Shown one piece after another: positions 1 to 64,000 of a stretch of DNA of 64,000 nt. This DNA comes from Nitrospirota bacterium. GTDB lineage: Bacteria; Nitrospirota; Leptospirillia; Leptospirillales; Leptospirillaceae. The notes under the pieces were generated by a model that worked only from the letters and a program-made list of their open reading frames with translations, searched no databases and was not told the DNA's origin. The stretch is taken from positions 62,001-126,000 of the forward strand of contig JAMCWM010000026.1 in assembly GCA_023481175.1 (NCBI GenBank). The letters are read 5' to 3'. Numbering within the stretch: position 1 is the first letter of the stretch; every line of letters begins with the position of its first letter. Both the position numbers and the translations under genes were made by a program.

Positions 1-735
1 CAGGACGAGATTGCCCGGCTCCGTGAAGATTTCGTGCGGGCGGGGGCGTTTGCCCGCGCGGAACGGGCCGTCCTCTTCGGAGGCCGCTCTCTGGAGCGGG
101 ATGGTCTGGAGAGGGAGGTTTCGCGCCGGGGGCGGGACTGGTCCGAGGTCCGTCCCGAATGGGGCCTTGCGAACAACGCGTCCTTCATTGTCGCCCCGAG
201 GCGCCGGACGGCCGGAAGGGATCTTTCGGGCCGGGCCTTCCTTCACGACTACGACTGGCAAAAGGATCCGGATTTTGAGACCCTTGAACTGATCCTGACG
301 GCCCCGCTGATCGTGGGACACTGGATCAACATGCAGTATTATGGATCGGTGGTGGACAACCGGCGGTTCGGGAGCGGCAACAAGGTCCTCCACAATGTGG
401 TGGGTGGGGCCATCGGGGTCCTCGAGGGGAACGGCGGAGATCTTCGGACCGGCCTGGCCCTCCAGTCCCTTCACGACGGGAGGCGATTCGTCCATGAGCC
501 CCTGCGGCTCCAGGTCCTGGTCGAGGCCCCCCGGGATCCGATCGATCGCATCGTCGGACGCCATGCCCTCCTTCGGAACCTGATGGAGGGGGGATGGATG
601 CCTCTCTTCCGCCTGGTCCCGGGAGAGCCCCCGGAGCGCCGGACGCGAGAGGGACAATGGGTGAGCTGTGGCCTGGGGGAGAGGGATCTTCCGCCTTCCC
701 CTCCGGAGAAAATGGGTCTGACATGGCCGAAATGA
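1..735 (+). CDS. dabA: DabA-family inorganic carbon transporter subunit, C-terminal part (5' end outside window)
   Basis: The reading frame is open from base 1 and ends at TGA 733-735, so only the last 244 codons or so are here. The fragment carries the conserved C-terminal run of the DUF2309/DabA family: NNASFIVAPR, GRAFLHDYD, APLIVGHWINMQYY, FGSGNKVLHNVVGG and GNGGDLRTGLALQSLHDG. DabA is the carbonic-anhydrase-like cytoplasmic subunit of the DabAB complex, which takes up CO2 or bicarbonate using the ion gradient through the NuoL-like DabB. The metal-binding cysteine motif of the family lies upstream and is not visible, so catalytic integrity cannot be judged. The last 12 bases overlap the start of a histidine kinase gene, which suggests co-transcription with it. 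The family call is firm from motifs; the substrate is inferred from the family. Confidence 0.9.
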   Translation, partial: QDEIARLREDFVRAGAFARAERAVLFGGRSLERDGLEREVSRRGRDWSEVRPEWGLANNASFIVAPRRRTAGRDLSGRAFLHDYDWQKDPDFETLELILTAPLIVGHWINMQYYGSVVDNRRFGSGNKVLHNVVGGAIGVLEGNGGDLRTGLALQSLHDGRRFVHEPLRLQVLVEAPRDPIDRIVGRHALLRNLMEGGWMPLFRLVPGEPPERRTREGQWVSCGLGERDLPPSPPEKMGLTWPK

Positions 736-2705
736 AACGCGACTTCCCCGGAACGCTGTCCTTTACGATCCCCCTGGAGAGGATCCTCGCCCGGGGTCCG
801 GTCGAGGACGGCCCCGGAGGCTTCTGCCTGGTCGATCTCCGGGGGCGCCTTCTCTTCCGGACCCCGGGCTGCGCCCGGATCCTGGAGGAGCTGTCGGTCG
901 CCGACCCGGAGGGAGAGCCCCGTCCTCTCGAGGGACTTCTTCTTTCCCAGGCCCGGGAGACCACCTCCGGGTCGCCGGAGCTCCGGAGAAAGTTTGCGGC
1001 GGTGACCCGCGAAGGGCAGGCGCGGATCGTCGACTGCCAGACGACCTTTCTTCCCCCGGAGCCGGGGGAGGAGGGAAAGATCCTCATACATGTCCAGGAC
1101 ATGACCGACCTCGAGGTCCTGTCCCGGGAGACCCTGGCCTTCGGCCGATACCAGGAGGTCCTGGGAAAGATCGCCCATCTGGCGGTCAAAGGGGTCGAGC
1201 TCTCCGAAATCGCCACCGTGGCCGCTCGCGAGACAGCCCGGGCCCTGGACGTGGAGTTCTGCAAGATCCTGATCCCGGGGGATTCCGATCCCCTTCTCCA
1301 TCTTCTCGCGGGGGTCGGGTGGCGGCCGGGGCTTGTGGGTAGCTATGTCCAGGAGGGGGGAATCCATTCCCAGGCGGGTTTTGCCATCCGACAGAAAAAG
1401 CCGGTGGTCGTTTATGATCTCCTGACCGAGACCCGTTTTTCCCCCTCGGTTCTTCTTTCCGAGCACAAGGTCCGCTCGGGGGTCAGCGTCCCGATGATGT
1501 TCCACGACCAGGTCCTGGGAGCCATGAGCGCCCACACGGTCTCGGTGCGCCGCTTCGACAAGAGCGAGATCGGGTTCCTCGAGACGGTGGCGAACACCAT
1601 CGCGACCCTGCTCGAGCGCTGGAAGCGGGAGGAGACCCAGCTGTCCCTCTACAAGCGGCTCTTTGCCCAGCTCCAGGACGGCGTGATCCTGACCGACACC
1701 CGGGGGGTGATCCTCGAGTGGAACCCGGCCATGGAGCGGATGTCGGGGTGGAGTCGCCGGGAGGCCACCGGCCGGACCCCTCGCCTCCTTTCTTCCGGCC
1801 GGCAGCCCCCGGAGTTCTACGATCTCCTCTGGCAGACCCTTCTCTCGGGAAAGCCCTATACCGGGCGGTTCATCAACCGCCGCAAGGACAGGAGCGAGTT
1901 TCTGGTCTGGGAGAACATCAGCCCCGTGATGGACCCCGACAACACCATCCGATACTTTCTGGCGATCCTGACCGATCTCTCGGAGCGGGAAAGACTCCTC
2001 GAGGCGCTCAGGCAGACGGAGCAGATCCGCCTTGTCGGACAGCTGGCGGGAGGTCTTCTCCATGAAGTCAGAAATCCCCTGATCGGCATCGGGAGCCTGG
2101 CCGACCACATGGGCCAGGCCCGGGACCTTCCCGACTCCCTCCGGCGCCAGGTGGCGCTCATCGCAAGCGAGGCGCGCCGGATCGACGAGCTTCTGGGGTC
2201 CCACCTTTCCCAGTTCCGACCCCGAAGCTTCGAGTTCCAGCCGATCGCCTTAGAGGAGCTCGTCCGGGACACCCAGTCGCTTCTTTCGGAGGCCTTCAGA
2301 AAGCGCAAGGTTCAGGTGACCCTCACGGTCGAAGGAGAGATCCCGGCGGTCGAAGGGGCCCGGGGTCCCCTTCAGCAGGTCTTCCTGAACCTGGCGATGA
2401 ACGCCCTGGACGCCATGTCCGAAGGAGGGGGGACCCTCGCCATCACTCTCTTCCGGGAGAACCGTCCGGAGGACGAAGGGGTGGGCGTCCGGCTCGCCGA
2501 TACGGGGCCGGGGATCCCCGAGGCCCTTCTAAAAAGGCTTAACGAGCCCTTCTTCACCCACGGCAAGGCCAAGGGGGTGGGGCTGGGACTCACCATTTGC
2601 CGGGATATCGTGGACCGCCACCGGGGGACGCTTTCGATCGAAAGTCCGGAAGGGGGCGGGGTCCGGGCCACGGTCTGGATTCCCCTGAGACAGGAGGGAG
2701 CATGA
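723..2705 (+). CDS. PAS/GAF sensor histidine kinase
   Basis: This 660-residue sensor kinase pairs with the response regulator that follows. In order: a degenerate PAS-like segment (about 30-145), a GAF domain (about 150-300, with PVVVYDLL and GVSVPMM), a PAS domain (about 310-420, DGVILTDTRGVILEWN), a HisKA H-box LLHEVRNPL with the phosphoacceptor near His447, and an HATPase_c domain with N-box NLAMNALDAM, G1 DTGPGIP and G2 GVGLGLTI. There is no transmembrane segment or signal peptide, so it is cytoplasmic and senses something internal. I chose ATG 723, 14 nt after a GGAG. ATG 732 forms an ATGA junction with the dabA stop, and ATG 594 is also in frame. The gene's position suggests it senses carbon or redox status, but that is inference; the ligand is unknown. 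Confidence 0.92.
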   Translation: MAEMKRDFPGTLSFTIPLERILARGPVEDGPGGFCLVDLRGRLLFRTPGCARILEELSVADPEGEPRPLEGLLLSQARETTSGSPELRRKFAAVTREGQARIVDCQTTFLPPEPGEEGKILIHVQDMTDLEVLSRETLAFGRYQEVLGKIAHLAVKGVELSEIATVAARETARALDVEFCKILIPGDSDPLLHLLAGVGWRPGLVGSYVQEGGIHSQAGFAIRQKKPVVVYDLLTETRFSPSVLLSEHKVRSGVSVPMMFHDQVLGAMSAHTVSVRRFDKSEIGFLETVANTIATLLERWKREETQLSLYKRLFAQLQDGVILTDTRGVILEWNPAMERMSGWSRREATGRTPRLLSSGRQPPEFYDLLWQTLLSGKPYTGRFINRRKDRSEFLVWENISPVMDPDNTIRYFLAILTDLSERERLLEALRQTEQIRLVGQLAGGLLHEVRNPLIGIGSLADHMGQARDLPDSLRRQVALIASEARRIDELLGSHLSQFRPRSFEFQPIALEELVRDTQSLLSEAFRKRKVQVTLTVEGEIPAVEGARGPLQQVFLNLAMNALDAMSEGGGTLAITLFRENRPEDEGVGVRLADTGPGIPEALLKRLNEPFFTHGKAKGVGLGLTICRDIVDRHRGTLSIESPEGGGVRATVWIPLRQEGA

Positions 2706-4153
2706 TTTCGACCATTTTGCTGGTGGAAGACGAGCCGCTCATCCGGGAGGCCTTTGCGCTCAGGCTTTCCGAGCGGGGCTATGTCGTCCAGACCGCCAGA
2801 AGCGGAGAGGAAGGGCTGGCGCTCCTCAGGACCGCCCCTCCCGACATTCTCGTTCTGGACATGGTCATGCCGGGCCTCTCGGGGCTCGATCTCCTCAAGG
2901 AGGTCCGGGCGGCCGACCTCGAGATCCCGGTGATCCTCCTCACCGCCCGGGGCACCGTCAAGGATGCGGTGGAGGCGATGCGGCTGGGCGCCTTCGACTT
3001 CGTGACCAAGAACATCGACATGGACGAGCTCTTCCTCTCCCTTTCGAATGCCGCGCGCTTTTTGTCTCTCTCCCGGGAGGCCCGCTACTGGACCGGCCGG
3101 GAGTCTGGCCGCTACGCCCTCGAGCGGATGGTGGCCGAAAGTCCTGCGGGGGCCGATCTCCGGGACCAGGTGGCGGGACTGGCCCCCAACGACCGGGTGA
3201 CGGTCCTCCTGCAAGGGGAGACCGGGAGTGGCAAGGAGTACGTGGCCAAGGTTCTCCATTACAACGGGCCCTCCGGGGACCGGCCCTTCATCGAGGTGGA
3301 CTGTCCGGCTATTCCTGCCGATCTCTTCGAAAGCGAGCTCTTCGGCTACGAAAAGGGATCCTTCACCGGGGCCTCGGGACGACGGATCGGCCTTGTGGAG
3401 CTGGCGGAGGGAGGAACGGTCCTTCTCGACGAGATCGGAGACCTCCCCCTGCCTCTCCAGGCCAAGCTTCTCCGGGTGATCGAGGAGCGGACGATCCGCC
3501 GGGTCGGGGGCGGGGCCCCCTTTCCGGTCAATGTCCGCTTCATGGCGGCCACCCATCGGGATCTCAGAATCGCGGTGCGGGAAGGCCGGTTCCGGGAAGA
3601 CCTCTTTTATCGGCTCAATGTCGTGACGCTTTCCATTCCCCCGCTCCGGGAGCGGCGAGAGGACATCGTCCCTCTGGCCGAGCGCTTTCTCCACCAGTCG
3701 GCCCAGACCTTCCGGAAGAAGATCCTCAGGATCTCTCCCGCAGCCCAGCGCCTCCTTCGCGACTATGCTTTTCCGGGAAACATCCGGGAACTCTCGAACC
3801 TCGTCGAGCGGGCGGTTCTCTTCTGCGGGGGGACCCAGCTCGAGCCCGTCCACTTCCCCGTCGAGCTTCGCTCGGGAGGGACTCCCCCGCTCCTTCTTCC
3901 TCCCTCCGGCCCCTGTCCGGAGGATCCCTCTCTTCTCTCCTTTCCCTTCCGGATGGGGGAGGACACCCTCGAGGGGATCGTCCGCCGGCTGATCGCCGAT
4001 GTCCTCGCCCGCTCCGGGGGCAACAAAAGCCGGGCGGCGGAATTTCTGGGCATCAGCCGCTGGGCTCTGGACCGGCGCCTCAAGGGGGACCGGGAGGGGG
4101 ACGATTCCCCCGCTCCGGCGCCTCCTCCACGATCCGGATCCGGCAAAAGCTGA
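2702..4153 (+). CDS. NtrC-family sigma54-dependent response regulator
   Basis: This 483-residue enhancer-binding protein is the likely partner of the kinase upstream, with which it shares an ATGA stop/start junction; an AGGAGGGAG Shine-Dalgarno precedes it. Order of domains: an N-terminal receiver (1-120; LVEDEP acidic pocket, phospho-acceptor Asp53 in VLDMVMPG), an AAA+ sigma54-interaction domain (Walker A GETGSGKE near 172-179, loop 1 GSFTGA near 219, Walker B VLLDEIGDLP), and a C-terminal Fis-type helix-turn-helix (GGNKSRAAEFLGISRWALDRR). The GAFTGA loop reads GSFTGA, a conservative variant known in active members. Targets must have -24/-12 promoters; none is obvious next to it. A link to carbon-uptake control is inferred only from the dabA neighbour. 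Confidence 0.95.
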   Translation: MISTILLVEDEPLIREAFALRLSERGYVVQTARSGEEGLALLRTAPPDILVLDMVMPGLSGLDLLKEVRAADLEIPVILLTARGTVKDAVEAMRLGAFDFVTKNIDMDELFLSLSNAARFLSLSREARYWTGRESGRYALERMVAESPAGADLRDQVAGLAPNDRVTVLLQGETGSGKEYVAKVLHYNGPSGDRPFIEVDCPAIPADLFESELFGYEKGSFTGASGRRIGLVELAEGGTVLLDEIGDLPLPLQAKLLRVIEERTIRRVGGGAPFPVNVRFMAATHRDLRIAVREGRFREDLFYRLNVVTLSIPPLRERREDIVPLAERFLHQSAQTFRKKILRISPAAQRLLRDYAFPGNIRELSNLVERAVLFCGGTQLEPVHFPVELRSGGTPPLLLPPSGPCPEDPSLLSFPFRMGEDTLEGIVRRLIADVLARSGGNKSRAAEFLGISRWALDRRLKGDREGDDSPAPAPPPRSGSGKS

Positions 4154-4210
4154 GAGAAGGCGAAAGCGGTCCTGGCCCCTTTCCGAATCCCTTTCCGGGT
4201 TCTCCCAGGA

Positions 4211-4245
4211 AAAAGACAAAAAAAAGGAGGGGATCGCTCCCCTCC
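4211..4245 (-). terminator. Rho-independent terminator of the isocitrate dehydrogenase operon
   Basis: Read on the minus strand, the arms GGAGGGG (4239-4245) and CCCCTCC (4226-4232) form a 7-bp GC-rich stem, extendable by one A-T pair, followed by a run of eight T and then TCTTTT. It lies 45 bases past the stop of the minus-strand gene at 4290-4637. It also sits between convergent transcription units, so the hairpin faces the end of the response regulator gene, but only the minus strand has the U-tract. Confidence 0.85.
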
Positions 4246-4289
4246 TCTTCCGGGCGTTCCTTCCCCAAGGAAGGCGAACAGGCCTGGGT

Positions 4290-4637
4290 CTAGTAGGCCT
4301 TGCTGAATCCGGCCTCGTCGCCGTAGTTCCACAGCTTCTGGGCCGCCGACCACTTCCATTTTTTCGAAAGGGCGGTCAGGAACGTGTCCACGTCGGCATC
4401 GGTCACCGCCTTTGTCGCCATGAATCGGCAACGGTACCAGTTGACCAGCATGAGGTCCTCGCTCACGTATCCCGGCCAGACCTTGGTACCGCGGTTCGAG
4501 ACGAACTCGATCTTGAAGGCGCCGTAATCGTCGAACTGGGGGATCCCGTTTTCGGTGATGATGTAGACATCCACCCCCACGAGGGTGATGGGTTTTGCGG
4601 GCCGCTTGGCGCGGCCGGTCGTCGCTTTGGTCAGCAT
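4290..4637 (-). CDS. Free-standing C-terminal domain of Thermus-type isocitrate dehydrogenase
   Basis: This 115-residue protein is not an enzyme by itself. Its sequence matches the extra C-terminal domain found fused to Thermus/Rickettsia-type NADP isocitrate dehydrogenases: LVGVDVYI, FVSNRGTKVWP, the YRCRF block and the ending W...KLW..GDEAGFSKAY. Here it is a separate gene, 27 bp behind the isocitrate dehydrogenase core gene. It has its own ATG and a good Shine-Dalgarno (AAGGAG, 7 nt spacing), so the split is genuine and not a frameshift within one ORF. The first 17 residues are basic and probably flexible. Likely role: it assembles with the core enzyme and shapes its oligomer or regulation, as the fused domain does in Thermus. 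The similarity is from memory of the family; complex formation is inferred. Confidence 0.75.
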   Translation of the reverse strand: MLTKATTGRAKRPAKPITLVGVDVYIITENGIPQFDDYGAFKIEFVSNRGTKVWPGYVSEDLMLVNWYRCRFMATKAVTDADVDTFLTALSKKWKWSAAQKLWNYGDEAGFSKAY

Positions 4638-4664
4638 GTGAAGGCTCCTTCGTTCGGTAAGGTG

Positions 4665-5675
4665 TCAGACGGTGTCCATGGCCCGGATGATGGCATCGGC
4701 ATATTCATCGGTCGAGGCGGTGCCGCCGGCGTCGTAGGTCAATGTCTTGGCTTCGGCCAGCACCTTGTTCATGCCCTTTTCGATCTTGTCCGCCGCGGCG
4801 TTCTCGCCGATCCAGCGCAGCATCATCACTCCCGAAAGAAGAACCGCCGAAGGGTTGACCTTCTTCATGCCGGCATATTTCGGAGCCGATCCGTGAACCG
4901 CCTCGAAGATCGAGACGTTATCTCCGATGTTGGCTCCCGGGGCAAATCCGAGACCGCCCACGAGTCCGGCGCAGAGGTCGGAGAGGATGTCCCCGTAGAG
5001 GTTCGGAAGGACCAGACAGTCGAACTGTCCGGGATTTCTCACAAGCTGCATGGAGCAGTTGTCGACGATGATGTCCCCGGATTCGATCTCGGGATACTTC
5101 TTGGCCACTTCGCGGAAGGCCTCGAGGAAGAGTCCGTCGGTCATCTTCATGATGTTGGCCTTGTGAACACACTGGATTTTCTTTCGGCCGTTGGCCTTGG
5201 CCCACTTGAAGGCGAACTCGGCGATCCGGACCGATCCCGGCCAGGTGATCACCTTGAGGCACTGGGCCACCTCGTCGGAGACCATGTGCTCGATGGCGGC
5301 GTAGGAGTCCTCGGTGTTTTCCCGGAAGGTGAGGATGTCGATCTTGTCCCAGGGACGCTTGAGAACCGGAATGAGCTTGGCCGGCCGGACGTTGGCGTAC
5401 AGGTCGAACATCTTCCTGAGCGTCACGTTGGCGCTCTTGTGGCCGGTGCCCACCGGGGTGGTCGTGGGTCCCTTGATGGCGATCTTGTTCTTGGCGATCG
5501 ACTTGATCGTCTTTTCGGGGAGAAGGGTCCCGTGCTCCTTCAGGCAGTCGAGGCCGATCTCCTCGTACTCCCAGACGATTTCCACGCCGCTGTGGTCGAT
5601 GACCTTCCGGACCGCCTCGCAGATTTCCGGCCCCGTTCCCTCGCCGGGAAGCATCGTGATGACATGTTTTCCCAT
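4665..5675 (-). CDS. icd: Isocitrate dehydrogenase, core subunit (Thermus-type)
   Basis: This 336-residue protein belongs to the isocitrate/isopropylmalate dehydrogenase family. It has the start MLPGEGTGPEI, the substrate-binding block TPVGTGHKSANVTLRKMF (the SANVTLRK signature favours isocitrate over isopropylmalate), RENTEDSYAAIEHM, DNCSMQLV, NLYGDILSDLCAGLVGGLGFAPG and FEAVHGSAPKYAG. In a reductive TCA cycle it would run toward isocitrate; oxidatively it forms 2-oxoglutarate. Whether it uses NAD or NADP is not certain from reading alone. I start at ATG 5675, 9 nt behind a GGAGG; an in-frame start 10 codons upstream has no such site. The usual Thermus-type C-terminal domain is missing here and is encoded by the next gene downstream (4290-4637). 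Confidence 0.92.
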   Translation of the reverse strand: MGKHVITMLPGEGTGPEICEAVRKVIDHSGVEIVWEYEEIGLDCLKEHGTLLPEKTIKSIAKNKIAIKGPTTTPVGTGHKSANVTLRKMFDLYANVRPAKLIPVLKRPWDKIDILTFRENTEDSYAAIEHMVSDEVAQCLKVITWPGSVRIAEFAFKWAKANGRKKIQCVHKANIMKMTDGLFLEAFREVAKKYPEIESGDIIVDNCSMQLVRNPGQFDCLVLPNLYGDILSDLCAGLVGGLGFAPGANIGDNVSIFEAVHGSAPKYAGMKKVNPSAVLLSGVMMLRWIGENAAADKIEKGMNKVLAEAKTLTYDAGGTASTDEYADAIIRAMDTV

Positions 5676-6067
5676 CGTTTGAAACCTCCATTCGTAAGTC
5701 TTCAATCCGAGTGTGTCCCTGATCCTTTCCTCATTGAAAGGAGGGCGCCGGCAAGTTTAAGCAAAATGAATGCCCGAAAGTCGAAATCATTCAAGTTATC
5801 GGTTGTGAACAAAATAAAATGATTCCCCGGATCGAGTTCAGTCGATATGTGCGAAAACTCATTTATGGAATCGCGCAAAATGGGTCGCGATGTGCGAAAA
5901 CGCATAGACCGGAAGGAGGAAGGTACGGTGGCGGGGGGGGCGTCCCCCAGGAGGGGAACAGGATTAAGGAAGGGGTCCGTTCGACTCCGGGAACTCAAAG
6001 AACAGATCGTTCGAACGCAGACTCCGGTGAAGGGATGCCCCGATCTCCTCCCCGTTCATCGTGATAT
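5676..6067. promoter_or_regulatory. Intergenic region with inverted and direct repeats, probable icd control region
   Basis: I see no credible gene in this 392-bp gap; the short ORFs on both strands have no family features. It lies upstream of icd (minus strand) and downstream of the ATPase gene. It holds a perfect inverted repeat ATCGCG-N10-CGCGAT (5870-5891), flanked by two near-identical direct repeats, ATGTGCGAAAACTCAT (5847-5862) and ATGTGCGAAAACGCAT (5890-5905), 43 bp apart (about four helical turns). A small hairpin CCTTTC-N6-GAAAGG lies at 5724-5741 in the icd leader. The arrangement resembles a regulator binding region, but no specific regulator can be named. Confidence 0.4.
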
Positions 6068-7522
6068 TTAGATAGTGCTCACGGCGTCGATCCCCTGGCC
6101 GATTTCAGATTCTCCGAGCCAGTAACACAAGAGAGGCGCCGGAATTTTCAGAACCTGGGCCTTGACCCCGGGGGGTCCGTTGGCCATACCGAAATCTCCG
6201 GGAGATTTTGTGACCACATAACCGTGGGTGCCTCCCTTTTGCTTCAGAAATTCATAAAATCCCTGCAATTCCCTGGCTCCGGTATGGTCTGCCCGGTACT
6301 TGACCTCGAAGGGGATCAGGGTGTGTCCCATTTCCGCGACAAGGTCGACTTCCTGATCTCTTTTCCCTCGCCAATAGGAAAACCTGAGGCTTTGTTCGTA
6401 GACTCTTCCGAAAATGTGCTTGAAGGTTGCGGTTTCCGCGGCGATTCCCAATGATGTTGGATCATCGATCACGCTCTTGCCTTTCAGGAGAACCGCCGAT
6501 GCGATGGCGGCATCTGCCAGATAGATCTTGAAGCGGCCACGGAGGATTTCTTTGCCGTATCCCAGCGGAGGCAGTCGGTAGATCAGGTTGGCAGCCTCGA
6601 GAATCTCGATGAAGTGTTGGGCCGTGGGCCGCTTGACCTCGAGATTCGCGCAAAGGCTCACCATGTCGAGAAGGCCCCCGTCGTGCATGCAAAGGTACAG
6701 GAAGGTCTGCTCGAGGTCGAGAATGTGCCGAACACCGAAAAGGGCGGTCATGTCACGTTTCAAGACTTTGTCAACGATGTCTTCCCGAAGAATTTTCTGC
6801 GCCTGGTCGATGCTCTCGACCTGTGCCGTCTGGGGAAAACCTCCCCGGACAAGATATTCATGAAAATGGGGAGTATAGGAGATTACCATTTCAGAAATCT
6901 TCTGAAATTCCGTTGCCGGCCAGGAGAGAAGTTCTGTCAGGGACCGGATCTCGGGAAGAGGAGACAGGTCGAGTTTCCTAAGTTTGGTGTATTCGTAGAA
7001 CGACAAGGTCCCAAGGCGGATCGTATGCCAGCGTCCGACACCCGACTCCTGGTTGGCCTCTGCCAGCGGCATGGCCGAACCGGTAAAGACGATATGGCGG
7101 TTTTTCTGGAAGTCGACCTGGTGTTTGATCCAGGTACCCCAGTCCCGAATGAACTGCGCTTCATCAAGAAAAAGAAATTCCGGCCCTCCAGAGAGGACCT
7201 CCCTTTCTCGCCAGACTTCAAGAACGTCGTCTGCGCCAGCCATTTTGAGAAGCGGATGATCAAAGGTGGCATAGAGAATATTGGACGGCGGGATTCCCTT
7301 TTCGAGAAGTGTCTTCACCGCCTGAAGCATAAGGGTCGTTTTTCCGATTTGCCGGGCTCCTGTCAAAAGGACGGCCCGATGAACCGGTGGGCTGGATACC
7401 CAGGAGAAGAATTCCCGGAAAGGGGCCCTATGCCATGCCGGAAGGTCGGGAATGCCCTCGTTCCTCCACCATGGATTGAATCGGGAAAGAATTTTGCCGA
7501 TATCGTCATGAGATATTTTCAT
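6068..7522 (-). CDS. AAA+ ATPase with DUF4143-type C-terminal domain
   Basis: This 484-residue protein has the arrangement of the widespread orphan AAA_14/DUF4143 ATPases. After about 50 N-terminal residues come Walker A GARQIGKTTLM and Walker B FLFLDEAQFI, then FTGSAMPL, and a C-terminal half with the family run IGIAAETATFKHIFGRVYE...YWRGKRDQEVDLV, which resembles a PD-(D/E)XK nuclease-like core. Cellular role is unknown for the family; mobility and toxin or defence roles have been suggested. The gene and its upstream 70 bp are clearly more AT-rich than the surroundings, and no neighbour shares its function, which suggests horizontal gain. I start at ATG 7522 and not at TTG 7549, because the best promoter overlaps the latter and would give a nearly leaderless message. 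Confidence 0.8.
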   Translation of the reverse strand: MKISHDDIGKILSRFNPWWRNEGIPDLPAWHRAPFREFFSWVSSPPVHRAVLLTGARQIGKTTLMLQAVKTLLEKGIPPSNILYATFDHPLLKMAGADDVLEVWREREVLSGGPEFLFLDEAQFIRDWGTWIKHQVDFQKNRHIVFTGSAMPLAEANQESGVGRWHTIRLGTLSFYEYTKLRKLDLSPLPEIRSLTELLSWPATEFQKISEMVISYTPHFHEYLVRGGFPQTAQVESIDQAQKILREDIVDKVLKRDMTALFGVRHILDLEQTFLYLCMHDGGLLDMVSLCANLEVKRPTAQHFIEILEAANLIYRLPPLGYGKEILRGRFKIYLADAAIASAVLLKGKSVIDDPTSLGIAAETATFKHIFGRVYEQSLRFSYWRGKRDQEVDLVAEMGHTLIPFEVKYRADHTGARELQGFYEFLKQKGGTHGYVVTKSPGDFGMANGPPGVKAQVLKIPAPLLCYWLGESEIGQGIDAVSTI

Positions 7523-7529
7523 GGGATCT

Positions 7530-7557
7530 ATTCTAACAAAATAAATCATTTAGTCAA
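7530..7557 (-). promoter_or_regulatory. Sigma70-type promoter of the DUF4143 ATPase gene
   Basis: On the minus strand TTGACT (7557-7552) and TAGAAT (7535-7530) are separated by 16 bp. A start point about 7 nt downstream would fall right at ATG 7522, implying a leaderless or nearly leaderless mRNA; no Shine-Dalgarno is visible before either candidate start codon. Confidence 0.55.
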
Positions 7558-7960
7558 TATATATTTTTATTAAATATTTAATTTAAGAAAATATTGTAGA
7601 GTATTGCTTGCAATTTTGCGGAATTTCGGATTTCGTGGGTCGAAATTCTCCTGTGTGAACCTGTTTTCAACCACGGCTGAAGTCTTCCGGAGTGCAGGGA
7701 ACGGGTTGAGTGGGGGGTCTCTTTGGGAAGAGGCGTTTTCGCCGCTTCTCCCAATTTTGGGCCCGATAAGAATCCACGATCGGGAGCCGGTATCATATAC
7801 CCGGTGCCTGGACCATTCCATTCTTCTCCCGGATTCCCTTGCTCGATCGTTCCTCCCTCTTCGATTCCCTTCGTCCATCCTCATCCCTTGGAAGAGAAAG
7901 GGTTCTCAAGCCTTTCATCCCCGCGAGCGACCGGATCCGCCGATCCCTTCGCCTCCGGGT
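7558..7960. other. Gene-free divergent intergenic region, AT-rich on its left side
   Basis: Between the ATPase gene (minus) and the hflX promoter (plus) I find no supportable gene; the small ORFs on both strands show no family motif. Bases 7558-7620 are strikingly AT-rich compared with the rest of the window and may mark the edge of acquired DNA. The remainder returns to the usual composition. Confidence 0.5.
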
Positions 7961-7961
7961 A

Positions 7962-8001
7962 TGGTATAATGAAAACAATAGAGTCCCGGCTGTCAGCCGG
8001 G
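7962..8001 (+). promoter_or_regulatory. Extended -10 promoter and leader hairpin of hflX
   Basis: TG-G-TATAAT (7962-7970) is a textbook extended -10 element; no good -35 is seen. The transcript would begin near 7977. Almost at once it contains a perfect hairpin, CCCGGCT (7985-7991), loop GTC, AGCCGGG (7995-8001), ending 26 nt before the proposed start codon. The hairpin could protect or regulate the leader. Confidence 0.55.
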
Positions 8002-8027
8002 TTTCCCCCCCAGCGAAAGGACCGCCC

Positions 8028-9695
8028 ATTTCCGGATTGACCGGCAATCTCACGGGCCTCAAGGCCAGCCAGATCAAATCGCTCTCACGTCTTCACGGCC
8101 GAAGGATTTCTCCCGGCCTCTGGATCTCCCCTGAAATCGCCCGCCAGATGGCGCTTCTGAGCCACGAAACCGGACGCCAGATCGCCCTTTTGATCACGCG
8201 CGAGGGAACGGTGGCCCTGGTCGTGGTCGGCACGGCCCGGGACATCTTCCTCTCCGAACTTCCCCCGTCCCGCTCGGGAAGCCGGTCGCTCCGGGGGCTC
8301 CGGATGGTCCACACCCATCTCCAGGGCGAGGGTCTCTCCCAGGACGACCTGAACGATCTGGCCCTTTTGCGCTTCGATGCCATGGTGGCCCTCCAGATGA
8401 ACCGGGATTCGGGGCTTCTCGACCGGGTGAGCGTCGCCACCATCAATCCCGATCCCGTAGGAGATCCTCCCTGGATCGTCGAGGCCCCCCGTCCGATCAC
8501 GCCGGAGAGCCTCTCCAGCGGCGGGCGTATCGAGGCCCTGGAGGAGGAGCTCTCCCGGAGCCTGTCCGCGGCCATGAAAAAGACCACGGGACAGGAACGG
8601 GCGCTCCTGGTTTCCGTCTCCCCCGATGCCTTGTCCGACCAGGAGGACGCCCTGGCCGAACTCTCCGAGCTCGCCCGGTCGGCCGATGTCGACGTTCTGG
8701 GGGTGGTCCGGCAGCGGATCGCCCGCTACCATCCCACGACCCTCATGAGTGTCGACCGTCTCAAGTCTCTCCTGATCCACGCCCTCCAGGTCCACGCCAC
8801 CCTGATCATCTTCGAGCAGGAGCTCTCGCCGAACCAGGTCCGGAAAATCGCGGAGATGACCGAGCTCAAGGTGATCGACCGGACGCAGCTCATTCTCGAC
8901 ATCTTCGCCCGGCGGGCCCACAGCCGCGACGGAAAGCTCCAGGTGGAGCTGGCCCAGCTCAAGTACCTCCTTCCCCGCCTCTTCGAACGCTCCACCGCCC
9001 TCTCCCGCCTGACGGGAGGCATCGGAGGCCGTGGACCGGGGGAGACCCGCCTCGAGGAGGACCGGCGGAGGGTCCGGGACCGGATCGCCTCCCTGTCCGC
9101 CCGGCTCCGCCACCTCGAGGTCGAGCGGTCCGGCCGCAAGAGCCGCCGGCGGGAAGCGGCCCTGCCCGTCGTCTCCCTCGTGGGCTATACCAACGTCGGA
9201 AAGTCCACTCTGCTCAATCGCCTGACCCACAGCGCAGTTCTGGTCGAGGACAAGATGTTCGCCACCCTCGACCCCACGACCCGGCGCCTGCGCTTTCCCC
9301 GGGAGCGCGAAATCATCCTGACCGACACCGTGGGCTTCATCCGGGATCTCCCCGCCGATCTCAGGCGGGCCTTCATGGCGACCTTCGACGAACTCAGGGA
9401 CGCCGACCTGATCGTCCACGTGACCGATGCCTCCCATCCCCAGTGCGAGCTCATGATCGAACGGGTGGAGACGATCCTCCGGGAGATGGAACTTCACCGG
9501 ATCCCGACCCTCCTCCTCTTCAACAAATGCGACCGGATCCCCCCCGAGACCCGCCGGATGCTGGCCCTGCGCTATCCTGGTGCGGTCTTCGTCTCGGCCC
9601 TCGATCCGGAGAGCCTCCGGCCGCTCGAGCGGATCCTCGAAGGCCGCCTCTTCGAAAAACCCCTCGAATCCCTGGTGGCCGGGGGCTCCGACTGA
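8028..9695 (+). CDS. hflX: Ribosome-associated GTPase HflX (long form)
   Basis: HflX is a GTPase that binds the 50S subunit and splits stalled ribosomes. About 555 residues: an N-terminal extension found in long-form HflX (GNLTGLKASQIKSLSRL, MVHTHLQGEGLSQDDL), the HflX nucleotide-binding-like domain (IDRTQLILDIFARRAHSRDGK, VELAQLKYLLPRL), the signature GGIGGRGPGETRLEEDRR, and a G domain with G1 GYTNVGKSTL (near residue 386), switch DPTTRRL, G3 DTVGF and G4 NKCD. The start is uncertain. AAAGGA lies 6 nt before ATT 8028, which fits the homologous N-terminus; TTG 8037 is the nearest canonical start but sits 15 nt from the Shine-Dalgarno; TTG 7839 lies upstream of the promoter. The stop shares TGATG with the next gene. 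Confidence 0.93.
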   Translation: MSGLTGNLTGLKASQIKSLSRLHGRRISPGLWISPEIARQMALLSHETGRQIALLITREGTVALVVVGTARDIFLSELPPSRSGSRSLRGLRMVHTHLQGEGLSQDDLNDLALLRFDAMVALQMNRDSGLLDRVSVATINPDPVGDPPWIVEAPRPITPESLSSGGRIEALEEELSRSLSAAMKKTTGQERALLVSVSPDALSDQEDALAELSELARSADVDVLGVVRQRIARYHPTTLMSVDRLKSLLIHALQVHATLIIFEQELSPNQVRKIAEMTELKVIDRTQLILDIFARRAHSRDGKLQVELAQLKYLLPRLFERSTALSRLTGGIGGRGPGETRLEEDRRRVRDRIASLSARLRHLEVERSGRKSRRREAALPVVSLVGYTNVGKSTLLNRLTHSAVLVEDKMFATLDPTTRRLRFPREREIILTDTVGFIRDLPADLRRAFMATFDELRDADLIVHVTDASHPQCELMIERVETILREMELHRIPTLLLFNKCDRIPPETRRMLALRYPGAVFVSALDPESLRPLERILEGRLFEKPLESLVAGGSD

Positions 9696-10198
9696 TGGTC
9701 GTCCTTCCGGTTCCCGGCGACCTCTGCCGGGAGTGCGGCCTCTGTTGCCGGTTTTCCGATCCGGAGGTCCTGACCCCCTGGGCCGTCCGTCCGGGGCAGC
9801 CCCCCCTTCCGGCCTCTTTCCGTCCGCCCGGCCCGATTTCCCTCGTTCCCGGCACCGGCCGCATGGATCTTCCGGTTGTGGTCTGCGATTCCCTCGAGGC
9901 CGACGTCTCCCGCTGCGGCGTCTGGGGCGAGCATCCCGCTGACTGCCGCCTCTATCCGTTGGTCATCGTCCGGAGAAACGGCGCCTTTTACCTCGCTCTC
10001 GATCCCGACTGTCCCTTTTCAGCCCGCATGCCCCTCTCTTTTTTCGAAGGATGGGCCACCCGCTTCCGGACCGAGGAGTGGGACCATCTGAGCTCTTCCG
10101 AGATCCTGACTCTTCGCGAGCTTGCCCAGGCGGAGGACCGTCCCCAATACCGGGCCGTCCTTCTCCTGCCCGAACCGGGTTCCCCGCGTCCCTCATGA
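9695..10198 (+). CDS. YkgJ-family cysteine-cluster protein
   Basis: This 167-residue protein opens with CRECGLCCRF, the CxxCxxCC cluster of the YkgJ/UPF0153 family, followed by a later set C...CGVWGEHPADCRLYPLVI typical of the same family. The cysteines probably hold iron or zinc, and the biochemical role is unknown. It overlaps the hflX stop by one base (TGATG) and the next gene by ATGA, so the three genes are one operon with translational coupling. No signal peptide or membrane segment is visible, so it is cytoplasmic. Confidence 0.8.
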   Translation: MVVLPVPGDLCRECGLCCRFSDPEVLTPWAVRPGQPPLPASFRPPGPISLVPGTGRMDLPVVVCDSLEADVSRCGVWGEHPADCRLYPLVIVRRNGAFYLALDPDCPFSARMPLSFFEGWATRFRTEEWDHLSSSEILTLRELAQAEDRPQYRAVLLLPEPGSPRPS

Positions 10199-11115
10199 CC
10201 GGACGGCGCCGGATCCTCACCTCCGATCGCCTCCGGGACCACCTTTCCTCATTCGGGGATCTCCCCTTCTCCTGGCGGCACCCGGCCTCCCAGCTCCTCT
10301 TTTCCGACCGTCTCACATTCTTTCTGAGCGAGACGCGAACGGCCGGAGAGATCCTCATGGGGGAGACGGCCGACGGGGTCCTCTTCCTTCCTCTCCCCCC
10401 TCCGCTCCTCCTTCGTGCGGAGGCGGCCCCTTCCGACCGGGAGCGCCTTCTCCGCGGGCTTTTCGGGGAGATGGCCGCCATGGGGGGGCGCTGCCCGGCC
10501 CCCTTTCTCGAGAACTGTCCCCTGGGATCCCTTCCGTCCGGCTCCTTTCGGATCGAGCCCTCCGAGCGGGAGTATCTGGTTTCTGTCTCCTCCCTTCTCG
10601 ACCCCCGGGGCTGGGCGGGCCGATCTTTCCGGTGGGAGCGCAACCGGTTTTTCCGGGACCATCCTTCCGTCCGGATCCGACCCGTGGAGTCCGGGGACGA
10701 TCCTTTTCTCCGCCGGTTCGTCCGCGATTTCGTCCGGGAACGAACGAAGGGGGTGACGAACACGCTGGAGTCTCTCATGGCCGAAGACATGGGACGGGCC
10801 TTCGAGAGGGCGCAGGGTCTCTGGAGGACGGAGGAGATCGAGGGGTGGGTCCTCGAAGAGGGGGGACGGATTCTGGGGCTTGAATGGTATGGCCGCCTGC
10901 CCGGCGGGGAAACCCTGGTCTGTCTTCTCGAGGCCCGGGATCCGGGGGTTTCGAATCTTGGCGGGATCATGACCCGCCTTGTGATCGAGACTTCGGGGGC
11001 CGGGGTCCGCTGGGTGAACCTCATGGGAGGGAGCGGGATCGTCGGGGTGGAGCGGGCGAAGCGGGCCCGCCCCCACCACCTCGTCCTTCCCCTCTTCCGG
11101 GTCGTCCCGGCCTAA
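10195..11115 (+). CDS. Hypothetical protein, possibly DUF2156/GNAT-like acyl- or aminoacyl-transferase
   Basis: This 306-residue protein starts at ATG 10195 in an ATGA junction with the preceding YkgJ-like gene. The N-terminal half resembles the DUF2156 layout (SFGDLPFSWRHP...LLFSDRLTFFLSE), and the C-terminal half (RPVESGDDPFLRRFVRDFVRERT, GWVLEEGGRILGLEWYGRL, WVNLMGG) looks like the GNAT-type fold of phosphatidylglycerol lysyltransferase C-terminal domains. This assignment is tentative and based on general pattern only. There is no transmembrane region. Its TAA stop overlaps the stop of the convergent HD-domain gene (CTAA). Confidence 0.5.
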   Translation: MTGRRRILTSDRLRDHLSSFGDLPFSWRHPASQLLFSDRLTFFLSETRTAGEILMGETADGVLFLPLPPPLLLRAEAAPSDRERLLRGLFGEMAAMGGRCPAPFLENCPLGSLPSGSFRIEPSEREYLVSVSSLLDPRGWAGRSFRWERNRFFRDHPSVRIRPVESGDDPFLRRFVRDFVRERTKGVTNTLESLMAEDMGRAFERAQGLWRTEEIEGWVLEEGGRILGLEWYGRLPGGETLVCLLEARDPGVSNLGGIMTRLVIETSGAGVRWVNLMGGSGIVGVERAKRARPHHLVLPLFRVVPA

Positions 11116-12500
11116 TCCAGATCCTTTTCCCCGTCCAGCATCCGGGAAAAAACGCGGGAGGCCTCCGGAAGATCGGGAAGGTTTTTTCCGAAAACCCGGA
11201 GGATTTCCTGTCGGACAGGAATTCCCTCGAGCATCTCGGCAAGAAGCGTGTCCCCCACCTGGCCGGAGAGGGGGTCGTAGACCTCGAGGCGGGACTCTCC
11301 CGACTGGGTGGGGTTTTCGGGGCGGGCATCGCGGCTTGCCACATCGACGGCGAGCTCCCCGTCGCCTACGGCATATCCCCGTTTTTCGGCCTCCTTCCGG
11401 AGAAATCCGGCGTCGGGGATCTTCCTCCGGGCTCCTCCAGGTCCGGTCCGGACGCGTTCATAGACCAGCTCCCAGGACTTTTCCCGGACGATGAAGCGTC
11501 GCCATCCCTCCCCCAGCCGCCTGAGACGGGGGTTTTGCGCCCGGGGCCAGTCCCGGACATGTTCGAGGAGGAAGTGGTCGGTCAGGGTCCGGAACCGGTC
11601 GAGATCGGAGGCAGGGTCATCGGGCAGGATCTCCTGCAGGGTCTCTCCCAGGAGTTCCCGCAGCGAAAGGTCAAAGGCCCGGGTCGTGCGGTGGAAGTAG
11701 ATCTGGGCATACATGTAGCGACGGATCTGGATGAACTGTTCGAAGACCCCGAGGCCCGCCCGGTGAAGGACGAGCCGGCCCTTCTGGAAGTGCGTGTAGT
11801 AGAGGAGGCGTTCGAGATCCACGGGTCCGGCGGAGACCCCGCACATGTAGGTGTCCCGAAGGACGTAGTCGAGGTTGTCGACAGTGAAGATCCCTGAAAA
11901 AAGGGGCTTCAGGGCCTCGAGGAGAGGGAGGTCGCCCGGGACCGGGTTCGGCCCCTTCCCCTTCCCCACCAGATAGGCGATCCAGTCCGCCGAAAGGCGC
12001 TCCCCCGGGGCGAAGGGACCGGAGAGACCCCGGTCGATCCGCTCGATCACCGGGCGGAGGGGCCCCCGGATCAGGATCTGGCTCATCTGTTCGTGAGAAC
12101 GGCCAAACCGGGGAAGACCCACATTCTCGTCGAAAAAGTGGCAGAAGGGACCATGGCCGGTGTCGTGGAGAAGGGCCGCGACCCGGAGGAGCGTCTCGAA
12201 GAAGGGAAGGGAGACGCGGTCCGCCAGGGCCGGATGAAGCTGGCGGGCGAATCTCCCGGCCACATGCATCGCCCCCAGGGAGTGGGAAAAACGGGTATGT
12301 TCCGCGGACGGGAAGACGAAGCGGGCGCTCTGGAGCTGGTAGATCGACCGGAGCCGCTGGACCCAGGGGTGGTCGATCAGGTCCCGTTCGGTGTACCCCG
12401 AAGGGCCCGCCGGGGTGTCGACGAAGGAGAGATAGCCGTGGACGGGATCGGAGACAAGGGAGATGCCGTCGTACGGCAGGGACGAGGGGGTATCGGGCAT
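11112..12500 (-). CDS. HD-domain phosphohydrolase (dNTPase/SAMHD1-like)
   Basis: This 462-residue protein has an HD superfamily core near the N-terminus: HPWVQRLRSIYQLQSARFVFPSAEHTRFSHSLGAMHVA, then the metal-binding HDTGHGPFCH. Family members hydrolyse dNTPs to deoxynucleosides and triphosphate, or act on other nucleotides. The stretch VDNLDYVLRDTYMCGV is also typical of this group. The start is ATG 12500 with AAGGA 12 nt upstream; a longer form from TTG 12536 would run into the P1 stem of rnpB and is unlikely. It follows rnpB on the same strand and ends in a 4-bp overlap with the convergent gene at 11115. Exact substrate cannot be told. Confidence 0.85.
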   Translation of the reverse strand: MPDTPSSLPYDGISLVSDPVHGYLSFVDTPAGPSGYTERDLIDHPWVQRLRSIYQLQSARFVFPSAEHTRFSHSLGAMHVAGRFARQLHPALADRVSLPFFETLLRVAALLHDTGHGPFCHFFDENVGLPRFGRSHEQMSQILIRGPLRPVIERIDRGLSGPFAPGERLSADWIAYLVGKGKGPNPVPGDLPLLEALKPLFSGIFTVDNLDYVLRDTYMCGVSAGPVDLERLLYYTHFQKGRLVLHRAGLGVFEQFIQIRRYMYAQIYFHRTTRAFDLSLRELLGETLQEILPDDPASDLDRFRTLTDHFLLEHVRDWPRAQNPRLRRLGEGWRRFIVREKSWELVYERVRTGPGGARRKIPDAGFLRKEAEKRGYAVGDGELAVDVASRDARPENPTQSGESRLEVYDPLSGQVGDTLLAEMLEGIPVRQEILRVFGKNLPDLPEASRVFSRMLDGEKDLD

Positions 12501-12524
12501 CGGAACGGTTTGTCCTTCGGATTT

Positions 12525-12906
12525 CGGATCCGGCAAAGAACGGTCATAAGCCGAGTTCTGTCGAGGGTGGCCATTACTCTGGGACCAGGGTTGCCCCTGG
12601 ACTCTAGCGACCTTACCCGGAGGCGTGGGCCGGGCCGGCCTTCCGCATTGCTGCGAGCCTCCCTATTTGGTCTTGCACCGGGCGGGGTTTACCATGCCGC
12701 CTCCGTCACCGGAGACGCGGTGAGCTCTTACCTCGCCTTTTCACCCTTGCCGGACCGGAGTCCGGCGGTTTGTTTTCTGTGGCACTGTCCTTCCTGTCGC
12801 CAGGACTGGGTGTTACCCAGCGCCCTGCCCTTTGGTGCTCGGACTTTCCTCCCGGATCTCCTTGGGGAGTCCGGGCGGCCACCTGCCCGTCTTTGGTCCG
12901 GATCCG
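12525..12906 (-). ncRNA. rnpB: RNase P RNA (bacterial class A)
   Basis: The minus strand carries the conserved RNase P RNA landmarks: GGAGGAAAGTCCG-like core near the 5' end (GGGAGGAAAGTCCGAGC), AGGGCAGG, GGGTAACACCCAG, ACAGTGCCACAGAAA, GGTGAAAAGGCGAGGTAAGAGC, CCAAATAGGG and the universal 3' element GACAGAACTCGGCTTAT. The ends pair as a long P1: CGGATCCGG (5') with CCGGATCCG (3') plus the adjoining AAAGA and CGG. This sets the approximate ends. It lies between the zinc-ribbon gene and the HD hydrolase on the same strand, a region with no long real ORF. It works with the RnpA protein encoded at 52030-52353 to mature tRNA 5' ends. Confidence 0.95.
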
Positions 12907-12936
12907 AATTTCGAAGGAAGCCCCTCTCCCCGTCGG

Positions 12937-13677
12937 TTACCCTCCGGTCGGGATTTCCTCTAAAAAGAGCCATCGCTGGCAGTGGAGACACGGGACGATT
13001 TTTTGCCGTTTCTTGACCTCGGTCAGGGTCCGGGGAGGAAGCGTCATGCGGCAGACCTCGCAGGTCCCGTTCTGGATACGGGAAACCACAAGCCCGTTTC
13101 TGTGGGACTTTTGCAGACGGGAGTACTGCTGGAAGAGGGCGTCGGGAAACTGGTCGGAAAGGCGGACCTTTTCCTCCTCGAGGTTCCGGACCCGGTCCAT
13201 CCGGGCGGCGGCCTCCTCCCGGGCGGTGGTCCGGGAGGTCTCCAGCTCGTCCCGTTTTTCGGCGATTTCCTTCTCCCGGTCCTTGAGCGCCTTGTCGAGG
13301 GTCTCCTGGGTCTCCATGATCCGGAGAATTTCGTCCTGGAGGCGTTCGACCTCGTCCCGGCGGAACTCCATTTCGGCCAGAAAGGCCTGGATTTCCCGGG
13401 AATGTTTGAGTTCCTTGTTCTTTTTCTTGTTTTCGGAGATGATGTGCTCGTTGGTGCGGAGTTCATCCTCCCGGTCGCGCCGGTCCCGGGCCAGCCGGAG
13501 CAATTCGATCTTTTCGGTCTCCATGAGAGAGACCAGACCTTCGAGACTCTCCTCCTTTTTGCGGAGGGCGTCGCGACTCGCCTCCAATTCCTGGGTGATG
13601 TGGGCCAATTCGCTGTCGATCGTCTGCAACCGATAAACCAGGGCCAGCGTGTCCTGGACCGAAGGTCCCACGTCCAA
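12937..13677 (-). CDS. Coiled-coil zinc-ribbon protein (COG1579 type)
   Basis: This 246-residue protein is a long charged coiled coil (about residues 10-185, heptad-like E/K/R/L pattern) followed by a C-terminal zinc ribbon, CEVCRMTLPP...VPCLHCQRWLF (two CxxC pairs). That layout is the COG1579 family of predicted nucleic-acid-binding proteins; precise function is unknown. The only long in-frame start (GTG 13722) lies inside the tRNA-Met gene, so I place the start at TTG 13677, which has AAGGA 8 nt upstream. It lies between tRNA-Met and rnpB on the same strand, so the three may share a transcript with processing. Confidence 0.8.
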   Translation of the reverse strand: MDVGPSVQDTLALVYRLQTIDSELAHITQELEASRDALRKKEESLEGLVSLMETEKIELLRLARDRRDREDELRTNEHIISENKKKNKELKHSREIQAFLAEMEFRRDEVERLQDEILRIMETQETLDKALKDREKEIAEKRDELETSRTTAREEAAARMDRVRNLEEEKVRLSDQFPDALFQQYSRLQKSHRNGLVVSRIQNGTCEVCRMTLPPRTLTEVKKRQKIVPCLHCQRWLFLEEIPTGG

Positions 13678-13710
13678 GTGACCTATCCTTTCCAATTCGT
13701 CGGGTTTGTA

Positions 13711-13785
13711 TGGTGGGCCCACCAGGATTCGAACCTGGAACCAACCGGTTATGAGCCGGCAGCTCTGCCGTTGAGCTATAGGCCC
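13711..13785 (-). tRNA. tRNA-Met (CAT anticodon), elongator or possibly Ile2
   Basis: A 75-nt cloverleaf: acceptor GGGCCTA/TGGGCCC (one G-T pair), D arm GCTC...GAGC, anticodon stem GCCGG/CCGGT with loop CTCATAA (anticodon CAT), T arm CCAGG-TTCGAAT-CCTGG, and encoded ACCA. A CAT tRNA can be elongator Met or lysidine-modified Ile2; the sequence alone does not settle this. It lacks the initiator hallmark of three G-C pairs in the anticodon stem. It lies 21 bp past the rpoD stop. Confidence 0.93.
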
Positions 13786-13806
13786 ATGCGTTAGAGCGTT
13801 TCCATT

Positions 13807-15579
<1,773 letters not shown>

Positions 15580-15589
15580 TCAGTCTCCC

Positions 15590-17335
15590 CTAATAGGCTT
15601 GTTGCCTGCCGGCCCCGGTCCCCTCGGTCCGGAGGGTTCCGGGACGGGCATTTTTCCGCGACAGGCGGCGGATCGCCGTTTTGACGTCGTCGAGTCGCAC
15701 CTGCCGGGATCCCGGATCGGAGGGCAGGTCGTACCACTGTTTCCAGAGAAAAGAGTCCATCTTGAGAAGGTCGTGGAGCGATGAGGAGGGATCGTTTCCC
15801 AGGGCCCAGAGGCCATCGAGAATTCCCGAGAGGGACGGATCGTCGATAAAGGAAAAGTCCTCCCGTTTCCAGAGTTCTTTCGGATGGGGGCTCCCCCCGT
15901 CCACCCAGAGCCGGGCCAGTTCGGCGAGAATGTTCCGCCATGCGAGGCCCCGGTTGTTCAGGTTGGCCGGATCGGGTCCGGCCGATTTCGCATTGTCCCG
16001 GGAGGAAGCGGGCTCTCCCGAGAGAAGCTGCATGGCGAGAAGATCCTTCATCGTGTCGAGAAGGATGGCCCCGCGTTCCAGCAGCTGCTCCTGGACTTCA
16101 AGGTCGGGAAAGGCCCGGACCATGGAGAGGAAGTCGGCGACCAGGGCGGACTTCCCCTCCCCCCCCTGGTTCTTGCGGATCCGGGCGACGGAGGCCTCGA
16201 GCCAGTCCAGGACAAAGTCTCCCATGGGCAGGGCCGCGTCGAGGGCCCGTCGGACGCCGGAAGCGCCTTCCCGCACAATCCACTGGTCGGGATCGGTCCC
16301 GTCGGGCAGCCATACGGCCCGGAAGGTAAGATCGGGGTCCCAGAGGAACCGGCCGATGATCCGGACGGCGGCGTCCCTTCCGGCCCGGTCTCCGTCGAAG
16401 AGAAGGACGACCTCCCGGACGTGGCGCTTCAGAAGCGAGACATGGGCCGGCCCCAGGGCGGTGCCCAGCGGCGCCACCACGCCCCGGATTCCTTCTTGGG
16501 AGAGCCGCATCACGTCGAAGTATCCCTCGACCACCAGGGCCCGCCCCTCCCTTTTCAGGGTCTCTTCGGCCTGGTCCAGGCCGAAGAGGATCTCCCGTTT
16601 TCGGAAATAGGGGGACTCGGCAGAATTGATATACTTCGGAAAGCGCGTGCCGGACTCGATCAGGCGTCCCCCGAATCCGGAAGGCGGAAAGCCTTGCCTC
16701 TCCCGGATCGGGATCATGATCCGGTTCCGGAAGAGGTCGCCCGCACGGTCCCCGCCGGAGAGGGCTCCCCTTCGGATCATGCCGGCCTGCTCGAGTGTCT
16801 CCTGGAGTCCGTCCCCTGCTCCGGCCGTCTCCCGGTTAGCCCCGCAGGCGGCGGTGAGGACGGAGGAGCTGCCGGCCCAGCCCAGGGAAAAGCGTCTGAT
16901 GGTCTCTTCGGTCAGTCCCCGGTCCTTCGAAAGATAGCTCCGGGCCTCCTGGCCCTCCGGAGCGTCCAGGGCTTTTTTATAGATCCTTTCGGCGAAAAGC
17001 ATGGCCTGGCGAAAGCGTTCCCGGCGATCCCGATCCTCCGCCGTTCCGCGTTCCGGAATGGGAATGCCGGCTTCGGCCGCAAGATGACGGATCGCCTCGC
17101 CGAAAGACTTGTGCTCAAGTTTTTCGACCAGACGAAAGACGTCACCTCCGGCATGGCATCCAAAGCAGTAATAGAGCTGTTTGTCGGGATCGATTTGGAA
17201 CGAGGGGGATTTTTCGTCATGAAACGGACAGAGCCCCACCCATTTTTGTCCGCGTTTTCGGAGGTTGACATAGCGCGAGGCAACCTCTGCCAGATCGGTT
17301 GCGCGCCGGACCGACTCAACCCATTCATCCGCCAT
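15590..17335 (-). CDS. dnaG: DNA primase
   Basis: DnaG makes RNA primers at the replication fork with DnaB helicase. This 581-residue protein has the N-terminal CHC2 zinc domain (GLCPFHDEKSPSF...YYCFGCHAGGDV), then the catalytic Toprim core (VVEGYFDVMRLSQEG, VVLLFDGDRAGRDA), and a variable C-terminal helicase-binding part. The start ATG 17335 gives the usual N-terminus (MADEWVESVRRATDLAEVASRYV); the Shine-Dalgarno is weak (GGA). Longer in-frame extensions would overlap yqeY and lack similarity. It lies in the classic macromolecular-synthesis operon, upstream of rpoD. Confidence 0.97.
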   Translation of the reverse strand: MADEWVESVRRATDLAEVASRYVNLRKRGQKWVGLCPFHDEKSPSFQIDPDKQLYYCFGCHAGGDVFRLVEKLEHKSFGEAIRHLAAEAGIPIPERGTAEDRDRRERFRQAMLFAERIYKKALDAPEGQEARSYLSKDRGLTEETIRRFSLGWAGSSSVLTAACGANRETAGAGDGLQETLEQAGMIRRGALSGGDRAGDLFRNRIMIPIRERQGFPPSGFGGRLIESGTRFPKYINSAESPYFRKREILFGLDQAEETLKREGRALVVEGYFDVMRLSQEGIRGVVAPLGTALGPAHVSLLKRHVREVVLLFDGDRAGRDAAVRIIGRFLWDPDLTFRAVWLPDGTDPDQWIVREGASGVRRALDAALPMGDFVLDWLEASVARIRKNQGGEGKSALVADFLSMVRAFPDLEVQEQLLERGAILLDTMKDLLAMQLLSGEPASSRDNAKSAGPDPANLNNRGLAWRNILAELARLWVDGGSPHPKELWKREDFSFIDDPSLSGILDGLWALGNDPSSSLHDLLKMDSFLWKQWYDLPSDPGSRQVRLDDVKTAIRRLSRKNARPGTLRTEGTGAGRQQAY

Positions 17336-17403
17336 AGTGCGATCCGATCGATTCGTGCATGCGTCTTCCCGGAGGTCCCGAATGAGACTCCGGAAGGGAT
17401 CAT

Positions 17404-17856
17404 TCAGGACCCCAGCGCCGTCTTGACCTTCTGGCTCACGACGCGGTTGTCCACCCGTCCCTTTGTCCGGGGAGCGAGCCATTGCATCACGGCCCCCATG
17501 CCCTTGGGGCCCGAGGCTCCGGTCTCCCGGAGGGCCTCCGAGACCAGCCGGTCGAGATCGCCCTCCGAGAGGGGCTCGGGGAGATAGGCCTGAAGAATGA
17601 TCTTTTCGGCCCGCTCCTTGTCCGCCAGATCGGAACGCCCCCCCTTTTCGAATCCTTCGATGGATTCATCCATCTTCCGGATCATGGAGGCGATGGTTTC
17701 GACGATCTCCTCATCGGAGAGGACCTCGCCCTTGCCCTTCTCGATCTCCCGGTTCTTGATCTGGGCCATCAGGAGTCGAAGGACGGAAAGACGCGTGGTT
17801 TCTCTCGCGCGAAGACTTTCTTTCTGATGGTCGAGTATCTGTTCCCGAAGTCCCAA
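17404..17856 (-). CDS. yqeY: GatB/YqeY domain protein
   Basis: This 150-residue protein is a stand-alone YqeY domain, related to the tail of GatB and thought to bind tRNA. Typical features are LREQILDHQKESLRARETTRLSVLRLLMAQIKNREIEKGK, FEKGGRSDLADKERAE and a C-terminal VSQKVKTALGS. I start at TTG 17856 (AAGG at 8 nt), which gives the normal family N-terminus; the longer frame upstream runs through rpsU and is not real. Between rpsU and dnaG, as in many bacteria; it probably shares the promoter at 18137-18165. Confidence 0.9.
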   Translation of the reverse strand: MGLREQILDHQKESLRARETTRLSVLRLLMAQIKNREIEKGKGEVLSDEEIVETIASMIRKMDESIEGFEKGGRSDLADKERAEKIILQAYLPEPLSEGDLDRLVSEALRETGASGPKGMGAVMQWLAPRTKGRVDNRVVSQKVKTALGS

Positions 17857-17897
17857 AGCATCCGCCTTTTCCGTGTGTGAGCCTCGCCGGATCCCTT

Positions 17898-18095
17898 TTA
17901 GCGGAGAGCCAGGCGGGCTCGCTTGAGCGCCTTTTTCCGGGCGGCCAAGGCCTTCTTCTTGCGCCGGACGGAGGGCTTTTCGTAGTGTTCCCGTTTCTTG
18001 ACGTCCGAGAGGATTCCCGCCTTCTCGCACTGCTTCTTGAAGCGCTTGAGGGCGCTCTCAAAGGATTCGTTTTCCTTGACTCGCACACCTGTCAT
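17898..18095 (-). CDS. rpsU: Small ribosomal subunit protein bS21
   Basis: This 65-residue basic protein is ribosomal protein S21: [45 protein letters not shown], ending in an Arg/Lys-rich helix. It helps 30S recognise mRNA start regions. The ATG follows GGAGGAG at about 8 nt. An upstream TTG in the same frame is behind the Shine-Dalgarno and is rejected. First gene of the rpsU-yqeY-dnaG-rpoD operon, with a near-consensus promoter 40 bp upstream. Confidence 0.96.
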
Positions 18096-18136
18096 AAAAT
18101 GAGCTCCTCCATTTTTAATATAAACCAAGACTGTTC

Positions 18137-18165
18137 ATTGTATCCTGAATCCGGCCTTTTGTCAA
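18137..18165 (-). promoter_or_regulatory. Sigma70 promoter of the rpsU-yqeY-dnaG-rpoD operon
   Basis: On the minus strand TTGACA (18165-18160) and TACAAT (18142-18137) are 17 bp apart, five of six matches in the -10 and a perfect -35. Transcription would start near 18130, about 35 nt before rpsU. It lies immediately after the HIT-family gene and so separates the macromolecular-synthesis unit from the his operon. Confidence 0.85.
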
Positions 18166-18169
18166 AGCT

Positions 18170-18541
18170 TTATCCCGGCGGCCACCCCATGGGACGGCCG
18201 GCCAGGAGGTGAAAGTGGAGATGGCCCACCGTCTGGCCCCCGTCCCGGCCGGTGTTGACGACCAGGCGGTATCCCTTCCGGTCGATCCCCCGGTCCTCCA
18301 CGAGGGCCAGCGCGGTCGAAAAAAGATCCGAAAGTTCGGACGGGGCCGTTTCTCCCTTCATGAATTCCCCGATGTCGGCGGCGTGTCGGCGGGGAATCAC
18401 GAGGGCGTGGAAGGGGGCCTGGGGGGCGATGTCCTGGATGATCAGCGTGTCGTCCGACTGTCCGAGGGGTGTGGACGGGATCTCCCCCCGGACGATGCGG
18501 CAGAAGAGGCAGTCGGAGGAAGGAGCGGATTTCGATGTCAT
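18170..18541 (-). CDS. HIT-family nucleotide-binding protein
   Basis: This 123-residue protein has the histidine-triad signature GGQTVGHLHFHLLAG and the N-terminal CLFCRIVRGEIPS block common to HinT-like hydrolases, which cleave phosphoramidates or acyl-AMP such as lysyl-AMP. Its last residues after the triad are GRPMGWPPG, typical for bacterial HIT proteins. It lies 9 bp behind hisIE and probably ends the his operon. No signal peptide. Confidence 0.92.
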   Translation of the reverse strand: MTSKSAPSSDCLFCRIVRGEIPSTPLGQSDDTLIIQDIAPQAPFHALVIPRRHAADIGEFMKGETAPSELSDLFSTALALVEDRGIDRKGYRLVVNTGRDGGQTVGHLHFHLLAGRPMGWPPG

Positions 18542-18550
18542 GAGGTCTCC

Positions 18551-19234
18551 TTAGGGGGTCGGCGTTGTTTTTTGGCGTTCCCGCTTTTCGGCCAGCCCGC
18601 CCTTTCCGGTTCTTTTTTCAAGCTCCTCCATGACGGCCTCCCAGGAGAGTCCGGTCCGCTCCAGTGTGACCAGGAGGTGGAAGACGAGGTCGGCCATCTC
18701 CGAACGGATGGCGGCCGGATTCTCTTCGTAGACCGCCGCCAGGATCTCCCCCGCCTCCTCCACCAGCTTCTTGAGGAGGGCGCTCCGGGGGCCGGCGATG
18801 AGGCGGGCGACGTAGGAGGTGTCGGGACTTTCCCCGCGACGCGCCCGGATCACCCCGGCCAGGCGGGCCAGGGTTTCGAAGGCGGGGCCGGGGCCTTCTG
18901 TCCGGAGGATGGTCCGGCCGTCGAAGCAGCTTTCCGTGCCGGTGTGGCAGGTCGGCCCTTCCGGATCCGAAAGGATCAACAGCGTGTCGGAGTCGCAGTC
19001 CCAGCGGATTTCCCGGACGAGGAGAAAGTGCCCCGAACTCTCCCCTTTCGTCCACAGGCGTCCCTTCGAGCGGCTGTAGAAGGTGACGCGGCCTGTCCGG
19101 AGGGTTGTGGCCAGGGCCTCGCGGTTCATGTATCCCAGCATGAGCACTCTTCCCGAGTCCGCATTCTGGATGATGGCCGGCAGGAGTGTCCGGTCGTCGG
19201 CAAAGGGATCGGGGATCTTCTCTGTCGGGGTCAT
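18551..19234 (-). CDS. hisIE: Bifunctional phosphoribosyl-AMP cyclohydrolase / phosphoribosyl-ATP pyrophosphatase
   Basis: This 227-residue fusion performs steps 2 and 3 of histidine synthesis. The HisI half (about 1-125) has [20 protein letters not shown] and the metal-binding [10 protein letters not shown]...[12 protein letters not shown]; the HisE half (about 130-215) has [24 protein letters not shown] and [11 protein letters not shown], an all-helical MazG-like domain. The start ATG 19234 forms an ATGA overlap with the hisF stop. Confidence 0.96.
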
Positions 19235-20013
19235 CGTCTCTCTCCCGTCTCGTCTTCCAGTGGGGGGCGCACCGGCGCTCCCGCCTCGTAAAGGCTCCGG
19301 CGAAGGTCCCGAAGGTCGATGGTTCCGAAATGGAAGAGGCTCGCGGCAAGGGCGGCGTCGGCCCCGGCCTCGAAGGCCCTCCGGAAATCCTCCTTGGATC
19401 CGGCCCCCCCGGAGGCGATCAGGGGAACCTCCACCGCCCGGCTCACCGTCTCGAGAAGGGGGATGTCGTACCCTTCTCCCGTTCCGTCCCGGTCCATGGA
19501 GGTGAGCAGAATCTCTCCCGCTCCGGCCCGCACTCCCTCCAGGATCCATTCGATGGCGTCCCTGTTCGTGGGGCGTGTTCCTCCGTGGGAATAGACCCTC
19601 CACGATGCTCCTTCCCTTTTTACGTCGACGGCCAGGACAATGCACTGGGAGCCGAAGCGGAGGGCCCCCTCCGTCAGGAGGGACGGGTTGGAGAGGGCCG
19701 CCGAGTTCAAGGAGACCTTGTCGGCGCCCGAGTTCAGGGCTCGCCGGATCTCCTCCACCGACCGGATACCGCCCCCCACGGTCAGGGGAAGGAAGACCCG
19801 GCTTGCGGTTTTTTCCACGATCTCGAAGAGGGTTCCCCTGTTTTCCACCGAGGCCCCGATGTCGAGAAAGCAGAGCTCGTCAGCCCCCAGCCGGTCGTAG
19901 AGGAGAGCGGTCTCGACCGGGTCTCCCGCGTCCCGGAGTTCCTCGAAGCAGACTCCCTTCACCACCCGTCCCCCCTTCATGTCGAGGCAGGGGATGATTC
20001 GTTTTTTCAGCAT
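19231..20013 (-). CDS. hisF: Imidazole glycerol phosphate synthase subunit HisF
   Basis: This 260-residue TIM barrel is the cyclase subunit that, with HisH-supplied ammonia, converts PRFAR to imidazole glycerol phosphate and AICAR. Visible motifs are [16 protein letters not shown] (first catalytic Asp), [42 protein letters not shown] (second catalytic Asp) and IASGGAGS. Its 5' end overlaps the 3' end of hisA by 7 bp, and its stop overlaps hisIE. Confidence 0.98.
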
Positions 20014-20756
20014 TCCTTCTCCCCGGGTTCCCCGGTGCGGCCGGAAGCGGCGAGAGTCAGGGCCTGGGAAAGGTCTACCGACCCGGTATAGAGGGCCCGG
20101 CCCACGATGGCGCCGGCGACCCCGGCCTCCAAAAGGGCCCGGATGTCGGAAAGGGCCCCGATTCCTCCGCTTGCGATCACCGGAACGGGCAGGGTTCGTG
20201 CGAGTTCCCGGTAGACGGGAAGGTTGGGGCCTCCCAGCATGCCGTCCTTCAGGATGTCGGTGTAAACGAAGCCGGACACCCCCTTTTCAGCAAGGACGGC
20301 CATTGTCTCCCGCGGGTCGCCGGAGACCTCCGAGAGCCAGCCCGAGATCGCGATCCGGTTGTTCCGGACGTCGAGGCCCACATAGAAGCGCCCGGGGTGG
20401 TTTTTCAGCATGGCGGAAAGAAAGGCCGGGTCGGTCAGGGCCCCGGTGCCCAGCACGAGGCGTTCCACTCCCCGTTCGAGGTAGAGGGCGGCCGTCTCGG
20501 GAGTGCGGATGCCTCCGCCAGCCTGGACCTTCCCGGGAAAGGTCCCGACGATCCGCTCGATGGCCGCGAGATTCGAAACCGCCCCGTTCTTGGCGCCGTC
20601 GAGGTCCACCACATGGAGCCACCGGGCTCCCTTTCGGGCAAAGGAGGCGGCGACGGCAGCCGGATCGGTTCCGTAGACGGTGGAACGGTCGAAATCCCCC
20701 TGGGAGAGGCGGACGACCTGTCCGTCCTTTATGTCGATTGCCGGAAAGATCTCCAT
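20007..20756 (-). CDS. hisA: ProFAR isomerase HisA
   Basis: This 249-residue TIM barrel isomerises phosphoribosyl-formimino-AICAR phosphate (ProFAR to PRFAR). Motifs: [69 protein letters not shown] and [10 protein letters not shown]. It shares the half-barrel repeat architecture with HisF. The start codon overlaps the last base of hisH. Confidence 0.98.
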
Positions 20757-21382
20757 CAGAGGGCTCCAAAGTTTTTAAGAAGGGCCAGACCGGTTCGCTG
20801 GCTTTTTTCCGGATGAAACTGCACGGCCAGGATGCGGGAGCGGCCGACAAAGGAGGGATAGGCCTCCTGGTAGACGGTTTCTCCGAGGACGATCGACCTC
20901 TCGGAGGTCCGCACATGGTAGGAATGGACAAAGTAGAAATCGGGCTCCGGGGGGAGGCCTTCCCAGAGGGGGTGGCGCGCCGTCTTCCGGACCTCGTTCC
21001 ATCCGATCTGGGGGACCTTCCCCCGGCTCGGGTCGAAGGAGACCACCTCTCCGGGGAAGACCGAAAGCCCCCGGTGGGTCCCGAACTCGTGACTCTCTCC
21101 GAAGAGGAGCTGCATGCCCAGGCAGATGCCCAGGAAGGGGCGGTCTCCGGCGATCCACTCACGGAGGGCGGGGATCCATCCGGCCTTCTCGAGGCGGCCT
21201 ATTCCTTCCCCGAAGGCGCCGACGCCCGGAAGGACGAGATGAGTCGGGTCGAAGTTTGGGAAGGCCGCCTCGGGATTTTCGGCGATCCGCACCCGATGGC
21301 CCGCGGCCTCCAGGGCCTTCGAGACGGAATGGATGTTGCCCATCCCGTAGTCGATCACCACAGTTCGGGGAGAGGCTCCCAT
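20756..21382 (-). CDS. hisH: Imidazole glycerol phosphate synthase glutaminase subunit HisH
   Basis: This 208-residue class I glutamine amidotransferase supplies ammonia to HisF. The N-terminus VVIDYGMGNIHSVSKAL, the oxyanion turn LPGVGAFGEG, the nucleophile elbow GICLGMQLLFGES (catalytic Cys) and the final AVQFHPEKSQ (catalytic His/Glu) are all intact. Overlaps hisB and hisA by one base each. Confidence 0.98.
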   Translation of the reverse strand: MGASPRTVVIDYGMGNIHSVSKALEAAGHRVRIAENPEAAFPNFDPTHLVLPGVGAFGEGIGRLEKAGWIPALREWIAGDRPFLGICLGMQLLFGESHEFGTHRGLSVFPGEVVSFDPSRGKVPQIGWNEVRKTARHPLWEGLPPEPDFYFVHSYHVRTSERSIVLGETVYQEAYPSFVGRSRILAVQFHPEKSQRTGLALLKNFGAL

Positions 21383-22008
21383 CAGAGAGTGCCCTTGGTG
21401 GAGGGGACGCCAGACTGACGCGGGTCTCTGGCCACGGCAACCCGCAGGGCCCGGGCGAAGGCCTTGAAGACGGCCTCGGCCTTGTGGTGGCTGTTGCGTC
21501 CCGAGAGGAGGTGGAGATGCATCGTGAACCGCCCCTTCTGGGTGAGGGCCTGAAAGAAGTCCTCGAGGAGATCGAGATCGAAGTCGCGCACCCGTTCTCC
21601 CCGGTCGGCCGGAAGGTCGTAGACCAGAAAGGGACGGCCGGAGAGGTCGATGACGACCCGGGCCAGGGCCTCGTCGAGGGGGGCGTAGAAGAAGCCGTAA
21701 CGGTTGATTCCGGCGCGGTCCCCCAGGGCGGCATCGAGGAGGCTTCCCAGGAGCAGGCCGGTATCCTCGACGGTATGGTGCCAGTCGACGGCCAGGTCCC
21801 CTTCGGCCCGGAGGGAGAGGTCGAGGAGGCCATGACGGCAGACCTGGTCGAGGAGATGGTCGAAGAAGGGCATGCCTGTAACGATCTCGGCCTGTCCCGT
21901 ACCCTCGATCAGGAGGCTTCCGTCGATCTGTGTTTCCCGGGTATGGCGGGCAAGGGAAGCCCTCCGGAGGGGGCCCTCCCGGGGGTCGGGGGCAAGGGGG
22001 TCGGTCAT
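21382..22008 (-). CDS. hisB: Imidazoleglycerol-phosphate dehydratase HisB
   Basis: This 208-residue monofunctional dehydratase has TGMPFFDHLLDQVCRHGLLDL, DWHHTVEDTGLLLG, RYGFFYAPLDEAL and HLLSGRNSHHKAEAVFKAF, including the His-rich metal sites. The phosphatase half found in enterobacterial HisB is absent, so histidinol phosphatase must be elsewhere. The ATG 22008 makes an ATGA overlap with hisC; the in-frame extension upstream runs into hisC and is rejected. Confidence 0.97.
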   Translation of the reverse strand: MTDPLAPDPREGPLRRASLARHTRETQIDGSLLIEGTGQAEIVTGMPFFDHLLDQVCRHGLLDLSLRAEGDLAVDWHHTVEDTGLLLGSLLDAALGDRAGINRYGFFYAPLDEALARVVIDLSGRPFLVYDLPADRGERVRDFDLDLLEDFFQALTQKGRFTMHLHLLSGRNSHHKAEAVFKAFARALRVAVARDPRQSGVPSTKGTL

Positions 22009-23090
22009 GACGTTCCTTTCAGGATAAGGGCGAGAGTCGCGGCCAGCCGGTCGTTCTCTTCGCGCTTTCCGACCGCGATGCGAAGGCATCCGGCCAGAAG
22101 GGGATGCTGGCGGCTGACGTCCCGGACGCGGATTGAGCGGGAGGCGAGATTTTCGGCGACGGTGGAGGGATCCGTCCCTGCGATCCGGACGAGAAGAAAG
22201 TTGGCGCTGGAAGGAAAGGGAGTGATTCCCGGGATGGCCTGGAGGCGCTCCCTGAGCTCTTCTCTAAGACTTACGATCTCCCGCACCTGGGCTTCCAGGA
22301 CGGAAAAAGACTCGCGACAGATGAGGGTGGCCGCTCTCTGGGTCAGGAGATCCATGTTGTAGGGAAGGCGGATTTTTTCGAGTTCGGCCACGATTCTTGG
22401 GTCTGCGGCCAGAATTCCGATCCGGAGAGCGGCCAGTCCCATCTTGGAAAGGGAGCGGAGCACCATGAGTCGGGGATGTTTCTTCCGGAGGGGAAGAACC
22501 GTCTTCCCCGAATAGGGAATGTAGGCCTCGTCGACCAGGATTCCCCCGGGACATTCCCGGCAGATCCGCTCCAGCGCCCCGGTTTCGAGATCTCTTCCGG
22601 TGGGGTTGTTCGGGTGCGAAAGAATGATCAGTGAGGGACGAAGTTTTCGGGCGGCATCGATAAGAGCCTTCGGATCGAGGGAAAAATCCCGCTCGAGGGA
22701 GACGGTGCCGACCCTTCGTCCCGTGATCTTTGCGAGGAGGCGGTACATGGAAAAGGTGGGTTCGGCCAGGAGGAGAGGGCCCGGGGTCGAAAGAAAGAGA
22801 TTGAGAAGGATCTCGTCGGACCCGTGTCCCAGAAAAAGGTGGTCGGGTGCGAGTCCGAAAAGGCTTTTGCCGAGGAGGCTCTTGAGCTCCCGGGATCCTC
22901 CGTCGGGATAACGGTTCAGGGGAAGCTGTGCCAGGTCCTCTCCCAGCCTTCGGTGAATGTCCCGGGGGAGATCGAAGGGATTTTCCATGGCATCGAGACG
23001 GAGGGTTCCGTCAGGAACCGGCTCCGTCTGACAGCCCGAGGCGGCCCGGATTTCGGGACGGATCCAGTCGAGAAGGGCATCCGCGGTCAT
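22005..23090 (-). CDS. hisC: Histidinol-phosphate aminotransferase
   Basis: This 361-residue PLP enzyme converts imidazole acetol phosphate to histidinol phosphate. Fold-type I features are DAMENPFDLP, NRYPDGGSRELKSLL, FLGHGSDEIL, LSHPNNPTGR, ILVDEAYIPYS and the Schiff-base lysine in RSLSKMGLAALRIG. It overlaps hisD by 4 bp (ATGA) and hisB by 4 bp. Confidence 0.96.
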   Translation of the reverse strand: MTADALLDWIRPEIRAASGCQTEPVPDGTLRLDAMENPFDLPRDIHRRLGEDLAQLPLNRYPDGGSRELKSLLGKSLFGLAPDHLFLGHGSDEILLNLFLSTPGPLLLAEPTFSMYRLLAKITGRRVGTVSLERDFSLDPKALIDAARKLRPSLIILSHPNNPTGRDLETGALERICRECPGGILVDEAYIPYSGKTVLPLRKKHPRLMVLRSLSKMGLAALRIGILAADPRIVAELEKIRLPYNMDLLTQRAATLICRESFSVLEAQVREIVSLREELRERLQAIPGITPFPSSANFLLVRIAGTDPSTVAENLASRSIRVRDVSRQHPLLAGCLRIAVGKREENDRLAATLALILKGTS

Positions 23091-24394
23091 GGACGTCTCC
23101 TTCGTCTCATGGCGGCAGAGCGGGCGTGGCCATCAAGCCCTTCGGCCCGTGCCAGGATTTCGGAGACCGCGAGGATACGGTCCAGGTCGTCGACGTCTTC
23201 TCCGCCGATCAGGCTCGTCCGTTTCATGAAGGTTTCCACCGAGACCGGAGCGGCGAAGCGGGCCGTCCCGTTGGTCGGAAGGACATGGCTCGGGCCGAAG
23301 CAGTAGTCTCCGGCCGCCTCGGGCACGTCATGGCCCAGAAAAATGGCCCCCGCATTCCTGATCTTTCCGGCCAGGTCACGAGGATTTCCGACAGCCAGTT
23401 CGAGGTGTTCGGGAGCCAGAAGGTCGACAAGAGCCGGGGCCAGGTCGAGGGAGGAAAGATGGAGGATGGCCCCGAAGGACTCGAGGGACTTTAAGGCGAT
23501 GTCCCGGCGGGATAGGCTTTCAAGCTGGCTTTCGAGTTCACGGGCCACCCCTTCGGCCAGCGTCAGCGTATCGGTCAGGAGGACCGACGAGGCCTGGGCG
23601 TCGTGTTCGGCCTGAGCCAGCATGTCGGCGGAAATCATGGCCGGATCGGCGGAAGCGTCGGCCACGATCAGGACCTCGGTAGGGCCGGCGATCATGTCGA
23701 TGGCGATGGTTCCATAGAGCTGGCGCTTGGCTTCGGCCACATAGCGGTTTCCGGGACCTACGATCTGGTCGACGGCCGGAAGGCTTTCCGTGCCGAAGGC
23801 GACGGCGGCGACGGCATGGACGCCGCCGACCGGAAAGATCCGGTCTACCCCGGCCACATGGCAGGCCGCAAGGACGACGGGGGCGATCCCGTCCGGCCCC
23901 CCGGGAGTGATCACGGCGATCTCCCGGACCCCGGCCACCCGGGCCACGGTCGCCGTCATCAGGACGGTGGAGGGATAGAGGGCGGTTCCTCCCGGAACAT
24001 AGACGGCCACCCGCTCAATGGGCGTCCATCGGAATCCGGCCATGGCCCGGGACGGCGCGAGGTCCCGGAGCCCTTCCCGGATCCGGCGGTGGTAGTCCGT
24101 AATCCTGTCCCGGGCATAGGCGAGGGCCTCCTGGAGGGAAGGGTCGATCCTCTCCCATGCCCTGGCGGCGAGGTCCCGGTCGATCTCGAGATCCTCCCTT
24201 CCTCCGGAAAAGCCGTCGAGGGTCCGGGCCCAGGACAGAAGGGCTTCGTCGCCTCCCGTCCGGACGGAGTCTATGATTTCGGAGACCCGGTCCCTGACCC
24301 GCTGGGCCTCCTTGCCCCGGCCCCGGGACAGGACATGGGCGAGAGCGTTCCTCCCTTCGTCGTGCGTCGTGACCCGTGAGATCAGGTTCTTCAT
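23087..24394 (-). CDS. hisD: Histidinol dehydrogenase
   Basis: This 435-residue zinc enzyme performs the last two oxidations to histidine. Motifs: VYVPGGTALYPSTVLM, ITPGGPDG, VGGVHAVAAVAFGT, VDQIVGPGNRYVAEAKRQLYG, DMIAGPTEVLIVAD, DMLAQAEHDAQASSVLLT and PTNGTARFAAPVSVETFMKR. I start at ATG 24394 (MKNLISRVTTHDE); the longer ORF upstream overlaps hisG with no similarity. It is 28 bp behind hisG. Confidence 0.97.
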   Translation of the reverse strand: MKNLISRVTTHDEGRNALAHVLSRGRGKEAQRVRDRVSEIIDSVRTGGDEALLSWARTLDGFSGGREDLEIDRDLAARAWERIDPSLQEALAYARDRITDYHRRIREGLRDLAPSRAMAGFRWTPIERVAVYVPGGTALYPSTVLMTATVARVAGVREIAVITPGGPDGIAPVVLAACHVAGVDRIFPVGGVHAVAAVAFGTESLPAVDQIVGPGNRYVAEAKRQLYGTIAIDMIAGPTEVLIVADASADPAMISADMLAQAEHDAQASSVLLTDTLTLAEGVARELESQLESLSRRDIALKSLESFGAILHLSSLDLAPALVDLLAPEHLELAVGNPRDLAGKIRNAGAIFLGHDVPEAAGDYCFGPSHVLPTNGTARFAAPVSVETFMKRTSLIGGEDVDDLDRILAVSEILARAEGLDGHARSAAMRRRRRP

Positions 24395-24422
24395 GGTCGG
24401 ATTCTCCGGTTTCCTGGCGCCG

Positions 24423-25082
24423 TCACCCCGAGATGACCGGTTTCGGCGGAATATGGGGCCTGAGGCGGTCGAGAAGATCCATGACCGCCCTGTTCTTGAG
24501 GGACCAGGAGGCCCGGTTGACGATGAGACGTGCGGTCGAGGGAAGGATCTCCTCGACGATTTCAAGATCGTTTTCCCGAAGGGTCCGTCCCGTGGCCACC
24601 AGGTCTACGATCTGGTCCGCCAGACCTGTCTGGGGGGCGAGCTCGAGAGAGCCGTAAAGTTTCAGGATCGAGACGGGGATCCCTCGTGCCAGAAAGTGCA
24701 TTTCGGCCAGCCGCGGATATTTGGTGGCAATCCGGAGGGTGCGCCTTCCCGGGTCTTCCCGGGCGGGTCCCCCCGGACGCGCCACCACCAGCCGGCAGAA
24801 TCCGACGTTCAGGTCGAGGGGTTCGATCATCTCCCGGTTCTGCTCCTCGATCTGGTCCCGGCCGACAATTCCCATGTCGGCTCCGCCATATTCGACATAG
24901 GCGATGACATCGCTCGATCGGACGAGGAGGAGACGGAGGGAGCCATCGTCGGAGCGGCAGGAGAGGGCCCGGGGATTTTTCAGATATTCCGAGAATCCCC
25001 ATCCTCCCTTCTCGAAAAGGGTCAAAAGATCATCGAACATCTTGCCTTTGGGAAGGGCGAGAACGAGGGAGGGGGAGTCTAT
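24423..25082 (-). CDS. hisG: ATP phosphoribosyltransferase, short form, with apparent ATA start codon
   Basis: HisG catalyses the first committed step of histidine synthesis. The open frame reads SPSLVLALPKGKMFDDLL at its N-terminus, the conserved HisG beginning (LALPKGR), followed by ADMGIVGRDQIEE and DQIVDLVATGRTLRENDL. Only the part from ATG 25040 has a canonical start, and that form would lose the ALPKGK strand. Upstream in frame there is no ATG, GTG or TTG; instead a perfect AGGAGG (25090-25095) lies 7 nt before ATA 25082-25080, which overlaps the murA stop as ATAG. I therefore annotate an ATA start, giving 219 residues. The short form lacks the C-terminal regulatory domain and normally needs HisZ, which is not in this window. 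Confidence 0.88.
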   Translation of the reverse strand: MDSPSLVLALPKGKMFDDLLTLFEKGGWGFSEYLKNPRALSCRSDDGSLRLLLVRSSDVIAYVEYGGADMGIVGRDQIEEQNREMIEPLDLNVGFCRLVVARPGGPAREDPGRRTLRIATKYPRLAEMHFLARGIPVSILKLYGSLELAPQTGLADQIVDLVATGRTLRENDLEIVEEILPSTARLIVNRASWSLKNRAVMDLLDRLRPHIPPKPVISG

Positions 25083-26368
25083 GGCTGATCCTCCTGTATG
25101 CGCTTGATCCGGGCTCCGAGGGATTCGAGCTTTTTTTCGATCGCCTCGTAACCTCGGTCGATATGATACACCCTCTTTATTTCCGTCTCCCCTTCAGCGA
25201 CCAGTCCTGCCAGGACAAGCCCCGCCGAGGCCCGGAGGTCGGAGGCCATCACCGTGGCGCCCTCCAGCCGGCTTCCTCCCCGGACCAGGGCCTGGGAGCC
25301 ATGGATTTCGATTTCCGCTCCCATCCGGTTCATTTCCATGACATGGGTGAAGCGATTTTCGAAGACCGTTTCGATGACCGAGGAGGGACCGTGGGCGGTC
25401 GCCATCAGCGGGAGGATCTGGGCTTGCATGTCTGTCGGAAATCCGGGGTAGGGAAGGGTTCGGACCGACGTTCCGACAGGTCGTCGTATCGCCCCCAGGG
25501 TGATGGTGTCTCTCTCGATCTGGGGTTCGGCGCCCATGGCCACGAGGACATCGAGGATGGAGGTCAGGGGAGTGGGATCGACGCCCTCGATCCGGACCCG
25601 GTCTCCCAGGAGGGCGGCTCCCACGAGAAAGGTTCCCGCCTCGATCCGGTCGAACATGATCCTGTATCCGGTTCCGGAAAGCTCCCGGACACCCTCGATC
25701 CGGATCAACGAGGTTCCTGCCCCGGAAATCCGAGCCCCCCTGGCTGTCAGGAAGTGCGCCAGGTCCGCAACCTCAGGCTCTTCGGCCGCATTCGAGATCG
25801 TGGTGGTTCCTCTGGCCAGAACTGCCGCCATCAGGATGTTCTCCGTCCCGGTGACCGTCGGGTAGGGTAGGGCGATCTCCGCTCCTTCGAGGCCGTCTGT
25901 CTCGGCGTCGATATATCCGTGGTGGATGGTGATCCGCGCCCCCATTTTTTCGAAGGCCTTGAGATGCATGTCGACGGGCCGGGCTCCGATCAGGCACCCT
26001 CCCGGGAGGGAGACCCGGGCGCGCCGTTTTCTGGCCAGAAGGGGGCCGAGACAGAGGACGGAGGCGCGCATTGTCCGGACGAGATCATAGGGGGCTTCGT
26101 AGTCCGGGGTCTCCTGGTCCGAAAGCAGAAAGGTGCCGTTCCAGTCGGAGGCGGGGCAGGAATGGGAATCGAGGGGGTGGGTGTGGACTCCGAGTTGCCG
26201 GAGGAGGGAGAGGGTCGTCCGGATGTCCCGGAGGCAGGGAACGTTGCCGAGGGTGAACTCTCCTCCGAGAAGGGAGGAGAAGAGAATCGGAAGGGCGGCA
26301 TTCTTGGAACCCGAAATCCTGACCGTTCCCCGGAGGGGATGGCCACCGACTATTCTGAATGCGTCCAA
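25079..26368 (-). CDS. murA: UDP-N-acetylglucosamine 1-carboxyvinyltransferase
   Basis: MurA transfers enolpyruvate to UDP-GlcNAc, the first step of peptidoglycan precursor synthesis. The 429-residue protein has FRIVGGHPLRGTVRISGSKNAALP, the active-site loop SLPGGCLIGARPVDMH with the catalytic (fosfomycin-target) Cys, YPTVTGTENILMAAVLA and YPGFPTDMQAQ. I start at TTG 26368, where GAGG lies 8 nt upstream and the N-terminus matches the family; the TTG at 26422 would lie inside prmC. Located between prmC and hisG. Confidence 0.96.
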   Translation of the reverse strand: MDAFRIVGGHPLRGTVRISGSKNAALPILFSSLLGGEFTLGNVPCLRDIRTTLSLLRQLGVHTHPLDSHSCPASDWNGTFLLSDQETPDYEAPYDLVRTMRASVLCLGPLLARKRRARVSLPGGCLIGARPVDMHLKAFEKMGARITIHHGYIDAETDGLEGAEIALPYPTVTGTENILMAAVLARGTTTISNAAEEPEVADLAHFLTARGARISGAGTSLIRIEGVRELSGTGYRIMFDRIEAGTFLVGAALLGDRVRIEGVDPTPLTSILDVLVAMGAEPQIERDTITLGAIRRPVGTSVRTLPYPGFPTDMQAQILPLMATAHGPSSVIETVFENRFTHVMEMNRMGAEIEIHGSQALVRGGSRLEGATVMASDLRASAGLVLAGLVAEGETEIKRVYHIDRGYEAIEKKLESLGARIKRIQEDQP

Positions 26369-26378
26369 GCAAGTGTCC

Positions 26379-27269
26379 TCATAATTTTTTCCAGATGATG
26401 ACCCGGTCCTGTCCCGACACATCCCTCATGACGGCGGGAGAACCGGTGAGTCCCGTTCCCGATCCGCCCATTGCCCGTCCCCCGTCCCGGAAGGCGTGGG
26501 CCTGGTCGGCCCCTATTTCGAAGGCCAGAAGACCTTCCTCCTTCAGGAGGGCTGGGGCAAAGGACAGGATCTTCCGGTAGCATGCGAGGCCGTCCGGCCC
26601 TCCGTCGAGCGCCGCGGCGGGCTCGTGGTCGCGGACCTCCGGTTCGAGCGTCGGAAGAAGGCCGGTGGGGATGTAGGGAGGGTTGGAGAGGATGAGGTCG
26701 AAGAACGGCCTCTCTCCCAGCATCTCTCCCCAGCTCCCGCGAATCACGGAAAGCCGTTCTTCGAGGCCGAAACGCCTCCTGTTTTCGAGGAGGAACCGGA
26801 GCGCCGCCGGCTCCCGTTCGACGGCCACCCCGAATGCGTCGGAGACCTCGAGCAGGAGGGTCAGGATGATGGCTCCGGATCCGGCCCCCAGATCGAGAAT
26901 CCTGACCGGGGCCTCGCCACGCCGGTCCGTCATGTGGTCGAGAGCGCAAGCGACAAGATGCTCCGTTTCCGGTCGCGGAACCAGGACTCCGGGGCCCACC
27001 CGGAAGGAACGGCCAAAAAAGGGGACCTCCCCCACAATGAAGTGGAAGGGCTCCCGGTGCCTCCTCCGGCCGACCCAGGTCCGGAAGGTCTCTTCCATCT
27101 CCGGGGAGAGGATCTCCGGTCCCCGGGTCCACGGGGCATTGGGCGAGCCGAGAAGGGCTCCCATGAGGGCCCGGGATTCAAGGATCGGGTTGTCGAGTGC
27201 CTCCAGGCGGTCCTGTGCCCAGAGGAGCCATTCGGCGACAGTTTCCGGTCGATCCCGTCGGGAGGACAT
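26379..27269 (-). CDS. prmC: Release-factor glutamine methyltransferase PrmC
   Basis: This 296-residue SAM-dependent enzyme methylates the GGQ glutamine of release factors. Features: PFHFIVGEVPFFGRSFRV, VLVPRPETEHL, the SAM-binding ILDLGAGSGAI and the catalytic NPPYI. It directly follows prfA (TGATG overlap), its substrate, the usual prfA-prmC arrangement. Confidence 0.96.
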   Translation of the reverse strand: MSSRRDRPETVAEWLLWAQDRLEALDNPILESRALMGALLGSPNAPWTRGPEILSPEMEETFRTWVGRRRHREPFHFIVGEVPFFGRSFRVGPGVLVPRPETEHLVACALDHMTDRRGEAPVRILDLGAGSGAIILTLLLEVSDAFGVAVEREPAALRFLLENRRRFGLEERLSVIRGSWGEMLGERPFFDLILSNPPYIPTGLLPTLEPEVRDHEPAAALDGGPDGLACYRKILSFAPALLKEEGLLAFEIGADQAHAFRDGGRAMGGSGTGLTGSPAVMRDVSGQDRVIIWKKL

Positions 27270-28366
27270 CAGGAGAAGTTCTTGATTTCCTCGGCCCGAT
27301 CGTGGGCCCGAAGGGCGTCCACCAGAGGTTCGAGCTCTCCCTCCATGACGCGGTCGAGCTGATAGAGCGTCAGCCCGATCCGGTGGTCAGTCACCCGGTT
27401 CTGGGGAAAATTGTAGGTCCGGATGCGTTCGGACCGGTCCCCGGATCCGACGAGGCTCTTCCTGTGCGAGGCGATTTCCTGGTTCTGGCGGGCCACTTCC
27501 TGTTCGAGAATGCGCGAGCGGAGGACGGCCATGGCCTTGGCCCTGTTCTTGAGCTGGGATCGCTCGTCCTGGCAGCTGACCACGATCCCTGTCGGGAGAT
27601 GGGTGATGCGGACCGCCGAATAGGTCGTGTTGACGCTCTGGCCTCCGGCGCCCGAGGAACAGAAGGTGTCGATCCGCAGATCCTTCGGATCGATGGCCAC
27701 CTCGACCTCGGAGGCCTCGGCCAGGATGGCGACGGTGACAGTGGAGGTATGGATCCGTCCTCCGGCCTCCGTCACCGGAACCCTCTGGACCCGATGGACC
27801 CCGCTTTCATACTTGAGACGACTGTAGGCGTTTTTTCCCTGGACGTAGAGAATGAACTCCCGGGCCCCTCCGATGTCCGTCTCGGTCGACTCCATGACCT
27901 CGGCCCGGTAACCCATCCGTTCGACGAAGCGAAGGTACATCCGGCCAAGCTCGGCGGCGAATAGAGCGGCCTCCTCCCCTCCGGCTCCCGCCCTGATCTC
28001 TATAAAGAGATTCCGGTCGTCGCGCTGGTCCTTCGGCAGGATGGCATCGACGAGACGGCCCTCGAGCGCGGACAGCTCTTCCCGCAACCGGCGGTCCTCT
28101 CCCGAAACAAGATCGGCCATGGAGGGGTCTCCCCGGATTTCTCCCAGATCCTCCTGCTCTTTCCTGAGCTTTTTCCATTGGTCGAAAAGCTCGACCACGT
28201 GGCCCAATTCCGCCTGGTCCTGGGCCAGTTTCCGGTATTGGTCCGGATGTTTTGCGATCTCTGGACTGGCCATTTTTCCGGAAAGTTCGTCGTAGCGGTC
28301 CCGGACCGACTGGAGCCGGGGCAGAATCTTCTCAAGGATTTCCGGAGTGACGTCCATGGTGGCCAT
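27269..28366 (-). CDS. prfA: Peptide chain release factor 1
   Basis: RF1 terminates translation at UAA and UAG. The 365-residue protein has the PxT codon-recognition tripeptide in HRVQRVPVTEAGGRIHTS and the universal GAGGQSVNTT (GGQ) loop for peptidyl release. I start at ATG 28366 (MATMDVTPEILEK); the frame upstream overlaps rpmE. It begins 5 bp behind rpmE and overlaps prmC. Confidence 0.97.
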   Translation of the reverse strand: MATMDVTPEILEKILPRLQSVRDRYDELSGKMASPEIAKHPDQYRKLAQDQAELGHVVELFDQWKKLRKEQEDLGEIRGDPSMADLVSGEDRRLREELSALEGRLVDAILPKDQRDDRNLFIEIRAGAGGEEAALFAAELGRMYLRFVERMGYRAEVMESTETDIGGAREFILYVQGKNAYSRLKYESGVHRVQRVPVTEAGGRIHTSTVTVAILAEASEVEVAIDPKDLRIDTFCSSGAGGQSVNTTYSAVRITHLPTGIVVSCQDERSQLKNRAKAMAVLRSRILEQEVARQNQEIASHRKSLVGSGDRSERIRTYNFPQNRVTDHRIGLTLYQLDRVMEGELEPLVDALRAHDRAEEIKNFS

Positions 28367-28371
28367 TGGTG

Positions 28372-28587
28372 TCAGGCCTTTTTCCTGTCCTCTTTGCGGT
28401 ATTTCTTCATGAACCGTTCCACACGGCCTTCGGTATCGATGATCTTCTGTGTCCCGGTAAAGAAGGGATGGCACATGTTGCAGATGTCAAGGTGCAAATC
28501 CCCCACGGTGGTTCTGGTTTCGAAGGTGTTGCCGCAGGCGCAGACGACCCTGGCCGGCATGTAGTCCGGATGAATGCCCTTTTTCAT
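28372..28587 (-). CDS. rpmE: Large ribosomal subunit protein bL31 (zinc form)
   Basis: This 71-residue protein is L31: [11 protein letters not shown], and cysteines arranged CAC...CNMC as in the zinc-binding (C+) type, then [24 protein letters not shown]. The C+ form implies zinc storage by the ribosome. It lies 34 bp behind rho, ahead of prfA. Confidence 0.97.
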
Positions 28588-28621
28588 TTCGTTCTCCCGA
28601 TTGTGGGGAAGGATCGCTCCC

Positions 28622-29893
28622 TCACCCTTTCATCATTTTTTCAAGGAAGTCCTTGTTGCTGCGGCTTCCTTTCATGTTGCTCAAGAGGTACTCCATGTCC
28701 TCCTGGGCATTGTTGGAGTTCATCGCCTTGCGGAGTATCCATATTTTATTGATGTCATCCTTGTCCAGCAAGAGCTCTTCCTTGCGGGTCCCGGACGTGG
28801 TGGCATTGATCGCCGGGAACATCCGGCGATCGGCGAGGTTCCTGTCGAGATGGAGTTCCATGTTGCCGGTCCCCTTGAACTCCTCGAAGATGACGTCGTC
28901 CATGCGGCTGCCGGTATCGATGAGGGCCGTGGCAATGATGGTGAGGCTTCCGCCTTCTTCGATATTCCGGGCCGAGCCGAAGAAGCGTTTGGGCCGCTGG
29001 AGAGCGTTCGAGTCGAGTCCCCCGGAGAGAACCTTTCCGGAAGGGGGGGTGACGATATTGAAGGCACGGGCGAGGCGGGTGATGCTGTCGAGAAGGATGA
29101 CCACGTCCTTCTGTGATTCGGCCAGTCGCTTGGCTTTTTCGAGAACCATCTCGGCCACCTGGATGTGCCGTTGGGGGGGTTCGTCGAAGGTGGAGCTGAC
29201 CACTTCTCCTTTCACCTGGCGGATCATGTCGGTGACCTCCTCCGGCCGCTCGTCGATCAGGAGGACGATGAGGGAGATCTCCGGGTGATTCCTGGCGATG
29301 GCCTTGGCAATCCCCTGCAGAAGGACGGTCTTTCCTGTTCTGGGAGGGGCGACGATCAGTCCCCTCTGGCCCTTTCCGATCGGAGTCAGAAGATCGATGA
29401 CGCGCATCGAAAGGTCTTCGGGGCTGTTCTCGAGACGGATCCGTTCCATGGGATAGAGAGGGGTGAGGTTGTCGAAGAGAATCTTTTCACGACCAACCTC
29501 GGAGTCCTCGAAGTTGACCTTCTCCACCTTCAGCATGGCAAAGTAGCGCTCACCCTCTTTCGGCGGCCGGATTTGCCCCCAGATGGTGTCTCCCGTCCGC
29601 AGGTTGAAGCGCCGGATCTGGGAAGGAGAGACGTAAATGTCATCGGGGCCCGGAAGGTAGTTGTAGAGGGGAGAACGGAGGAATCCAAAGCCATCCTGAA
29701 GAATCTCGAGCACCCCTTCTCCATAGATGACGCCGTTTTTTTCCGATTGGGCCTGGAGAATGGCGAAGATCAGATCCTGCTTTCGCAGGTTGACCGCTCC
29801 CTCGATATGGTAGCCCTTGGCGACATCCGTCAGTTCGGCAATGCTTTTTTCCTTCAGGTCGGCCAGGTTCAGACAGTTTTCTTTGTCGTCCAT
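28622..29893 (-). CDS. rho: Transcription termination factor Rho
   Basis: This 423-residue hexameric RNA helicase terminates untranslated transcripts. It has the N-terminal Rho_N helical domain ([21 protein letters not shown]), the OSB-type RNA-binding domain ([22 protein letters not shown]), Walker A in [12 protein letters not shown], the Walker B stretch [14 protein letters not shown] and the Q/R-loops ([17 protein letters not shown]). ATG 29893; the Shine-Dalgarno GGAGG lies 13 nt upstream. A strong promoter sits about 460 nt upstream, leaving an unusually long leader. Confidence 0.98.
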
Positions 29894-30348
29894 CTTTTTG
29901 AAATTCCTCCGTTGTCGTTGGCTCTTGTTCCTGACCCGGGTCTGACGACTCCTGGGGGGTCGATCCGGGTTGATCTTGATTCCTCTCCGAGCCCCCTCTT
30001 CATCGGAGGAAGCCTTCCGCCGTCTCGAAGTCCCTGCGGGGTTTCAGCAGGCCAGCCGCGCACGGGTTACGATTGGGGCCCCTGGTCACCAATGGGGCAG
30101 AATCCCGAAAGGCGAGCGCAAGGTTGACCACGGCGGTGTCGAAATCTTCGTTTCTCTGTCAGGTCTTGTCCAAATTCTTGTCCAGGGGGGTGAATCCGGT
30201 TGGGTTAGCCGATGGGGTTGTCTCTTGGAGTGGGCGACCGGGACTGAACCGTTCCAGCAACCCGTTATTCAGGAACCGGGAACCAGGCTTATTGGAGAAG
30301 GCATTCATTCTAAGGAAAACGGACACATCACCGTTTTCCGGAATCTTT
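29894..30348 (-). promoter_or_regulatory. Long leader of rho (or separate structured RNA)
   Basis: No gene is supported here on either strand. A transcript from the promoter at 30355-30383 would run about 455 nt before the rho start. Near its 5' end it forms a perfect hairpin, GGAAAACGG / CCGTTTTCC (30314-30339 region, 8-nt loop). Further down it is C-rich in places, as a Rho-loading (rut-like) site would be. An autoregulatory attenuator acting on rho itself is the natural hypothesis; a separate small RNA cannot be excluded. Confidence 0.45.
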
Positions 30349-30354
30349 CTGCCG

Positions 30355-30383
30355 ATTAGACCTCATATTTCATTTTTTGTCAA
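30355..30383 (-). promoter_or_regulatory. Sigma70 promoter upstream of rho
   Basis: On the minus strand a perfect TTGACA (30383-30378) and TCTAAT (30360-30355) are 17 bp apart. Transcription would begin near 30348 and run into the rho leader. It lies downstream of the cytochrome c hairpin at 30401-30427, so it opens a new transcription unit. Confidence 0.8.
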
Positions 30384-30400
30384 GCCTGTGTCATTTGATA

Positions 30401-30427
30401 CCGGGAAAGGGGGCATCCCTTTCCCGG
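30401..30427 (-). terminator. Stem-loop at the 3' end of the cytochrome c gene
   Basis: A perfect 11-bp inverted repeat, CCGGGAAAGGG (30401-30411), 5-nt loop, CCCTTTCCCGG (30417-30427), begins 21 bp past the cytochrome stop. No U-tract follows on either strand, so it is either a weak or Rho-assisted terminator or a 3'-end stabilising hairpin. Confidence 0.6.
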
Positions 30428-30448
30428 TCTGAATCTTTGAAAGTCGCG

Positions 30449-31003
30449 TTACTTGGCGGCCGTGTTCAGGAACTCGGGCTTCAGGTTGCCGGCCGCTTCC
30501 TCGTGGACGGGCTGCTTGGAAACCCAGTCAGCCGATCCTTCGACGCAGGACATGTCGCCGCCGCAGCCGAGGCTTCTTTCATAGATCACGGCTTCCCAGG
30601 CCTGCTTCTCGGTGATCTGGCCTGCGGTCACGAATCCGACCATGGCGGGCTGGAGGGGGGATCCGTTGGCCACCACCCAGTACATTTCACCGGCCGTACG
30701 GACCTGTTCGAATTTTGCGTTGGTGAAATTCCGGGGGGCGGGATCCATTCCGGCAGCACCTGGGCCGTTTCCGTCACCGGCTGCCCCATGGCAGGTGTAG
30801 CAGGTTCCGGCACCGTTGAAGACTTCCTTGCCCTTGGCGATCATGTCCTGGGTCACGGCAAAGGGAGGCTTCATGGCCTTGGCTGCCGCAATCTGGTCGG
30901 CAGGGACCCGGGGTTTGAGAATGTCGAGCTCGCCGGCATTGGCTGACATCGCGGAAAATCCGATGGCGGCCACGCCCAAGACTGCCATTTTCCATGTTTT
31001 CAT
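30449..31003 (-). CDS. Periplasmic mono-heme c-type cytochrome
   Basis: This 184-residue protein carries a Sec signal peptide (MKTWKMAVLGVAAIGFSAMSANA, cleavage after about residue 23, in AMSANA-GE) and one heme site CYTCHG (Cys68, Cys71, His72). A Met in LQPAMVGF is a candidate distal ligand. A CGGDMSC pair of cysteines near the C-terminus may form a disulphide. It fits class I c-type cytochromes that shuttle electrons in the periplasm; its partner cannot be named. The start ATG 31003 follows GGAGG at 10 nt. Monocistronic, with its own hairpin at the 3' end. Confidence 0.88.
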   Translation of the reverse strand: MKTWKMAVLGVAAIGFSAMSANAGELDILKPRVPADQIAAAKAMKPPFAVTQDMIAKGKEVFNGAGTCYTCHGAAGDGNGPGAAGMDPAPRNFTNAKFEQVRTAGEMYWVVANGSPLQPAMVGFVTAGQITEKQAWEAVIYERSLGCGGDMSCVEGSADWVSKQPVHEEAAGNLKPEFLNTAAK

Positions 31004-31556
31004 AAGACCGACCCTCCGTAAGAATTGATCCAAAGTAACATTGAGTCACATCGCGGGATGGAAGAACGCAAAAATACCGGTTTTCCGGATTGTCTCCGGA
31101 AAAATCATTTAAAAAAATTTAAGGAGCGCGATTGGCCTCTGGATTCCGGCGTTGCCAGAGTCTTCCTGTCCTGCAATGATCTGTTTGAGAAGCAAGCCCA
31201 TTAAATCATTGCATTCTTATCTTGTCAAGAGAACCGGGCAGGGACCCCGTGAGGAATCGCTGGAGTTCCCGGAGCGTATGTCCGGTCTGGAGGGGATTGC
31301 ACCGGTCGTACCCTCTGATCCATGGGGTGGGAAGAGTCTCTGTTGACTTCCCGGGTGCAAAACCTGGGGAAGGCATTTTGTCAGCTACCCCTCCCTGAAG
31401 GGAGGAGCTTGCGATTCAAGCGTTAAATTCAGACCTCAACAGGCGTATTGACTGACGCCCTAAAAACAATGTTGATGGCCGCGTTCCAGGCGGCATTCGA
31501 GGATGAAGGAGTCTTTTCGCGTTGCCCTTTTCTTCCGACTCTAGTAAGATCCGCCC
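31004..31556. other. Gene-poor intergenic region upstream of cytochrome c and trmI
   Basis: No complete gene is supported in these 553 bp. It holds a hairpin TTTTCCGG-N7-CCGGAAAA (31081-31103) next to an A/T tract, in the leader region of the cytochrome gene, and a possible IS200/IS605 right-end relic (31385-31459). A 64-codon ORF at 31152-31346 resembles nothing I can name; it may be the tail of a decayed transposon protein. Confidence 0.5.
31385..31459 (+). mobile_element. Possible relic of an IS200/IS605-type right end
   Basis: The sequence TACCCCTCCCTGAAGGGAGG followed by a second small hairpin GCTTG-N5-CAAGC resembles the hairpin-rich right end found after tnpB genes. Stem 1 is CCTCCC (31390-31395), loop TGAA, GGGAGG (31400-31405). 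Stem 2 is GCTTG (31407-31411) with CAAGC (31417-31421). A third hairpin GGCGT-N8-ACGCC lies at 31442-31459. No intact transposase is present. The resemblance is from memory of such elements and needs a database check. Confidence 0.4.
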
Positions 31557-32384
31557 ATGGCCTTTCTTCCCGGTGAACCCCTCATTCTTTATCTGCCAAA
31601 CGGCCGTACCGTTTCCATCGCGTCGCTTCGCGAAGGCTCCCGGACTCATGTGGAGGGACACCCCGTTCCTCACTCTCTTCTGATCGAGCAGGCCCGGGAG
31701 GGCGTTCCCCTTGTCCTGGACTGGGGCGGATGGGTCCTTCCCTTCCGTCCGACTCATGCCGAATCCCTTTCGAATCTCAAGAGACGGACCCAGATCATCT
31801 ATCCGAAGGATCAGGGGATGATCCTTCTCTGGGCCGATATCCGGCCCGGCCACCGGGTGCTCGAATCGGGCATCGGAAGCGGGGCCCTGACCGTCTCTCT
31901 TCTACGGATGGTCCGGCCCGGGGGAAGCGTTGTTTCGGTGGAGCGGAGAGAGGAGCACGCGGTGGAGGCCGTCCGGAATGTCGGGATTCTCGATCCCGGC
32001 GGCGTCATGGACCACTCCCTTCGGATCGGAGACATGTACGACCCGGATCTTTTTGCCGAAGGCGAGCCTCTTTGCGACCGGGTGATCCTCGATCTTCCCG
32101 AACCCTGGAAGGCGATCGGCAATGTGCAGAAGATTCTTCGCCCGGGGGGGATTCTTCTGACTTATGTCCCGACACCCCTCCAGGTGCACACCCTCTCTTT
32201 GGCCCTCCAGGAGACAGGCCACTTCCACCTCGTCCGGACGGTCGAGTCCATCGTCCGGGATTGGGAATTCGGTCCCCAGAGCGTCCGTCCGGCCCACAGG
32301 ATCATCGGCCACACCGGTTTCATCACGACCTGCCGGTTCTCTTCCGATCTCCGCCCCTCCATTCCTTGGGAAGCCCCTTTCTAG
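31557..32384 (+). CDS. trmI: tRNA (adenine-N1)-methyltransferase, TrmI-type
   Basis: This 275-residue Rossmann methyltransferase matches the TrmI family that makes m1A58 in the T-loop of tRNA, a mark important for tRNA stability. Features: the small N-terminal beta domain, the RRTQIIYPKD motif, LLWADIRPGHRVLESGIGSGALTVSLL (SAM site), RVILDLPEPW and a C-terminal SVRPAHRIIGHTGFI. The ATG 31557 lies close to a possible -10 element, so the leader is short. Convergent overlap (CTAG) with the amidase gene. Confidence 0.9.
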   Translation: MAFLPGEPLILYLPNGRTVSIASLREGSRTHVEGHPVPHSLLIEQAREGVPLVLDWGGWVLPFRPTHAESLSNLKRRTQIIYPKDQGMILLWADIRPGHRVLESGIGSGALTVSLLRMVRPGGSVVSVERREEHAVEAVRNVGILDPGGVMDHSLRIGDMYDPDLFAEGEPLCDRVILDLPEPWKAIGNVQKILRPGGILLTYVPTPLQVHTLSLALQETGHFHLVRTVESIVRDWEFGPQSVRPAHRIIGHTGFITTCRFSSDLRPSIPWEAPF

Positions 32385-33193
32385 GGAAGGAGGGAAAGGT
32401 AGAGTTCCGGGCGTCTCTGCTCGAAAAAATCACTCCGCGAGGCCACCTTCTTGGACCGGGCCTCTTCGGGATCGATGCGGGCCCGAAGGAGTGCCGGGGC
32501 GTCGGACGGGGCCCGGACGATGATGTCTCCCCGGGGCCCGATGATCTGGCTCTGTCCGATAAAGGTGAGGGGGGCTCTTCCGCCCCGTTCCTCCCGCCCG
32601 ACCCTGTTTGCCGTTACCGTGAAGACCCGGTTTTCCACCGACCGCAGAATCATTCCCTGGGGACCGAAGGGAAGGACCCAGTTGGAGGGATGGGCGACGA
32701 CGAGAGCTCCGGACAGGGCCAGGGAGCGCAAGGCCTCCGGAAAAAGCCAGTCGAAACAGATCATGAGTCCCAGAGGGCCGAACGGGGTTGCGACGACCGG
32801 AAGGGGCCGGACCCCTTCGAGGAAGAATTCGCGTTCTTCGTCGAAGAGGTGGATCTTGTCGTAGGAGGCAAGAAGGGTTTTTCCGTACACGGCCAGGGCC
32901 CCGTTCGAGACTCCCCCGCTTCGTCTGATCGGAAGACCTCCGACAATCACCGCGCCCGTCCTGTCCGAAAGATCGGAGAGAAATCGGAAGGTCGGACCGT
33001 CTTCCGGCTCCGCCAGATCCTCGACCTCGGCCCGGGAATCGAACTGGTAGCCCGACGCGAACAGTTCAGGGAGGACGATCAGATCGGCGGAGGGATCGCT
33101 CTGTCCGAGCACGCTCCGGGCGATCTCGGCCCGATTCTTTTCAGGCTGCCCGAACTCCGGACTGTTCTGGACAACCGTAATCGTGATGTTCAT
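32381..33193 (-). CDS. Carbon-nitrogen hydrolase (nitrilase superfamily amidase)
   Basis: This 270-residue enzyme keeps the Glu-Lys-Cys triad: LIVLPELFASGYQ (Glu), SYDKIHLFDEE (Lys) and LMICFDWLFPEA (Cys). It resembles omega-amidases and related C-N hydrolases acting on small amides, but the substrate is not fixed by the motifs. The ATG 33193 gives the usual beta-strand start MNITITVVQNSPEFG; the longer TTG form upstream is not needed. Convergent with trmI (stops overlap). Confidence 0.85.
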   Translation of the reverse strand: MNITITVVQNSPEFGQPEKNRAEIARSVLGQSDPSADLIVLPELFASGYQFDSRAEVEDLAEPEDGPTFRFLSDLSDRTGAVIVGGLPIRRSGGVSNGALAVYGKTLLASYDKIHLFDEEREFFLEGVRPLPVVATPFGPLGLMICFDWLFPEALRSLALSGALVVAHPSNWVLPFGPQGMILRSVENRVFTVTANRVGREERGGRAPLTFIGQSQIIGPRGDIIVRAPSDAPALLRARIDPEEARSKKVASRSDFFEQRRPELYLSLLP

Positions 33194-33325
33194 CTGATTT
33201 TTTCCTTTTTCCTGGCCCCGGGATGATTGTCGTTTGATCAGACTCATGCTAGCATGGGGCGATTATACCACGGGACGGCCGTCCATCAGGACGGGGTGTA
33301 CAACACGAGACGGGGGAGGGATTCT

Positions 33326-34084
33326 TTGCAGGAAACCATAGGCCAGGCGTCCGTGCCGTCCGGCGCGGGGCGGATCGTCTCCGGGGCGCCCCGGATCCTT
33401 TTCGGACTTCTTGGCCTGGTTCTCTTTCCCCTTCTTCTGGTCGTTTCCGGGCCAGATCCGTCCTGGGGAGTCGACATCGACAACCAGGACGCCCTTCCGG
33501 ATTTTTCGGGACAGTCGGATGTCTCGACCGCGGAATCCGTCAATCCTCTCGGAGCTCCGGGCCAGATCCTCTTCCAGGCCGACATCGGATTTGTCCCGGC
33601 CAGCGGGCCCACCGTAACGGGAGCCATCGGAAACGAAGGGCTCGGGACGGGATTTCTCGTGGGGATCGAAGGCGGATACACGATTTACAAGAATCTCGCC
33701 CTGACAGCCGGCATCTCGGTCCACGCCTTCGGAAACGACACCAATGTTCCCCTGATGATCGGGGCCCAGTACTTTTTTGCCAACGGCGGCGGCTTTCCGA
33801 TGACGGTGGCCAACAATCCGATCAATATCGTTCCCTATCTCGAATTCGCCTTCGGGCCGGCCTTCAATTCCTCTACGGCCAGCAACGGGGTGGGGGTTGG
33901 AACGACAGGGTTTGCCTTCCGGGTTGGTCCCGGGATCATGATTCCCTTCGGCACTGTCAAGCACCAGGGTCTGTTCTTTGAAATCGACTACGAAAACCAG
34001 TCGGGACCCTTCTCGGGGGCTGGACTTTCCTCCTCCTCCGTCACGCTTGTTCCTGTCAAGGTTGGCTATATCACCCTTTTCTGA
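33326..34084 (+). CDS. Predicted outer-membrane beta-barrel protein
   Basis: This 252-residue protein has an N-terminal signal: after about 22 residues comes ILFGLLGLVLFPLLLVVSG, cleaved near DPSWG. The mature part is Gly/aromatic-rich with alternating patterns (GFLVGIEGGYTIYKNLALTAGISVHAF, FAFRVGPGIMIPFG, LVPVKVGYITLF) and ends in Phe, as outer-membrane beta-barrels do. I choose TTG 33326, which has GGGAGG 7 nt upstream; a TTG at 33227 also opens the frame but lies behind a possible promoter (TTGTCG-17-TAGCAT). Specific role unknown. Followed 8 bp later by the VOC gene. Confidence 0.65.
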   Translation: MQETIGQASVPSGAGRIVSGAPRILFGLLGLVLFPLLLVVSGPDPSWGVDIDNQDALPDFSGQSDVSTAESVNPLGAPGQILFQADIGFVPASGPTVTGAIGNEGLGTGFLVGIEGGYTIYKNLALTAGISVHAFGNDTNVPLMIGAQYFFANGGGFPMTVANNPINIVPYLEFAFGPAFNSSTASNGVGVGTTGFAFRVGPGIMIPFGTVKHQGLFFEIDYENQSGPFSGAGLSSSSVTLVPVKVGYITLF

Positions 34085-34092
34085 GAAAACGG

Positions 34093-34476
34093 ATGATCAG
34101 GATATCGGGCCTCGACCATGTGGCCATACCTGTCTCGAATGTGGAACGTTCGATCCTCTGGTACCAAAGGATGTTTGGGCTCGAGCGACGGTTCGAGAAG
34201 GAATGGGGAAGCGATCCGGCCTTTCTCTGTGCCGGGGGGGCCTGTATCGCTCTTCTGGCAAACGCCCGGGATCTTCCCGACACCTGTCCTCCCACCGTGC
34301 GTCACTTCTGTTTCCGGACCGACAAAGAGGGTTTCGCCCGGGCCCTTGATGAACTGGGATCATCGGGGATTCCTTATAGCCTCGACGATCATGGTGTGTC
34401 CCGGTCTCTCTATTTTCAGGACCCGGACGGCCACTGGATCGAAGTGACCGTCTACAACTCCGGAATGGAGCCCTGA
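34093..34476 (+). CDS. VOC superfamily (glyoxalase-like) protein
   Basis: This 127-residue single-domain protein has the vicinal-oxygen-chelate fold: LDHVAIPVSNVERSILWYQRMFGLE at the N-terminus and RSLYFQDPDGHWIEVTVY at the C-terminus, with His9, His72 and Glu120-type metal ligands in the right places. Family members include glyoxalases, dioxygenases and fosfomycin-resistance enzymes; the reaction is not determinable here. It follows the beta-barrel gene by 8 bp. Confidence 0.85.
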   Translation: MIRISGLDHVAIPVSNVERSILWYQRMFGLERRFEKEWGSDPAFLCAGGACIALLANARDLPDTCPPTVRHFCFRTDKEGFARALDELGSSGIPYSLDDHGVSRSLYFQDPDGHWIEVTVYNSGMEP

Positions 34477-34520
34477 AGGGCCCGTCTTCCTTGACAATCA
34501 ATGCAGGTGAAGCTTATCTT

Positions 34521-35519
34521 ATGAGCATGAATCCACTTGTGACAACCGGCGTCAATGCGATATGGACCGCTTACCAGACCCAGATGGAGGCGGTGGAGGA
34601 TCGTCTCCGGCTCATTCTGAAGGATGTCCTCCCGCTTGCCAGCGAGATGACGTCCTACATCGTGAGCGGAGGGGGGAAGAGGCTCCGCCCCCTGCTGATG
34701 ATCATTTCCTCCCGATTGTGCCGATCCGAGGGCGACGCCTCGATCCTTTTGGCGGCCGTGGTGGAGATGATCCATACGGCAACCCTTCTCCACGACGATG
34801 TCGTCGACAGCGCCGACCTGCGCCGGGGACAGCCGGCCGCCCATCAGCGATGGGGGAACCAGTCGGCGATTCTTGTCGGGGATTTTCTTTATGCCAACTC
34901 TCTCTGGCTGGCGATGGGGCTTCACAACGACGAGATCAACGATTCTCTCACCCTGGCCTGCAAGAAGATGTCCGAAGGCGAGATCCTCGAACTCTTTCTG
35001 GACAGGAATCTCAAGGCCTCCGAAGAAGACTATTTCCATGTTGCCGCCTGCAAGACGGCGACCCTGACGGCGAGTACATGCCGTCTCGGCGGGATCCTTG
35101 GCCACATTCCCGAAAAGGGGAAGACGGCCCTGGAACAGTTCGGCTATTTTGTCGGGATGGCCTTCCAGGTGGCCGATGACGCCCTGGATTACATGGCAAG
35201 CGTGGATCGTCTGGGGAAGACCCTCGGCCGCGATCTGGCCGAAGGGAAGATGACCCTCCCCTTGATACACTGTCTGGCTCATGTTTCCGGATCCTCACGG
35301 GTCAGGCTCCAGTCGAAGATCGGCTCCGGGGAGTCCCGGAACGAGGATCTCGAGGAGGTTCTCGACCTCATGAGGGAGACAGGCTCGATCGAATATTCCC
35401 TTTCCCGGGCCAGGGAGTTCACGCGACTGGCCCAGGAGAATCTCTCCGCCTTTCCGGATTCTTCGGCCCGCCAGCATCTTCTTGCCCTGTCTGATTTCGT
35501 CATATCCCGGGACATGTAA
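34521..35519 (+). CDS. ispB: Polyprenyl diphosphate synthase (octaprenyl type)
   Basis: This 332-residue trans-prenyltransferase has the FARM motif LLHDDVVDSADLRRG (DDxxD) and the SARM motif AFQVADDALDYM (DDxxD), plus GGGKRLRPLL and the RRGQPAAH block. It makes the long isoprenoid side chain for a quinone. The start is ATG 34521 (or 34527, six nt later); TTG 34491 is part of a TTGACA -35-like element that may form its promoter. It follows the VOC gene and precedes the DUF1015 gene. Confidence 0.9.
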   Translation: MSMNPLVTTGVNAIWTAYQTQMEAVEDRLRLILKDVLPLASEMTSYIVSGGGKRLRPLLMIISSRLCRSEGDASILLAAVVEMIHTATLLHDDVVDSADLRRGQPAAHQRWGNQSAILVGDFLYANSLWLAMGLHNDEINDSLTLACKKMSEGEILELFLDRNLKASEEDYFHVAACKTATLTASTCRLGGILGHIPEKGKTALEQFGYFVGMAFQVADDALDYMASVDRLGKTLGRDLAEGKMTLPLIHCLAHVSGSSRVRLQSKIGSGESRNEDLEEVLDLMRETGSIEYSLSRAREFTRLAQENLSAFPDSSARQHLLALSDFVISRDM

Positions 35520-35559
35520 TTTCCCGGGTCGTTTCTTTTCCCTTTCAACGGAGGCATCC

Positions 35560-36843
35560 TTGGCTGATCTGATCGCTTTCAAAGGACTGGTGTACGCGGA
35601 CTCCCTCAAGGGTTCCATGGACCAGTTGACCACTCCCCCCTATGACATCATCTCGAAAGAATCCCAGAAGGCCTTCTACGAGAAGCATCCCGACAATGTC
35701 ATCCGGCTCGAGCTTCCGATGGCCCCAGATCCTGAAACGCCTGAAGACAACCGCTATCTGCGGGCGAAGAAGGAACTCGACCGGATGATGCGCTCCGGTG
35801 TGCTCAAAATCGACGACCAGCCCGCCCTGTACCCTTACACGATGACTTTCCGGGATCCTCTGACCGGGACCGAACGCACCATCCGCGGGTTTGTCGGCCG
35901 CATCCGTCTCGAGGAATGGGAAAAGAAGATCGTCTATCCCCACGAGCGGACCCTGCAGGGACCCAAAGAGGACCGGATGGCCCTCTTCAAGGCGACGGCC
36001 TGTTCCTTCAGCCAGATCTACCTTCTCTATCCCGACAGCCGGCGGGAGATCATGGGCCTCCTTGAAAAGAACTCCCGGGAACGGTTCCGTGCCAAGGATG
36101 CCGACGGGGTTCTCCATACGCTGGGAGCCGTCACGGACCGGGAGGTCCTTGATGCCGTCGTGGGCTCCTTTGCGAAGAAGTCCCTGTTCATCGCCGACGG
36201 CCATCACCGCTACGAGACCTACCTTGCCTACCGGAACTATCGGCGTTCCCTCGTCTCCTCCCCGGACCCGAATGCCCCCTACGAATACGTGACGGTCTTC
36301 CTTGCCGCCCTCGAAGACGAGAATCTCTCCGTTCTTCCCACCCATCGTCTTGTCCGGTCGCTCCCCCCGGGGGAGGTCTCCTCCTTCGTGTCGTCCCTGG
36401 CCTCCCGGGGAACCCTCACGCGAATTCCCTCGGCAGAATCCGACCGCTTCCTGAACGAACTGCGCCAATCCTCTCCGAAGGAGACAGTGATCGGTGTGGC
36501 CGTTCGGGATACCAAGGAGTTTCTTCTCGTCAGGCTTTCTGTCGAGCGGGGGGAAGGGGTGAAAGGCCTCGACACCTACTGGCTCCAGGAGGGGATTCTT
36601 TCGCCGATTCTGGGAATCACTCCCGAAAGAATCCGGACGGAAGATCTTCTCCGGTACGACAAATCGGCCCCCTCGGTCATCGAGAAGGTCTTTGGAAGCC
36701 GCGAGTATGCCCTCGGGTTCTTTATCCGGCCTGTGCCGGCCAAGGTCATCGAGGAGGTCTCTCTTCGCGGGGAGCTGATGCCGCAAAAGTCGACCTACTT
36801 TTATCCAAAACCGTTGACCGGAATGGTCATGGCGATCCTGTAG
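35560..36843 (+). CDS. DUF1015 family protein
   Basis: This 427-residue cytoplasmic protein is a full-length DUF1015 member: LIAFKGLVYA, the TTPPYDIIS motif, NVIRLELP, RGFVGRIRLEEW, VYPHERTLQGPKEDRMAL, FIADGHHRYETYLAYR and KSTYFYPKPLTGMVM at the end. The function is unproven; many have been suggested as 'uncharacterised conserved'. The TTG 35560 has GGAGG 6 nt upstream and gives the family N-terminus; the longer frame overlaps ispB. Its 3' end overlaps rluD by 17 bp, convergently. Confidence 0.9.
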   Translation: MADLIAFKGLVYADSLKGSMDQLTTPPYDIISKESQKAFYEKHPDNVIRLELPMAPDPETPEDNRYLRAKKELDRMMRSGVLKIDDQPALYPYTMTFRDPLTGTERTIRGFVGRIRLEEWEKKIVYPHERTLQGPKEDRMALFKATACSFSQIYLLYPDSRREIMGLLEKNSRERFRAKDADGVLHTLGAVTDREVLDAVVGSFAKKSLFIADGHHRYETYLAYRNYRRSLVSSPDPNAPYEYVTVFLAALEDENLSVLPTHRLVRSLPPGEVSSFVSSLASRGTLTRIPSAESDRFLNELRQSSPKETVIGVAVRDTKEFLLVRLSVERGEGVKGLDTYWLQEGILSPILGITPERIRTEDLLRYDKSAPSVIEKVFGSREYALGFFIRPVPAKVIEEVSLRGELMPQKSTYFYPKPLTGMVMAIL

Positions 36844-37780
36844 AGGGTCTTGTCTCCGCCAGGGGGCGCTCGGTCAGCCGGTCGAGGGCTCCCTGCATAT
36901 CCACGGGGATCGGGGAGGTGAAGGACATCGGCTCCCCGGTCACCGGGTGGGTAAAACCGAGTTTTGCCGCATGCAACATGATCCTTGGAAATTCTTTCTC
37001 CGTTCGAACCCCTCTTTTTTTGTAGACCGGATCCCCTGCCAGAGGATACCCCAGGTGGTGAAAATGCACCCGGATCTGGTGCGTCCGTCCCGTAAGCAGC
37101 GTGATGTCCACAAGGGCATATCCTTCGGCATAGGTGGTCATGACACGATACCGTGTGAGGGAGGGTTTTCCGGAATCCGTCACCGCAAATTTTTTCCTGT
37201 CACTGGAAGAGCGGCCGATGGGGGCGTCGATCGTTCCCCTTTTGGTCGGGGGAATGCCGATGACCAGGGCGACATAACTTTTCGAGACCTTTCTGTCCTT
37301 GAACTGGCCCATCAGCGCGTCGAGGACCTCTGGAGTCTTTCCCACAACCATAAGACCCGAGGTGTCCTGGTCGAGCCGGTGGACAAGGCCGGCTCTCGGA
37401 GGGTCTTCCCTGCCTTCCGGATCCCCGTTTTTCGCAAGGTGGCCCAGGAGGCCGTTCAGGAGGGTTCCGGAGCGGTGGCCCGGGGCGGGGTGGACGACGA
37501 GCTGGGGGGGCTTGTTGATGACGAGAAGGACCTCGTCCTCGTAGATGATGTCGAGGTCCATCTCCTCGGGCGCCTCTTCGGAGGGCGCCGGAGGAGGTAT
37601 CCTGACGGTGATGAGGTCCCCCCCCCGAATTTTGTAGGAGGCCGGTTCCTCTCCGCCGTTGACGGTGATCAGGCCCTCGTCAAGGATCTTCTGGATTCTT
37701 GAGCGGGAGAAGGGAAGGCATTTCTGCGCGAGATAATGGTCGAGACGTTTCTTTGATTCACCCGGATCGACCTGGAACAT
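36827..37780 (-). CDS. rluD: 23S rRNA pseudouridine synthase, RluD-type
   Basis: This 317-residue protein has an N-terminal S4 RNA-binding domain (KKRLDHYLAQKC...RIQKILDEGLITVNG) and a pseudouridine synthase domain with the catalytic Asp in AGLVHRLDQDTSGLMVVGKT, plus GRTHQIRVHFHHLGYPLAGDPVY. RluD/RluC-like enzymes modify helix 69 or related sites in 23S rRNA. The start is ATG 37780 with GGAGG 8 nt upstream; the TTG at 37888 would extend it into the TPR gene. Confidence 0.93.
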   Translation of the reverse strand: MFQVDPGESKKRLDHYLAQKCLPFSRSRIQKILDEGLITVNGGEEPASYKIRGGDLITVRIPPPAPSEEAPEEMDLDIIYEDEVLLVINKPPQLVVHPAPGHRSGTLLNGLLGHLAKNGDPEGREDPPRAGLVHRLDQDTSGLMVVGKTPEVLDALMGQFKDRKVSKSYVALVIGIPPTKRGTIDAPIGRSSSDRKKFAVTDSGKPSLTRYRVMTTYAEGYALVDITLLTGRTHQIRVHFHHLGYPLAGDPVYKKRGVRTEKEFPRIMLHAAKLGFTHPVTGEPMSFTSPIPVDMQGALDRLTERPLAETRPSTGSP

Positions 37781-37856
37781 GCGGCAGGCCTCCGGAGGGT
37801 CGGAAGGTCTCTCCCCGGCAAGAATCCCGTTTTTAACGGCCTTCTGACGGATGAGG

Positions 37857-38762
37857 TCAATGCCGACTGACGGATCGATCCTTTTCAACCTTCTCCCGGG
37901 CCTTTTCCAGGAAGGATTTGATCGTGGAATTGCCCGGATCCTGCTTCTGGGCGATTTTCCATTCGCTGATGGCGCGTTCGTAATCTTCCTGATCCATGTA
38001 GATCGTTCCCAGGTCGATCCGGGCCTGAAGGTTCATGGGATTCATGTCCAGGGCTTCTTCAAGGACGCTGATCGCTCCGTCCCTGTCTCCGACCATGTTT
38101 AACGTCCATCCAAGTTCCCGCATCGTTTCGTCGCTGGGTTCGATCTCGATCGCCTCTTCGAGTTCCATGATGGCCTCGTCCCATTTCCCCTGCTCCGAGT
38201 AGAGAAGGCCCAGAAGCTGGTGGACCCGGGGGTGAAGGGGGTCGATGTCGGTCAGCTGGAGAAAGTACCGTTCCGCTTCCTCGAACCTGGCGTGCTCGAA
38301 ATAGATTTTGCCGATTGTCTCATAGGCGTCGGTGTTGAGGGGATCCTCCTGGATCAGGTCATTCAGGAGGAGGACCGCCCGCTTCGGATCGGCCTTTCCA
38401 TGGGCCGCAAAGGCCAGGTGGAGAAGAATGTCCCGCTTCTCGATGATGTTCTGGCATCCTTCCAACAGGGACGTTCCGAGAATCTCCGCCTCTTCGAATT
38501 TCTTGAAGTAGATCAGGAGATGGAGGGCGTAAATTCCGAGTTTTCGGTCGGCGGGAAAGGTTCTTCGCCAAACCGTGACCCGTCTGAGGGCCTCGTCGAA
38601 TCGTCCTCCCTGGATCAGGGCATCGATCATGAGATAGCGGAAAGGAAGGATCTCCGGTTCCTCTCCGATCGCAGTCTCCGACAGATGAAAGGCCTTGAGC
38701 CATTCGCTGTTCTCGAGAGCCAACTGAATGCGGGTGATGCGGCTTTTTTGCGTGGGTTCCAT
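37857..38762 (-). CDS. TPR repeat protein
   Basis: This 301-residue protein is mostly tetratricopeptide repeats, clearest from about residue 130 on (DPLNTDAYETIGKIYFEHARFEEAERYFLQL, DPLHPRVHQLLGLLYSEQGKWDEAIMELEEAI, LGTIYMDQEDYERAISEWKIAQKQDPGN). It is probably cytoplasmic (no signal peptide), and serves as a protein-binding scaffold. It lies between lspA and rluD on the same strand, 46 and 76 bp apart. Function cannot be told further. Confidence 0.85.
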   Translation of the reverse strand: MEPTQKSRITRIQLALENSEWLKAFHLSETAIGEEPEILPFRYLMIDALIQGGRFDEALRRVTVWRRTFPADRKLGIYALHLLIYFKKFEEAEILGTSLLEGCQNIIEKRDILLHLAFAAHGKADPKRAVLLLNDLIQEDPLNTDAYETIGKIYFEHARFEEAERYFLQLTDIDPLHPRVHQLLGLLYSEQGKWDEAIMELEEAIEIEPSDETMRELGWTLNMVGDRDGAISVLEEALDMNPMNLQARIDLGTIYMDQEDYERAISEWKIAQKQDPGNSTIKSFLEKAREKVEKDRSVSRH

Positions 38763-38808
38763 GCCGATCTCCTCCTAAGCTCTGGTCTTGACGGTTGGAT
38801 TGGCAAGT

Positions 38809-39312
38809 TCAATGTTCACATGTCGCCCTTTTCTGCTTTCGCTCCTCCCCCCATTGGAGGAAGAGCAGAAGACCGACCCCCACCACGATCCCGGAGTCGG
38901 CGATATTGAAGGTGTACCAATGATAGCCCCGGATATAGAAATCGAGAAAGTCGATGACGCGTCCGTGGAGAACCCTGTCCAGCAGGTTGCCTGTCGCCCC
39001 ACCGAGGATGAGGGCCAGGGGATAGAACTCGGGTGAGTTTGTCGCCTTCTTTTTATTGCTGTAGTAAAGGATCGCGACCATGGCCAGCAATGTAAAAAGA
39101 ATGAAGACTCCCTGACGGGAGACGTGATCTCCCTGGGAAAAGAGACCGAACACGATTCCTGTGTTCCGGACGGAGACGATTCTGAAAAAATGTGGAATGA
39201 CCTCAGATTCTGTTCCTAGCGGAAGCTTCGAAAGGACAAGATATTTGGTCGCTTGATCGAGGGCAAAGAGACCCGCTCCGGCGAACCCGTAAAGAAGCCA
39301 CGAATTTTTGAT
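38809..39312 (-). CDS. lspA: Lipoprotein signal peptidase (signal peptidase II), with apparent ATC start codon
   Basis: LspA removes signal peptides from prolipoproteins. The open frame gives four membrane segments and family motifs: KNSWLLYGFAGAGLF, LDQATKYLVL, VSVRNTGIVFG, LALILGGATGNLLDRVLHGRVIDFLDF with catalytic Asp, and YTFNIADSGIVVG with the second Asp. The first canonical start in frame is GTG 39153, which would lose the first membrane segment and both N-terminal motifs. Further upstream no ATG, GTG or TTG exists in this frame. The sequence ATC (39312-39310) aligns with the family start (M-K-N-S-W-L-L), preceded by AAGGGG with a 7-nt spacer. I annotate the ATC start (167 residues). 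Confidence 0.88.
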   Translation of the reverse strand: MKNSWLLYGFAGAGLFALDQATKYLVLSKLPLGTESEVIPHFFRIVSVRNTGIVFGLFSQGDHVSRQGVFILFTLLAMVAILYYSNKKKATNSPEFYPLALILGGATGNLLDRVLHGRVIDFLDFYIRGYHWYTFNIADSGIVVGVGLLLFLQWGEERKQKRATCEH

Positions 39313-39375
39313 GAGCCATCCCCTTTTAAATGAATCAAGGTGTCTTGAGAGGCACTCCGGCCATCTTGTCAGAAC

Positions 39376-39386
39376 ATTATATCATA
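39376..39386 (-). promoter_or_regulatory. Extended -10 promoter of lspA
   Basis: On the minus strand TATGATATAAT provides TG-A-TATAAT, a perfect extended -10 with no clear -35. The start point would be near 39369, giving a leader of about 57 nt before the proposed ATC. It sits in the gap after the ileS stop, so lspA can be transcribed separately from ileS. The same TATGNTATAAT form is found at hflX. Confidence 0.6.
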
Positions 39387-39410
39387 AATCGGAGAAGGAG
39401 AGTGTCGTCT

Positions 39411-42266
39411 TCAGACCGGGGACTGCAGACTTTTGTGGCACCGGTCGCAGACCGGGTTTCCTTCCGGGTTTTTTCCTGTCGTGGTCTTTCTGAGCCAGCA
39501 CCGTTCGCATTTTATTCCGGGTGCCGGGTGAAGGACGAGGATCGTTCCCGGTTCCGGTCCTTCGGCGGTGGCCAGGACGGCCGCAGGGTCTTCCATGGAT
39601 CCCGCGTCCTTCCAGGAAAATTTCGAGACGATAAAAAATGTTTCGAAAAAGTCGTCGGGCCAGTTTCCGGGGTTGTAGCGGCTCCGGTCTCCCGTCATCC
39701 GGAGGTGGATCTCCAGGGTGCTTCCGATCCGCTTTTCCTTCTTCAGATCGTCGGTCATCCGCCCAAAAACGGTTCTCAAGCCGAGCAGCCTTTCGATTTG
39801 TGACTCCAGCTCCGGATCTATTCTCGACGGGTCTCTTTCCGGGAAAGGGGCCATGAGTATGGCCATCGAGGCGTCGAGGATCTTGTCCGGCGATTTCCCG
39901 GAGGCGTGGAGGAGAATTTCCGTCGTGGTGAAGGGAAGAACGGGGTGGAGAACGGAGGCCAGTTCCTCCAGGATCCGGGCCATGGTGGCCTGGGTTTGGC
40001 GTCGCGTTTCCCCATCCGCCCTGTCCGCATACAGCCTGTCCTTGACCATGTCGAAGTAATGGGCCGACAGGGAAAGGGAACAGAAGTGGTTCAGGCTCTG
40101 GATGATCTGGGCAAACTTCCGCTGGTCGTAGGCTTCGAGGATCGAGGCCTTCGTGCCCTCCCAGACGGAGAGGATCCATCGGTCGAGAATGTCGCGGGAA
40201 GGGGCATGGGTCCTTCCTCCCGGATAGTCGTAAAGGTTGCTCAGCATGTAACGGAATGTGTTCCGGATTTTTCGGTATCCGTCCACCAGGTTGTTCATGA
40301 TTTCCATTGACAGCCGGGTGTCTTCCTGGTAATCGGAGGCGGCCACCCACAGCCTCAGGACATCGGCTCCATATTTCTCGATGATCTCGGAGGGGGCGAT
40401 GACGTTGCCCAGGGTCTTGGCCATTTTCTTTCCTTGCCCGTCGACGACGAATCCATGGGTCAGGACCGATCGGTAAGGCGGTCTTCCCTCGAGGGCCATG
40501 GAGGTGAGAAGGGAGGAGTGGAACCATCCCCTGTGCTGGTCCGAACCCTCGAGGTAGAGGTCGGCGGGCCAGGCAAGGTCCGGGCGCTTTTTGAGGACGG
40601 CTTCATGGCTGATTCCCGAATCGAACCAGACATCGAGAATATCCTCTTCGAGCGTGAGATCCTTGCTCTTGCAGGCGGGACACGCGAGGTTTTGCAGGAG
40701 CCGCTCCTTGACCTCCGGGTCGAACCAGAAATCCACACCCTCCCGTTCGGTCCGGTCTGCGATCGTGTTGATGAAATCGCTGTCGAGTGTGCTCTTCCCG
40801 CACTGGTTGCAGGAATAGGCCGGGATGGGGACGCCCCAGGAACGTTGGCGGGAGAGGCACCAGTCCGGACGCGTTTCGATCATGCCCCGAATCCGGTTTT
40901 CTCCCTTTTCCGGAATCCACTGGACCTCTCCGATGGACGCGAGGGTCCGTTCCCGGAGCTCTTTCGCCTCCAGAGAGAGAAACCATTGGGAGGTGGCCCG
41001 GTAATAGACCGGGTTTTTGCACCGCCAGCAATGGGGATAGGAATGTTCCAGGATCTCCTGGTGGAGAAGGGCTCGCGTCCTTTCCAGGAGGATGATCACC
41101 TGGGGGCCGGCTTCCAGGATCCTGAGCCCTGCCCATGACGGATCGATAGAGGCGATAGAGGCGCCGTAACGCCCTTTTCCGTTGACTGGTGTTTCGCTCG
41201 ACAGCCCCTCGGTCCGGCCGACTTCAAAATCTTCCTCTCCATGGCCGGGTGCGATATGGACCAGACCCGTTCCCTGGTCCGTCTGGACAAAGGATCCGGC
41301 CACCAGGGGCACGATCTTTCCAGGAATGAAGGGATGGCGAAGAGAGGGTTTTTCCTTGAGGAGATCGGCCCCGGTCCGGGTTCCGATCCTCCTGGAGGCC
41401 TTCAGGACCTCCTTCCAGGGGGAATTTCCCTCCTGGGCGAGACGGTCAGCGATGGCTTCGGCCAGGACGAGCACCGCCCCTTTTTCAAGGTTCAGGGTGT
41501 CGTGGGTGAGTTCAAAAAGGGAGTATCGGACCTCGGGATTCACGGCAACCGCCTGGTTGGCCGGAAGCGTCCACGGCGTCGTCGTCCATATGGGGTAATA
41601 CGTTTTTCTTCCCGTCGCCTCTCCTTCGAAGAGTACGGTGACTGACTGGGAGCGGTGAGGGGCGTACTCTACCTCGGCGTCTGCCAGTGCCGTTTCGCAG
41701 GTTCCGCACCAGAGAACGGGTTTTTCGCCCTTGTAGATGCGTCCCTGGTCGTTCATTCGCCCGAGAGCCCTCAATATTTCCGCCTCATAGGAATAATCCA
41801 TCGTGAGGTAGGGGTTCTGGAAATCCCCGAGGATGCCCATCCTGATGAATTCCTTTTTCTGGATATCCGAATAGAGGGTGGCGGACTCCCGACATTTCTT
41901 CCGTATCTCGAGAGCTGAGAGGTCCGACCTTTTCTTCCCCATATCCTTGAGGACCTTGTGTTCGATGGGGAGGCCGTGGCAATCCCATCCCGGGACGTAG
42001 GATATGGCACGCCCCTTCTTGAGGGAGACCCTGTTGATGATGTCCTTCAGGATCTTGTTCATGGCGTGGCCCATGTGGAGGTGGCCGTTTGCATAGGGCG
42101 GTCCGTCGTGCAGTACGAATAGAGGGCGTCCTTCCGAGGCAGTTTTCATCTTTTCGTAAAGGTCTTCCCTGTCCCACACGGCGAGGTATCCCTGTTCCTT
42201 GGCCGGGAGGTCCGCCTTCATTGGAAAGTCTGTCTTGGGCAGGTTCAGGGTGTTCTTGAAATCCAC
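39411..42266 (-). CDS. ileS: Isoleucyl-tRNA synthetase
   Basis: This 951-residue class Ia synthetase charges tRNA-Ile. It has the HIGH element PPYANGHLHMGHAMNK, the editing domain (TTTPWTLPANQAVAV, HIAPGHGEEDFEVG), the tRNA-binding WCLSRQRSWGVPIP, and a C-terminal zinc finger CERCWLRK...CDRCH. The KMSKS loop reads KMAKTLGN, with both serines replaced. The start is GTG 42266, with AGGA 6 nt upstream; a longer form from GTG 42344 would meet the tRNA-Val gene. lspA follows 98 bp downstream. Confidence 0.97.
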   Translation of the reverse strand: MDFKNTLNLPKTDFPMKADLPAKEQGYLAVWDREDLYEKMKTASEGRPLFVLHDGPPYANGHLHMGHAMNKILKDIINRVSLKKGRAISYVPGWDCHGLPIEHKVLKDMGKKRSDLSALEIRKKCRESATLYSDIQKKEFIRMGILGDFQNPYLTMDYSYEAEILRALGRMNDQGRIYKGEKPVLWCGTCETALADAEVEYAPHRSQSVTVLFEGEATGRKTYYPIWTTTPWTLPANQAVAVNPEVRYSLFELTHDTLNLEKGAVLVLAEAIADRLAQEGNSPWKEVLKASRRIGTRTGADLLKEKPSLRHPFIPGKIVPLVAGSFVQTDQGTGLVHIAPGHGEEDFEVGRTEGLSSETPVNGKGRYGASIASIDPSWAGLRILEAGPQVIILLERTRALLHQEILEHSYPHCWRCKNPVYYRATSQWFLSLEAKELRERTLASIGEVQWIPEKGENRIRGMIETRPDWCLSRQRSWGVPIPAYSCNQCGKSTLDSDFINTIADRTEREGVDFWFDPEVKERLLQNLACPACKSKDLTLEEDILDVWFDSGISHEAVLKKRPDLAWPADLYLEGSDQHRGWFHSSLLTSMALEGRPPYRSVLTHGFVVDGQGKKMAKTLGNVIAPSEIIEKYGADVLRLWVAASDYQEDTRLSMEIMNNLVDGYRKIRNTFRYMLSNLYDYPGGRTHAPSRDILDRWILSVWEGTKASILEAYDQRKFAQIIQSLNHFCSLSLSAHYFDMVKDRLYADRADGETRRQTQATMARILEELASVLHPVLPFTTTEILLHASGKSPDKILDASMAILMAPFPERDPSRIDPELESQIERLLGLRTVFGRMTDDLKKEKRIGSTLEIHLRMTGDRSRYNPGNWPDDFFETFFIVSKFSWKDAGSMEDPAAVLATAEGPEPGTILVLHPAPGIKCERCWLRKTTTGKNPEGNPVCDRCHKSLQSPV

Positions 42267-42302
42267 AACGACTCCTTGTTCGACAGGAAAATTTCGACTC
42301 TC

Positions 42303-42331
42303 TTGATATACGCCCCGGATTTCTCTAGAAT
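42303..42331 (+). promoter_or_regulatory. Promoter of tRNA-Val
   Basis: TTGATA (42303-42308) and TAGAAT (42326-42331) are 17 bp apart, 15 bp ahead of the tRNA gene. It lies in the short gap between the divergent ileS and tRNA-Val genes. Confidence 0.75.
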
Positions 42332-42346
42332 CAGGACTTCTCACGG

Positions 42347-42421
42347 GGGCGATTAGCTCAGCGGTAGAGCACTGCCTTCACACGGCAGGGGTCACAGGTT
42401 CGAAACCTGTATCGCCCACCA
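42347..42421 (+). tRNA. tRNA-Val (CAC anticodon)
   Basis: A 75-nt cloverleaf: acceptor GGGCGAT/ATCGCCC, D arm GCTC...GAGC, anticodon stem CTGCC/GGCAG with loop TTCACAC (anticodon CAC), T arm ACAGG-TTCGAAA-CCTGT, and encoded ACCA end. It is transcribed divergently from ileS. Confidence 0.96.
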
Positions 42422-42493
42422 TCCACACTCAATGATCTCTCCGGATTCTTTCGATTCTGCCATGATAGCACAAAATGACCGTGTCCATGGTTT

Positions 42494-43288
42494 TCAGGAG
42501 AGCGAGACCCGGTAGACCTCGCTCCATGCCAGCGGATACCGGCCCTTGTCCCGGAATTCCCCCAGCCTTTTTGCCGACGATCCCGGATTCTCCAGCCGGA
42601 TTTCCTCGATAATTCTCTCCCCAACGGACTTCCGGGACGATCTCGACAGAAAAACCTTAAGTCCCGTCCCCTGTTGTTGGGCCCACCAGAGGCTGTCCCG
42701 GAAATACCGGTGAGAGGCCAGCCCCCCCCAAAGGGCAAGGTCGCGTCCTGTCTCCCCCGTCAGGATTTCAATCGGCTTCTGCATGGCCATGGTCAGGATT
42801 TCTTCCAGCGCCATGACGTCGTCTTCCGCTCGGTGCGCATTTTTGTGGACGACGCGAAGGGCTGTTGCAAGGTTTCTGAGCTTGTGGCTTTTCTGTTCCG
42901 GCAGAAGGGTTTTGAGGACAGGGACGGTGTCGATTCCGGGATTTCCGAGAGGGGGGCGCTCGAGGCGCATGATTTCCCTGTTCATCATTCCCATATCGAA
43001 TGAGAGATTATGGGCCACGATCGTCTTTCCATCAAAGACTTCCTTTCTCTCTTTCCAGAATACGGAAAATGTGGGCGCCGTCTGGACCATGGCGTCGTCG
43101 ATCCCATGAATGGCCGTATAGAGAGGGGGAATCGGTTCCTGCGGATTGATCAGGGTCGTATGTCGTTCTTTGTGTCCCTTCTCGGTCCAGATGGAGAGAC
43201 TGATCTCGACGATTCGGGCGTTGGGTTGCATCAGGAGGCCGGTCGTTTCCACGTCCAGGAAGAGGAGATCCTGGAATGACTCGTTCAT
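42494..43288 (-). CDS. DEDD-type 3'-5' exonuclease (DnaQ-like)
   Basis: This 264-residue protein has the exonuclease domain of the DnaQ/RNase T superfamily: ExoI FLDVETTGL, ExoII HNLSFDMGMMNRE, and ExoIII HRAEDDVMALEEI, so all metal-binding acids are present. The C-terminal 80 residues are not recognised. Enzymes of this type proofread or process DNA or RNA; with a polymerase subunit elsewhere it could be a stand-alone epsilon-like factor. The start ATG 43288 has AAGGA 5 nt upstream; ATG 43303 lacks a Shine-Dalgarno. Followed, on the opposite side, by tRNA-Val. Confidence 0.85.
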   Translation of the reverse strand: MNESFQDLLFLDVETTGLLMQPNARIVEISLSIWTEKGHKERHTTLINPQEPIPPLYTAIHGIDDAMVQTAPTFSVFWKERKEVFDGKTIVAHNLSFDMGMMNREIMRLERPPLGNPGIDTVPVLKTLLPEQKSHKLRNLATALRVVHKNAHRAEDDVMALEEILTMAMQKPIEILTGETGRDLALWGGLASHRYFRDSLWWAQQQGTGLKVFLSRSSRKSVGERIIEEIRLENPGSSAKRLGEFRDKGRYPLAWSEVYRVSLS

Positions 43289-43314
43289 GGGAGTCCTTAC
43301 CATAGAGGGAGATG

Positions 43315-44409
43315 TCAGATCAGAAGTCCCGATCCCACCAGAATCCGCGAGCGGTCGTAAAAGGCGGCGACCTGACCGGGGACGATTCCGTCGTGGGGGA
43401 TTTCCAGTTGGAAGGCCAGCGGGTCTTCGGGATGAGGGCGACAGGGGACGGGCGGCATGGTCGAACGGAATCGAACAAAGAAGGAAGACGGAAATTCCGG
43501 GAGAGTGTCTTTCACTATGCCCAAAGGGTGAGAGATGGCGAATCGGCCGGACAGGAGGTCCTCCCTCCGGCCCATGAGGACCTCCTTTTTCAGGGGATCG
43601 ACGGAAAGAACATAGAGGCGTTCTCCTCCGGCGATTCCGTGGCCCCTTCTCTGGCCGCGCGTCAGGCCGACTCCTGTCCGGAGCGATCCCAGGGATTCCC
43701 CTTCACTTGTCAGGGCCTTCCATTCTCCTGGCTCGTCTTTTCTCTCCGGTCCCCGGAGAAAGTCGGCGATCCGTTTTTCCGAGACGAAACAGGCCTCCTG
43801 ATTCTCGAGCATTCCCGATACCGGAAAACCCGCTTCCTCGGCCATGGTCCGGACCTCCGTCTTTGTTCGTTCTCCCAGGGGAAGGAGAAAGTTTTCAGGG
43901 GTGATCCCTCCCGTCCGGGCGAGGAAGTAGGACTGGTCCTTGGCGATATCCCGACTCATCCTGAGGCCCCAGCGCCTGAAATCCTCGGAAAAGGCCCAGG
44001 AGGCGTAGTGGCCCGTGGCGATGGTGGGGATTCCTTTTTTTTCGGCGATTCGAAGAAGAGTTCGGATTTTGATTTCGGCATTGCAGGTGGTGCAAGGGTT
44101 GGGCGTCGTGCCGGCGGCATACCCCGAGCGGAAGGGGACAACGACCCTTTCCTGGAATTCTTCTGCCGATTCATGGATCTCGAGGGGAATCCCGAGAATC
44201 CGTTCGCAAAGGTATTCCACCATCGGGACGTGACAACAGGTGCGTTCCGTCCAGGGTCGTGTCCGGTCCTCCTCCTCTTCCCAGAGTCGAAGAACCACTC
44301 CCTGGACGTCGTAGCCCTCCTTCTTGAGAAGCCAAGCCGAAACGGCCGAGTCGACGCCGCCGCTCAGCCCGACCAGAACACGGCCTTTATTCGGGGGCTT
44401 TTTTGTCAC
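43315..44409 (-). CDS. mnmA: tRNA-specific 2-thiouridylase MnmA
   Basis: MnmA thiolates U34 of tRNA-Lys, Glu and Gln together with the MnmE/MnmG modification encoded nearby. The 364-residue protein has the PP-loop VGLSGGVDSAVSA, the first catalytic Cys in TTPNPCTTCN, the second in NQEACFVSE, ATGHYA, RDIAKDQSYFL and the C-terminal RGQRRGHGIAGGERLYVL. I start at GTG 44409 with AAGGG 5 nt upstream; an ATG at 44451 gives a longer form reaching deep into the bactofilin gene. It overlaps bactofilin by 23 bp. Confidence 0.93.
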   Translation of the reverse strand: MTKKPPNKGRVLVGLSGGVDSAVSAWLLKKEGYDVQGVVLRLWEEEEDRTRPWTERTCCHVPMVEYLCERILGIPLEIHESAEEFQERVVVPFRSGYAAGTTPNPCTTCNAEIKIRTLLRIAEKKGIPTIATGHYASWAFSEDFRRWGLRMSRDIAKDQSYFLARTGGITPENFLLPLGERTKTEVRTMAEEAGFPVSGMLENQEACFVSEKRIADFLRGPERKDEPGEWKALTSEGESLGSLRTGVGLTRGQRRGHGIAGGERLYVLSVDPLKKEVLMGRREDLLSGRFAISHPLGIVKDTLPEFPSSFFVRFRSTMPPVPCRPHPEDPLAFQLEIPHDGIVPGQVAAFYDRSRILVGSGLLI

Positions 44410-44773
44410 CCGGGCCCTTTCGTACACCTGTATCCATTTCGCACTGTCCATTGAAGATGACCCCTTCCTCGATGGTCAGTGCCGGGGTTTTGATCTCTCC
44501 CCGGATGTTGGATGGTTTCATGAACTGGATCGATTCCGTTGCAGAGATTTTCCCCGTGACGGTTCCTCCACAGACGACCTTTCCCACATTGATGGTTCCG
44601 GTAATCGTCGCGCCGTCTCCGATGATCAGCGTATGGTCGGAATGGATTTCCCCCTCGAGAACGCCATCGATCCGGACTGTCCCCTCGAACTGGAGATACC
44701 CGCGAAAAAGGGTTTCCTTTCCGAGAAATGCGATGATGTTTCCCTTGGAAGCGTCCTGTCCGCTACTTCTCAT
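44387..44773 (-). CDS. Bactofilin
   Basis: This 128-residue protein is a bactofilin (DUF583), a self-polymerising beta-helical cytoskeletal protein: GYLQFEGTVRIDGVLEGEIHS, LIIGDGATITGTINVGKVVCGGTVTGKISATESI, and IRGEIKTPALTIEEGVIFNG, with short tails. The start ATG 44773 has GGAAGG upstream and overlaps the parB 3' end by 11 bp. Being coupled to parAB, it may link chromosome segregation to a cell scaffold, as described for the bacM-par locus in myxobacteria; here that is inference. Confidence 0.9.
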   Translation of the reverse strand: MRSSGQDASKGNIIAFLGKETLFRGYLQFEGTVRIDGVLEGEIHSDHTLIIGDGATITGTINVGKVVCGGTVTGKISATESIQFMKPSNIRGEIKTPALTIEEGVIFNGQCEMDTGVRKGPGDKKAPE

Positions 44774-45626
44774 CAATCCTTCCTTCCGTTTTGTCCTCAA
44801 ATTTGTCCGAGAGTCGGGTGATCATCGTTTCAAGCTCATCCATTTTAGTAAAATTGAGCTCCACCTTCCAACCCTTTTTCTGTTTTGTGATTTTGGCCTG
44901 GCAGGGGAGTGAGCGTTCGAGTGTCTGTCTGTTTTCCTGAATCCAGGTTTTTGTCGATTCATCGTTGACCGGACGCGGTTTTTGCTTTCGGTTCAGCCGG
45001 TCTTCCAGTGCCCGGACTGACAACCCGCGGCGAATGATTTCATTTTTCCAGTGGACCTGGTCTTTTTCAGTCAGGGCGGAGAGGACCTTCGCGTGGCCAA
45101 AGGAGATCTCTCCCTCCGAAATGGACGCGATCACCTCGGGGTCGAGCTCCAGGAGACGCAGATAGTTGGCGACGGTCGATCTCTTGAATCCGATGTACTC
45201 CGACAGGTTTTCCTGTGTCCAACGGAATTCGTCGGAGAGACGTTTCAATCCCGTTGCGACTTCCACCGGATTGAGATCGCTCCGCTTCAGGTTTTCCACG
45301 AGGGCAATTTCGAGCAGGTCCTGATCCGAGAATTCCCTGACGATGGCCGGAATCTCGGTCCACCCAATCATCTCTGCCGCCCTCAGACGTCTTTCTCCCG
45401 ATACGAGGAGGTAGCCCTCCCCTTTTTTGACGACGATGACCGGATGGAGAAGTCCATGGCGGTTCAATGAGGAGGCAAGTTCCGAGAGCGCCTCGGCAGA
45501 AAAGGATTTCCGGGGTTGGTAGGGATTCGGGTGGATCGCAGAGACGGCGATGGAATGGGTGGGATCTTCCCTGGAGGGTTCACCGTATAGGGAGTCGATT
45601 CCCCGGCCCAGGCTTATCTTAGCCAT
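44763..45626 (-). CDS. parB: Chromosome-partitioning protein ParB
   Basis: This 287-residue CTPase binds parS and spreads along DNA. Motifs: the N-terminal LGRGIDSLYG tag that stimulates ParA, the ParB/Srx domain (PNPYQPRKSF, GLLHPVIVVKK, LVSGERRLRAAEMIG with the GERRxRA signature), the helix-turn-helix (RWTQENLSEYIGFKRSTVANYLRLLELDPEV) and a C-terminal dimer domain. Start ATG 45626 overlaps the parA stop by 8 bp. A perfect parS lies at 46407-46422. Confidence 0.97.
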   Translation of the reverse strand: MAKISLGRGIDSLYGEPSREDPTHSIAVSAIHPNPYQPRKSFSAEALSELASSLNRHGLLHPVIVVKKGEGYLLVSGERRLRAAEMIGWTEIPAIVREFSDQDLLEIALVENLKRSDLNPVEVATGLKRLSDEFRWTQENLSEYIGFKRSTVANYLRLLELDPEVIASISEGEISFGHAKVLSALTEKDQVHWKNEIIRRGLSVRALEDRLNRKQKPRPVNDESTKTWIQENRQTLERSLPCQAKITKQKKGWKVELNFTKMDELETMITRLSDKFEDKTEGRIDEK

Positions 45627-46389
45627 ATGCGAGGATCTCCTTGGCAAGGCTCATGTAGGATTGGGCTCCCTTCGACATGACATCGTAGAGAACGGCCGGC
45701 ATTCCATGGCTGGGCGCTTCCCCCAGGGTCACATTCCGGGGGATGATACTGGAAAAGACATCTTTCGGAAAGTGTTTCTTCAATTCTTCGAGAACGGAAG
45801 CGCTGAGACGATTCCTCCGGTCGAACATTGTCGGCAGGATTCCTTCGATGGCCAGGTCCATATTCCATCTCTGACGGACGCGGTCCATGGTTTTCATCAG
45901 CTGTCCCAGCCCTTCCAGGGCAAAATATTCACACTGGACCGGTATCAGAACGGAATGGGAGGCGACCAGGGCATTGAGCGTGATAAATCCGAGCGATGGT
46001 GGACAATCGAGGAGCACATATTCAAATGAAGAGAGATCCTCTTGCGGGAGACTGTCCTTGAGGATTCGGTGGCGCATGGCCGGATCTCCTGCCGCGACCT
46101 CCGGCTCAAAGCCGGCCATGGCGACGGAGCAGGGGATCGCACTGAGATAGGGGAGGGCTGTTTTCTGGATCAGGTCTCTCAAGGGGTGTTTTCCCGCAAG
46201 GAGTTCGTAGGAGGAGCGAGAGGGCGATCCGGCTGTGATTCCCATCCCGCTCGATGTGTTCGATTGAGGGTCCAGGTCGATCACAAGGACTTTTTTTTCC
46301 TCAACGGCGAGAGAGGCGGCGAGATTGATCGTCGTCGTCGTCTTTCCGACTCCTCCTTTTTGATTAGCAATCGCCACAATGCGAGCCAT
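45619..46389 (-). CDS. parA: Chromosome-partitioning ATPase ParA
   Basis: This 256-residue Walker-type ATPase drives segregation of parS-ParB complexes. It has the deviant Walker A QKGGVGKTTTTINLA, the VLVIDLDPQSNTSSGMGI strand, and DCPPSLGFITLNALVASH, LEGLGQLMKTMDRVR. The start ATG 46389 has GGAGG 5 nt upstream; the long in-frame extension covers parS and is not coding. The gene begins 17 bp beyond the parS site. Confidence 0.97.
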   Translation of the reverse strand: MARIVAIANQKGGVGKTTTTINLAASLAVEEKKVLVIDLDPQSNTSSGMGITAGSPSRSSYELLAGKHPLRDLIQKTALPYLSAIPCSVAMAGFEPEVAAGDPAMRHRILKDSLPQEDLSSFEYVLLDCPPSLGFITLNALVASHSVLIPVQCEYFALEGLGQLMKTMDRVRQRWNMDLAIEGILPTMFDRRNRLSASVLEELKKHFPKDVFSSIIPRNVTLGEAPSHGMPAVLYDVMSKGAQSYMSLAKEILAYG

Positions 46390-46406
46390 TGGGTCCTCCA
46401 TGAAAA

Positions 46407-46422
46407 TGTTCCACGTGGAACA
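46407..46422. promoter_or_regulatory. parS: parS centromere site
   Basis: TGTTCCACGTGGAACA is a perfect 16-bp palindrome, matching the universal parS consensus (TGTTNCACGTGNAACA). It lies between rsmG and parA, immediately upstream of the partition genes, as in many bacteria, and marks an origin-proximal part of the chromosome. It is the only copy I found in the window. Confidence 0.95.
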
Positions 46423-46430
46423 TTGGGGAA

Positions 46431-47027
46431 TTAGCCTTGGAAAATGGATTCTGTGAGGGAGAGTGAGGTCATTTCTCCCCAGGACTCGACGCCCCCTGTT
46501 ATGGCATAGGAGGAAAGGGGAATGCAAGCAGGATGGGTCTCGGTTCCGAAGCGGATCAGGGTGAAGGGAGGGGTGGCCTGGGCCCGGATGGCCGGATCGG
46601 AAAGGAGGTCGTCCAGGGTGATCGCCTTCATCAGGATAAAAGGAGCCTTGACCGGATGATCAAGGGCGGGAAGAACGTGAATATGGGAGAGGCCCAGCCG
46701 TGTGGCCGCATATTCGAGAAAGATCCGTTTTTTGGCAATTCGTTCGAGTAGAACGATGTGCCTCTCTGGGGCCATGAGTCCAATCAGGAGACCTGGCGTC
46801 CCGTTGCCCGATCCGAAATCGATGAATTCGGGGGGGAGGCGGTCCTGAAGGGCCAGGAAGGCCAGGATTGATTCGAGAATCAGATGGCGTCGAACATCAT
46901 CCGGAGAGGAAAAGCCCGTCAGTCGGATCTTTTTGTTCCATGTGAGGAGAAGCTGAACATAAAGTTCAAGTTTTTCCAGAAGTCGGGGATCGAGGGAGAG
47001 GCATCCCAGGTCGATCCGGGTGGTCAT
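46431..47027 (-). CDS. rsmG: 16S rRNA (guanine-N7)-methyltransferase RsmG
   Basis: This 198-residue SAM enzyme (GidB) makes m7G527 in 16S rRNA. Family features are YVQLLLTWNKKIRLTGFS, a SAM pocket FIDFGSGNGTPGLLIGLM (GxGxGxPGL) and VLLERIAKKRIFLEYAATRLGL. The C-terminal part is less typical. Start ATG 47027 forms an ATGA overlap with mnmG; the long in-frame upstream stretch lies inside mnmG. Order mnmE-mnmG-rsmG-parA-parB is standard. Confidence 0.93.
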   Translation of the reverse strand: MTTRIDLGCLSLDPRLLEKLELYVQLLLTWNKKIRLTGFSSPDDVRRHLILESILAFLALQDRLPPEFIDFGSGNGTPGLLIGLMAPERHIVLLERIAKKRIFLEYAATRLGLSHIHVLPALDHPVKAPFILMKAITLDDLLSDPAIRAQATPPFTLIRFGTETHPACIPLSSYAITGGVESWGEMTSLSLTESIFQG

Positions 47028-48856
47028 GCGTCGGTTTTTCGTTGGAGCTTGAGAATGGAAATCCTGAGCAGGTCGAGGGACCCCGGGGTGATTCCCCGAA
47101 GGGTCTGGGCTTCGGAGAGCCGGGACGGACGGGCTTTTCTGAGGCGATGGTGGACTTCCTGTGAAATTCCTGGAAGGTCCATCTCGAAAATTTCCGGGGG
47201 GATGGGAAGGTCCTCTCTCCGATTCCACCGGTCGTTCGAAATCCGGACATAGCCTTCGTACTTGATTTCCTGTTCCAATGAGGACAGCCAATGGGCGGGA
47301 GCTTTCGAAAAATGATCAGGAAGAAGGGCCTCTCCGAAAAAGTCCGAGAGAGTGTTATCGGGAGATCGAAGATGTTCGAGGAGAGATCGTCCCTCTCTTC
47401 GTGTGGAGGCCAGAGTCTTTTTAAGTGAGCGCTGGAGGTTCTCGCGCCGGTAAAACTCCTCTGATTTCCATGAGGGAAGTAGATCAAGGAGGAGGGCCTG
47501 AGGAGTCAGACGCTCCATCGCATTGTCATTGCGAATATAGAGCCGGTTTTCTGCCCGGCTTGTGAACATCCGGTAGGGTTCGTCGACGCTGTGGGTCACC
47601 AGGTCGTCGACCATGACTCCGAGGTAGGAAGACTGACGGTCCGGTGTCCAGGAAGGACGACCGGAGACATGAAGGGCGGCGTTGATCCCGGCGACGAGCC
47701 CCTGGCCGGCCGCTTCCTCGTATCCCGTGGTTCCGTTGATCTGTCCGGCGAGAAAGAGATTGGTGAGGGTTTTGGCGCGAAGGGAATGGTCGAGCTGATC
47801 CGGAAAGACAAAGTCATATTCAACGGCATACCCGGGTCTTAAAATGACGGCCTTTTCGAGTCCCGGAATGGAACGGACGATCTTTTCCTGAACATCCAGG
47901 GGAAGACTGGTCGAGATTCCGTTGGGGTAGTATTCGTCGACATCGAGCCCTTCCGGTTCGACAAAAATGTGATGGGTGGTGCGGTGGGGAAACTTGACGA
48001 TCTTGTCTTCAATGGAGGGACAGTACCGAGGGCCGATACCGTGGATTCTTCCGCTATAGAGAGGGGAACGGTCGAGATTCTGTTCGATGATCTGCCGGGT
48101 CATCTCCGTTGTCGTCGTCAGAAAGCAGGGTTTCTGGGAGCCTTCGAAAAACAGGGAGACCGGGGGAGAAAAATGGGAAAAAAAGGGAACGGGGGAGTCG
48201 CCCGGCTGGACCACCATCTGGCTGAAATCGATGGACCGCCCAAGAAGACGGGGAGGAGTTCCTGTTTTCATGCGTCCGAGGGAAAGGCCGCACTTGTCCG
48301 GAAGAATGGCCGAAAGGCCAGAAGAGGCGCGTTCCCCTCCTCGGCCCCCCGAGATCGAATCGAGACCGATATGGAGTGTCCCGTTCAAAAATGTTCCGGT
48401 GGTGAGAACGAGAGCGCGGCAGGAAAGACGGGATCCATCATGAAGGACGACCTGATCGACCAATCCGTTTTTGACGACGAGATCAACGATCTCGCCCTGA
48501 CGAAAATAGAGCGTGGGTTGGGCGTCGAGAAGGCGCCGGGCTTCGACACGATATCGCGTCCGGTCGCATTGGGCCCGGATGGCCTGAACGGCCGCTCCCT
48601 TTCGCGTATTCAACATCTTGAACTGGAGGCCGGAACGGTCCGCGAGCTCCCCCATGGCCCCGCCCATGGAATCGATTTCGCGAACGATATGTCCCTTCCC
48701 GATTCCTCCTATGGAGGGATTGCAGGACATCTGGCCGATCAGGTCGAGATGCATTGTGACCAGAAGAGTCTGCTGTCCCATGCGGGCAGCGGCATAGGCG
48801 GCTTCGATCCCGGCATGTCCTCCGCCTGCAACCAGTACATCCCACGACGAACCCAT
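47024..48856 (-). CDS. mnmG: tRNA modification FAD enzyme MnmG
   Basis: This 610-residue flavoprotein (GidA), with MnmE, puts carboxymethylaminomethyl groups on U34 of several tRNAs. It has the FAD site VLVAGGGHAGIEAAYAAARMG, MSCNPSIGGIGKGHIVREIDSMGG, RTRYRVEAR, TTGTFLNGTLHIG, GRMKTGTPPRL and YCPSIEDKIVKF, and the C-terminal YEGYVRIS region. The ATG 48856 follows GGGAG at 9 nt. Next to mnmE (14-bp gap) and rsmG. Confidence 0.97.
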   Translation of the reverse strand: MGSSWDVLVAGGGHAGIEAAYAAARMGQQTLLVTMHLDLIGQMSCNPSIGGIGKGHIVREIDSMGGAMGELADRSGLQFKMLNTRKGAAVQAIRAQCDRTRYRVEARRLLDAQPTLYFRQGEIVDLVVKNGLVDQVVLHDGSRLSCRALVLTTGTFLNGTLHIGLDSISGGRGGERASSGLSAILPDKCGLSLGRMKTGTPPRLLGRSIDFSQMVVQPGDSPVPFFSHFSPPVSLFFEGSQKPCFLTTTTEMTRQIIEQNLDRSPLYSGRIHGIGPRYCPSIEDKIVKFPHRTTHHIFVEPEGLDVDEYYPNGISTSLPLDVQEKIVRSIPGLEKAVILRPGYAVEYDFVFPDQLDHSLRAKTLTNLFLAGQINGTTGYEEAAGQGLVAGINAALHVSGRPSWTPDRQSSYLGVMVDDLVTHSVDEPYRMFTSRAENRLYIRNDNAMERLTPQALLLDLLPSWKSEEFYRRENLQRSLKKTLASTRREGRSLLEHLRSPDNTLSDFFGEALLPDHFSKAPAHWLSSLEQEIKYEGYVRISNDRWNRREDLPIPPEIFEMDLPGISQEVHHRLRKARPSRLSEAQTLRGITPGSLDLLRISILKLQRKTDA

Positions 48857-48870
48857 CCTCACAGACTCCC

Positions 48871-50205
48871 TTATTTTCCAAGGCAGAAAAGTTTGAAAAC
48901 CCGGTCATAAATGTCGGATGCGGGAATTGTTCCCACCCCATCATCCAACACTTTCCGTCCCTCTTCAAGTGCGGAAAGGGCGAGATCTGCTTGCCCGGAT
49001 GCAAGAAAGGAGAGGGATCGTTTTATAGCGTTCCTGAGACGACGCAGAGAGTCGACCTGGCGATCGGAGTCGAAAGGGGAGGTGACCCGGGTCGATTGAT
49101 AATGTTCGTGAGCGAGCGACTTCAGTCGTTGGACAAGTGTGTCAACACCGCGCCGTGTCCGGGCCGAAACCATCTGGTGATAAAGGGAGGGGTCGGAAGG
49201 CACTGAAAGATCCGCCTTGTTCCAGAGGATGATGCAGGGAACCTGGGAGGATTTTCCCGAAAGGCCGTCCATAGGGGTCGGGTATTCCGGTGAAGCGACC
49301 CAGAGAACACAGTCCACCCGAGAAAGGAATTGACGGGATTTCCGGATTCCTTCCTGTTCGATCCGGTCGGAAGAGGAGCGGATCCCGGCCGAATCGAGAA
49401 GCACAAGATCTCCGAAGGGAAAGGAGAGGCGTCCCTCGAGAAGGTCGCGGGTCGTACCGGGTTGAGGGGAGACGATGGCGCGGTTGTCTTTCAAAATTCG
49501 GTTGAAGAGGGTGGATTTCCCGGAGTTCGGGTGGCCGGCGATCAACACGCTAAAACCGTTGTAGGGGCGCCTGGCCTTGCGGGTAAGGGTGAGGGCGTCG
49601 GAGAGAGTGCGGTCAAGATCGAGCAGGCGCCGGCCCAGAGAGTCGAGGGAGAGGCGGGAAAGGTCTTCCTCCTCTCCTTCGGGGTGGTCGAGAAGGGTGA
49701 AAAACACGGCCAGAATATCAAGGAACTGGTCCTGAATAAGGCGAAGAGGGTGGTCTTTTCCTTGAGAATAATGTTTGTGGGCTGTCTGAAAGTCCGAATA
49801 GGAAGGGGCTGAAATCATGCGGTGAAGGGATTCCGCCTTGAGAAGAGAGATTTTATTGTTCTGGTAGGCACGGAGGGAAAACTCCCCTGGTTTGGCGGGC
49901 CGGATTCCCAGTTCCCCCAGAACGGAAAGAAGGTTCCGCATATTGTGGGGATTTCCGTGGGCATGGATTTCGACGACGTCCTCCCCAGTGAAGGAATGGG
50001 GAGCCTGAAAAAACAGGAGAAGGCATTCGTCGAGGGGGGAATCCCGGAATACCGGAGTCGTCCGGTAGACCCGCCGGTGTTCAAGAGGGCAGGGAAGGTC
50101 AGGGAAGATCGTCCGGAGAAGGTCTGGAAGATCTTCTCCGGAGAGACGAAGAATCCCCACGGATTGGGGAATCAGGGCCGTGACGGGAGCGACAATCGGT
50201 TCCAT
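48871..50205 (-). CDS. mnmE: tRNA modification GTPase MnmE
   Basis: This 444-residue GTPase works with MnmG. It has the N-terminal tetrahydrofolate-binding domain (VGILRLSGEDL, HSFTGEDVVEIHAHGNP, PAKPGEFSLRAYQNNKISL), helices flanking a G domain (VLIAGHPNSGKSTLFNRIL, IVSPQPGTTRDLLEG, LLDSAGIR) and the C-terminal FCLGK with the active cysteine. The start ATG 50205 matches the family; the longer frame overlaps yidC. Confidence 0.96.
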   Translation of the reverse strand: MEPIVAPVTALIPQSVGILRLSGEDLPDLLRTIFPDLPCPLEHRRVYRTTPVFRDSPLDECLLLFFQAPHSFTGEDVVEIHAHGNPHNMRNLLSVLGELGIRPAKPGEFSLRAYQNNKISLLKAESLHRMISAPSYSDFQTAHKHYSQGKDHPLRLIQDQFLDILAVFFTLLDHPEGEEEDLSRLSLDSLGRRLLDLDRTLSDALTLTRKARRPYNGFSVLIAGHPNSGKSTLFNRILKDNRAIVSPQPGTTRDLLEGRLSFPFGDLVLLDSAGIRSSSDRIEQEGIRKSRQFLSRVDCVLWVASPEYPTPMDGLSGKSSQVPCIILWNKADLSVPSDPSLYHQMVSARTRRGVDTLVQRLKSLAHEHYQSTRVTSPFDSDRQVDSLRRLRNAIKRSLSFLASGQADLALSALEEGRKVLDDGVGTIPASDIYDRVFKLFCLGK

Positions 50206-50224
50206 GGCCTGGCACCATCCCCTC

Positions 50225-51781
50225 CTAGCGGGCCGGAGAAGTTTTGAAAAGATAGCGCATTGTGAAGTATTGCTGACCAATGGTCAGGACGTTGTTGACG
50301 ATCCAGTAGAGAACAAGGCCTGACGGAAAGTTGAGAAAGAAAAATGTCATGACGACCGGCATGAACATCATGATCCGTTTCTGCATGGGATCCGGAGTCG
50401 ACGGTGTCAGACGGGTCTGGACAATCATGGTGATTCCCATGATGATCGGAAAAATGTAATAGGGGTCCTTTTGGGAAAGATCATGGATCCACAAGAGGAA
50501 GGGCGCCTGGCGAAGTTCGACGGTATTGTTGAGAATATTGTAGAGTGCGACAAAGACGGGAATCTGGACGAGAACCGGAAGGCAGCCTCCGAGCGGATTG
50601 ATGCGTCGTTCCTTGTAGAGTTCCATCATGGCGGCATTGAGCTGCTGCCGGTCGTCCTTGAACTTTGCCTGAAGTTTCTTGATCTCGGGCTGAAGTTGTT
50701 GCATCTGGAACATGGAGCGGTAAGAAAGATAGGTCAGAGGTGAAAATAGAAGTTTGATGAAAAGGGTCAGGATGATGATCGCAAAACCGTAGTTGGCCAT
50801 GTGGGCGTAAAGGTTCGAGAGAATGAGAAAGAGGAACTTGGCCAGGAAGCTGACCAGATAGATCCGTCCGAAAAGAAACCAGCCAAAATCGACGGTATCG
50901 ACCAGGCCGGGGTCGGCATTTTTGAGAAGGCTGTAGCGCTTGGGGGCGCCGGTCATCGAGAAGGAAACGTCGCCGGGGGGAAGTCCAATACGAATGAGTG
51001 AGGAGGTTTTGTCCTTGATGATCTCGGTGGAGACCGGAAGCCCGGAGAGAGAAAGAAATCCTATGAAATATTTTGTCTCGTTGCCCACCCAGGAAAGAAG
51101 TCCCGGAGCAAAGGTTTCGGCCTGGTCTTTCTTGAATTCATTCATCTTGCCGGAAGCCGTCCCGTAAATGGGTCCCTGAAATTCCGTTCCATAGGACTGG
51201 ACCTCGTCTGTCATGCCGAAATCAAGGCCCGGAAGAAATACAAGGGGAAGTTTGTCTGGATTCGAAACATGAACCAGGACTTTGAAGCCATCGGCGGGAA
51301 GCGTGTAGTCGACGGAGGCGGGGTGACCGTTGAAGGTGTAATGCACTGACAGGATGACCCCTCCCGGGGGAACGGAAAAAGAGGGGGATGTCAGGGGTTG
51401 GCCATTTGCGGTCATGGATTCCAGGGTCAGAGGAAGAAAACCGTTTTTATCCCTGACGACCAGGCCCCCCCCGACAAAGCCGGGTTTCGAACGGAGAAGA
51501 TTGACCGGGGTGTGTTTGTCGGCTTCGAGGTAACCGGGGAGAGACCAGGAGGCCATCGTGCCGGACTTTTTCGAAAATGAGAGTTTCAGATCCCGGGAGG
51601 AGAATACGACGAGGTCGTCCAGTGTATCGTTTTGCATGGGAACGGAAATGAGCTTGGAGGAGATAATACCGTTAGCCGGGAGCGCAGGCCTGGAGTCAGG
51701 TTTATGGGTGGAAAAATAGTAATAGAGCAGAAAATTGAAACCCAGGATAATGGCGATCAGGGGAAGCATTCTTTTGAGCAT
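50225..51781 (-). CDS. yidC: Membrane protein insertase YidC
   Basis: This 518-residue protein has the Gram-negative arrangement: one N-terminal membrane segment (LPLIAIILGFNFLLYYYF), a large periplasmic beta domain (about 60-300), then the conserved five-helix insertase core (YGFAIIILTLFIKLLFSPLTYLSYRSMFQMQQLQPEIKKLQAKF, NPLGGCLPVLVQIPVFVALYNIL, FLNFPSGLVLYWIVNNVLTIGQQ). It inserts and folds inner-membrane proteins, alone or with Sec. The start is ATG 51781; GTG 51793 is possible. In the rpmH-rnpA-yidD-yidC cluster. Confidence 0.97.
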   Translation of the reverse strand: MLKRMLPLIAIILGFNFLLYYYFSTHKPDSRPALPANGIISSKLISVPMQNDTLDDLVVFSSRDLKLSFSKKSGTMASWSLPGYLEADKHTPVNLLRSKPGFVGGGLVVRDKNGFLPLTLESMTANGQPLTSPSFSVPPGGVILSVHYTFNGHPASVDYTLPADGFKVLVHVSNPDKLPLVFLPGLDFGMTDEVQSYGTEFQGPIYGTASGKMNEFKKDQAETFAPGLLSWVGNETKYFIGFLSLSGLPVSTEIIKDKTSSLIRIGLPPGDVSFSMTGAPKRYSLLKNADPGLVDTVDFGWFLFGRIYLVSFLAKFLFLILSNLYAHMANYGFAIIILTLFIKLLFSPLTYLSYRSMFQMQQLQPEIKKLQAKFKDDRQQLNAAMMELYKERRINPLGGCLPVLVQIPVFVALYNILNNTVELRQAPFLLWIHDLSQKDPYYIFPIIMGITMIVQTRLTPSTPDPMQKRIMMFMPVVMTFFFLNFPSGLVLYWIVNNVLTIGQQYFTMRYLFKTSPAR

Positions 51782-51832
51782 AGAAAAATCCACTTTCGCG
51801 TTAAAAGGACCCCAAAAATAGAATGGTCGGGT

Positions 51833-52027
51833 TCAGGGCATGTCGATTCCACCCGGGTGAAAAGGGTGGCAGCGAAGAATCCTGAAAACGGATTTGGCAA
51901 AAGCCTTCGGAAAGGAATACTTCTCGAAGGCCAGCCGGGAATATTCGGAACAGGAGGGATAAAAGCGGCAGGATTGGGGGAGAAAGGGCGATATGAACCT
52001 CTGGTAGAAAAGGATCGCTCGTTGCAT
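51833..52027 (-). CDS. yidD: Membrane protein insertion efficiency factor YidD
   Basis: This 64-residue protein matches Yid[36 protein letters not shown] and [11 protein letters not shown], with the three conserved cysteines. It assists YidC. It lies 2 bp behind rnpA and 51 bp ahead of yidC. Confidence 0.95.
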
Positions 52028-52029
52028 CT

Positions 52030-52353
52030 TCAGGCCTTCATCCTGTTCAGGGTCCTGCAGGCGTCACCCATCTGTTCAAGAAGAGTCTCGAAAGGGACGG
52101 TCAGGGAGGGAGACCGTCCCATGAGGGCATATTCTCCGGACGGAAAACCGTCCGTTTGTCGAAAGGACTCGCGAAGCCGTCTCCTGATGCGGTTTCTGTT
52201 GACGGCCTTGCCTAGCTTTTTGCCCACGAGAATGCTGAGCCGCTGTTCGGGGGAAAGTCGGCACAGGAGAACAAAGGAAGGACAGACAAATTTAATCCCC
52301 GGAGATTCGATCAGAGACTGGATCTGGGATCTCGAGAGGGGGATCGCCTTCAA
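52030..52353 (-). CDS. rnpA: Ribonuclease P protein component
   Basis: This 107-residue basic protein is the RNase P protein: [26 protein letters not shown] (RNR motif). It binds the RNase P RNA encoded by rnpB at 12525-12906. It lies 13 bp behind rpmH, the conserved rpmH-rnpA pair. Confidence 0.95.
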
Positions 52354-52366
52354 TGAAAAATCCGCG

Positions 52367-52501
52367 TCAGACAGTCAGGCGATAACGACCTTTGGCCCGA
52401 CGTTTCTTGAGAACTTTTTTCCCGGCTGTCGTCGCCATTCGTTTGCGAAACCCGTGGGTGCGGGTGCGGCGAAGATTGCTTGGATTGAATGTCAGTGACA
52501 T
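52367..52501 (-). CDS. rpmH: Large ribosomal subunit protein bL34
   Basis: A 44-residue ORF starts at ATG 52501 with GGAG upstream and reads [20 protein letters not shown] then [21 protein letters not shown]34 in full. The gene opens the rpmH-rnpA-yidD-yidC cluster, which is often close to the replication origin. Confidence 0.97.
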
Positions 52502-52577
52502 GAAAACTCCTCACATTTGAAGAGAGAGGGACGGAAAGCCCCCTCAAAAAGGGTCATTGATATGAAACCGGCGGCGT

Positions 52578-53030
52578 TTACTCTGACACGACCTCGATCT
52601 TCAGAGACGCGTGGAGAGAGTGGCCCAGATTGACAGAAACGACGTACTCACCCAATTCGCGGATGGGAGATTCGATGTGAAGTTGCTTCTTGTCGACCCG
52701 TATTTCTTTTTGGGCGAGCAGGTCGGCAAGATGCATCGTGGTCACCGACCCGAAAAGTTTCCCGTTTTCGCCAGTCTTGACCGGAACCCTGAGCAGAAGG
52801 TCAGAAAGGGTCCGGGCCAGGGTGGCGAGGTGTTCCTGTTCTTTGAGGGCCTTTTTCCGAATTTGTTCTTTCCGGACCTCAAGGGCGGCCAATTCTTCCT
52901 TTCCCGCGAGAACGCAGAGATTCTTGGGGAGAAGGTAGTTTCTGGCGTAGCCCGCCGAAACGGACACCAGGTCACCGGGGTTGCCGAGATTGTCGATTTT
53001 TTGTTTCAGAATGACGTCTGTCTTTCCCAT
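52578..53030 (-). CDS. rplI: Large ribosomal subunit protein bL9
   Basis: This 150-residue protein is L9: the N-terminal VILKQKIDNLGNPGDLVSVSAGYARNYLLPKNLCVLA, a central helix and a C-terminal domain with GKLFGSVTTMHLADLL. In most bacteria rplI is with rpsF-rpsR; here it stands next to rpmH without them, an unusual neighbourhood. It starts at ATG 53030. Confidence 0.95.
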   Translation of the reverse strand: MGKTDVILKQKIDNLGNPGDLVSVSAGYARNYLLPKNLCVLAGKEELAALEVRKEQIRKKALKEQEHLATLARTLSDLLLRVPVKTGENGKLFGSVTTMHLADLLAQKEIRVDKKQLHIESPIRELGEYVVSVNLGHSLHASLKIEVVSE

Positions 53031-53115
53031 GATATCCCCGCTTTTTAAGAGTTAAACCTGAACAGTGTAACAAAGCTCGAGAGAACTAATCAATGGGCAG
53101 GAGAGAACAAGGGGG

Positions 53116-53155
53116 ACCCGTGTTCTCGATGATTGAAGATCCCGGGAACACGGGT
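53116..53155 (+). promoter_or_regulatory. Perfect stem-loop upstream of the cobalamin operon
   Basis: ACCCGTGTTC (53116-53125) and GAACACGGGT (53146-53155) form a 10-bp perfect stem with a 20-nt loop, ending 26 nt ahead of cbiD in the gap between divergent rplI and cbiD. It could be an operator or a leader hairpin. I see no B12-box (GCCACTG) or other feature of a cobalamin riboswitch. Confidence 0.5.
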
Positions 53156-53181
53156 TAGACTAACGGGATACGCGAAAGAGA

Positions 53182-54309
53182 ATGACCGGATTGAAGGAGC
53201 AAGCTTTGCGGACAGGATTTACAACGGGGGCCTGCGCCCAGGCCGGAGTGCGGGCCTGTCTCGATGCCCTTGTCTCCGGTTCGTGGGCCCGAAGAGTCAC
53301 AATCAGGCTGCCGAACGGGAGAAGGGCGGAGTTTGCGCTCCAGAAGTACGAATCCGGAGTCCGGGGAGGACATCCCTGGGCCATGGCCTCGATCATCAAG
53401 GATGGCGGGGATGATCCTGACTGCACCCACGGGGCGGAAATCGTCACCGAAATCCGTCTGACGGAAGACGGGAAGGTCACCTTCAGGGCCGGAACGGGGG
53501 TCGGAAAGATTACGAAGCCCGGACTGGCCATCCCGGTCGGAGATCCCGCAATCAATCCTGTTCCGAGAAAATTCATGGCGGGAGAGTTTGAGGCGACCCG
53601 AGAGAGCCTGTCGGACCACTTCGCCCTTGGACGTCCAGGGATCGAGATCATGATATCCATTCCGGACGGCGAAAAGAGGGCGGAAAAGACGCTCAACGCC
53701 CGACTCGGGATTGTCGGGGGCCTCTCCATCCTGGGAACGAAGGGCATCGTCGTTCCTTTCAGCACGGCCGCCTACCGGGCCAGCATCGCCCAGGCGCTGG
53801 AGGTCGCCAGGGCGAGGGGGCTCGAGACGGTGGTCATGACGACAGGGGGGCAGAGCGAGGCCTTTGCAATGAAGCTTAACCCCGACCTCCCGGGGGAAGG
53901 ATTCGTCCAGATCGGGGATTTTACGGGATACTCCGTGCGGCAGGCGGCAAGGACCGGAATCAGCCGCATCATCATGGCCGGGTTCCTCGGAAAATTTTCA
54001 AAGCTGGCAAAGGGTGTGACCCAGACCCATGCGGCCGGATCCCAGGTCGATCTTTCCTTTCTTGTCTCGCTCGCCCGGGAAACGGGGTCTTCCGAAGAGG
54101 TCTGCGCCGAGATCGCGAAGGCCAATACGGCCCGCCATGTGGGGGAAATCCTGGAGGCCTCGGGAAACAGGGCCTTCTTCGACCTCCTTTGCCGGAAAAT
54201 CATGACCCATCTCCGAGAAATCTCCCCCCATCCCCCGGAGATGGAAATCCTTCTCGCGAACTTCCGGGGAGAGCTGATCGGACGTGCAGGGACCGATGAT
54301 GGACAGTGA
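53182..54309 (+). CDS. cbiD: Cobalt-precorrin-5B C1-methyltransferase CbiD
   Basis: This 375-residue protein methylates C1 in the anaerobic (early cobalt) cobalamin pathway. Visible: RTGFTTGACAQAGVRACL, GDDPDCTHGAEIVTEI, GTGVGKITKPGLAIPVGDPAINPVP and TGGQSEAF...GDFTGYSVRQA...MAGFLGKFSKLAKG. First gene of the window's cobalamin operon. The ATG 53182 has GAAAGAG close ahead, a moderate Shine-Dalgarno. Confidence 0.96.
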   Translation: MTGLKEQALRTGFTTGACAQAGVRACLDALVSGSWARRVTIRLPNGRRAEFALQKYESGVRGGHPWAMASIIKDGGDDPDCTHGAEIVTEIRLTEDGKVTFRAGTGVGKITKPGLAIPVGDPAINPVPRKFMAGEFEATRESLSDHFALGRPGIEIMISIPDGEKRAEKTLNARLGIVGGLSILGTKGIVVPFSTAAYRASIAQALEVARARGLETVVMTTGGQSEAFAMKLNPDLPGEGFVQIGDFTGYSVRQAARTGISRIIMAGFLGKFSKLAKGVTQTHAAGSQVDLSFLVSLARETGSSEEVCAEIAKANTARHVGEILEASGNRAFFDLLCRKIMTHLREISPHPPEMEILLANFRGELIGRAGTDDGQ

Positions 54310-54976
54310 GACGACCGTTCATGTCATCGGCGTGGAGCCGGAGGGACCCGACCCCGACCGTCCTCCCTTGTCCGGCCTTTTGGGGCATTGCGGGCTTCTC
54401 ATGGGAGGACGTCGCCATATCGAAGGACTTTCGGCCTATCTCCCGCCCGGGGCAAGACTTCTCGCCGTCACCAACAATATTTCCGAGGCGATGACGGCGC
54501 TCAAGGATTTTGTCGCAGGTGCCAAGGGAATGGTGGCGATCGTTCTCGCCACGGGTGACCCCCTCTACCACGGGATCGGTGGCCCGATCTCACGAGCGAT
54601 CCCCCGTCACCTTTTGTCTTTTACTCCGGCCACGACTCTCGTGCAACGGGCCTTTTCCCTCCTCGGAGAACCGTGGGAGGAGGCGAAGGTTGCAAGTATT
54701 CACGGAAAAAAGGAAGACCCGGTGCTCTCGCCGGGCCGGTGGATTTTCTATACGGGCGGGGGGAGAGGTCCGGCCCAGATCCTGGAGATATCCCTTCGAC
54801 AGGGTCTTGAGGTCAGGGAAATGACGGTTCTGGAAGAGATCGGCCTTCCCGGACAGAAGGTGACCACATTTTGTCCAGTTGATGCCGGGGAGATCAACTC
54901 ACGGGAATTCCGGACATTGAATATGGTGGTCATGACACTGGAAGAAAAAACGGATAGGAAAAATGCCGACATCTGA
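54299..54976 (+). CDS. cbiE: Cobalt-precorrin-7 C5-methyltransferase CbiE
   Basis: This 225-residue tetrapyrrole methylase has VHVIGVEPEG, a GGRRHIE motif (typical of CbiE), VLATGDPLYHGIGG, and EDPVLSPGRWIFYTGGGRGPAQIL. It methylates C5 next to the CbiT step at C15. It starts at ATG 54299 (AGGGA at 6 nt), overlapping cbiD by 11 bp, and overlaps cbiT by 14 bp. The two activities are fused as CobL in other bacteria; here they are separate. Confidence 0.88.
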   Translation: MDSETTVHVIGVEPEGPDPDRPPLSGLLGHCGLLMGGRRHIEGLSAYLPPGARLLAVTNNISEAMTALKDFVAGAKGMVAIVLATGDPLYHGIGGPISRAIPRHLLSFTPATTLVQRAFSLLGEPWEEAKVASIHGKKEDPVLSPGRWIFYTGGGRGPAQILEISLRQGLEVREMTVLEEIGLPGQKVTTFCPVDAGEINSREFRTLNMVVMTLEEKTDRKNADI

Positions 54977-55592
54977 GCGCCTCTTTGGTTTGCCGGAAGA
55001 ATCGTTCCGCTTTACCGTTCCCCGCAAGGGATTGATCACGAAAACCGAAATACGCGTTCTTTCGCTTTCGAAACTCGATCTTCGTCCCGGTCAGGTCCTT
55101 TGGGACATCGGGGCCGGATCGGGCTCCGTAGGCATCGAGGCCGCCCGTCTGGTGCCGGACCTAAGGGTCTGCGCGGTGGAAAAGGACGAAGAAGACTACG
55201 GATGCCTCCTGGAAAACATCCAGTCCTTCGATCTCTCTCCGCGATTTAGGACGGTCCTCGGCAAGGCCCCCGAGGCGCTGGCCGGGCTTCCGGTTCCCCA
55301 AAGAGTCTTTGTCGGAGGTTCGGGGGGACGGATGGGGGATCTTCTCGATGCCTGCTGCGGGGGTGGTCTGACACCCGGGATCGTCGTAAACCTTGCCACG
55401 GTGGAAAATCTCTCCGAAGTCCTGGCTTGGGCAAAGAAGCGGGGGATCGAGCCGGACATCCTCCATGTCCAGGTTGGCCGGGGTCAGCCGATTGTCGGCC
55501 TTCACCGGATCGAAGCCTTGAATCCCGTCTGGATCGTCTCCCTTTTTCAGGATGCGGATAACTCGTCGAGAAAGCAGGAGGGGCGCTCGTGA
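54963..55592 (+). CDS. cbiT: Cobalt-precorrin-6B C15-methyltransferase (decarboxylating) CbiT
   Basis: This 209-residue Rossmann methyltransferase has the conserved PRKGLITKTEIRVLSLSKLDLRPGQVLWDIGAGSGSVGIEAA start and VFVGGSGG, typical for CbiT, which methylates C15 and removes the acetate at C12. It overlaps cbiE and shares a 4-bp overlap with cbiG. Confidence 0.94.
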   Translation: MPTSERLFGLPEESFRFTVPRKGLITKTEIRVLSLSKLDLRPGQVLWDIGAGSGSVGIEAARLVPDLRVCAVEKDEEDYGCLLENIQSFDLSPRFRTVLGKAPEALAGLPVPQRVFVGGSGGRMGDLLDACCGGGLTPGIVVNLATVENLSEVLAWAKKRGIEPDILHVQVGRGQPIVGLHRIEALNPVWIVSLFQDADNSSRKQEGRS

Positions 55593-56716
55593 GCGGAGAA
55601 AAGACACTGGCCGTCGTGACCATCACGCGTCCGGGGCTGGTCGTGGCGGCGAAAATTGCGAGGGAATCCGGCGCGGTCCTTTACGTCTCCGAGCGATATC
55701 TACCGAACATACCCGAAGACTTGAGGGCAGAGTCCCGACCTTTCGACGGGGTCCTCAAGAATCTCCTGCCGGAGCTGTTTGCCCGGTATGACGGAATTAT
55801 TTTCATCATGGCCCTGGGAATTGTCGTCCGTTCGATCGGCCCCCTCATCGCTGACAAGACCCGGGATCCTGCCGTCCTTGTCGGCGATGTCCAGGGGAAG
55901 TTCATCATCAGCGTCCTTTCGGGCCATCTGGGGGGAGCCAACCGTCTCGCCGAAGAGATCGCCCGGGCGACGGGAGCTATGGCCGTGGTCACCACGGGAA
56001 CCGACGTGACAAAGAACGTCGCGCCCGACCTTATCTCGCAGGAAATCGGAGCCGAGCTCGATCCTCTCGACCAGCTCAAACGGGTGAGTTCCGCCATCGT
56101 CGACGGGGACCCTGTCCTTTTCCTGAACCTGGAGGGCCTTCCCGTTCCCTCGCTTATGGGGACCCTGAAGCCGAACATCCTCAAGGCCGATTCCTTTCCC
56201 GACCCCTTCCCCCAGGTGCGGGCGGCCATCGTGATTTCCAGTCGTCTGTCCACCCCTCCTCTTCCGCCCGGCGTGGAGGGAATCTCCCTGGTTCCCCGGG
56301 CCGTAGGCGTCGGGATCGGGTGTAACCGGGGAACCTCTTCCGATGAAATCGCCGAGGCTCTCACGGCGCTCCTCGCGGCCCATCGTCTTCATCCGAAAAG
56401 TCTCCAGTGTTTCGGGTCGATCGATCTCAAGTCGGGCGAACAGGGGATCCTCGATACCGCCTCGCGGTTTTCCCGGCCGATATTCTTTTTTTCCCGGGAC
56501 CAGTTGGGGGCGGTCTCTGTTCCCAATCCCTCGGGAGTCGTCCTGAAATATGTCGGGACGCCCTCGGTGGCGGAGCCGGCCGCTCTCCTCGCCCTGATCC
56601 AGTCCCCCCCTCCGTGGAGGGGGCACCCGGTTCTCGAGGTCGAAAAACAGAAATCCGGCAATGTGACCCTGGCGCTTGCCCGCTGGGTCCCCGATACTCC
56701 AACCCCCAATCCGTGA
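55589..56716 (+). CDS. cbiG: Cobalt-precorrin-5A hydrolase CbiG
   Basis: This 375-residue protein removes the C20 fragment as acetaldehyde, opening the lactone. It has the N-terminal and middle CbiG domains (DGIIFIMALGIVVRSIGPLIADKTRDPAVLVGD, VISVLSGHLGGANRLAEEIA-like) and the C-terminal domain (VGIGCNRGTSSDEIAEAL, FGSIDLKSGEQGIL). GTG start 55589. Same operon. Confidence 0.94.
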   Translation: MSGEKTLAVVTITRPGLVVAAKIARESGAVLYVSERYLPNIPEDLRAESRPFDGVLKNLLPELFARYDGIIFIMALGIVVRSIGPLIADKTRDPAVLVGDVQGKFIISVLSGHLGGANRLAEEIARATGAMAVVTTGTDVTKNVAPDLISQEIGAELDPLDQLKRVSSAIVDGDPVLFLNLEGLPVPSLMGTLKPNILKADSFPDPFPQVRAAIVISSRLSTPPLPPGVEGISLVPRAVGVGIGCNRGTSSDEIAEALTALLAAHRLHPKSLQCFGSIDLKSGEQGILDTASRFSRPIFFFSRDQLGAVSVPNPSGVVLKYVGTPSVAEPAALLALIQSPPPWRGHPVLEVEKQKSGNVTLALARWVPDTPTPNP

Positions 56717-56729
56717 TTATGAGGACACC

Positions 56730-57554
56730 ATGACAAAAAGTTATATTTCCCCCTCCCGGGAGACGAGGGGAGGGGCCCTGACCCTGGTCGGCTTCGGTCC
56801 CGGTTCGGAGGACCACCTGACCCCTGTCGCCCGGAGGGCGATCGAGGGGGCGGACATCATTATCGGCTACCGGACCTATATCGAACTCGTCCGCCCTCTC
56901 ATTGCAGAAAAGACCGTAATCGAAACGGGGATGACGGAGGAAATCGACAGGGCGACCCAGGCCGTCGAGCTTGCCTATGGCGGGCACCGGGTGACCCTTG
57001 TGAGCAGCGGGGATGTGGGAATTTACGGAATGGCCGGCCTGGCATACGAGGTTCTCGAGCAAAAAGGATGGACGGGAACGGAAATCGAGGTTTCGGTCAT
57101 TCCCGGGATAACCGCACTCTCGGCTTGCGCCTCGCTTTTGGGAGCCCCTCTCATGCATGATTTTGCCTCCATCAGCCTCTCCGATCTCCTGACCCCCTGG
57201 GAGATGATCAGAAAGCGACTTGAAGCGGCCGCCTCGGCCGACTTTGTCGTGGCTCTCTACAATCCCCGGTCATCGAAACGGGTGCGCCAGGTCGAAGAGG
57301 CTCGGGAGATCCTGCTCGCCCACCGGTCTGCTGAGACGCCGGTGGGAATCGTGAAAAGTGCCATGAGGGAAGGGGAGTCGGTCGTGATTTCGACCCTCGA
57401 CAGGATGCTCTCCCATCCGATCGGCATGTTGACGACCATTCTCGTCGGAAATTCCCAGACCCGACTTGTCTCGGGAAGGATGGTGACCCCGCGCGGCTAC
57501 CGGAACAAGTACGATCTTGAAACCGGGTCCCGGATCCGGAAGGCCGAAGGATGA
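56730..57554 (+). CDS. cbiH: Precorrin-3B / cobalt-factor III C17-methyltransferase (CbiH/CobJ)
   Basis: This 274-residue tetrapyrrole methylase contracts the ring and methylates C17. Motifs: LTLVGFGPGSEDHLTPVARRAI, DIIIGYRTYIEL, VTLVSSGDVGIYGMAGL, IPGITALSACASLLGAPLMHDFASISLSDLLTPWE and ADFVVALYNPRS. The start ATG 56730 is 13 bp after cbiG; its 3' end overlaps cobO by 4 bp. Confidence 0.94.
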   Translation: MTKSYISPSRETRGGALTLVGFGPGSEDHLTPVARRAIEGADIIIGYRTYIELVRPLIAEKTVIETGMTEEIDRATQAVELAYGGHRVTLVSSGDVGIYGMAGLAYEVLEQKGWTGTEIEVSVIPGITALSACASLLGAPLMHDFASISLSDLLTPWEMIRKRLEAAASADFVVALYNPRSSKRVRQVEEAREILLAHRSAETPVGIVKSAMREGESVVISTLDRMLSHPIGMLTTILVGNSQTRLVSGRMVTPRGYRNKYDLETGSRIRKAEG

Positions 57555-58093
57555 GCGGGGAAAGGGAGGCGGAGACCCGGGGACTTGTCATCGTCTACAC
57601 GGGGGACGGGAAGGGAAAGACGACCGCTGCCCTGGGGATGCTCTTCCGGGCGGCCGGATACCGGATGACGTCCCTGATGGTCCAGTTCATGAAGGGACGG
57701 ATGCATTCCGGCGAACGGGAGGCGGCTTTGGAATTTGAGGGCCGGATCACCATCGTACCCATGGGAGAGGGCTTCACATGGGAGACCAAGGACGCGGCCC
57801 GGGACCGTCTCGTCGCACAGCAAGCCTTTGCCTTTGCCCGAAAGGAAGCTCTTTCGGGCGGGTATGGCATCGTGGTTTTTGATGAAATCAATATCGCCCT
57901 TCGATACAATTATATCGATGTCGCCCAGGTTCTGGACTTTCTGGACGAACGGCCGCCGGGGCAGCATGTGGTTCTCACGGGGCGTAACGCCCCCGAAGCC
58001 CTGATCGCCAGGGCGGATCTCGTGACCGAGATGAAGATGATCAAGCACCCCTTCGACAAGGGGATCATGGCGCAGAAAGGGGTTGATTTTTAA
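57551..58093 (+). CDS. cobO: Corrinoid adenosyltransferase (CobO/CobA type)
   Basis: This 180-residue P-loop protein attaches the adenosyl group to cobalt of corrinoids: VIVYTGDGKGKTTAALGMLFRA (Walker A), VVFDEINIALRYNYI and HVVLTGRNAPEALIARADLVTEM. It overlaps cbiH (ATGA) and def (TAATG). Confidence 0.96.
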   Translation: MSGEREAETRGLVIVYTGDGKGKTTAALGMLFRAAGYRMTSLMVQFMKGRMHSGEREAALEFEGRITIVPMGEGFTWETKDAARDRLVAQQAFAFARKEALSGGYGIVVFDEINIALRYNYIDVAQVLDFLDERPPGQHVVLTGRNAPEALIARADLVTEMKMIKHPFDKGIMAQKGVDF

Positions 58094-58647
58094 TGGCATT
58101 GCTGAAAATAGCGAAGATGGGCAATCCCGTCTTGCGGAAAATTTCGGAACCTGTCTCGAAAAAGGAAATCCAGTCGTCGGACTTTCAGCGATTTCTCGAC
58201 GACATGATCGAAACCATGCGCGACGAGGACGGCCTGGGTCTGGCCGCCCCTCAGGTTCATGTCTCGAAACAGGTCGTCGTCATCGAGTCTTTAGAGGACG
58301 ACCGGACCCCCGGGGCACCACCGTTTCCTCTTCTGGTCCTGATCAATCCTGTCTTCAAGTATCTTTCGAAGGAGCTCCGGACGGGATGGGAAGGATGCCT
58401 CTCTCTCGACAATCTCCGGGGAAAGGTTCCCAGGTCCCGGGCTGTCAAGCTCGAAGCCCTCGACCGCAATGGAGATCCCGTCATTCTGGATTGGGAGGAG
58501 TTTCCGGCGGTCGTTCTCCAACACGAAATCGACCATCTGCGGGGACACCTCTTCGTCGATCGCATGAAGGACATGACCACCCTGACCCACCTGGGAGAGT
58601 TCCACCGGTACTGGGTCAAGGGAGAAAAAAACGTCGAAGAGGTGTGA
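58093..58647 (+). CDS. def: Peptide deformylase
   Basis: This 184-residue metal hydrolase removes the formyl group of new proteins. It has the three motifs GLGLAAPQ, EGCLSLDNLRGKV and HEIDHLRGHLFVD, with metal-binding Cys and two His. It is translationally coupled to cobO (TAATG), although functionally unrelated; its own pairing partner (fmt) is not here. It converges with pyrF. Confidence 0.96.
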   Translation: MALLKIAKMGNPVLRKISEPVSKKEIQSSDFQRFLDDMIETMRDEDGLGLAAPQVHVSKQVVVIESLEDDRTPGAPPFPLLVLINPVFKYLSKELRTGWEGCLSLDNLRGKVPRSRAVKLEALDRNGDPVILDWEEFPAVVLQHEIDHLRGHLFVDRMKDMTTLTHLGEFHRYWVKGEKNVEEV

Positions 58648-58650
58648 GGT

Positions 58651-58664
58651 CCGGTCCGGACCGG
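58651..58664. repeat. Palindrome between convergent def and pyrF
   Basis: CCGGTCCGGACCGG is a 14-bp perfect palindrome with no loop, in the 24-bp gap between the convergent genes def and pyrF. There is no U-tract on either side. It may weakly aid termination of both. Confidence 0.4.
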
Positions 58665-58671
58665 GAAGGGG

Positions 58672-59409
58672 CTAGGGCGTTCCGATCTCCCGAAGGATGG
58701 CGTCAAGCCTGTCTCCGGGATTCGGCGCCTGAAGCACCGGCCGCCCCACCACCAGAAGATCGGCTCCTTTCCGGAGGGCCGCCTTCGGGGTATCGGCATT
58801 GGTCTGGTCGTCACCCGCGATGGCCGAATCCTTCAGACGGATTCCGGGAGTCACGAGATAGGGCTCAATGCCCCAAAGGGACCGCGCGAGCGGAAGCTCC
58901 CTTGGAGAGAGGACAAGACCGTCCGCCCCCGCCTCGAGCGCCATCGATCCAAGGTGTCTGACCGCTGTCTCCCGGCTCGGAAGCCCGATCTCCCCAAGCT
59001 CCTCCGTAGTCAGGTGCGTGAGGGCGGTCACCGCGATCAAAGCCGGACGGTCCGCTCCCATCGCCTCGCAGGCCCTTCGTGCGGCCCGGATCATCGAGGG
59101 TCCTCCCAGGGCATGGATCGTGATCATCCGGATCGCGGGGGAGGGAAGGTGGGCGATCGTGTCATGGACCGTATTCGGAATATCATGCCACTTGAGGTCC
59201 AGAAAGAGGGGGATCCCCCACTTTTCCGCATCCCGCAGCAATCTCTCTCCCCAGGAGAGAAAGGGAACGGGTCCCGCCTTGACCATGCCGGAAAGCCGGC
59301 CGACCGTCCGGAGGAGGTCGAGCCCCCTGGTCGGTTCCGCGACGTCGAGAGAGAGGCAAAGGGGATTTTTGAGGGCAAGACGGCTCCGAAGAGAGGTTCC
59401 TTTATCCAT
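58672..59409 (-). CDS. pyrF: Orotidine 5'-phosphate decarboxylase
   Basis: This 245-residue TIM barrel makes UMP. It carries PLCLSLDV (first Asp), FLDLKWHDIPNTVHDT (the catalytic Lys-Asp pair), MITIHALGG and YLVTPGIRL. The start ATG 59409 overlaps the prmA stop by 8 bp; longer in-frame starts lie inside prmA. Confidence 0.95.
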   Translation of the reverse strand: MDKGTSLRSRLALKNPLCLSLDVAEPTRGLDLLRTVGRLSGMVKAGPVPFLSWGERLLRDAEKWGIPLFLDLKWHDIPNTVHDTIAHLPSPAIRMITIHALGGPSMIRAARRACEAMGADRPALIAVTALTHLTTEELGEIGLPSRETAVRHLGSMALEAGADGLVLSPRELPLARSLWGIEPYLVTPGIRLKDSAIAGDDQTNADTPKAALRKGADLLVVGRPVLQAPNPGDRLDAILREIGTP

Positions 59410-60298
59410 GGGATCCTTTTTTCTCAAGACAGTAGGTATTGTAGCGCTCTCCCGGAAATTCCCTGAGAGAAGGCCCCAGGCCTCGGAGGAGCTCTTCCAC
59501 CGGAGCCGCCTCCTCCTTTGATATACCCGAAAAGACGAGCCAACCGTTTTCACTCAGAAGCCCCCAGAGACTCTCGGCCCAGGCAAGAATCACCCCTCCG
59601 GTAACGTTGGCGAGGATCAGGTCGAATCGGGCCGGGGGGCCGCTTCCTCCTGAAGCAAGGCCGGATCCGTCCATCGACACGGCTCCCCGCTCTTCCATCC
59701 TGTTCAGACGAAGGTTTTCGGCCGTGGCCTCGACGGCATAGGGATCGTTGTCTATAGCTATGAGGGTCGCCCGGGGGTCGAGTTTCATCGCCGCGATCCC
59801 AAGAATTCCGGTGCCTGCCCCGAAATCCAGGATCCGTCCGGCTCCGCCCGTGGTTGAGATTTTATCGAGAATGCGTTCGAGGACGCAGAATGTCGTCTCG
59901 TGCCATCCGGTTCCAAAGGCCAACTTCGGGTCGATCCGGATCGAAGGATGAGGAACGGGGTCCTGATCCCAGGCAGGGAGAACGGTCAGCGTCCCACCGA
60001 CGACAAAACGCCGGAATCCCTGTTCCTTCCAAAGTTCCTGCCAGTCTTTCCGTTCGAAGGCGTCGATCCTGATCTCCAGGGCTCCCAAGGAACGGAGCCC
60101 CTCCTCCAGCAGAATCCGTTCAACGGGATTGGCGGAAGGAGGAGAAAATGAGAGCTGGCAGGGATGGCCTTCCGTGACCAGAACCGGGATCCGGTAGGTT
60201 CCGGAAATCCACTCTTCGATGGCGGGAGAATCCTCGGGCCTGCAAAAGACGGAAACAATCTCATAGTAAGGATCGGGAGAAGCCGTGTCATTGACCAT
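59402..60298 (-). CDS. prmA: Ribosomal protein L11 methyltransferase PrmA
   Basis: This 298-residue protein has the PrmA pattern: an N-terminal L11-binding domain, LAFGTGWHETTFCVLE, the SAM site ILDFGAGTGILGIAAMKL, AIDNDPYAVEATAENLRLN and LILANVTGGVILA (PrmA's NVL/NV motif). It trimethylates amino groups of L11. Upstream of pyrF, with 8 bp overlap. Confidence 0.92.
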   Translation of the reverse strand: MVNDTASPDPYYEIVSVFCRPEDSPAIEEWISGTYRIPVLVTEGHPCQLSFSPPSANPVERILLEEGLRSLGALEIRIDAFERKDWQELWKEQGFRRFVVGGTLTVLPAWDQDPVPHPSIRIDPKLAFGTGWHETTFCVLERILDKISTTGGAGRILDFGAGTGILGIAAMKLDPRATLIAIDNDPYAVEATAENLRLNRMEERGAVSMDGSGLASGGSGPPARFDLILANVTGGVILAWAESLWGLLSENGWLVFSGISKEEAAPVEELLRGLGPSLREFPGERYNTYCLEKKGSHG

Positions 60299-60310
60299 AG
60301 GGATCCTCGG

Positions 60311-61345
60311 CTACGGGTTGAAGGTCAGCGTATAGAGAGCCGTGCCCGGTTCGGGGAAGACGAGGTCCAGACGGTGGAGCCCATAGGGTTGACCGGAAAT
60401 CAGGGAGTACATCCGGGCCTCCTCGAGATGGATGCCCGTTTCTTGATCGGAAAGTTGGAGGACGTCTCGACCGAAAAAACGTCCCGGAAGCGGATGTTTG
60501 TCGAGATAGACGAGCACGGGAAGGTTCTCTTCCTTCCCTGTGCGTTTCAGGACGGCATTGACCCCGCTCCCGTGATAGATGACGGTGAGGGAGGTCGTTT
60601 GGCCCGGGTTTGGGGAAAGAGATGTGATATGGTCAGCTTCCGTCTTCCATAGGCCATGAAGGGTGATGAGATTCGGACGCACGGGATGACCGGTGTAGGA
60701 GGCCTTCCCGTCCGGATGGAATCCGGAGGGATTTCCCAGGCGGCCACGCGCTGTCCCCGCATAGAGTTCCGGGGTCAGGTCTTCCGGGAAACTGGGCTCA
60801 TCCGCTGTCCCTCGTTGTTGGGACGAGAGACCGAGCGCCTGTCGGATCCGGGCTTCGAGAAGTCCGTAGCCTCCCTCTCCAAAGGCATGATAGACAAGCT
60901 GGCCCTTCCTGTCGAAAAGATAGTCTGCCGGCCAGTAATGGTTATGGAAGCGAGTCCAGAGGCGTTGATTCTTGTCGAGGAGTACGGGAAAGCGAAGGCG
61001 ATAGAGTTCGATGGCTTTTTGAACGCGTCCGGAGGTTCCAGCAAAGGAAAACTCGGGAGAGTGGATGGCAACGACAACCAGCCCTCTGGAGCGGTATTTC
61101 CTGTAAAGATGGTTGAGGTGGGGAAAGGTCCGGATGCAGTTGATGCAGGTATAGTCCCAGAAATCGAAGAGGACGACCTTTCCGGAGAGATCGGGGGGCG
61201 GGATGGGACCTTGTTCTCCGAGCCAGCCTCCATTTCCGTCAAGCAACGGGGTCGCTGCCCGGGATATTCCCGGCAGGGCCTGCAGGAAGAGGAAGAGAAA
61301 AAGGATTGTCCCATACCGGGACAGTCGCCGAAATCCTTGTCGCAT
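60311..61345 (-). CDS. Secreted thioredoxin-like protein with DipZ-type domain
   Basis: This 344-residue protein has a signal peptide (MRQGFRRLSRY then GTILFLFLFLQALPGISRA), a thioredoxin-like fold with VVLFDFWDYTCINCIRTFPHLNHLY (CxxC), VVVAIHSPEF and WPADYLFDRKG, then a C-terminal beta-rich domain of about 150 residues. The CINC motif and the C-terminal domain are the same as in the soluble part of DipZ; the membrane part is absent. The start ATG 61345 has AGAGG upstream. It sits 12 bp ahead of prmA. Its job is probably periplasmic thiol redox chemistry, perhaps cytochrome c maturation. Confidence 0.8.
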   Translation of the reverse strand: MRQGFRRLSRYGTILFLFLFLQALPGISRAATPLLDGNGGWLGEQGPIPPPDLSGKVVLFDFWDYTCINCIRTFPHLNHLYRKYRSRGLVVVAIHSPEFSFAGTSGRVQKAIELYRLRFPVLLDKNQRLWTRFHNHYWPADYLFDRKGQLVYHAFGEGGYGLLEARIRQALGLSSQQRGTADEPSFPEDLTPELYAGTARGRLGNPSGFHPDGKASYTGHPVRPNLITLHGLWKTEADHITSLSPNPGQTTSLTVIYHGSGVNAVLKRTGKEENLPVLVYLDKHPLPGRFFGRDVLQLSDQETGIHLEEARMYSLISGQPYGLHRLDLVFPEPGTALYTLTFNP

Positions 61346-61410
61346 CAGGAGGATCCTCTGAATTTTCCCCGAGGAATGGAGGAGCGCCATGGACCGGGTG
61401 ATAAGCGGTA

Positions 61411-61452
61411 CTGAAAAAAAGGGAGGAAGACCTTTCGGGCCTTCCTCCCTTT
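61411..61452 (-). terminator. Terminator of the 2-oxoacid:ferredoxin oxidoreductase operon
   Basis: AAAGGGAGGAAG (61418-61429) and CTTCCTCCCTTT (61441-61452) pair perfectly over 12 bp with an 11-nt loop. On the minus strand the stem is followed by TTTT (part of the seven-A tract 61414-61420 on the plus strand), 38 bp past the ferredoxin-like subunit stop. This is a strong intrinsic terminator that separates the operon from the thioredoxin gene. Confidence 0.9.
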
Positions 61453-61490
61453 GAATTTCCCAGGAACCATTCATTCTGGCCTTAAGGAGG

Positions 61491-61775
61491 TCAGGAATGC
61501 TTGCCGTTCCAGTTGTCCGGCCGAAATCCTTCCCTCGACATTTCGAACTGATTTTCAAGATCGGTGATCATGACCATCTTGATGGCATGGTGCTTGGCCA
61601 GATCGTCGCAGATGCCGACGCAGATCTCGCACCCCTTGCAGCGATCGACGGCCACAAAAGCTGTCTTGGCCGCGTTATCGTAAAGAATGGTATTCGCTTC
61701 CGGACAGTACTGGGTGCAAAGCCGGCAGGCGGTCTCGCTGCAGATGGCTTGATCGATATGGGCGACTAGATACAA
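61491..61775 (-). CDS. porD: 2-oxoacid:ferredoxin oxidoreductase, ferredoxin-like (delta) subunit
   Basis: This 94-residue protein has two 4Fe-4S-like cysteine clusters, CSETACRLCTQYCP and CKGCEICVGICD. The first departs from the strict CxxCxxCxxxCP spacing (four residues between the first two Cys). It is the last gene of the operon and the likely electron-transfer subunit. It begins at TTG 61775, preceded by GGAG at 7 nt. Pyruvate or 2-oxoglutarate as substrate is not resolved by this subunit. Confidence 0.85.
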   Translation of the reverse strand: MYLVAHIDQAICSETACRLCTQYCPEANTILYDNAAKTAFVAVDRCKGCEICVGICDDLAKHHAIKMVMITDLENQFEMSREGFRPDNWNGKHS

Positions 61776-61797
61776 GGGTCCACTCCTTTGGGTTAAA

Positions 61798-62490
61798 TCA
61801 GACCGAGGCCGTTTGAGGTTTGGCGGCCCATCCGTGGTCCTGGGCGTACTTGTAGGCCCCCGCGATCACGGCCATGTTGCTCTTGAGGAGCTGCTCCTTC
61901 TTGGCGAATTTCTTTTCGATCACATTGTCGAGAGCCGCTGTTCCACCGGAGACGACGAACCCCTTGCCAAGGAATCGCTCCCGGACTGATTGCTCGAGAG
62001 AGGGCATGGTGGGAATCCCCAGGATGGAGGCAATGGCTCCGACCATCGCCATGTTCGTCGCAAGATCTGTTCCCCCGATTTCCCGGGCCATTGTGGTGGC
62101 TGGCAGATAATGGATGCGGGCATGACGCTCTTCGAGCTCCCTGACCTCGTCGGGCTGGAGGGCGATCGGGGTGTCCGAGTTGATCAGGACGACGCCGTTC
62201 GGTTTGAGTCCGGAGTAGAAGGGCATGGTGTAGGATTTGCCATGAGTGATAACCTGGGGATGGAAAATCATGATGACATTCGGGTAGATGATTTCGCCGA
62301 TCTCGTAGATCCTGTCGATGGCGATGCGCACGTAGGATTCAACCGGCGCCATCCGTTTTTCGGATCCGAAGAAGGGCACCAGCGTGCTCTCTCCTCCGTT
62401 GATGACCATTCCGTTGCTCAGGATATGGGAGGCCGTGACGACACCCTGTCCCCCGATTCCCGCCATGCGAATGTTGTAGCGCTTGAGCAT
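61798..62490 (-). CDS. porG: 2-oxoacid:ferredoxin oxidoreductase, gamma subunit
   Basis: This 230-residue subunit has the gamma-domain signature MAGIGGQGVVTASHILS and VESYVRIA, with LINSDTPI and GIPTMPSLEQSV later. It interacts with the coenzyme A end of the enzyme in related oxidoreductases. It starts at ATG 62490, 57 bp behind the beta subunit, from which it is separated by a strong hairpin. Confidence 0.9.
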   Translation of the reverse strand: MLKRYNIRMAGIGGQGVVTASHILSNGMVINGGESTLVPFFGSEKRMAPVESYVRIAIDRIYEIGEIIYPNVIMIFHPQVITHGKSYTMPFYSGLKPNGVVLINSDTPIALQPDEVRELEERHARIHYLPATTMAREIGGTDLATNMAMVGAIASILGIPTMPSLEQSVRERFLGKGFVVSGGTAALDNVIEKKFAKKEQLLKSNMAVIAGAYKYAQDHGWAAKPQTASV

Positions 62491-62507
62491 GAGTTTTCTC
62501 CTTGATT

Positions 62508-62532
62508 GGCGGGGCCAGAGACTGGCCCCGCC
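62508..62532 (-). other. Intercistronic hairpin between beta and gamma subunit genes
   Basis: GGCGGGGCCAG (62508-62518), loop AGA, CTGGCCCCGCC (62522-62532) is an 11-bp perfect stem with a triloop, without a U-tract on either strand. It lies in the 57-bp gap between the two subunit genes. It probably protects or sets the ratio of mRNA segments. Confidence 0.6.
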
Positions 62533-62547
62533 GGATTTTCGCAGTCC

Positions 62548-63411
62548 TTATTTCTTGACCTTTTTCGATGTGTCGATGGAGTCGAGGTAGGCCTTCGCCT
62601 CGTCGGAGATGATCTCCATGAATCCGTAACGCTTGGATTCGATCTCCCGGGCATCATCGAGGACCTTGGGAGTCGGAATCGCGTATTCGATGTTGCAGGA
62701 GGTATAGGCCTGGATAAAGGTCGGTCCCACTTCCCTGGCGATCAGGACGGCTTTGCGGACCACCGAGGCCACGCGCGTCGGGTTGGTGGGGGTGAGACGG
62801 GCGATATAGGCCACTCCGGAGGTCTGGGCAAGCCCGATCATGTCCATCTTTTCGAACATCTTGCCTTTAGGAGCCATCTTGAGAAGCGCTCCCCTTTCGG
62901 TCATTCCGCTTTCCTGGCCGCCGGTGTTTCCATAGACTTCGTTGTCGAGCATGATGGTCGTGAATCGCTCCTTCCGGAACCAGGAGTGCATGACCGCGCT
63001 GAAGCCAATGTCGGCCAGGCCACCGTCGCCCGCCATGACGACCACATCCTTGGCCTGGTCTTTGAAGCGGACTTCGAGCCCTCGCTTCAAGCCAGACGCA
63101 ACGGCGTTGGTGTCGCCGTAGTTGCCGTATATAAAGGGAATGGATGTCTGTGTGAGAGCAAGTCGCCCGCATCCGGCCGTACCGATCAGGACGGTGTGTT
63201 CCGGATTGGGGAGTCCCACCATGGTCAGACGGATGAAAAGGGTCATGGCGCACCCGGCACACATGGGATGTTCTTCGAGGACCTCCTTGAAGGAGCCCAT
63301 TTCCGAGACCTTTTTCTGTTTACCGTAGGGGCCGCGTTCCACGAGGTCCACGTATTCCTTGGTCATGTACTTTTCCCATCCGGGAGTGATCGAAATATTC
63401 TTGAGGCTCAT
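62548..63411 (-). CDS. porB: 2-oxoacid:ferredoxin oxidoreductase, beta subunit (TPP-binding)
   Basis: This 287-residue subunit binds thiamine pyrophosphate and a 4Fe-4S cluster: HPMCAGCAMTLFIRL, IGTAGCGRL, VVVMAGDGGLADIGF (GDG..N TPP site), TTIMLDNEVYGNTGGQESGMT and a C-terminal GPTFIQAYTSCNIEY with another Cys. With the alpha subunit it forms or splits pyruvate (or a related 2-oxoacid) using reduced ferredoxin; in CO2-fixing organisms it would carboxylate acetyl-CoA. ATG 63411 with GGAG 6 nt upstream; TTG 63423 is less likely. Confidence 0.93.
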   Translation of the reverse strand: MSLKNISITPGWEKYMTKEYVDLVERGPYGKQKKVSEMGSFKEVLEEHPMCAGCAMTLFIRLTMVGLPNPEHTVLIGTAGCGRLALTQTSIPFIYGNYGDTNAVASGLKRGLEVRFKDQAKDVVVMAGDGGLADIGFSAVMHSWFRKERFTTIMLDNEVYGNTGGQESGMTERGALLKMAPKGKMFEKMDMIGLAQTSGVAYIARLTPTNPTRVASVVRKAVLIAREVGPTFIQAYTSCNIEYAIPTPKVLDDAREIESKRYGFMEIISDEAKAYLDSIDTSKKVKK

Positions 63412-63498
63412 GGTCGACTCCAATATGTCCTGGTTATGTGTCGTTATCGTCTTCTCCGCAACGATCGGGCCGCCGCGGATGAGTGTCCCATATCTAGT

Positions 63499-64000
63499 CT
63501 AGAATACGAATTTCTTGTCCGGAAAGATGGTCTGGAGGATCATTTCAGTGGGCATCGACATTCCTCCGTACACTCTCGGACCAGGAACGATTTCGGCCTT
63601 GCAATGGCCGTAGAGGGCCGTCACGATTTCGCGGTGGAGCCACCCCATATAATTGAATTCAGGGACGAGAATGCGCTTTGCATGCTTGCATGCCGCTCGC
63701 AGTTCCGGGGTGGGGAAGGGCCGGATGGAGCGGACCTTGATGAGCCCCACCTTGGTGTTGTGCTCTTCCTCCGCCTGGCGGACGGCTTCGCGAGACTGGG
63801 AAACGGCGCTTCCGGAGGCGATCAGCATGATTTCCGCATCGGGGTTCACGACCTCGATCAGTCCTCCCATGTACTTGTTGATGTAGCGCCGGGCCCGCTC
63901 GTTGGCGGCCCAGACCTCCTGCTGCCAGGAGGCATGGACCTGATAGCTGATGAAGTTGCTTTTCTGGATCGGCGCGTCACGGGAAAGACGTGCCGGCGGA
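63499..64000 (-). CDS. porA: 2-oxoacid:ferredoxin oxidoreductase, alpha subunit, C-terminal part (5' end outside window)
   Basis: The frame is open from the right edge to the stop at 63499 and carries the last 166 codons or so. Visible are KSNFISYQVHASWQQEVWAANERARRYI (the region before domain 6), LIASGSAVSQSREAVRQ, VGLIKVRSIRPFPTPELRAACKHAKRILVPEFNYMGWLHREIVTALYGH, and GPRVYGGMSM near the end. These are typical of the POR/OGOR alpha chain (pyruvate ferredoxin oxidoreductase domain II). 87 bp lie between it and the beta gene. Substrate not certain. Confidence 0.9.
   Translation of the reverse strand, partial: PPARLSRDAPIQKSNFISYQVHASWQQEVWAANERARRYINKYMGGLIEVVNPDAEIMLIASGSAVSQSREAVRQAEEEHNTKVGLIKVRSIRPFPTPELRAACKHAKRILVPEFNYMGWLHREIVTALYGHCKAEIVPGPRVYGGMSMPTEMILQTIFPDKKFVF

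Follow-up and report, generated by a model that had tools for sequence, protein, structure and literature searches.

In the window, that is, the whole 64,000-nucleotide stretch of DNA that was analysed, translation of hisG almost certainly initiates at an AUA codon, judging from the sequence and its relatives. This codon shares two bases with the stop codon of murA, the upstream gene, and of the 21 genomes compared from the family, whose bacteria are related to Leptospirillum, 18 keep the ATA at the hisG start. Very probably, hisG is expressed from this weak start in a manner coupled to murA translation, and the start has been kept since the family ancestor, probably to restrain HisG. Few bacterial start codons are rarer than AUA, and gene callers normally pass it over; consequently, annotated HisG proteins of this family would lack their first 14 codons.

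The murA-hisG junction, on the minus strand, has the sequence ...CATAC AGGAGG ATCAGCC ATAG ACTCCCCCTCC..., in which the Shine-Dalgarno (SD) sequence is separated from the ATA by the 7-nt spacer atcagcc (25089-25083). The hisG frame, which lies in the -1 frame relative to murA, is open for 37 codons above the ATA. This open stretch contains no ATG, GTG, or TTG, and none is present in frame from the upstream stop to codon 15 of hisG; the next canonical start after the ATA is ATG 25040. A re-reading of the sequence bears out the preliminary description of this region, which had correctly placed the SD, the ATA, the murA stop, and ATG 25040, had noted the lack of canonical starts in the upstream stretch, and had put the AGGAGG (25090-25095) exactly 7 nt before the ATA (25082-25080). 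It had also likened the ATAG overlap with the murA stop to the ATGA junctions of the same operon, and ATGA-type junctions are indeed found there at 21382 and 20756.

Table 1. Features of the murA-hisG junction in the window
Feature	Position	Strand	Basis
hisG (ATP phosphoribosyltransferase, short form, 219 codons with AUA counted as first)	24423..25082	-	TIGR00070, PF01634, and solved HisG matches
ATA, putative hisG start codon	25080..25082	-	sole near-cognate codon common to 18 genomes; 7-nt spacing kept
ATAG stop-start overlap (murA stop TAG 25081-25079 and hisG ATA)	25079..25082	-	ATAA in 15/18, ATAG in 3/18 genomes
Shine-Dalgarno AGGAGG, 7 nt 5' of ATA	25090..25095	-	identical spacing in 18/18 relatives
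hisG codons 2-14, absent if the start is ATG 25040; contain strand LVLAL and PKGK	25041..25079	-	codons 6-14 conserved
murA, gene upstream of hisG; likeliest start TTG 26368	25079..26368	-	TTG/GTG kept among relatives

The comparison set comprises 21 genomes of the family from five genera (g1-g5), of which 14 belong to the window's own genus, g1, and seven to the others. The ATA is present in all 14 congeneric genomes and in four of the seven confamilial ones (two in g2, one in g4, and one in g5), and thus in four of the five genera. In each of these 18 genomes it follows an SD at 7 nt (AGGAGG, but GGAGG in g4); the seven intervening bases differ from genome to genome, and their number is constant. 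The murA stop that overlaps the ATA is TAA in 15 genomes, TAG in three, and TGA in none, so that the 4-nt stop-start overlap of a termination-reinitiation pair, as ATAA or ATAG, is found in 18 of 18. Accordingly, hisG displays the features of a conserved AUN start: no canonical start, a strong and well spaced SD, and conservation across species. The preliminary description had proposed the use of AUA and had suggested aligning hisG from close relatives; in this alignment no ATA-bearing relative has ATG or GTG at the site, and the codon, its spacing, and its overlap recur, which supports the proposal.

The window comes from a metagenome bin of 2.3 Mb, and every ATA-bearing genome for which a public record was identified is a metagenome bin too, so the ATA might be suspected of being a sequencing or assembly error for ATG. 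The chance of this is negligible. The same codon occurs in 18 genomes, several with separate public assemblies, and an ATGG at this position would abolish the murA stop as well; since 18 of 21 species share the arrangement, neither faulty sequencing nor chance explains it. Initiation at some other upstream near-cognate codon (ATC, ATT, or ACG) is highly unlikely. Seven congeners do carry an ATC or ATT 14 codons upstream, but this codon is missing from the remaining genomes and the SD does not stand at the right distance from such codons; among near-cognate codons in the hisG frame, ATA alone is common to all 18.

Read from the ATA, the product (IDSPSLVLALPKGK) aligns with the whole of TIGR00070, the curated model for HisG, whose position 1 falls on residue 6 (5.4e-54, model positions 1-183 of 183 in a profile search), so that the N-terminal strand is included; the match to PF01634 is 8.2e-51. 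Twenty solved HisG sequences match the product, and in one of these, 2vd2, residue 6 is aligned to residue 6 of the ATA reading; thus, the normal start of HisG falls at the ATA. HisG of the short form lacks the C-terminal regulatory domain and depends on HisZ. The protein read here is 219 aa long, without a C-terminal extension, and 20 of the 21 genomes contain at least two PF13393 proteins (of the HisS/HisZ type, the two not being told apart).

The first canonical start in the frame is ATG 25040, which is conserved in 14 of 14 congeners, and HisG could in principle begin there and lack its first strand. Several observations make such a start very improbable. As the preliminary description had pointed out, the usual beginning of HisG requires a start upstream of ATG 25040; the shorter version loses the LVLAL strand and the first ten positions of TIGR00070. 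When the 14 congeners are compared over hisG codons 6-14, all 309 codon differences are synonymous and none alters the amino acid, while codons 2-5 are free to vary; this strict selection at the protein level indicates that the stretch before ATG 25040 is read as part of HisG. The ATG itself appears as the ordinary M of a PKGK-M/L-F motif. In one ATA-bearing genome, G017, CTG is found in its place and only 8 codons are open above the ATA; hence no internal ATG is available there as a start.

The start of murA is most likely the TTG at 26366-26368 (minus strand), as comparison among the relatives suggests. At this position every one of the 14 congeners has TTG, as does a g2 genome, and g5 has GTG. 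The first ATG of the murA open frame, at 26422, lies inside prmC and is not conserved. Moreover, in eight of the genomes compared the frame is closed by a stop within a few codons before the TTG 26368 site, so the murA start must lie there.

Since the hisG frame is -1 relative to that of murA and -1 slippage can be promoted by SD-like sequences, an AGGAGG-assisted frameshift near the end of murA could be imagined to give a MurA-HisG fusion with no separate hisG start. This is extremely improbable: the end of murA contains no slippery heptamer (the sequence there is CAG CCA TAA, GTG ACA TAG, or GCA CAA TAA, depending on the genus), the re-paired codon would mismatch, and the upstream open stretch of G017 is only 8 codons long.

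Beyond the protein, selection is visible on the hisG ATA codon itself. Its first A is the third base of the last murA codon, a four-fold degenerate site, and this codon is CCA in 14 of 14 congeners. CCA accounts for 20 of the 504 remaining proline codons in murA and hisG of these genomes, and among the 238 four-fold columns of the two genes, the first base of the ATA is the only one that is A throughout. The other two bases of the ATA belong to the murA stop, which is necessarily a stop. Consequently, AUA might be used and yet be kept only by lock-in, through its overlap with the stop and the choice of stop codon, with low HisG output serving no purpose. This account is possible but doubtful. 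A single transition, TAA to TGA, would provide a normal murA stop while converting the ATA into ATG (an ATGA junction), yet TGA never ends murA in the 18 genomes even though no other stop is as common nearby (27 of 49 gene-like ORFs in the window, by a crude caller); hisG itself ends in TGA in 10 of the 18. In addition, the murA stop varies between TAA and TAG, the first A, which lies outside the stop, is likewise fixed, and genus g3 demonstrates that escape is possible. The absence of TGA together with the fixed first A indicates that it is the ATA that is conserved, not merely the stop. It is likelier that the ATA was retained because a weak start was favoured than through lock-in.

In g3, the genus without the ATA, murA ends in TGA about 60-70 nt upstream of hisG (L020-L022), hisG has canonical start candidates, of which a TTG looks the likeliest, and the junction is uncoupled. 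A tree of MurA and HisG, built without the HisG N-terminus, places g3 within the family beside g2, g4, and g5 (support 95/92). From this placement, the ATA would most simply go back to the family ancestor, with a loss in g3, a history of two changes. HisG genes from other phyla have a canonical in-frame start in 69 of 69 cases. Two distant relatives, G031 (L023) and G036, each contain one in-frame stop within the frame that matches HisG, possibly because of assembly errors.

The initiator tRNA has the standard CAT stem-loop in 19 of the 21 genomes, and a version of this stem-loop with a TAT anticodon is found in none of the 21; thus, the UAU anticodon that would pair fully with AUA, as expected of a changed initiator tRNA or code, is not seen. 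Two genomes yielded the canonical anti-SD end, and one of them, G017, bears the ATA (GGATCACCTCCTTT); no match came from the other genomes, probably since rRNA is often missing from bins. Throughout the window's own genome, the pattern AGGAGG-N5-8-ATA occurs at 57 sites, versus 84 in a reversed control. Apart from hisG, none of these sites heads a convincing gene, and nine candidate frames that follow such sites match no Pfam family. AUA use therefore looks specific to hisG, in a scan that covered AGGAGG genome-wide and weaker SDs in the compared loci and the window. By comparison, in the 14 congeners and g4 a strong purine-rich SD precedes infC, whose start codon is ATT (L142-L156, L162); this indicates that a start of the IF3-sensitive kind is in use in this lineage. 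The codon that precedes this ATT in the genus is CTG; one congeneric genome, G002, has two infC copies on different contigs (L148, L162), possibly through contamination or duplication. Taken together, the ordinary initiator tRNA, the ATT of infC, and the lack of SD-ATA enrichment point to a gene-specific weak start and not to a new code. No conserved RNA structure was found at the murA-hisG junction (consensus of -15 kcal/mol over 180 nt, with folds that vary among genomes). The SD is partly paired in most single-strand folds, as expected within GC-rich coding sequence.

Initiation at hisG most likely proceeds as follows. A ribosome that finishes murA at UAA or UAG would be retained by the AGGAGG that lies seven bases upstream and would then reinitiate one base back, on the AUA. 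The CAU anticodon of fMet-tRNA would pair with the A and U of this codon and leave a C-A mismatch at the third base. Because of the mismatch, the start should be inefficient, and it is proposed that IF3 rejects many of the attempts. In a reconstituted system, IF3 tolerates Watson-Crick and G/U pairs at the third base and excludes weaker ones (PMC10158994). The outcome would be weak synthesis of HisG coupled to the translation of murA, and selection would have retained this weak start since the family ancestor, probably to restrain the first committed his enzyme. HisG catalyses the committed step of histidine synthesis and consumes ATP and PRPP; thus, a low, fixed ratio of HisG to MurA and to the products of the other his genes is plausible.

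The nearest precedents are other near-cognate starts. In Escherichia coli, infC begins with AUU and is autoregulated through IF3, and pcnB, a chromosomal gene that is kept low by its near-cognate start, also begins with AUU; pcnB thus differs from hisG both in the codon and in the gene. Like hisG, infC combines an AUN start with a strong SD, and its start is conserved because it is weak. However, the hisG start overlaps the stop codon of the upstream gene, and since HisG is not a translation factor, no direct autoregulatory loop is expected, unlike the case of infC. AUA starts are already known in Staphylococcus aureus, where those of infC, ccpN, and citZ have been proven, for ccpN and citZ by profiling and reporters (PMC13009471). 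In poor medium, the ccpN and citZ AUA codons reach about 10% of the AUG level; the AUA/AUU starts of three genes likewise give about 10% in this medium, and ccpN AUA, which is medium-dependent, gives up to 30% of AUG in rich medium (PMC13009471). Like hisG, ccpN and citZ are metabolic or regulatory genes with an AUA behind a strong SD; they are different genes in a different phylum, and their starts are not known to be stop-start overlaps. The 4-nt overlap itself recalls the ATGA termination-reinitiation junctions (PMC6728339), but in hisG the start is AUA and the stop is UAA or UAG, not UGA. A literature search for non-canonical HisG starts, AUA-started hisG included, found no report. The AUA proposed for hisG belongs with the conserved near-cognate starts, here combined with a stop-start overlap.

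For the family, the AUA start probably holds the HisG enzyme at a low, set level. More tentatively, the AUAA/AUAG junction may be a dedicated device, ancestral to the family, in which coupling to murA together with IF3 would tie HisG to the state of the translation machinery or to growth and would take the place of an attenuator or repressor. An AUA on a metabolic gene, kept across genera within a stop-start overlap even though one transition gives ATG, provides a natural test of whether selection favours weak starts as a means of setting enzyme levels.

Follow-up and report, generated by a model that had tools for sequence, protein, structure and literature searches.

Probable AUC start codon of lspA conserved across one genus of Leptospirillaceae, with further rare AUU, AUC and AUA starts in the lineage

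The essential gene lspA, encoding signal peptidase II, sits directly downstream of ileS on the minus strand of the window (i.e., the whole 64,000-nucleotide stretch of DNA that was analysed, which is part of contig C47 of a 2.32 Mb draft genome). It appears to begin at AUC and, with hisG, is one of two genes in the window with a predicted AUU, AUC or AUA start (hereafter AUH start). The following features were annotated:
38809..39312, minus strand: lspA (signal peptidase II), 167 codons from ATC, stop codon at 38811-38809; identified through TIGR00077, PF01252 and orthologues
39310..39312, minus strand: predicted AUC start codon of lspA
39320..39325, minus strand: Shine-Dalgarno sequence AAGGGG of lspA, with a 7-nt spacer to the AUC
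39317..39319, minus strand: out-of-frame ATG directly adjoining the Shine-Dalgarno sequence; not the lspA start
39382..39384, minus strand: in-frame TGA closing the lspA frame upstream
39376..39384, minus strand: probable extended -10 promoter of lspA, TGATATAAT, in the ileS-lspA gap
24423..25082, minus strand: hisG (ATP phosphoribosyltransferase), predicted AUA start at 25082-25080

An earlier note, made from the letters of this DNA, had described lspA as a frame without a canonical start before GTG 39153, and we re-found its frame, motifs and coordinates as described; no ATG, GTG or TTG is present in the lspA frame between the TGA at 39384-39382 and GTG 39153. Read from ATC, residues 4-162 of LspA match positions 8-163/164 of TIGR00077 with 125 bits (cut-off 74), which represents a near-complete match to this equivalog profile, and the protein also matches PF01252 with 139 bits. 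Read from GTG 39153, the TIGR00077 match begins only at profile position 61 and drops to 86 bits, as this start would cost the protein its first membrane helix and the LDQATKYLV motif, a loss that the earlier note had foreseen. The coding score in the window is -3.1 (non-coding) for the 60 nt before ATC versus +7.8 for the next 53 codons, and the N-terminus predicted from AUC is MKNSWLL. The AAGGGG sequence 7 nt before ATC, also pointed out in that note, is predicted to form a duplex of -8.7 kcal/mol with the anti-Shine-Dalgarno sequence, a value that assumes the standard tail, as no 16S rRNA gene was found in the draft. A candidate extended -10 element (TGATATAAT) in the ileS-lspA gap suggests that lspA is probably transcribed from a promoter of its own, giving a leader of some 55-60 nt; a TGNTANAAT-type sequence is found near the same place in most relatives. 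The predicted structure of this leader RNA was no more stable than that of shuffled sequences.

Comparison of the lspA start across related genomes had been proposed in the earlier note. We searched 41 related genomes and found lspA in 38; these include 14 genomes of the same genus (counting the draft itself), 13 of which contain the lspA N-terminus, while G004 was left out of the start count because only the C-terminal part of lspA matched, at a contig end. The codon aligned with the lspA start is ATC in 13/13 same-genus genomes (13 species) while its surroundings vary, in agreement with the start at 39312-39310 that the note had favored. Each of these 13 genes carries a Shine-Dalgarno-like sequence at start spacing before ATC (of the AAGGGG, AAGGG or AAGGAG type; in L009 and L010, AAGGAG is located 6 nt before ATC), the orthologues in the 12 relatives are 167-168 codons long, and no canonical start codon at the coding onset is common to the genus relatives. 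Among LspA columns with one residue in 13/13 (Met and Trp excluded), a single codon is kept in only 6/68, and in each of the five other invariant Ile columns, ATC occurs alongside ATT or ATA. Within codons 2-11, the first, second and third positions vary in 7, 8 and 9 of the 10 codons, respectively, whereas the start triplet varies at no position among the 13 genus members; in the pairs that were calculated, between a third and about two thirds of the four-fold sites are different. Because the surrounding codons vary while the ATC column is invariant, conservation as an internal Ile codon seems a poor explanation, and conservation as a start codon fits. Two loci from another family of the phylum (L020 and L021) have ATG aligned with the lspA ATC, and their MKN context matches IKN here, suggesting ATG to ATC as the probable direction of change; in sister genera (L014, L016–L019), lspA mostly has an ATG further upstream and a longer N-terminus. 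From these alignments, AUC is almost certainly the lspA start, and this start is very probably real and conserved.

AUU, AUC and AUA are known start codons that are discriminated by IF3 (PMC4611024), which acts against the class of starts with a third-position mismatch (PMC4611024, PMC10158994). In the mechanism that we propose for lspA, AAGGGG would position the AUC at 39312-39310, which would be read by the ordinary fMet-tRNA(CAU); the C-C mismatch at the third codon position would make this a weak start subject to IF3 discrimination. LspA synthesis would then be kept low or would follow IF3 activity, as for the AUU of infC, a proposal modeled on infC, cvfC1 and ccpN. The same weak-start device would also be used by infC, hisG and three further genes, encoding a YggT-family protein, an MlaE-like permease and an MGDG-synthase-like protein. 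We hold the AUC start together with its reading as a weak start with high confidence; a physiological response of lspA to the level of IF3 is put forward only tentatively. The draft (89% complete, with some tRNAs absent) contains an initiator-type tRNA with a CAT anticodon and a GGG/CCC anticodon stem; neither a second initiator nor an initiator tRNA with a GAT anticodon was found in it. IF3 presents few lineage-specific changes, at positions 20, 67, 74 and 103 as numbered on what we take to be the E. coli IF3 sequence, and none of these has an obvious meaning.

Selection for a weak start, which would keep the lspA AUC from reverting to AUG, is likely the reason for its retention. A different reading accepts AUC as the start and ascribes its persistence to lineage inertia, i.e., to a fixed change that is tolerated by the Shine-Dalgarno context and has no regulatory role, which would be consistent with AUH usage being limited to a handful of genes. 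However, AUC is one substitution away from AUG and yet 0/13 species have reverted, although as many as about two thirds of the four-fold sites are different between pairs; the YggT gene swaps ATC and ATT across the genus and has ATG at its start column in no genus member; and in published counts, changes from non-AUG starts to AUG outnumber those in the opposite direction (PMC5622118). We thus regard inertia as unlikely, and the conserved rare starts suggest a selected, weak start signal.

Readings that place the lspA start elsewhere fare considerably worse. An in-frame start further upstream is very improbable; while the frame in the window is open up to the TGA and includes a CTG (39372-39370), and an upstream in-frame TTG exists in L002, L003, L004, L006 and L007, none of these candidates is common to the relatives, the coding score in the window is negative for the 60 nt preceding ATC, and in-frame stops exclude an upstream start in L008 (a TAG immediately 5′ of ATC) and in L005, L009 and L010 (within a few codons of ATC). 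Even less credible is a start at the out-of-frame ATG (39319-39317), joined to lspA by a programmed +1 frameshift or through an assembly error, which the earlier note had weighed as a competing explanation. This ATG is found 7 nt upstream of ATC in L001–L006, followed by an A-rich stretch, but is missing in L007 (which has ATTG) and in L008–L013, all of which keep both ATC and the Shine-Dalgarno sequence; a conserved programmed frameshift was therefore rejected. The ATG also abuts the Shine-Dalgarno sequence and is thus too close to serve, no relative has an indel that would place an ATG in the lspA frame, and an isolated base error is excluded by the recurrence of the ATC pattern across many separate assemblies. 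Least probable of all, to a degree that allows dismissal, is a decaying or truncated lspA read from GTG 39153; this is the first canonical start in the frame, but it removes the first helix and conserved motifs, the 53 codons 5′ of it are conserved in 12 relatives, and the search matched lspA once in each genus genome and found no further copy.

The second predicted AUH start in the window is that of hisG, which is preceded by AGGAGG with a 7-nt spacer. The earlier note had remarked on this spacer as equal to that of lspA, and we found that hisG itself begins at ATA, with MDSPSLVLALPK as the predicted N-terminus; the start is ATA in 13/13 genus members. The hisG ATA overlaps the stop codon of an upstream frame that is presumably murA-like, judging from its C-terminal sequence, forming ATAG in the window and ATAA in relatives. 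An ATGA overlap of start and stop is a common arrangement, and the overlap found here resembles ATGA with TGA changed to TAG or TAA; the overlapping stop, rather than selection on the start codon, may thus partly hold the hisG ATA in place. Gene callers restricted to ATG, GTG and TTG would shorten HisG by 14 residues and LspA by 53.

To assess other genes, about 2165 gene-like frames of the draft were scored with a dicodon model. At Shine-Dalgarno sites close to coding onsets across the draft genome, ATT, ATC and CTG showed no enrichment, whereas ATG, GTG and TTG did; genome-wide relaxed initiation was rejected on this basis. ATA was found at four Shine-Dalgarno sites versus about one expected, too few to judge. 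A strict screen of the draft returned 21 sites; to pass, a site needed a strong Shine-Dalgarno sequence, no canonical start in frame upstream of it, and coding signal ahead of the next canonical start. Genes in which a canonical codon happens to lie close to the AUH codon escape this screen. In addition to lspA and infC, we compared four protein-like candidates (hisG and the three genes for the YggT-family protein, the permease and the glycosyltransferase described below) in relatives; these were chosen for looking good and so do not give an unbiased rate. As the codons are not enriched genome-wide, the set is small and each case depends on its own comparison. Three other sites (C39:16579, C21:69951 and C29:17688) were set aside as AUH candidates because a good NTG is found nearby.

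The infC start, which served as a positive control, is ATT in 14/14 genus genomes. The gene encoding a YggT-family protein (G000:C15:23628, L320; compared with L321–L331 and L360–L364) starts with ATC in 8/13 and ATT in 5/13 genus members; four genomes of sister genera (L361–L364) have ATT at this position, and L365–L367 have an ATG one codon later. For the MlaE-family permease gene (G000:C3:2969, L349), the codon is ATC at all 11 loci that could be aligned (11/11), and in several of these the Shine-Dalgarno sequence is weak. The gene for the MGDG-synthase-like glycosyltransferase (G000:C2:1117, L340) has ATC in 7/9, with ATG in L346 and CTC plus a nearby ATG in L342. Thus, at least five further genes of the lineage show rare predicted AUU, AUC or AUA starts, and lspA, which the earlier note had seen alone, is by these alignments one of a small AUH-start gene set.

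The AUU start of infC, through which IF3 autoregulates its own synthesis, is the textbook case of this type of codon, and, to our knowledge, reports of conserved AUH starts in bacteria concern only a handful of genes beyond infC. Like infC, where AUU or AUA is used, lspA has a clade-conserved AUH start after a Shine-Dalgarno sequence; however, lspA encodes a membrane protease and not IF3, and is thus without the closed autoregulatory loop. Compared with ordinary signal peptidase II genes (TIGR00077/PF01252), lspA in this lineage encodes the same protein at normal length and is likewise downstream of ileS, but has AUC across the genus where L020 and L021 have ATG in the same column. Yield is reduced by conserved AUU and AUA starts in S. 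aureus; the AUU of cvfC1 and the AUA of ccpN are conserved in Staphylococcus, and the latter also in Bacillus (PMC13009471). These two genes resemble lspA in that a rare AUH start is kept among relatives together with a Shine-Dalgarno sequence, and they have been read as cases of throttled translation; their starts are backed by ribosome profiling and reporters (PMC13009471), whereas the lspA AUC is known from sequence alone, and at least six genes carry the trait in the lspA lineage. Our literature search found no paper on an lspA AUC start or on the AUH set of this lineage, which is weak evidence, as most subscription papers lay outside the search.

A lipoprotein-maturation gene, lspA, thus appears to hold AUC across a whole genus, and lspA and at least five other lineage genes represent a natural set for asking whether IF3 discrimination gives coordinated control. 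We consider it somewhat unlikely that the AUU, AUC and AUA starts amount to a shared translational control in the lineage, with at least six genes tied to the status of IF3 or of the initiator tRNA; if true, the set under such control would span IF3, lipoprotein processing, envelope-lipid functions and the histidine entry enzyme.

Two further observations concern the draft itself. The N-terminal protein segments encoded on contigs C2 and C3 (L340 and L349) are 100% identical to those of G003, though LspA of the draft differs from that of G003 by about 19%, suggesting that these two contigs may be contamination (the stated contamination of the draft is 6%). Another frame, on the minus strand of G000:C35 around 66478-66500, is broken by a TGA near its N-terminus and probably represents prfB, which encodes release factor 2; a programmed frameshift is well known for prfB, such that a TGA break near the N-terminus is expected, and this frame was set aside.
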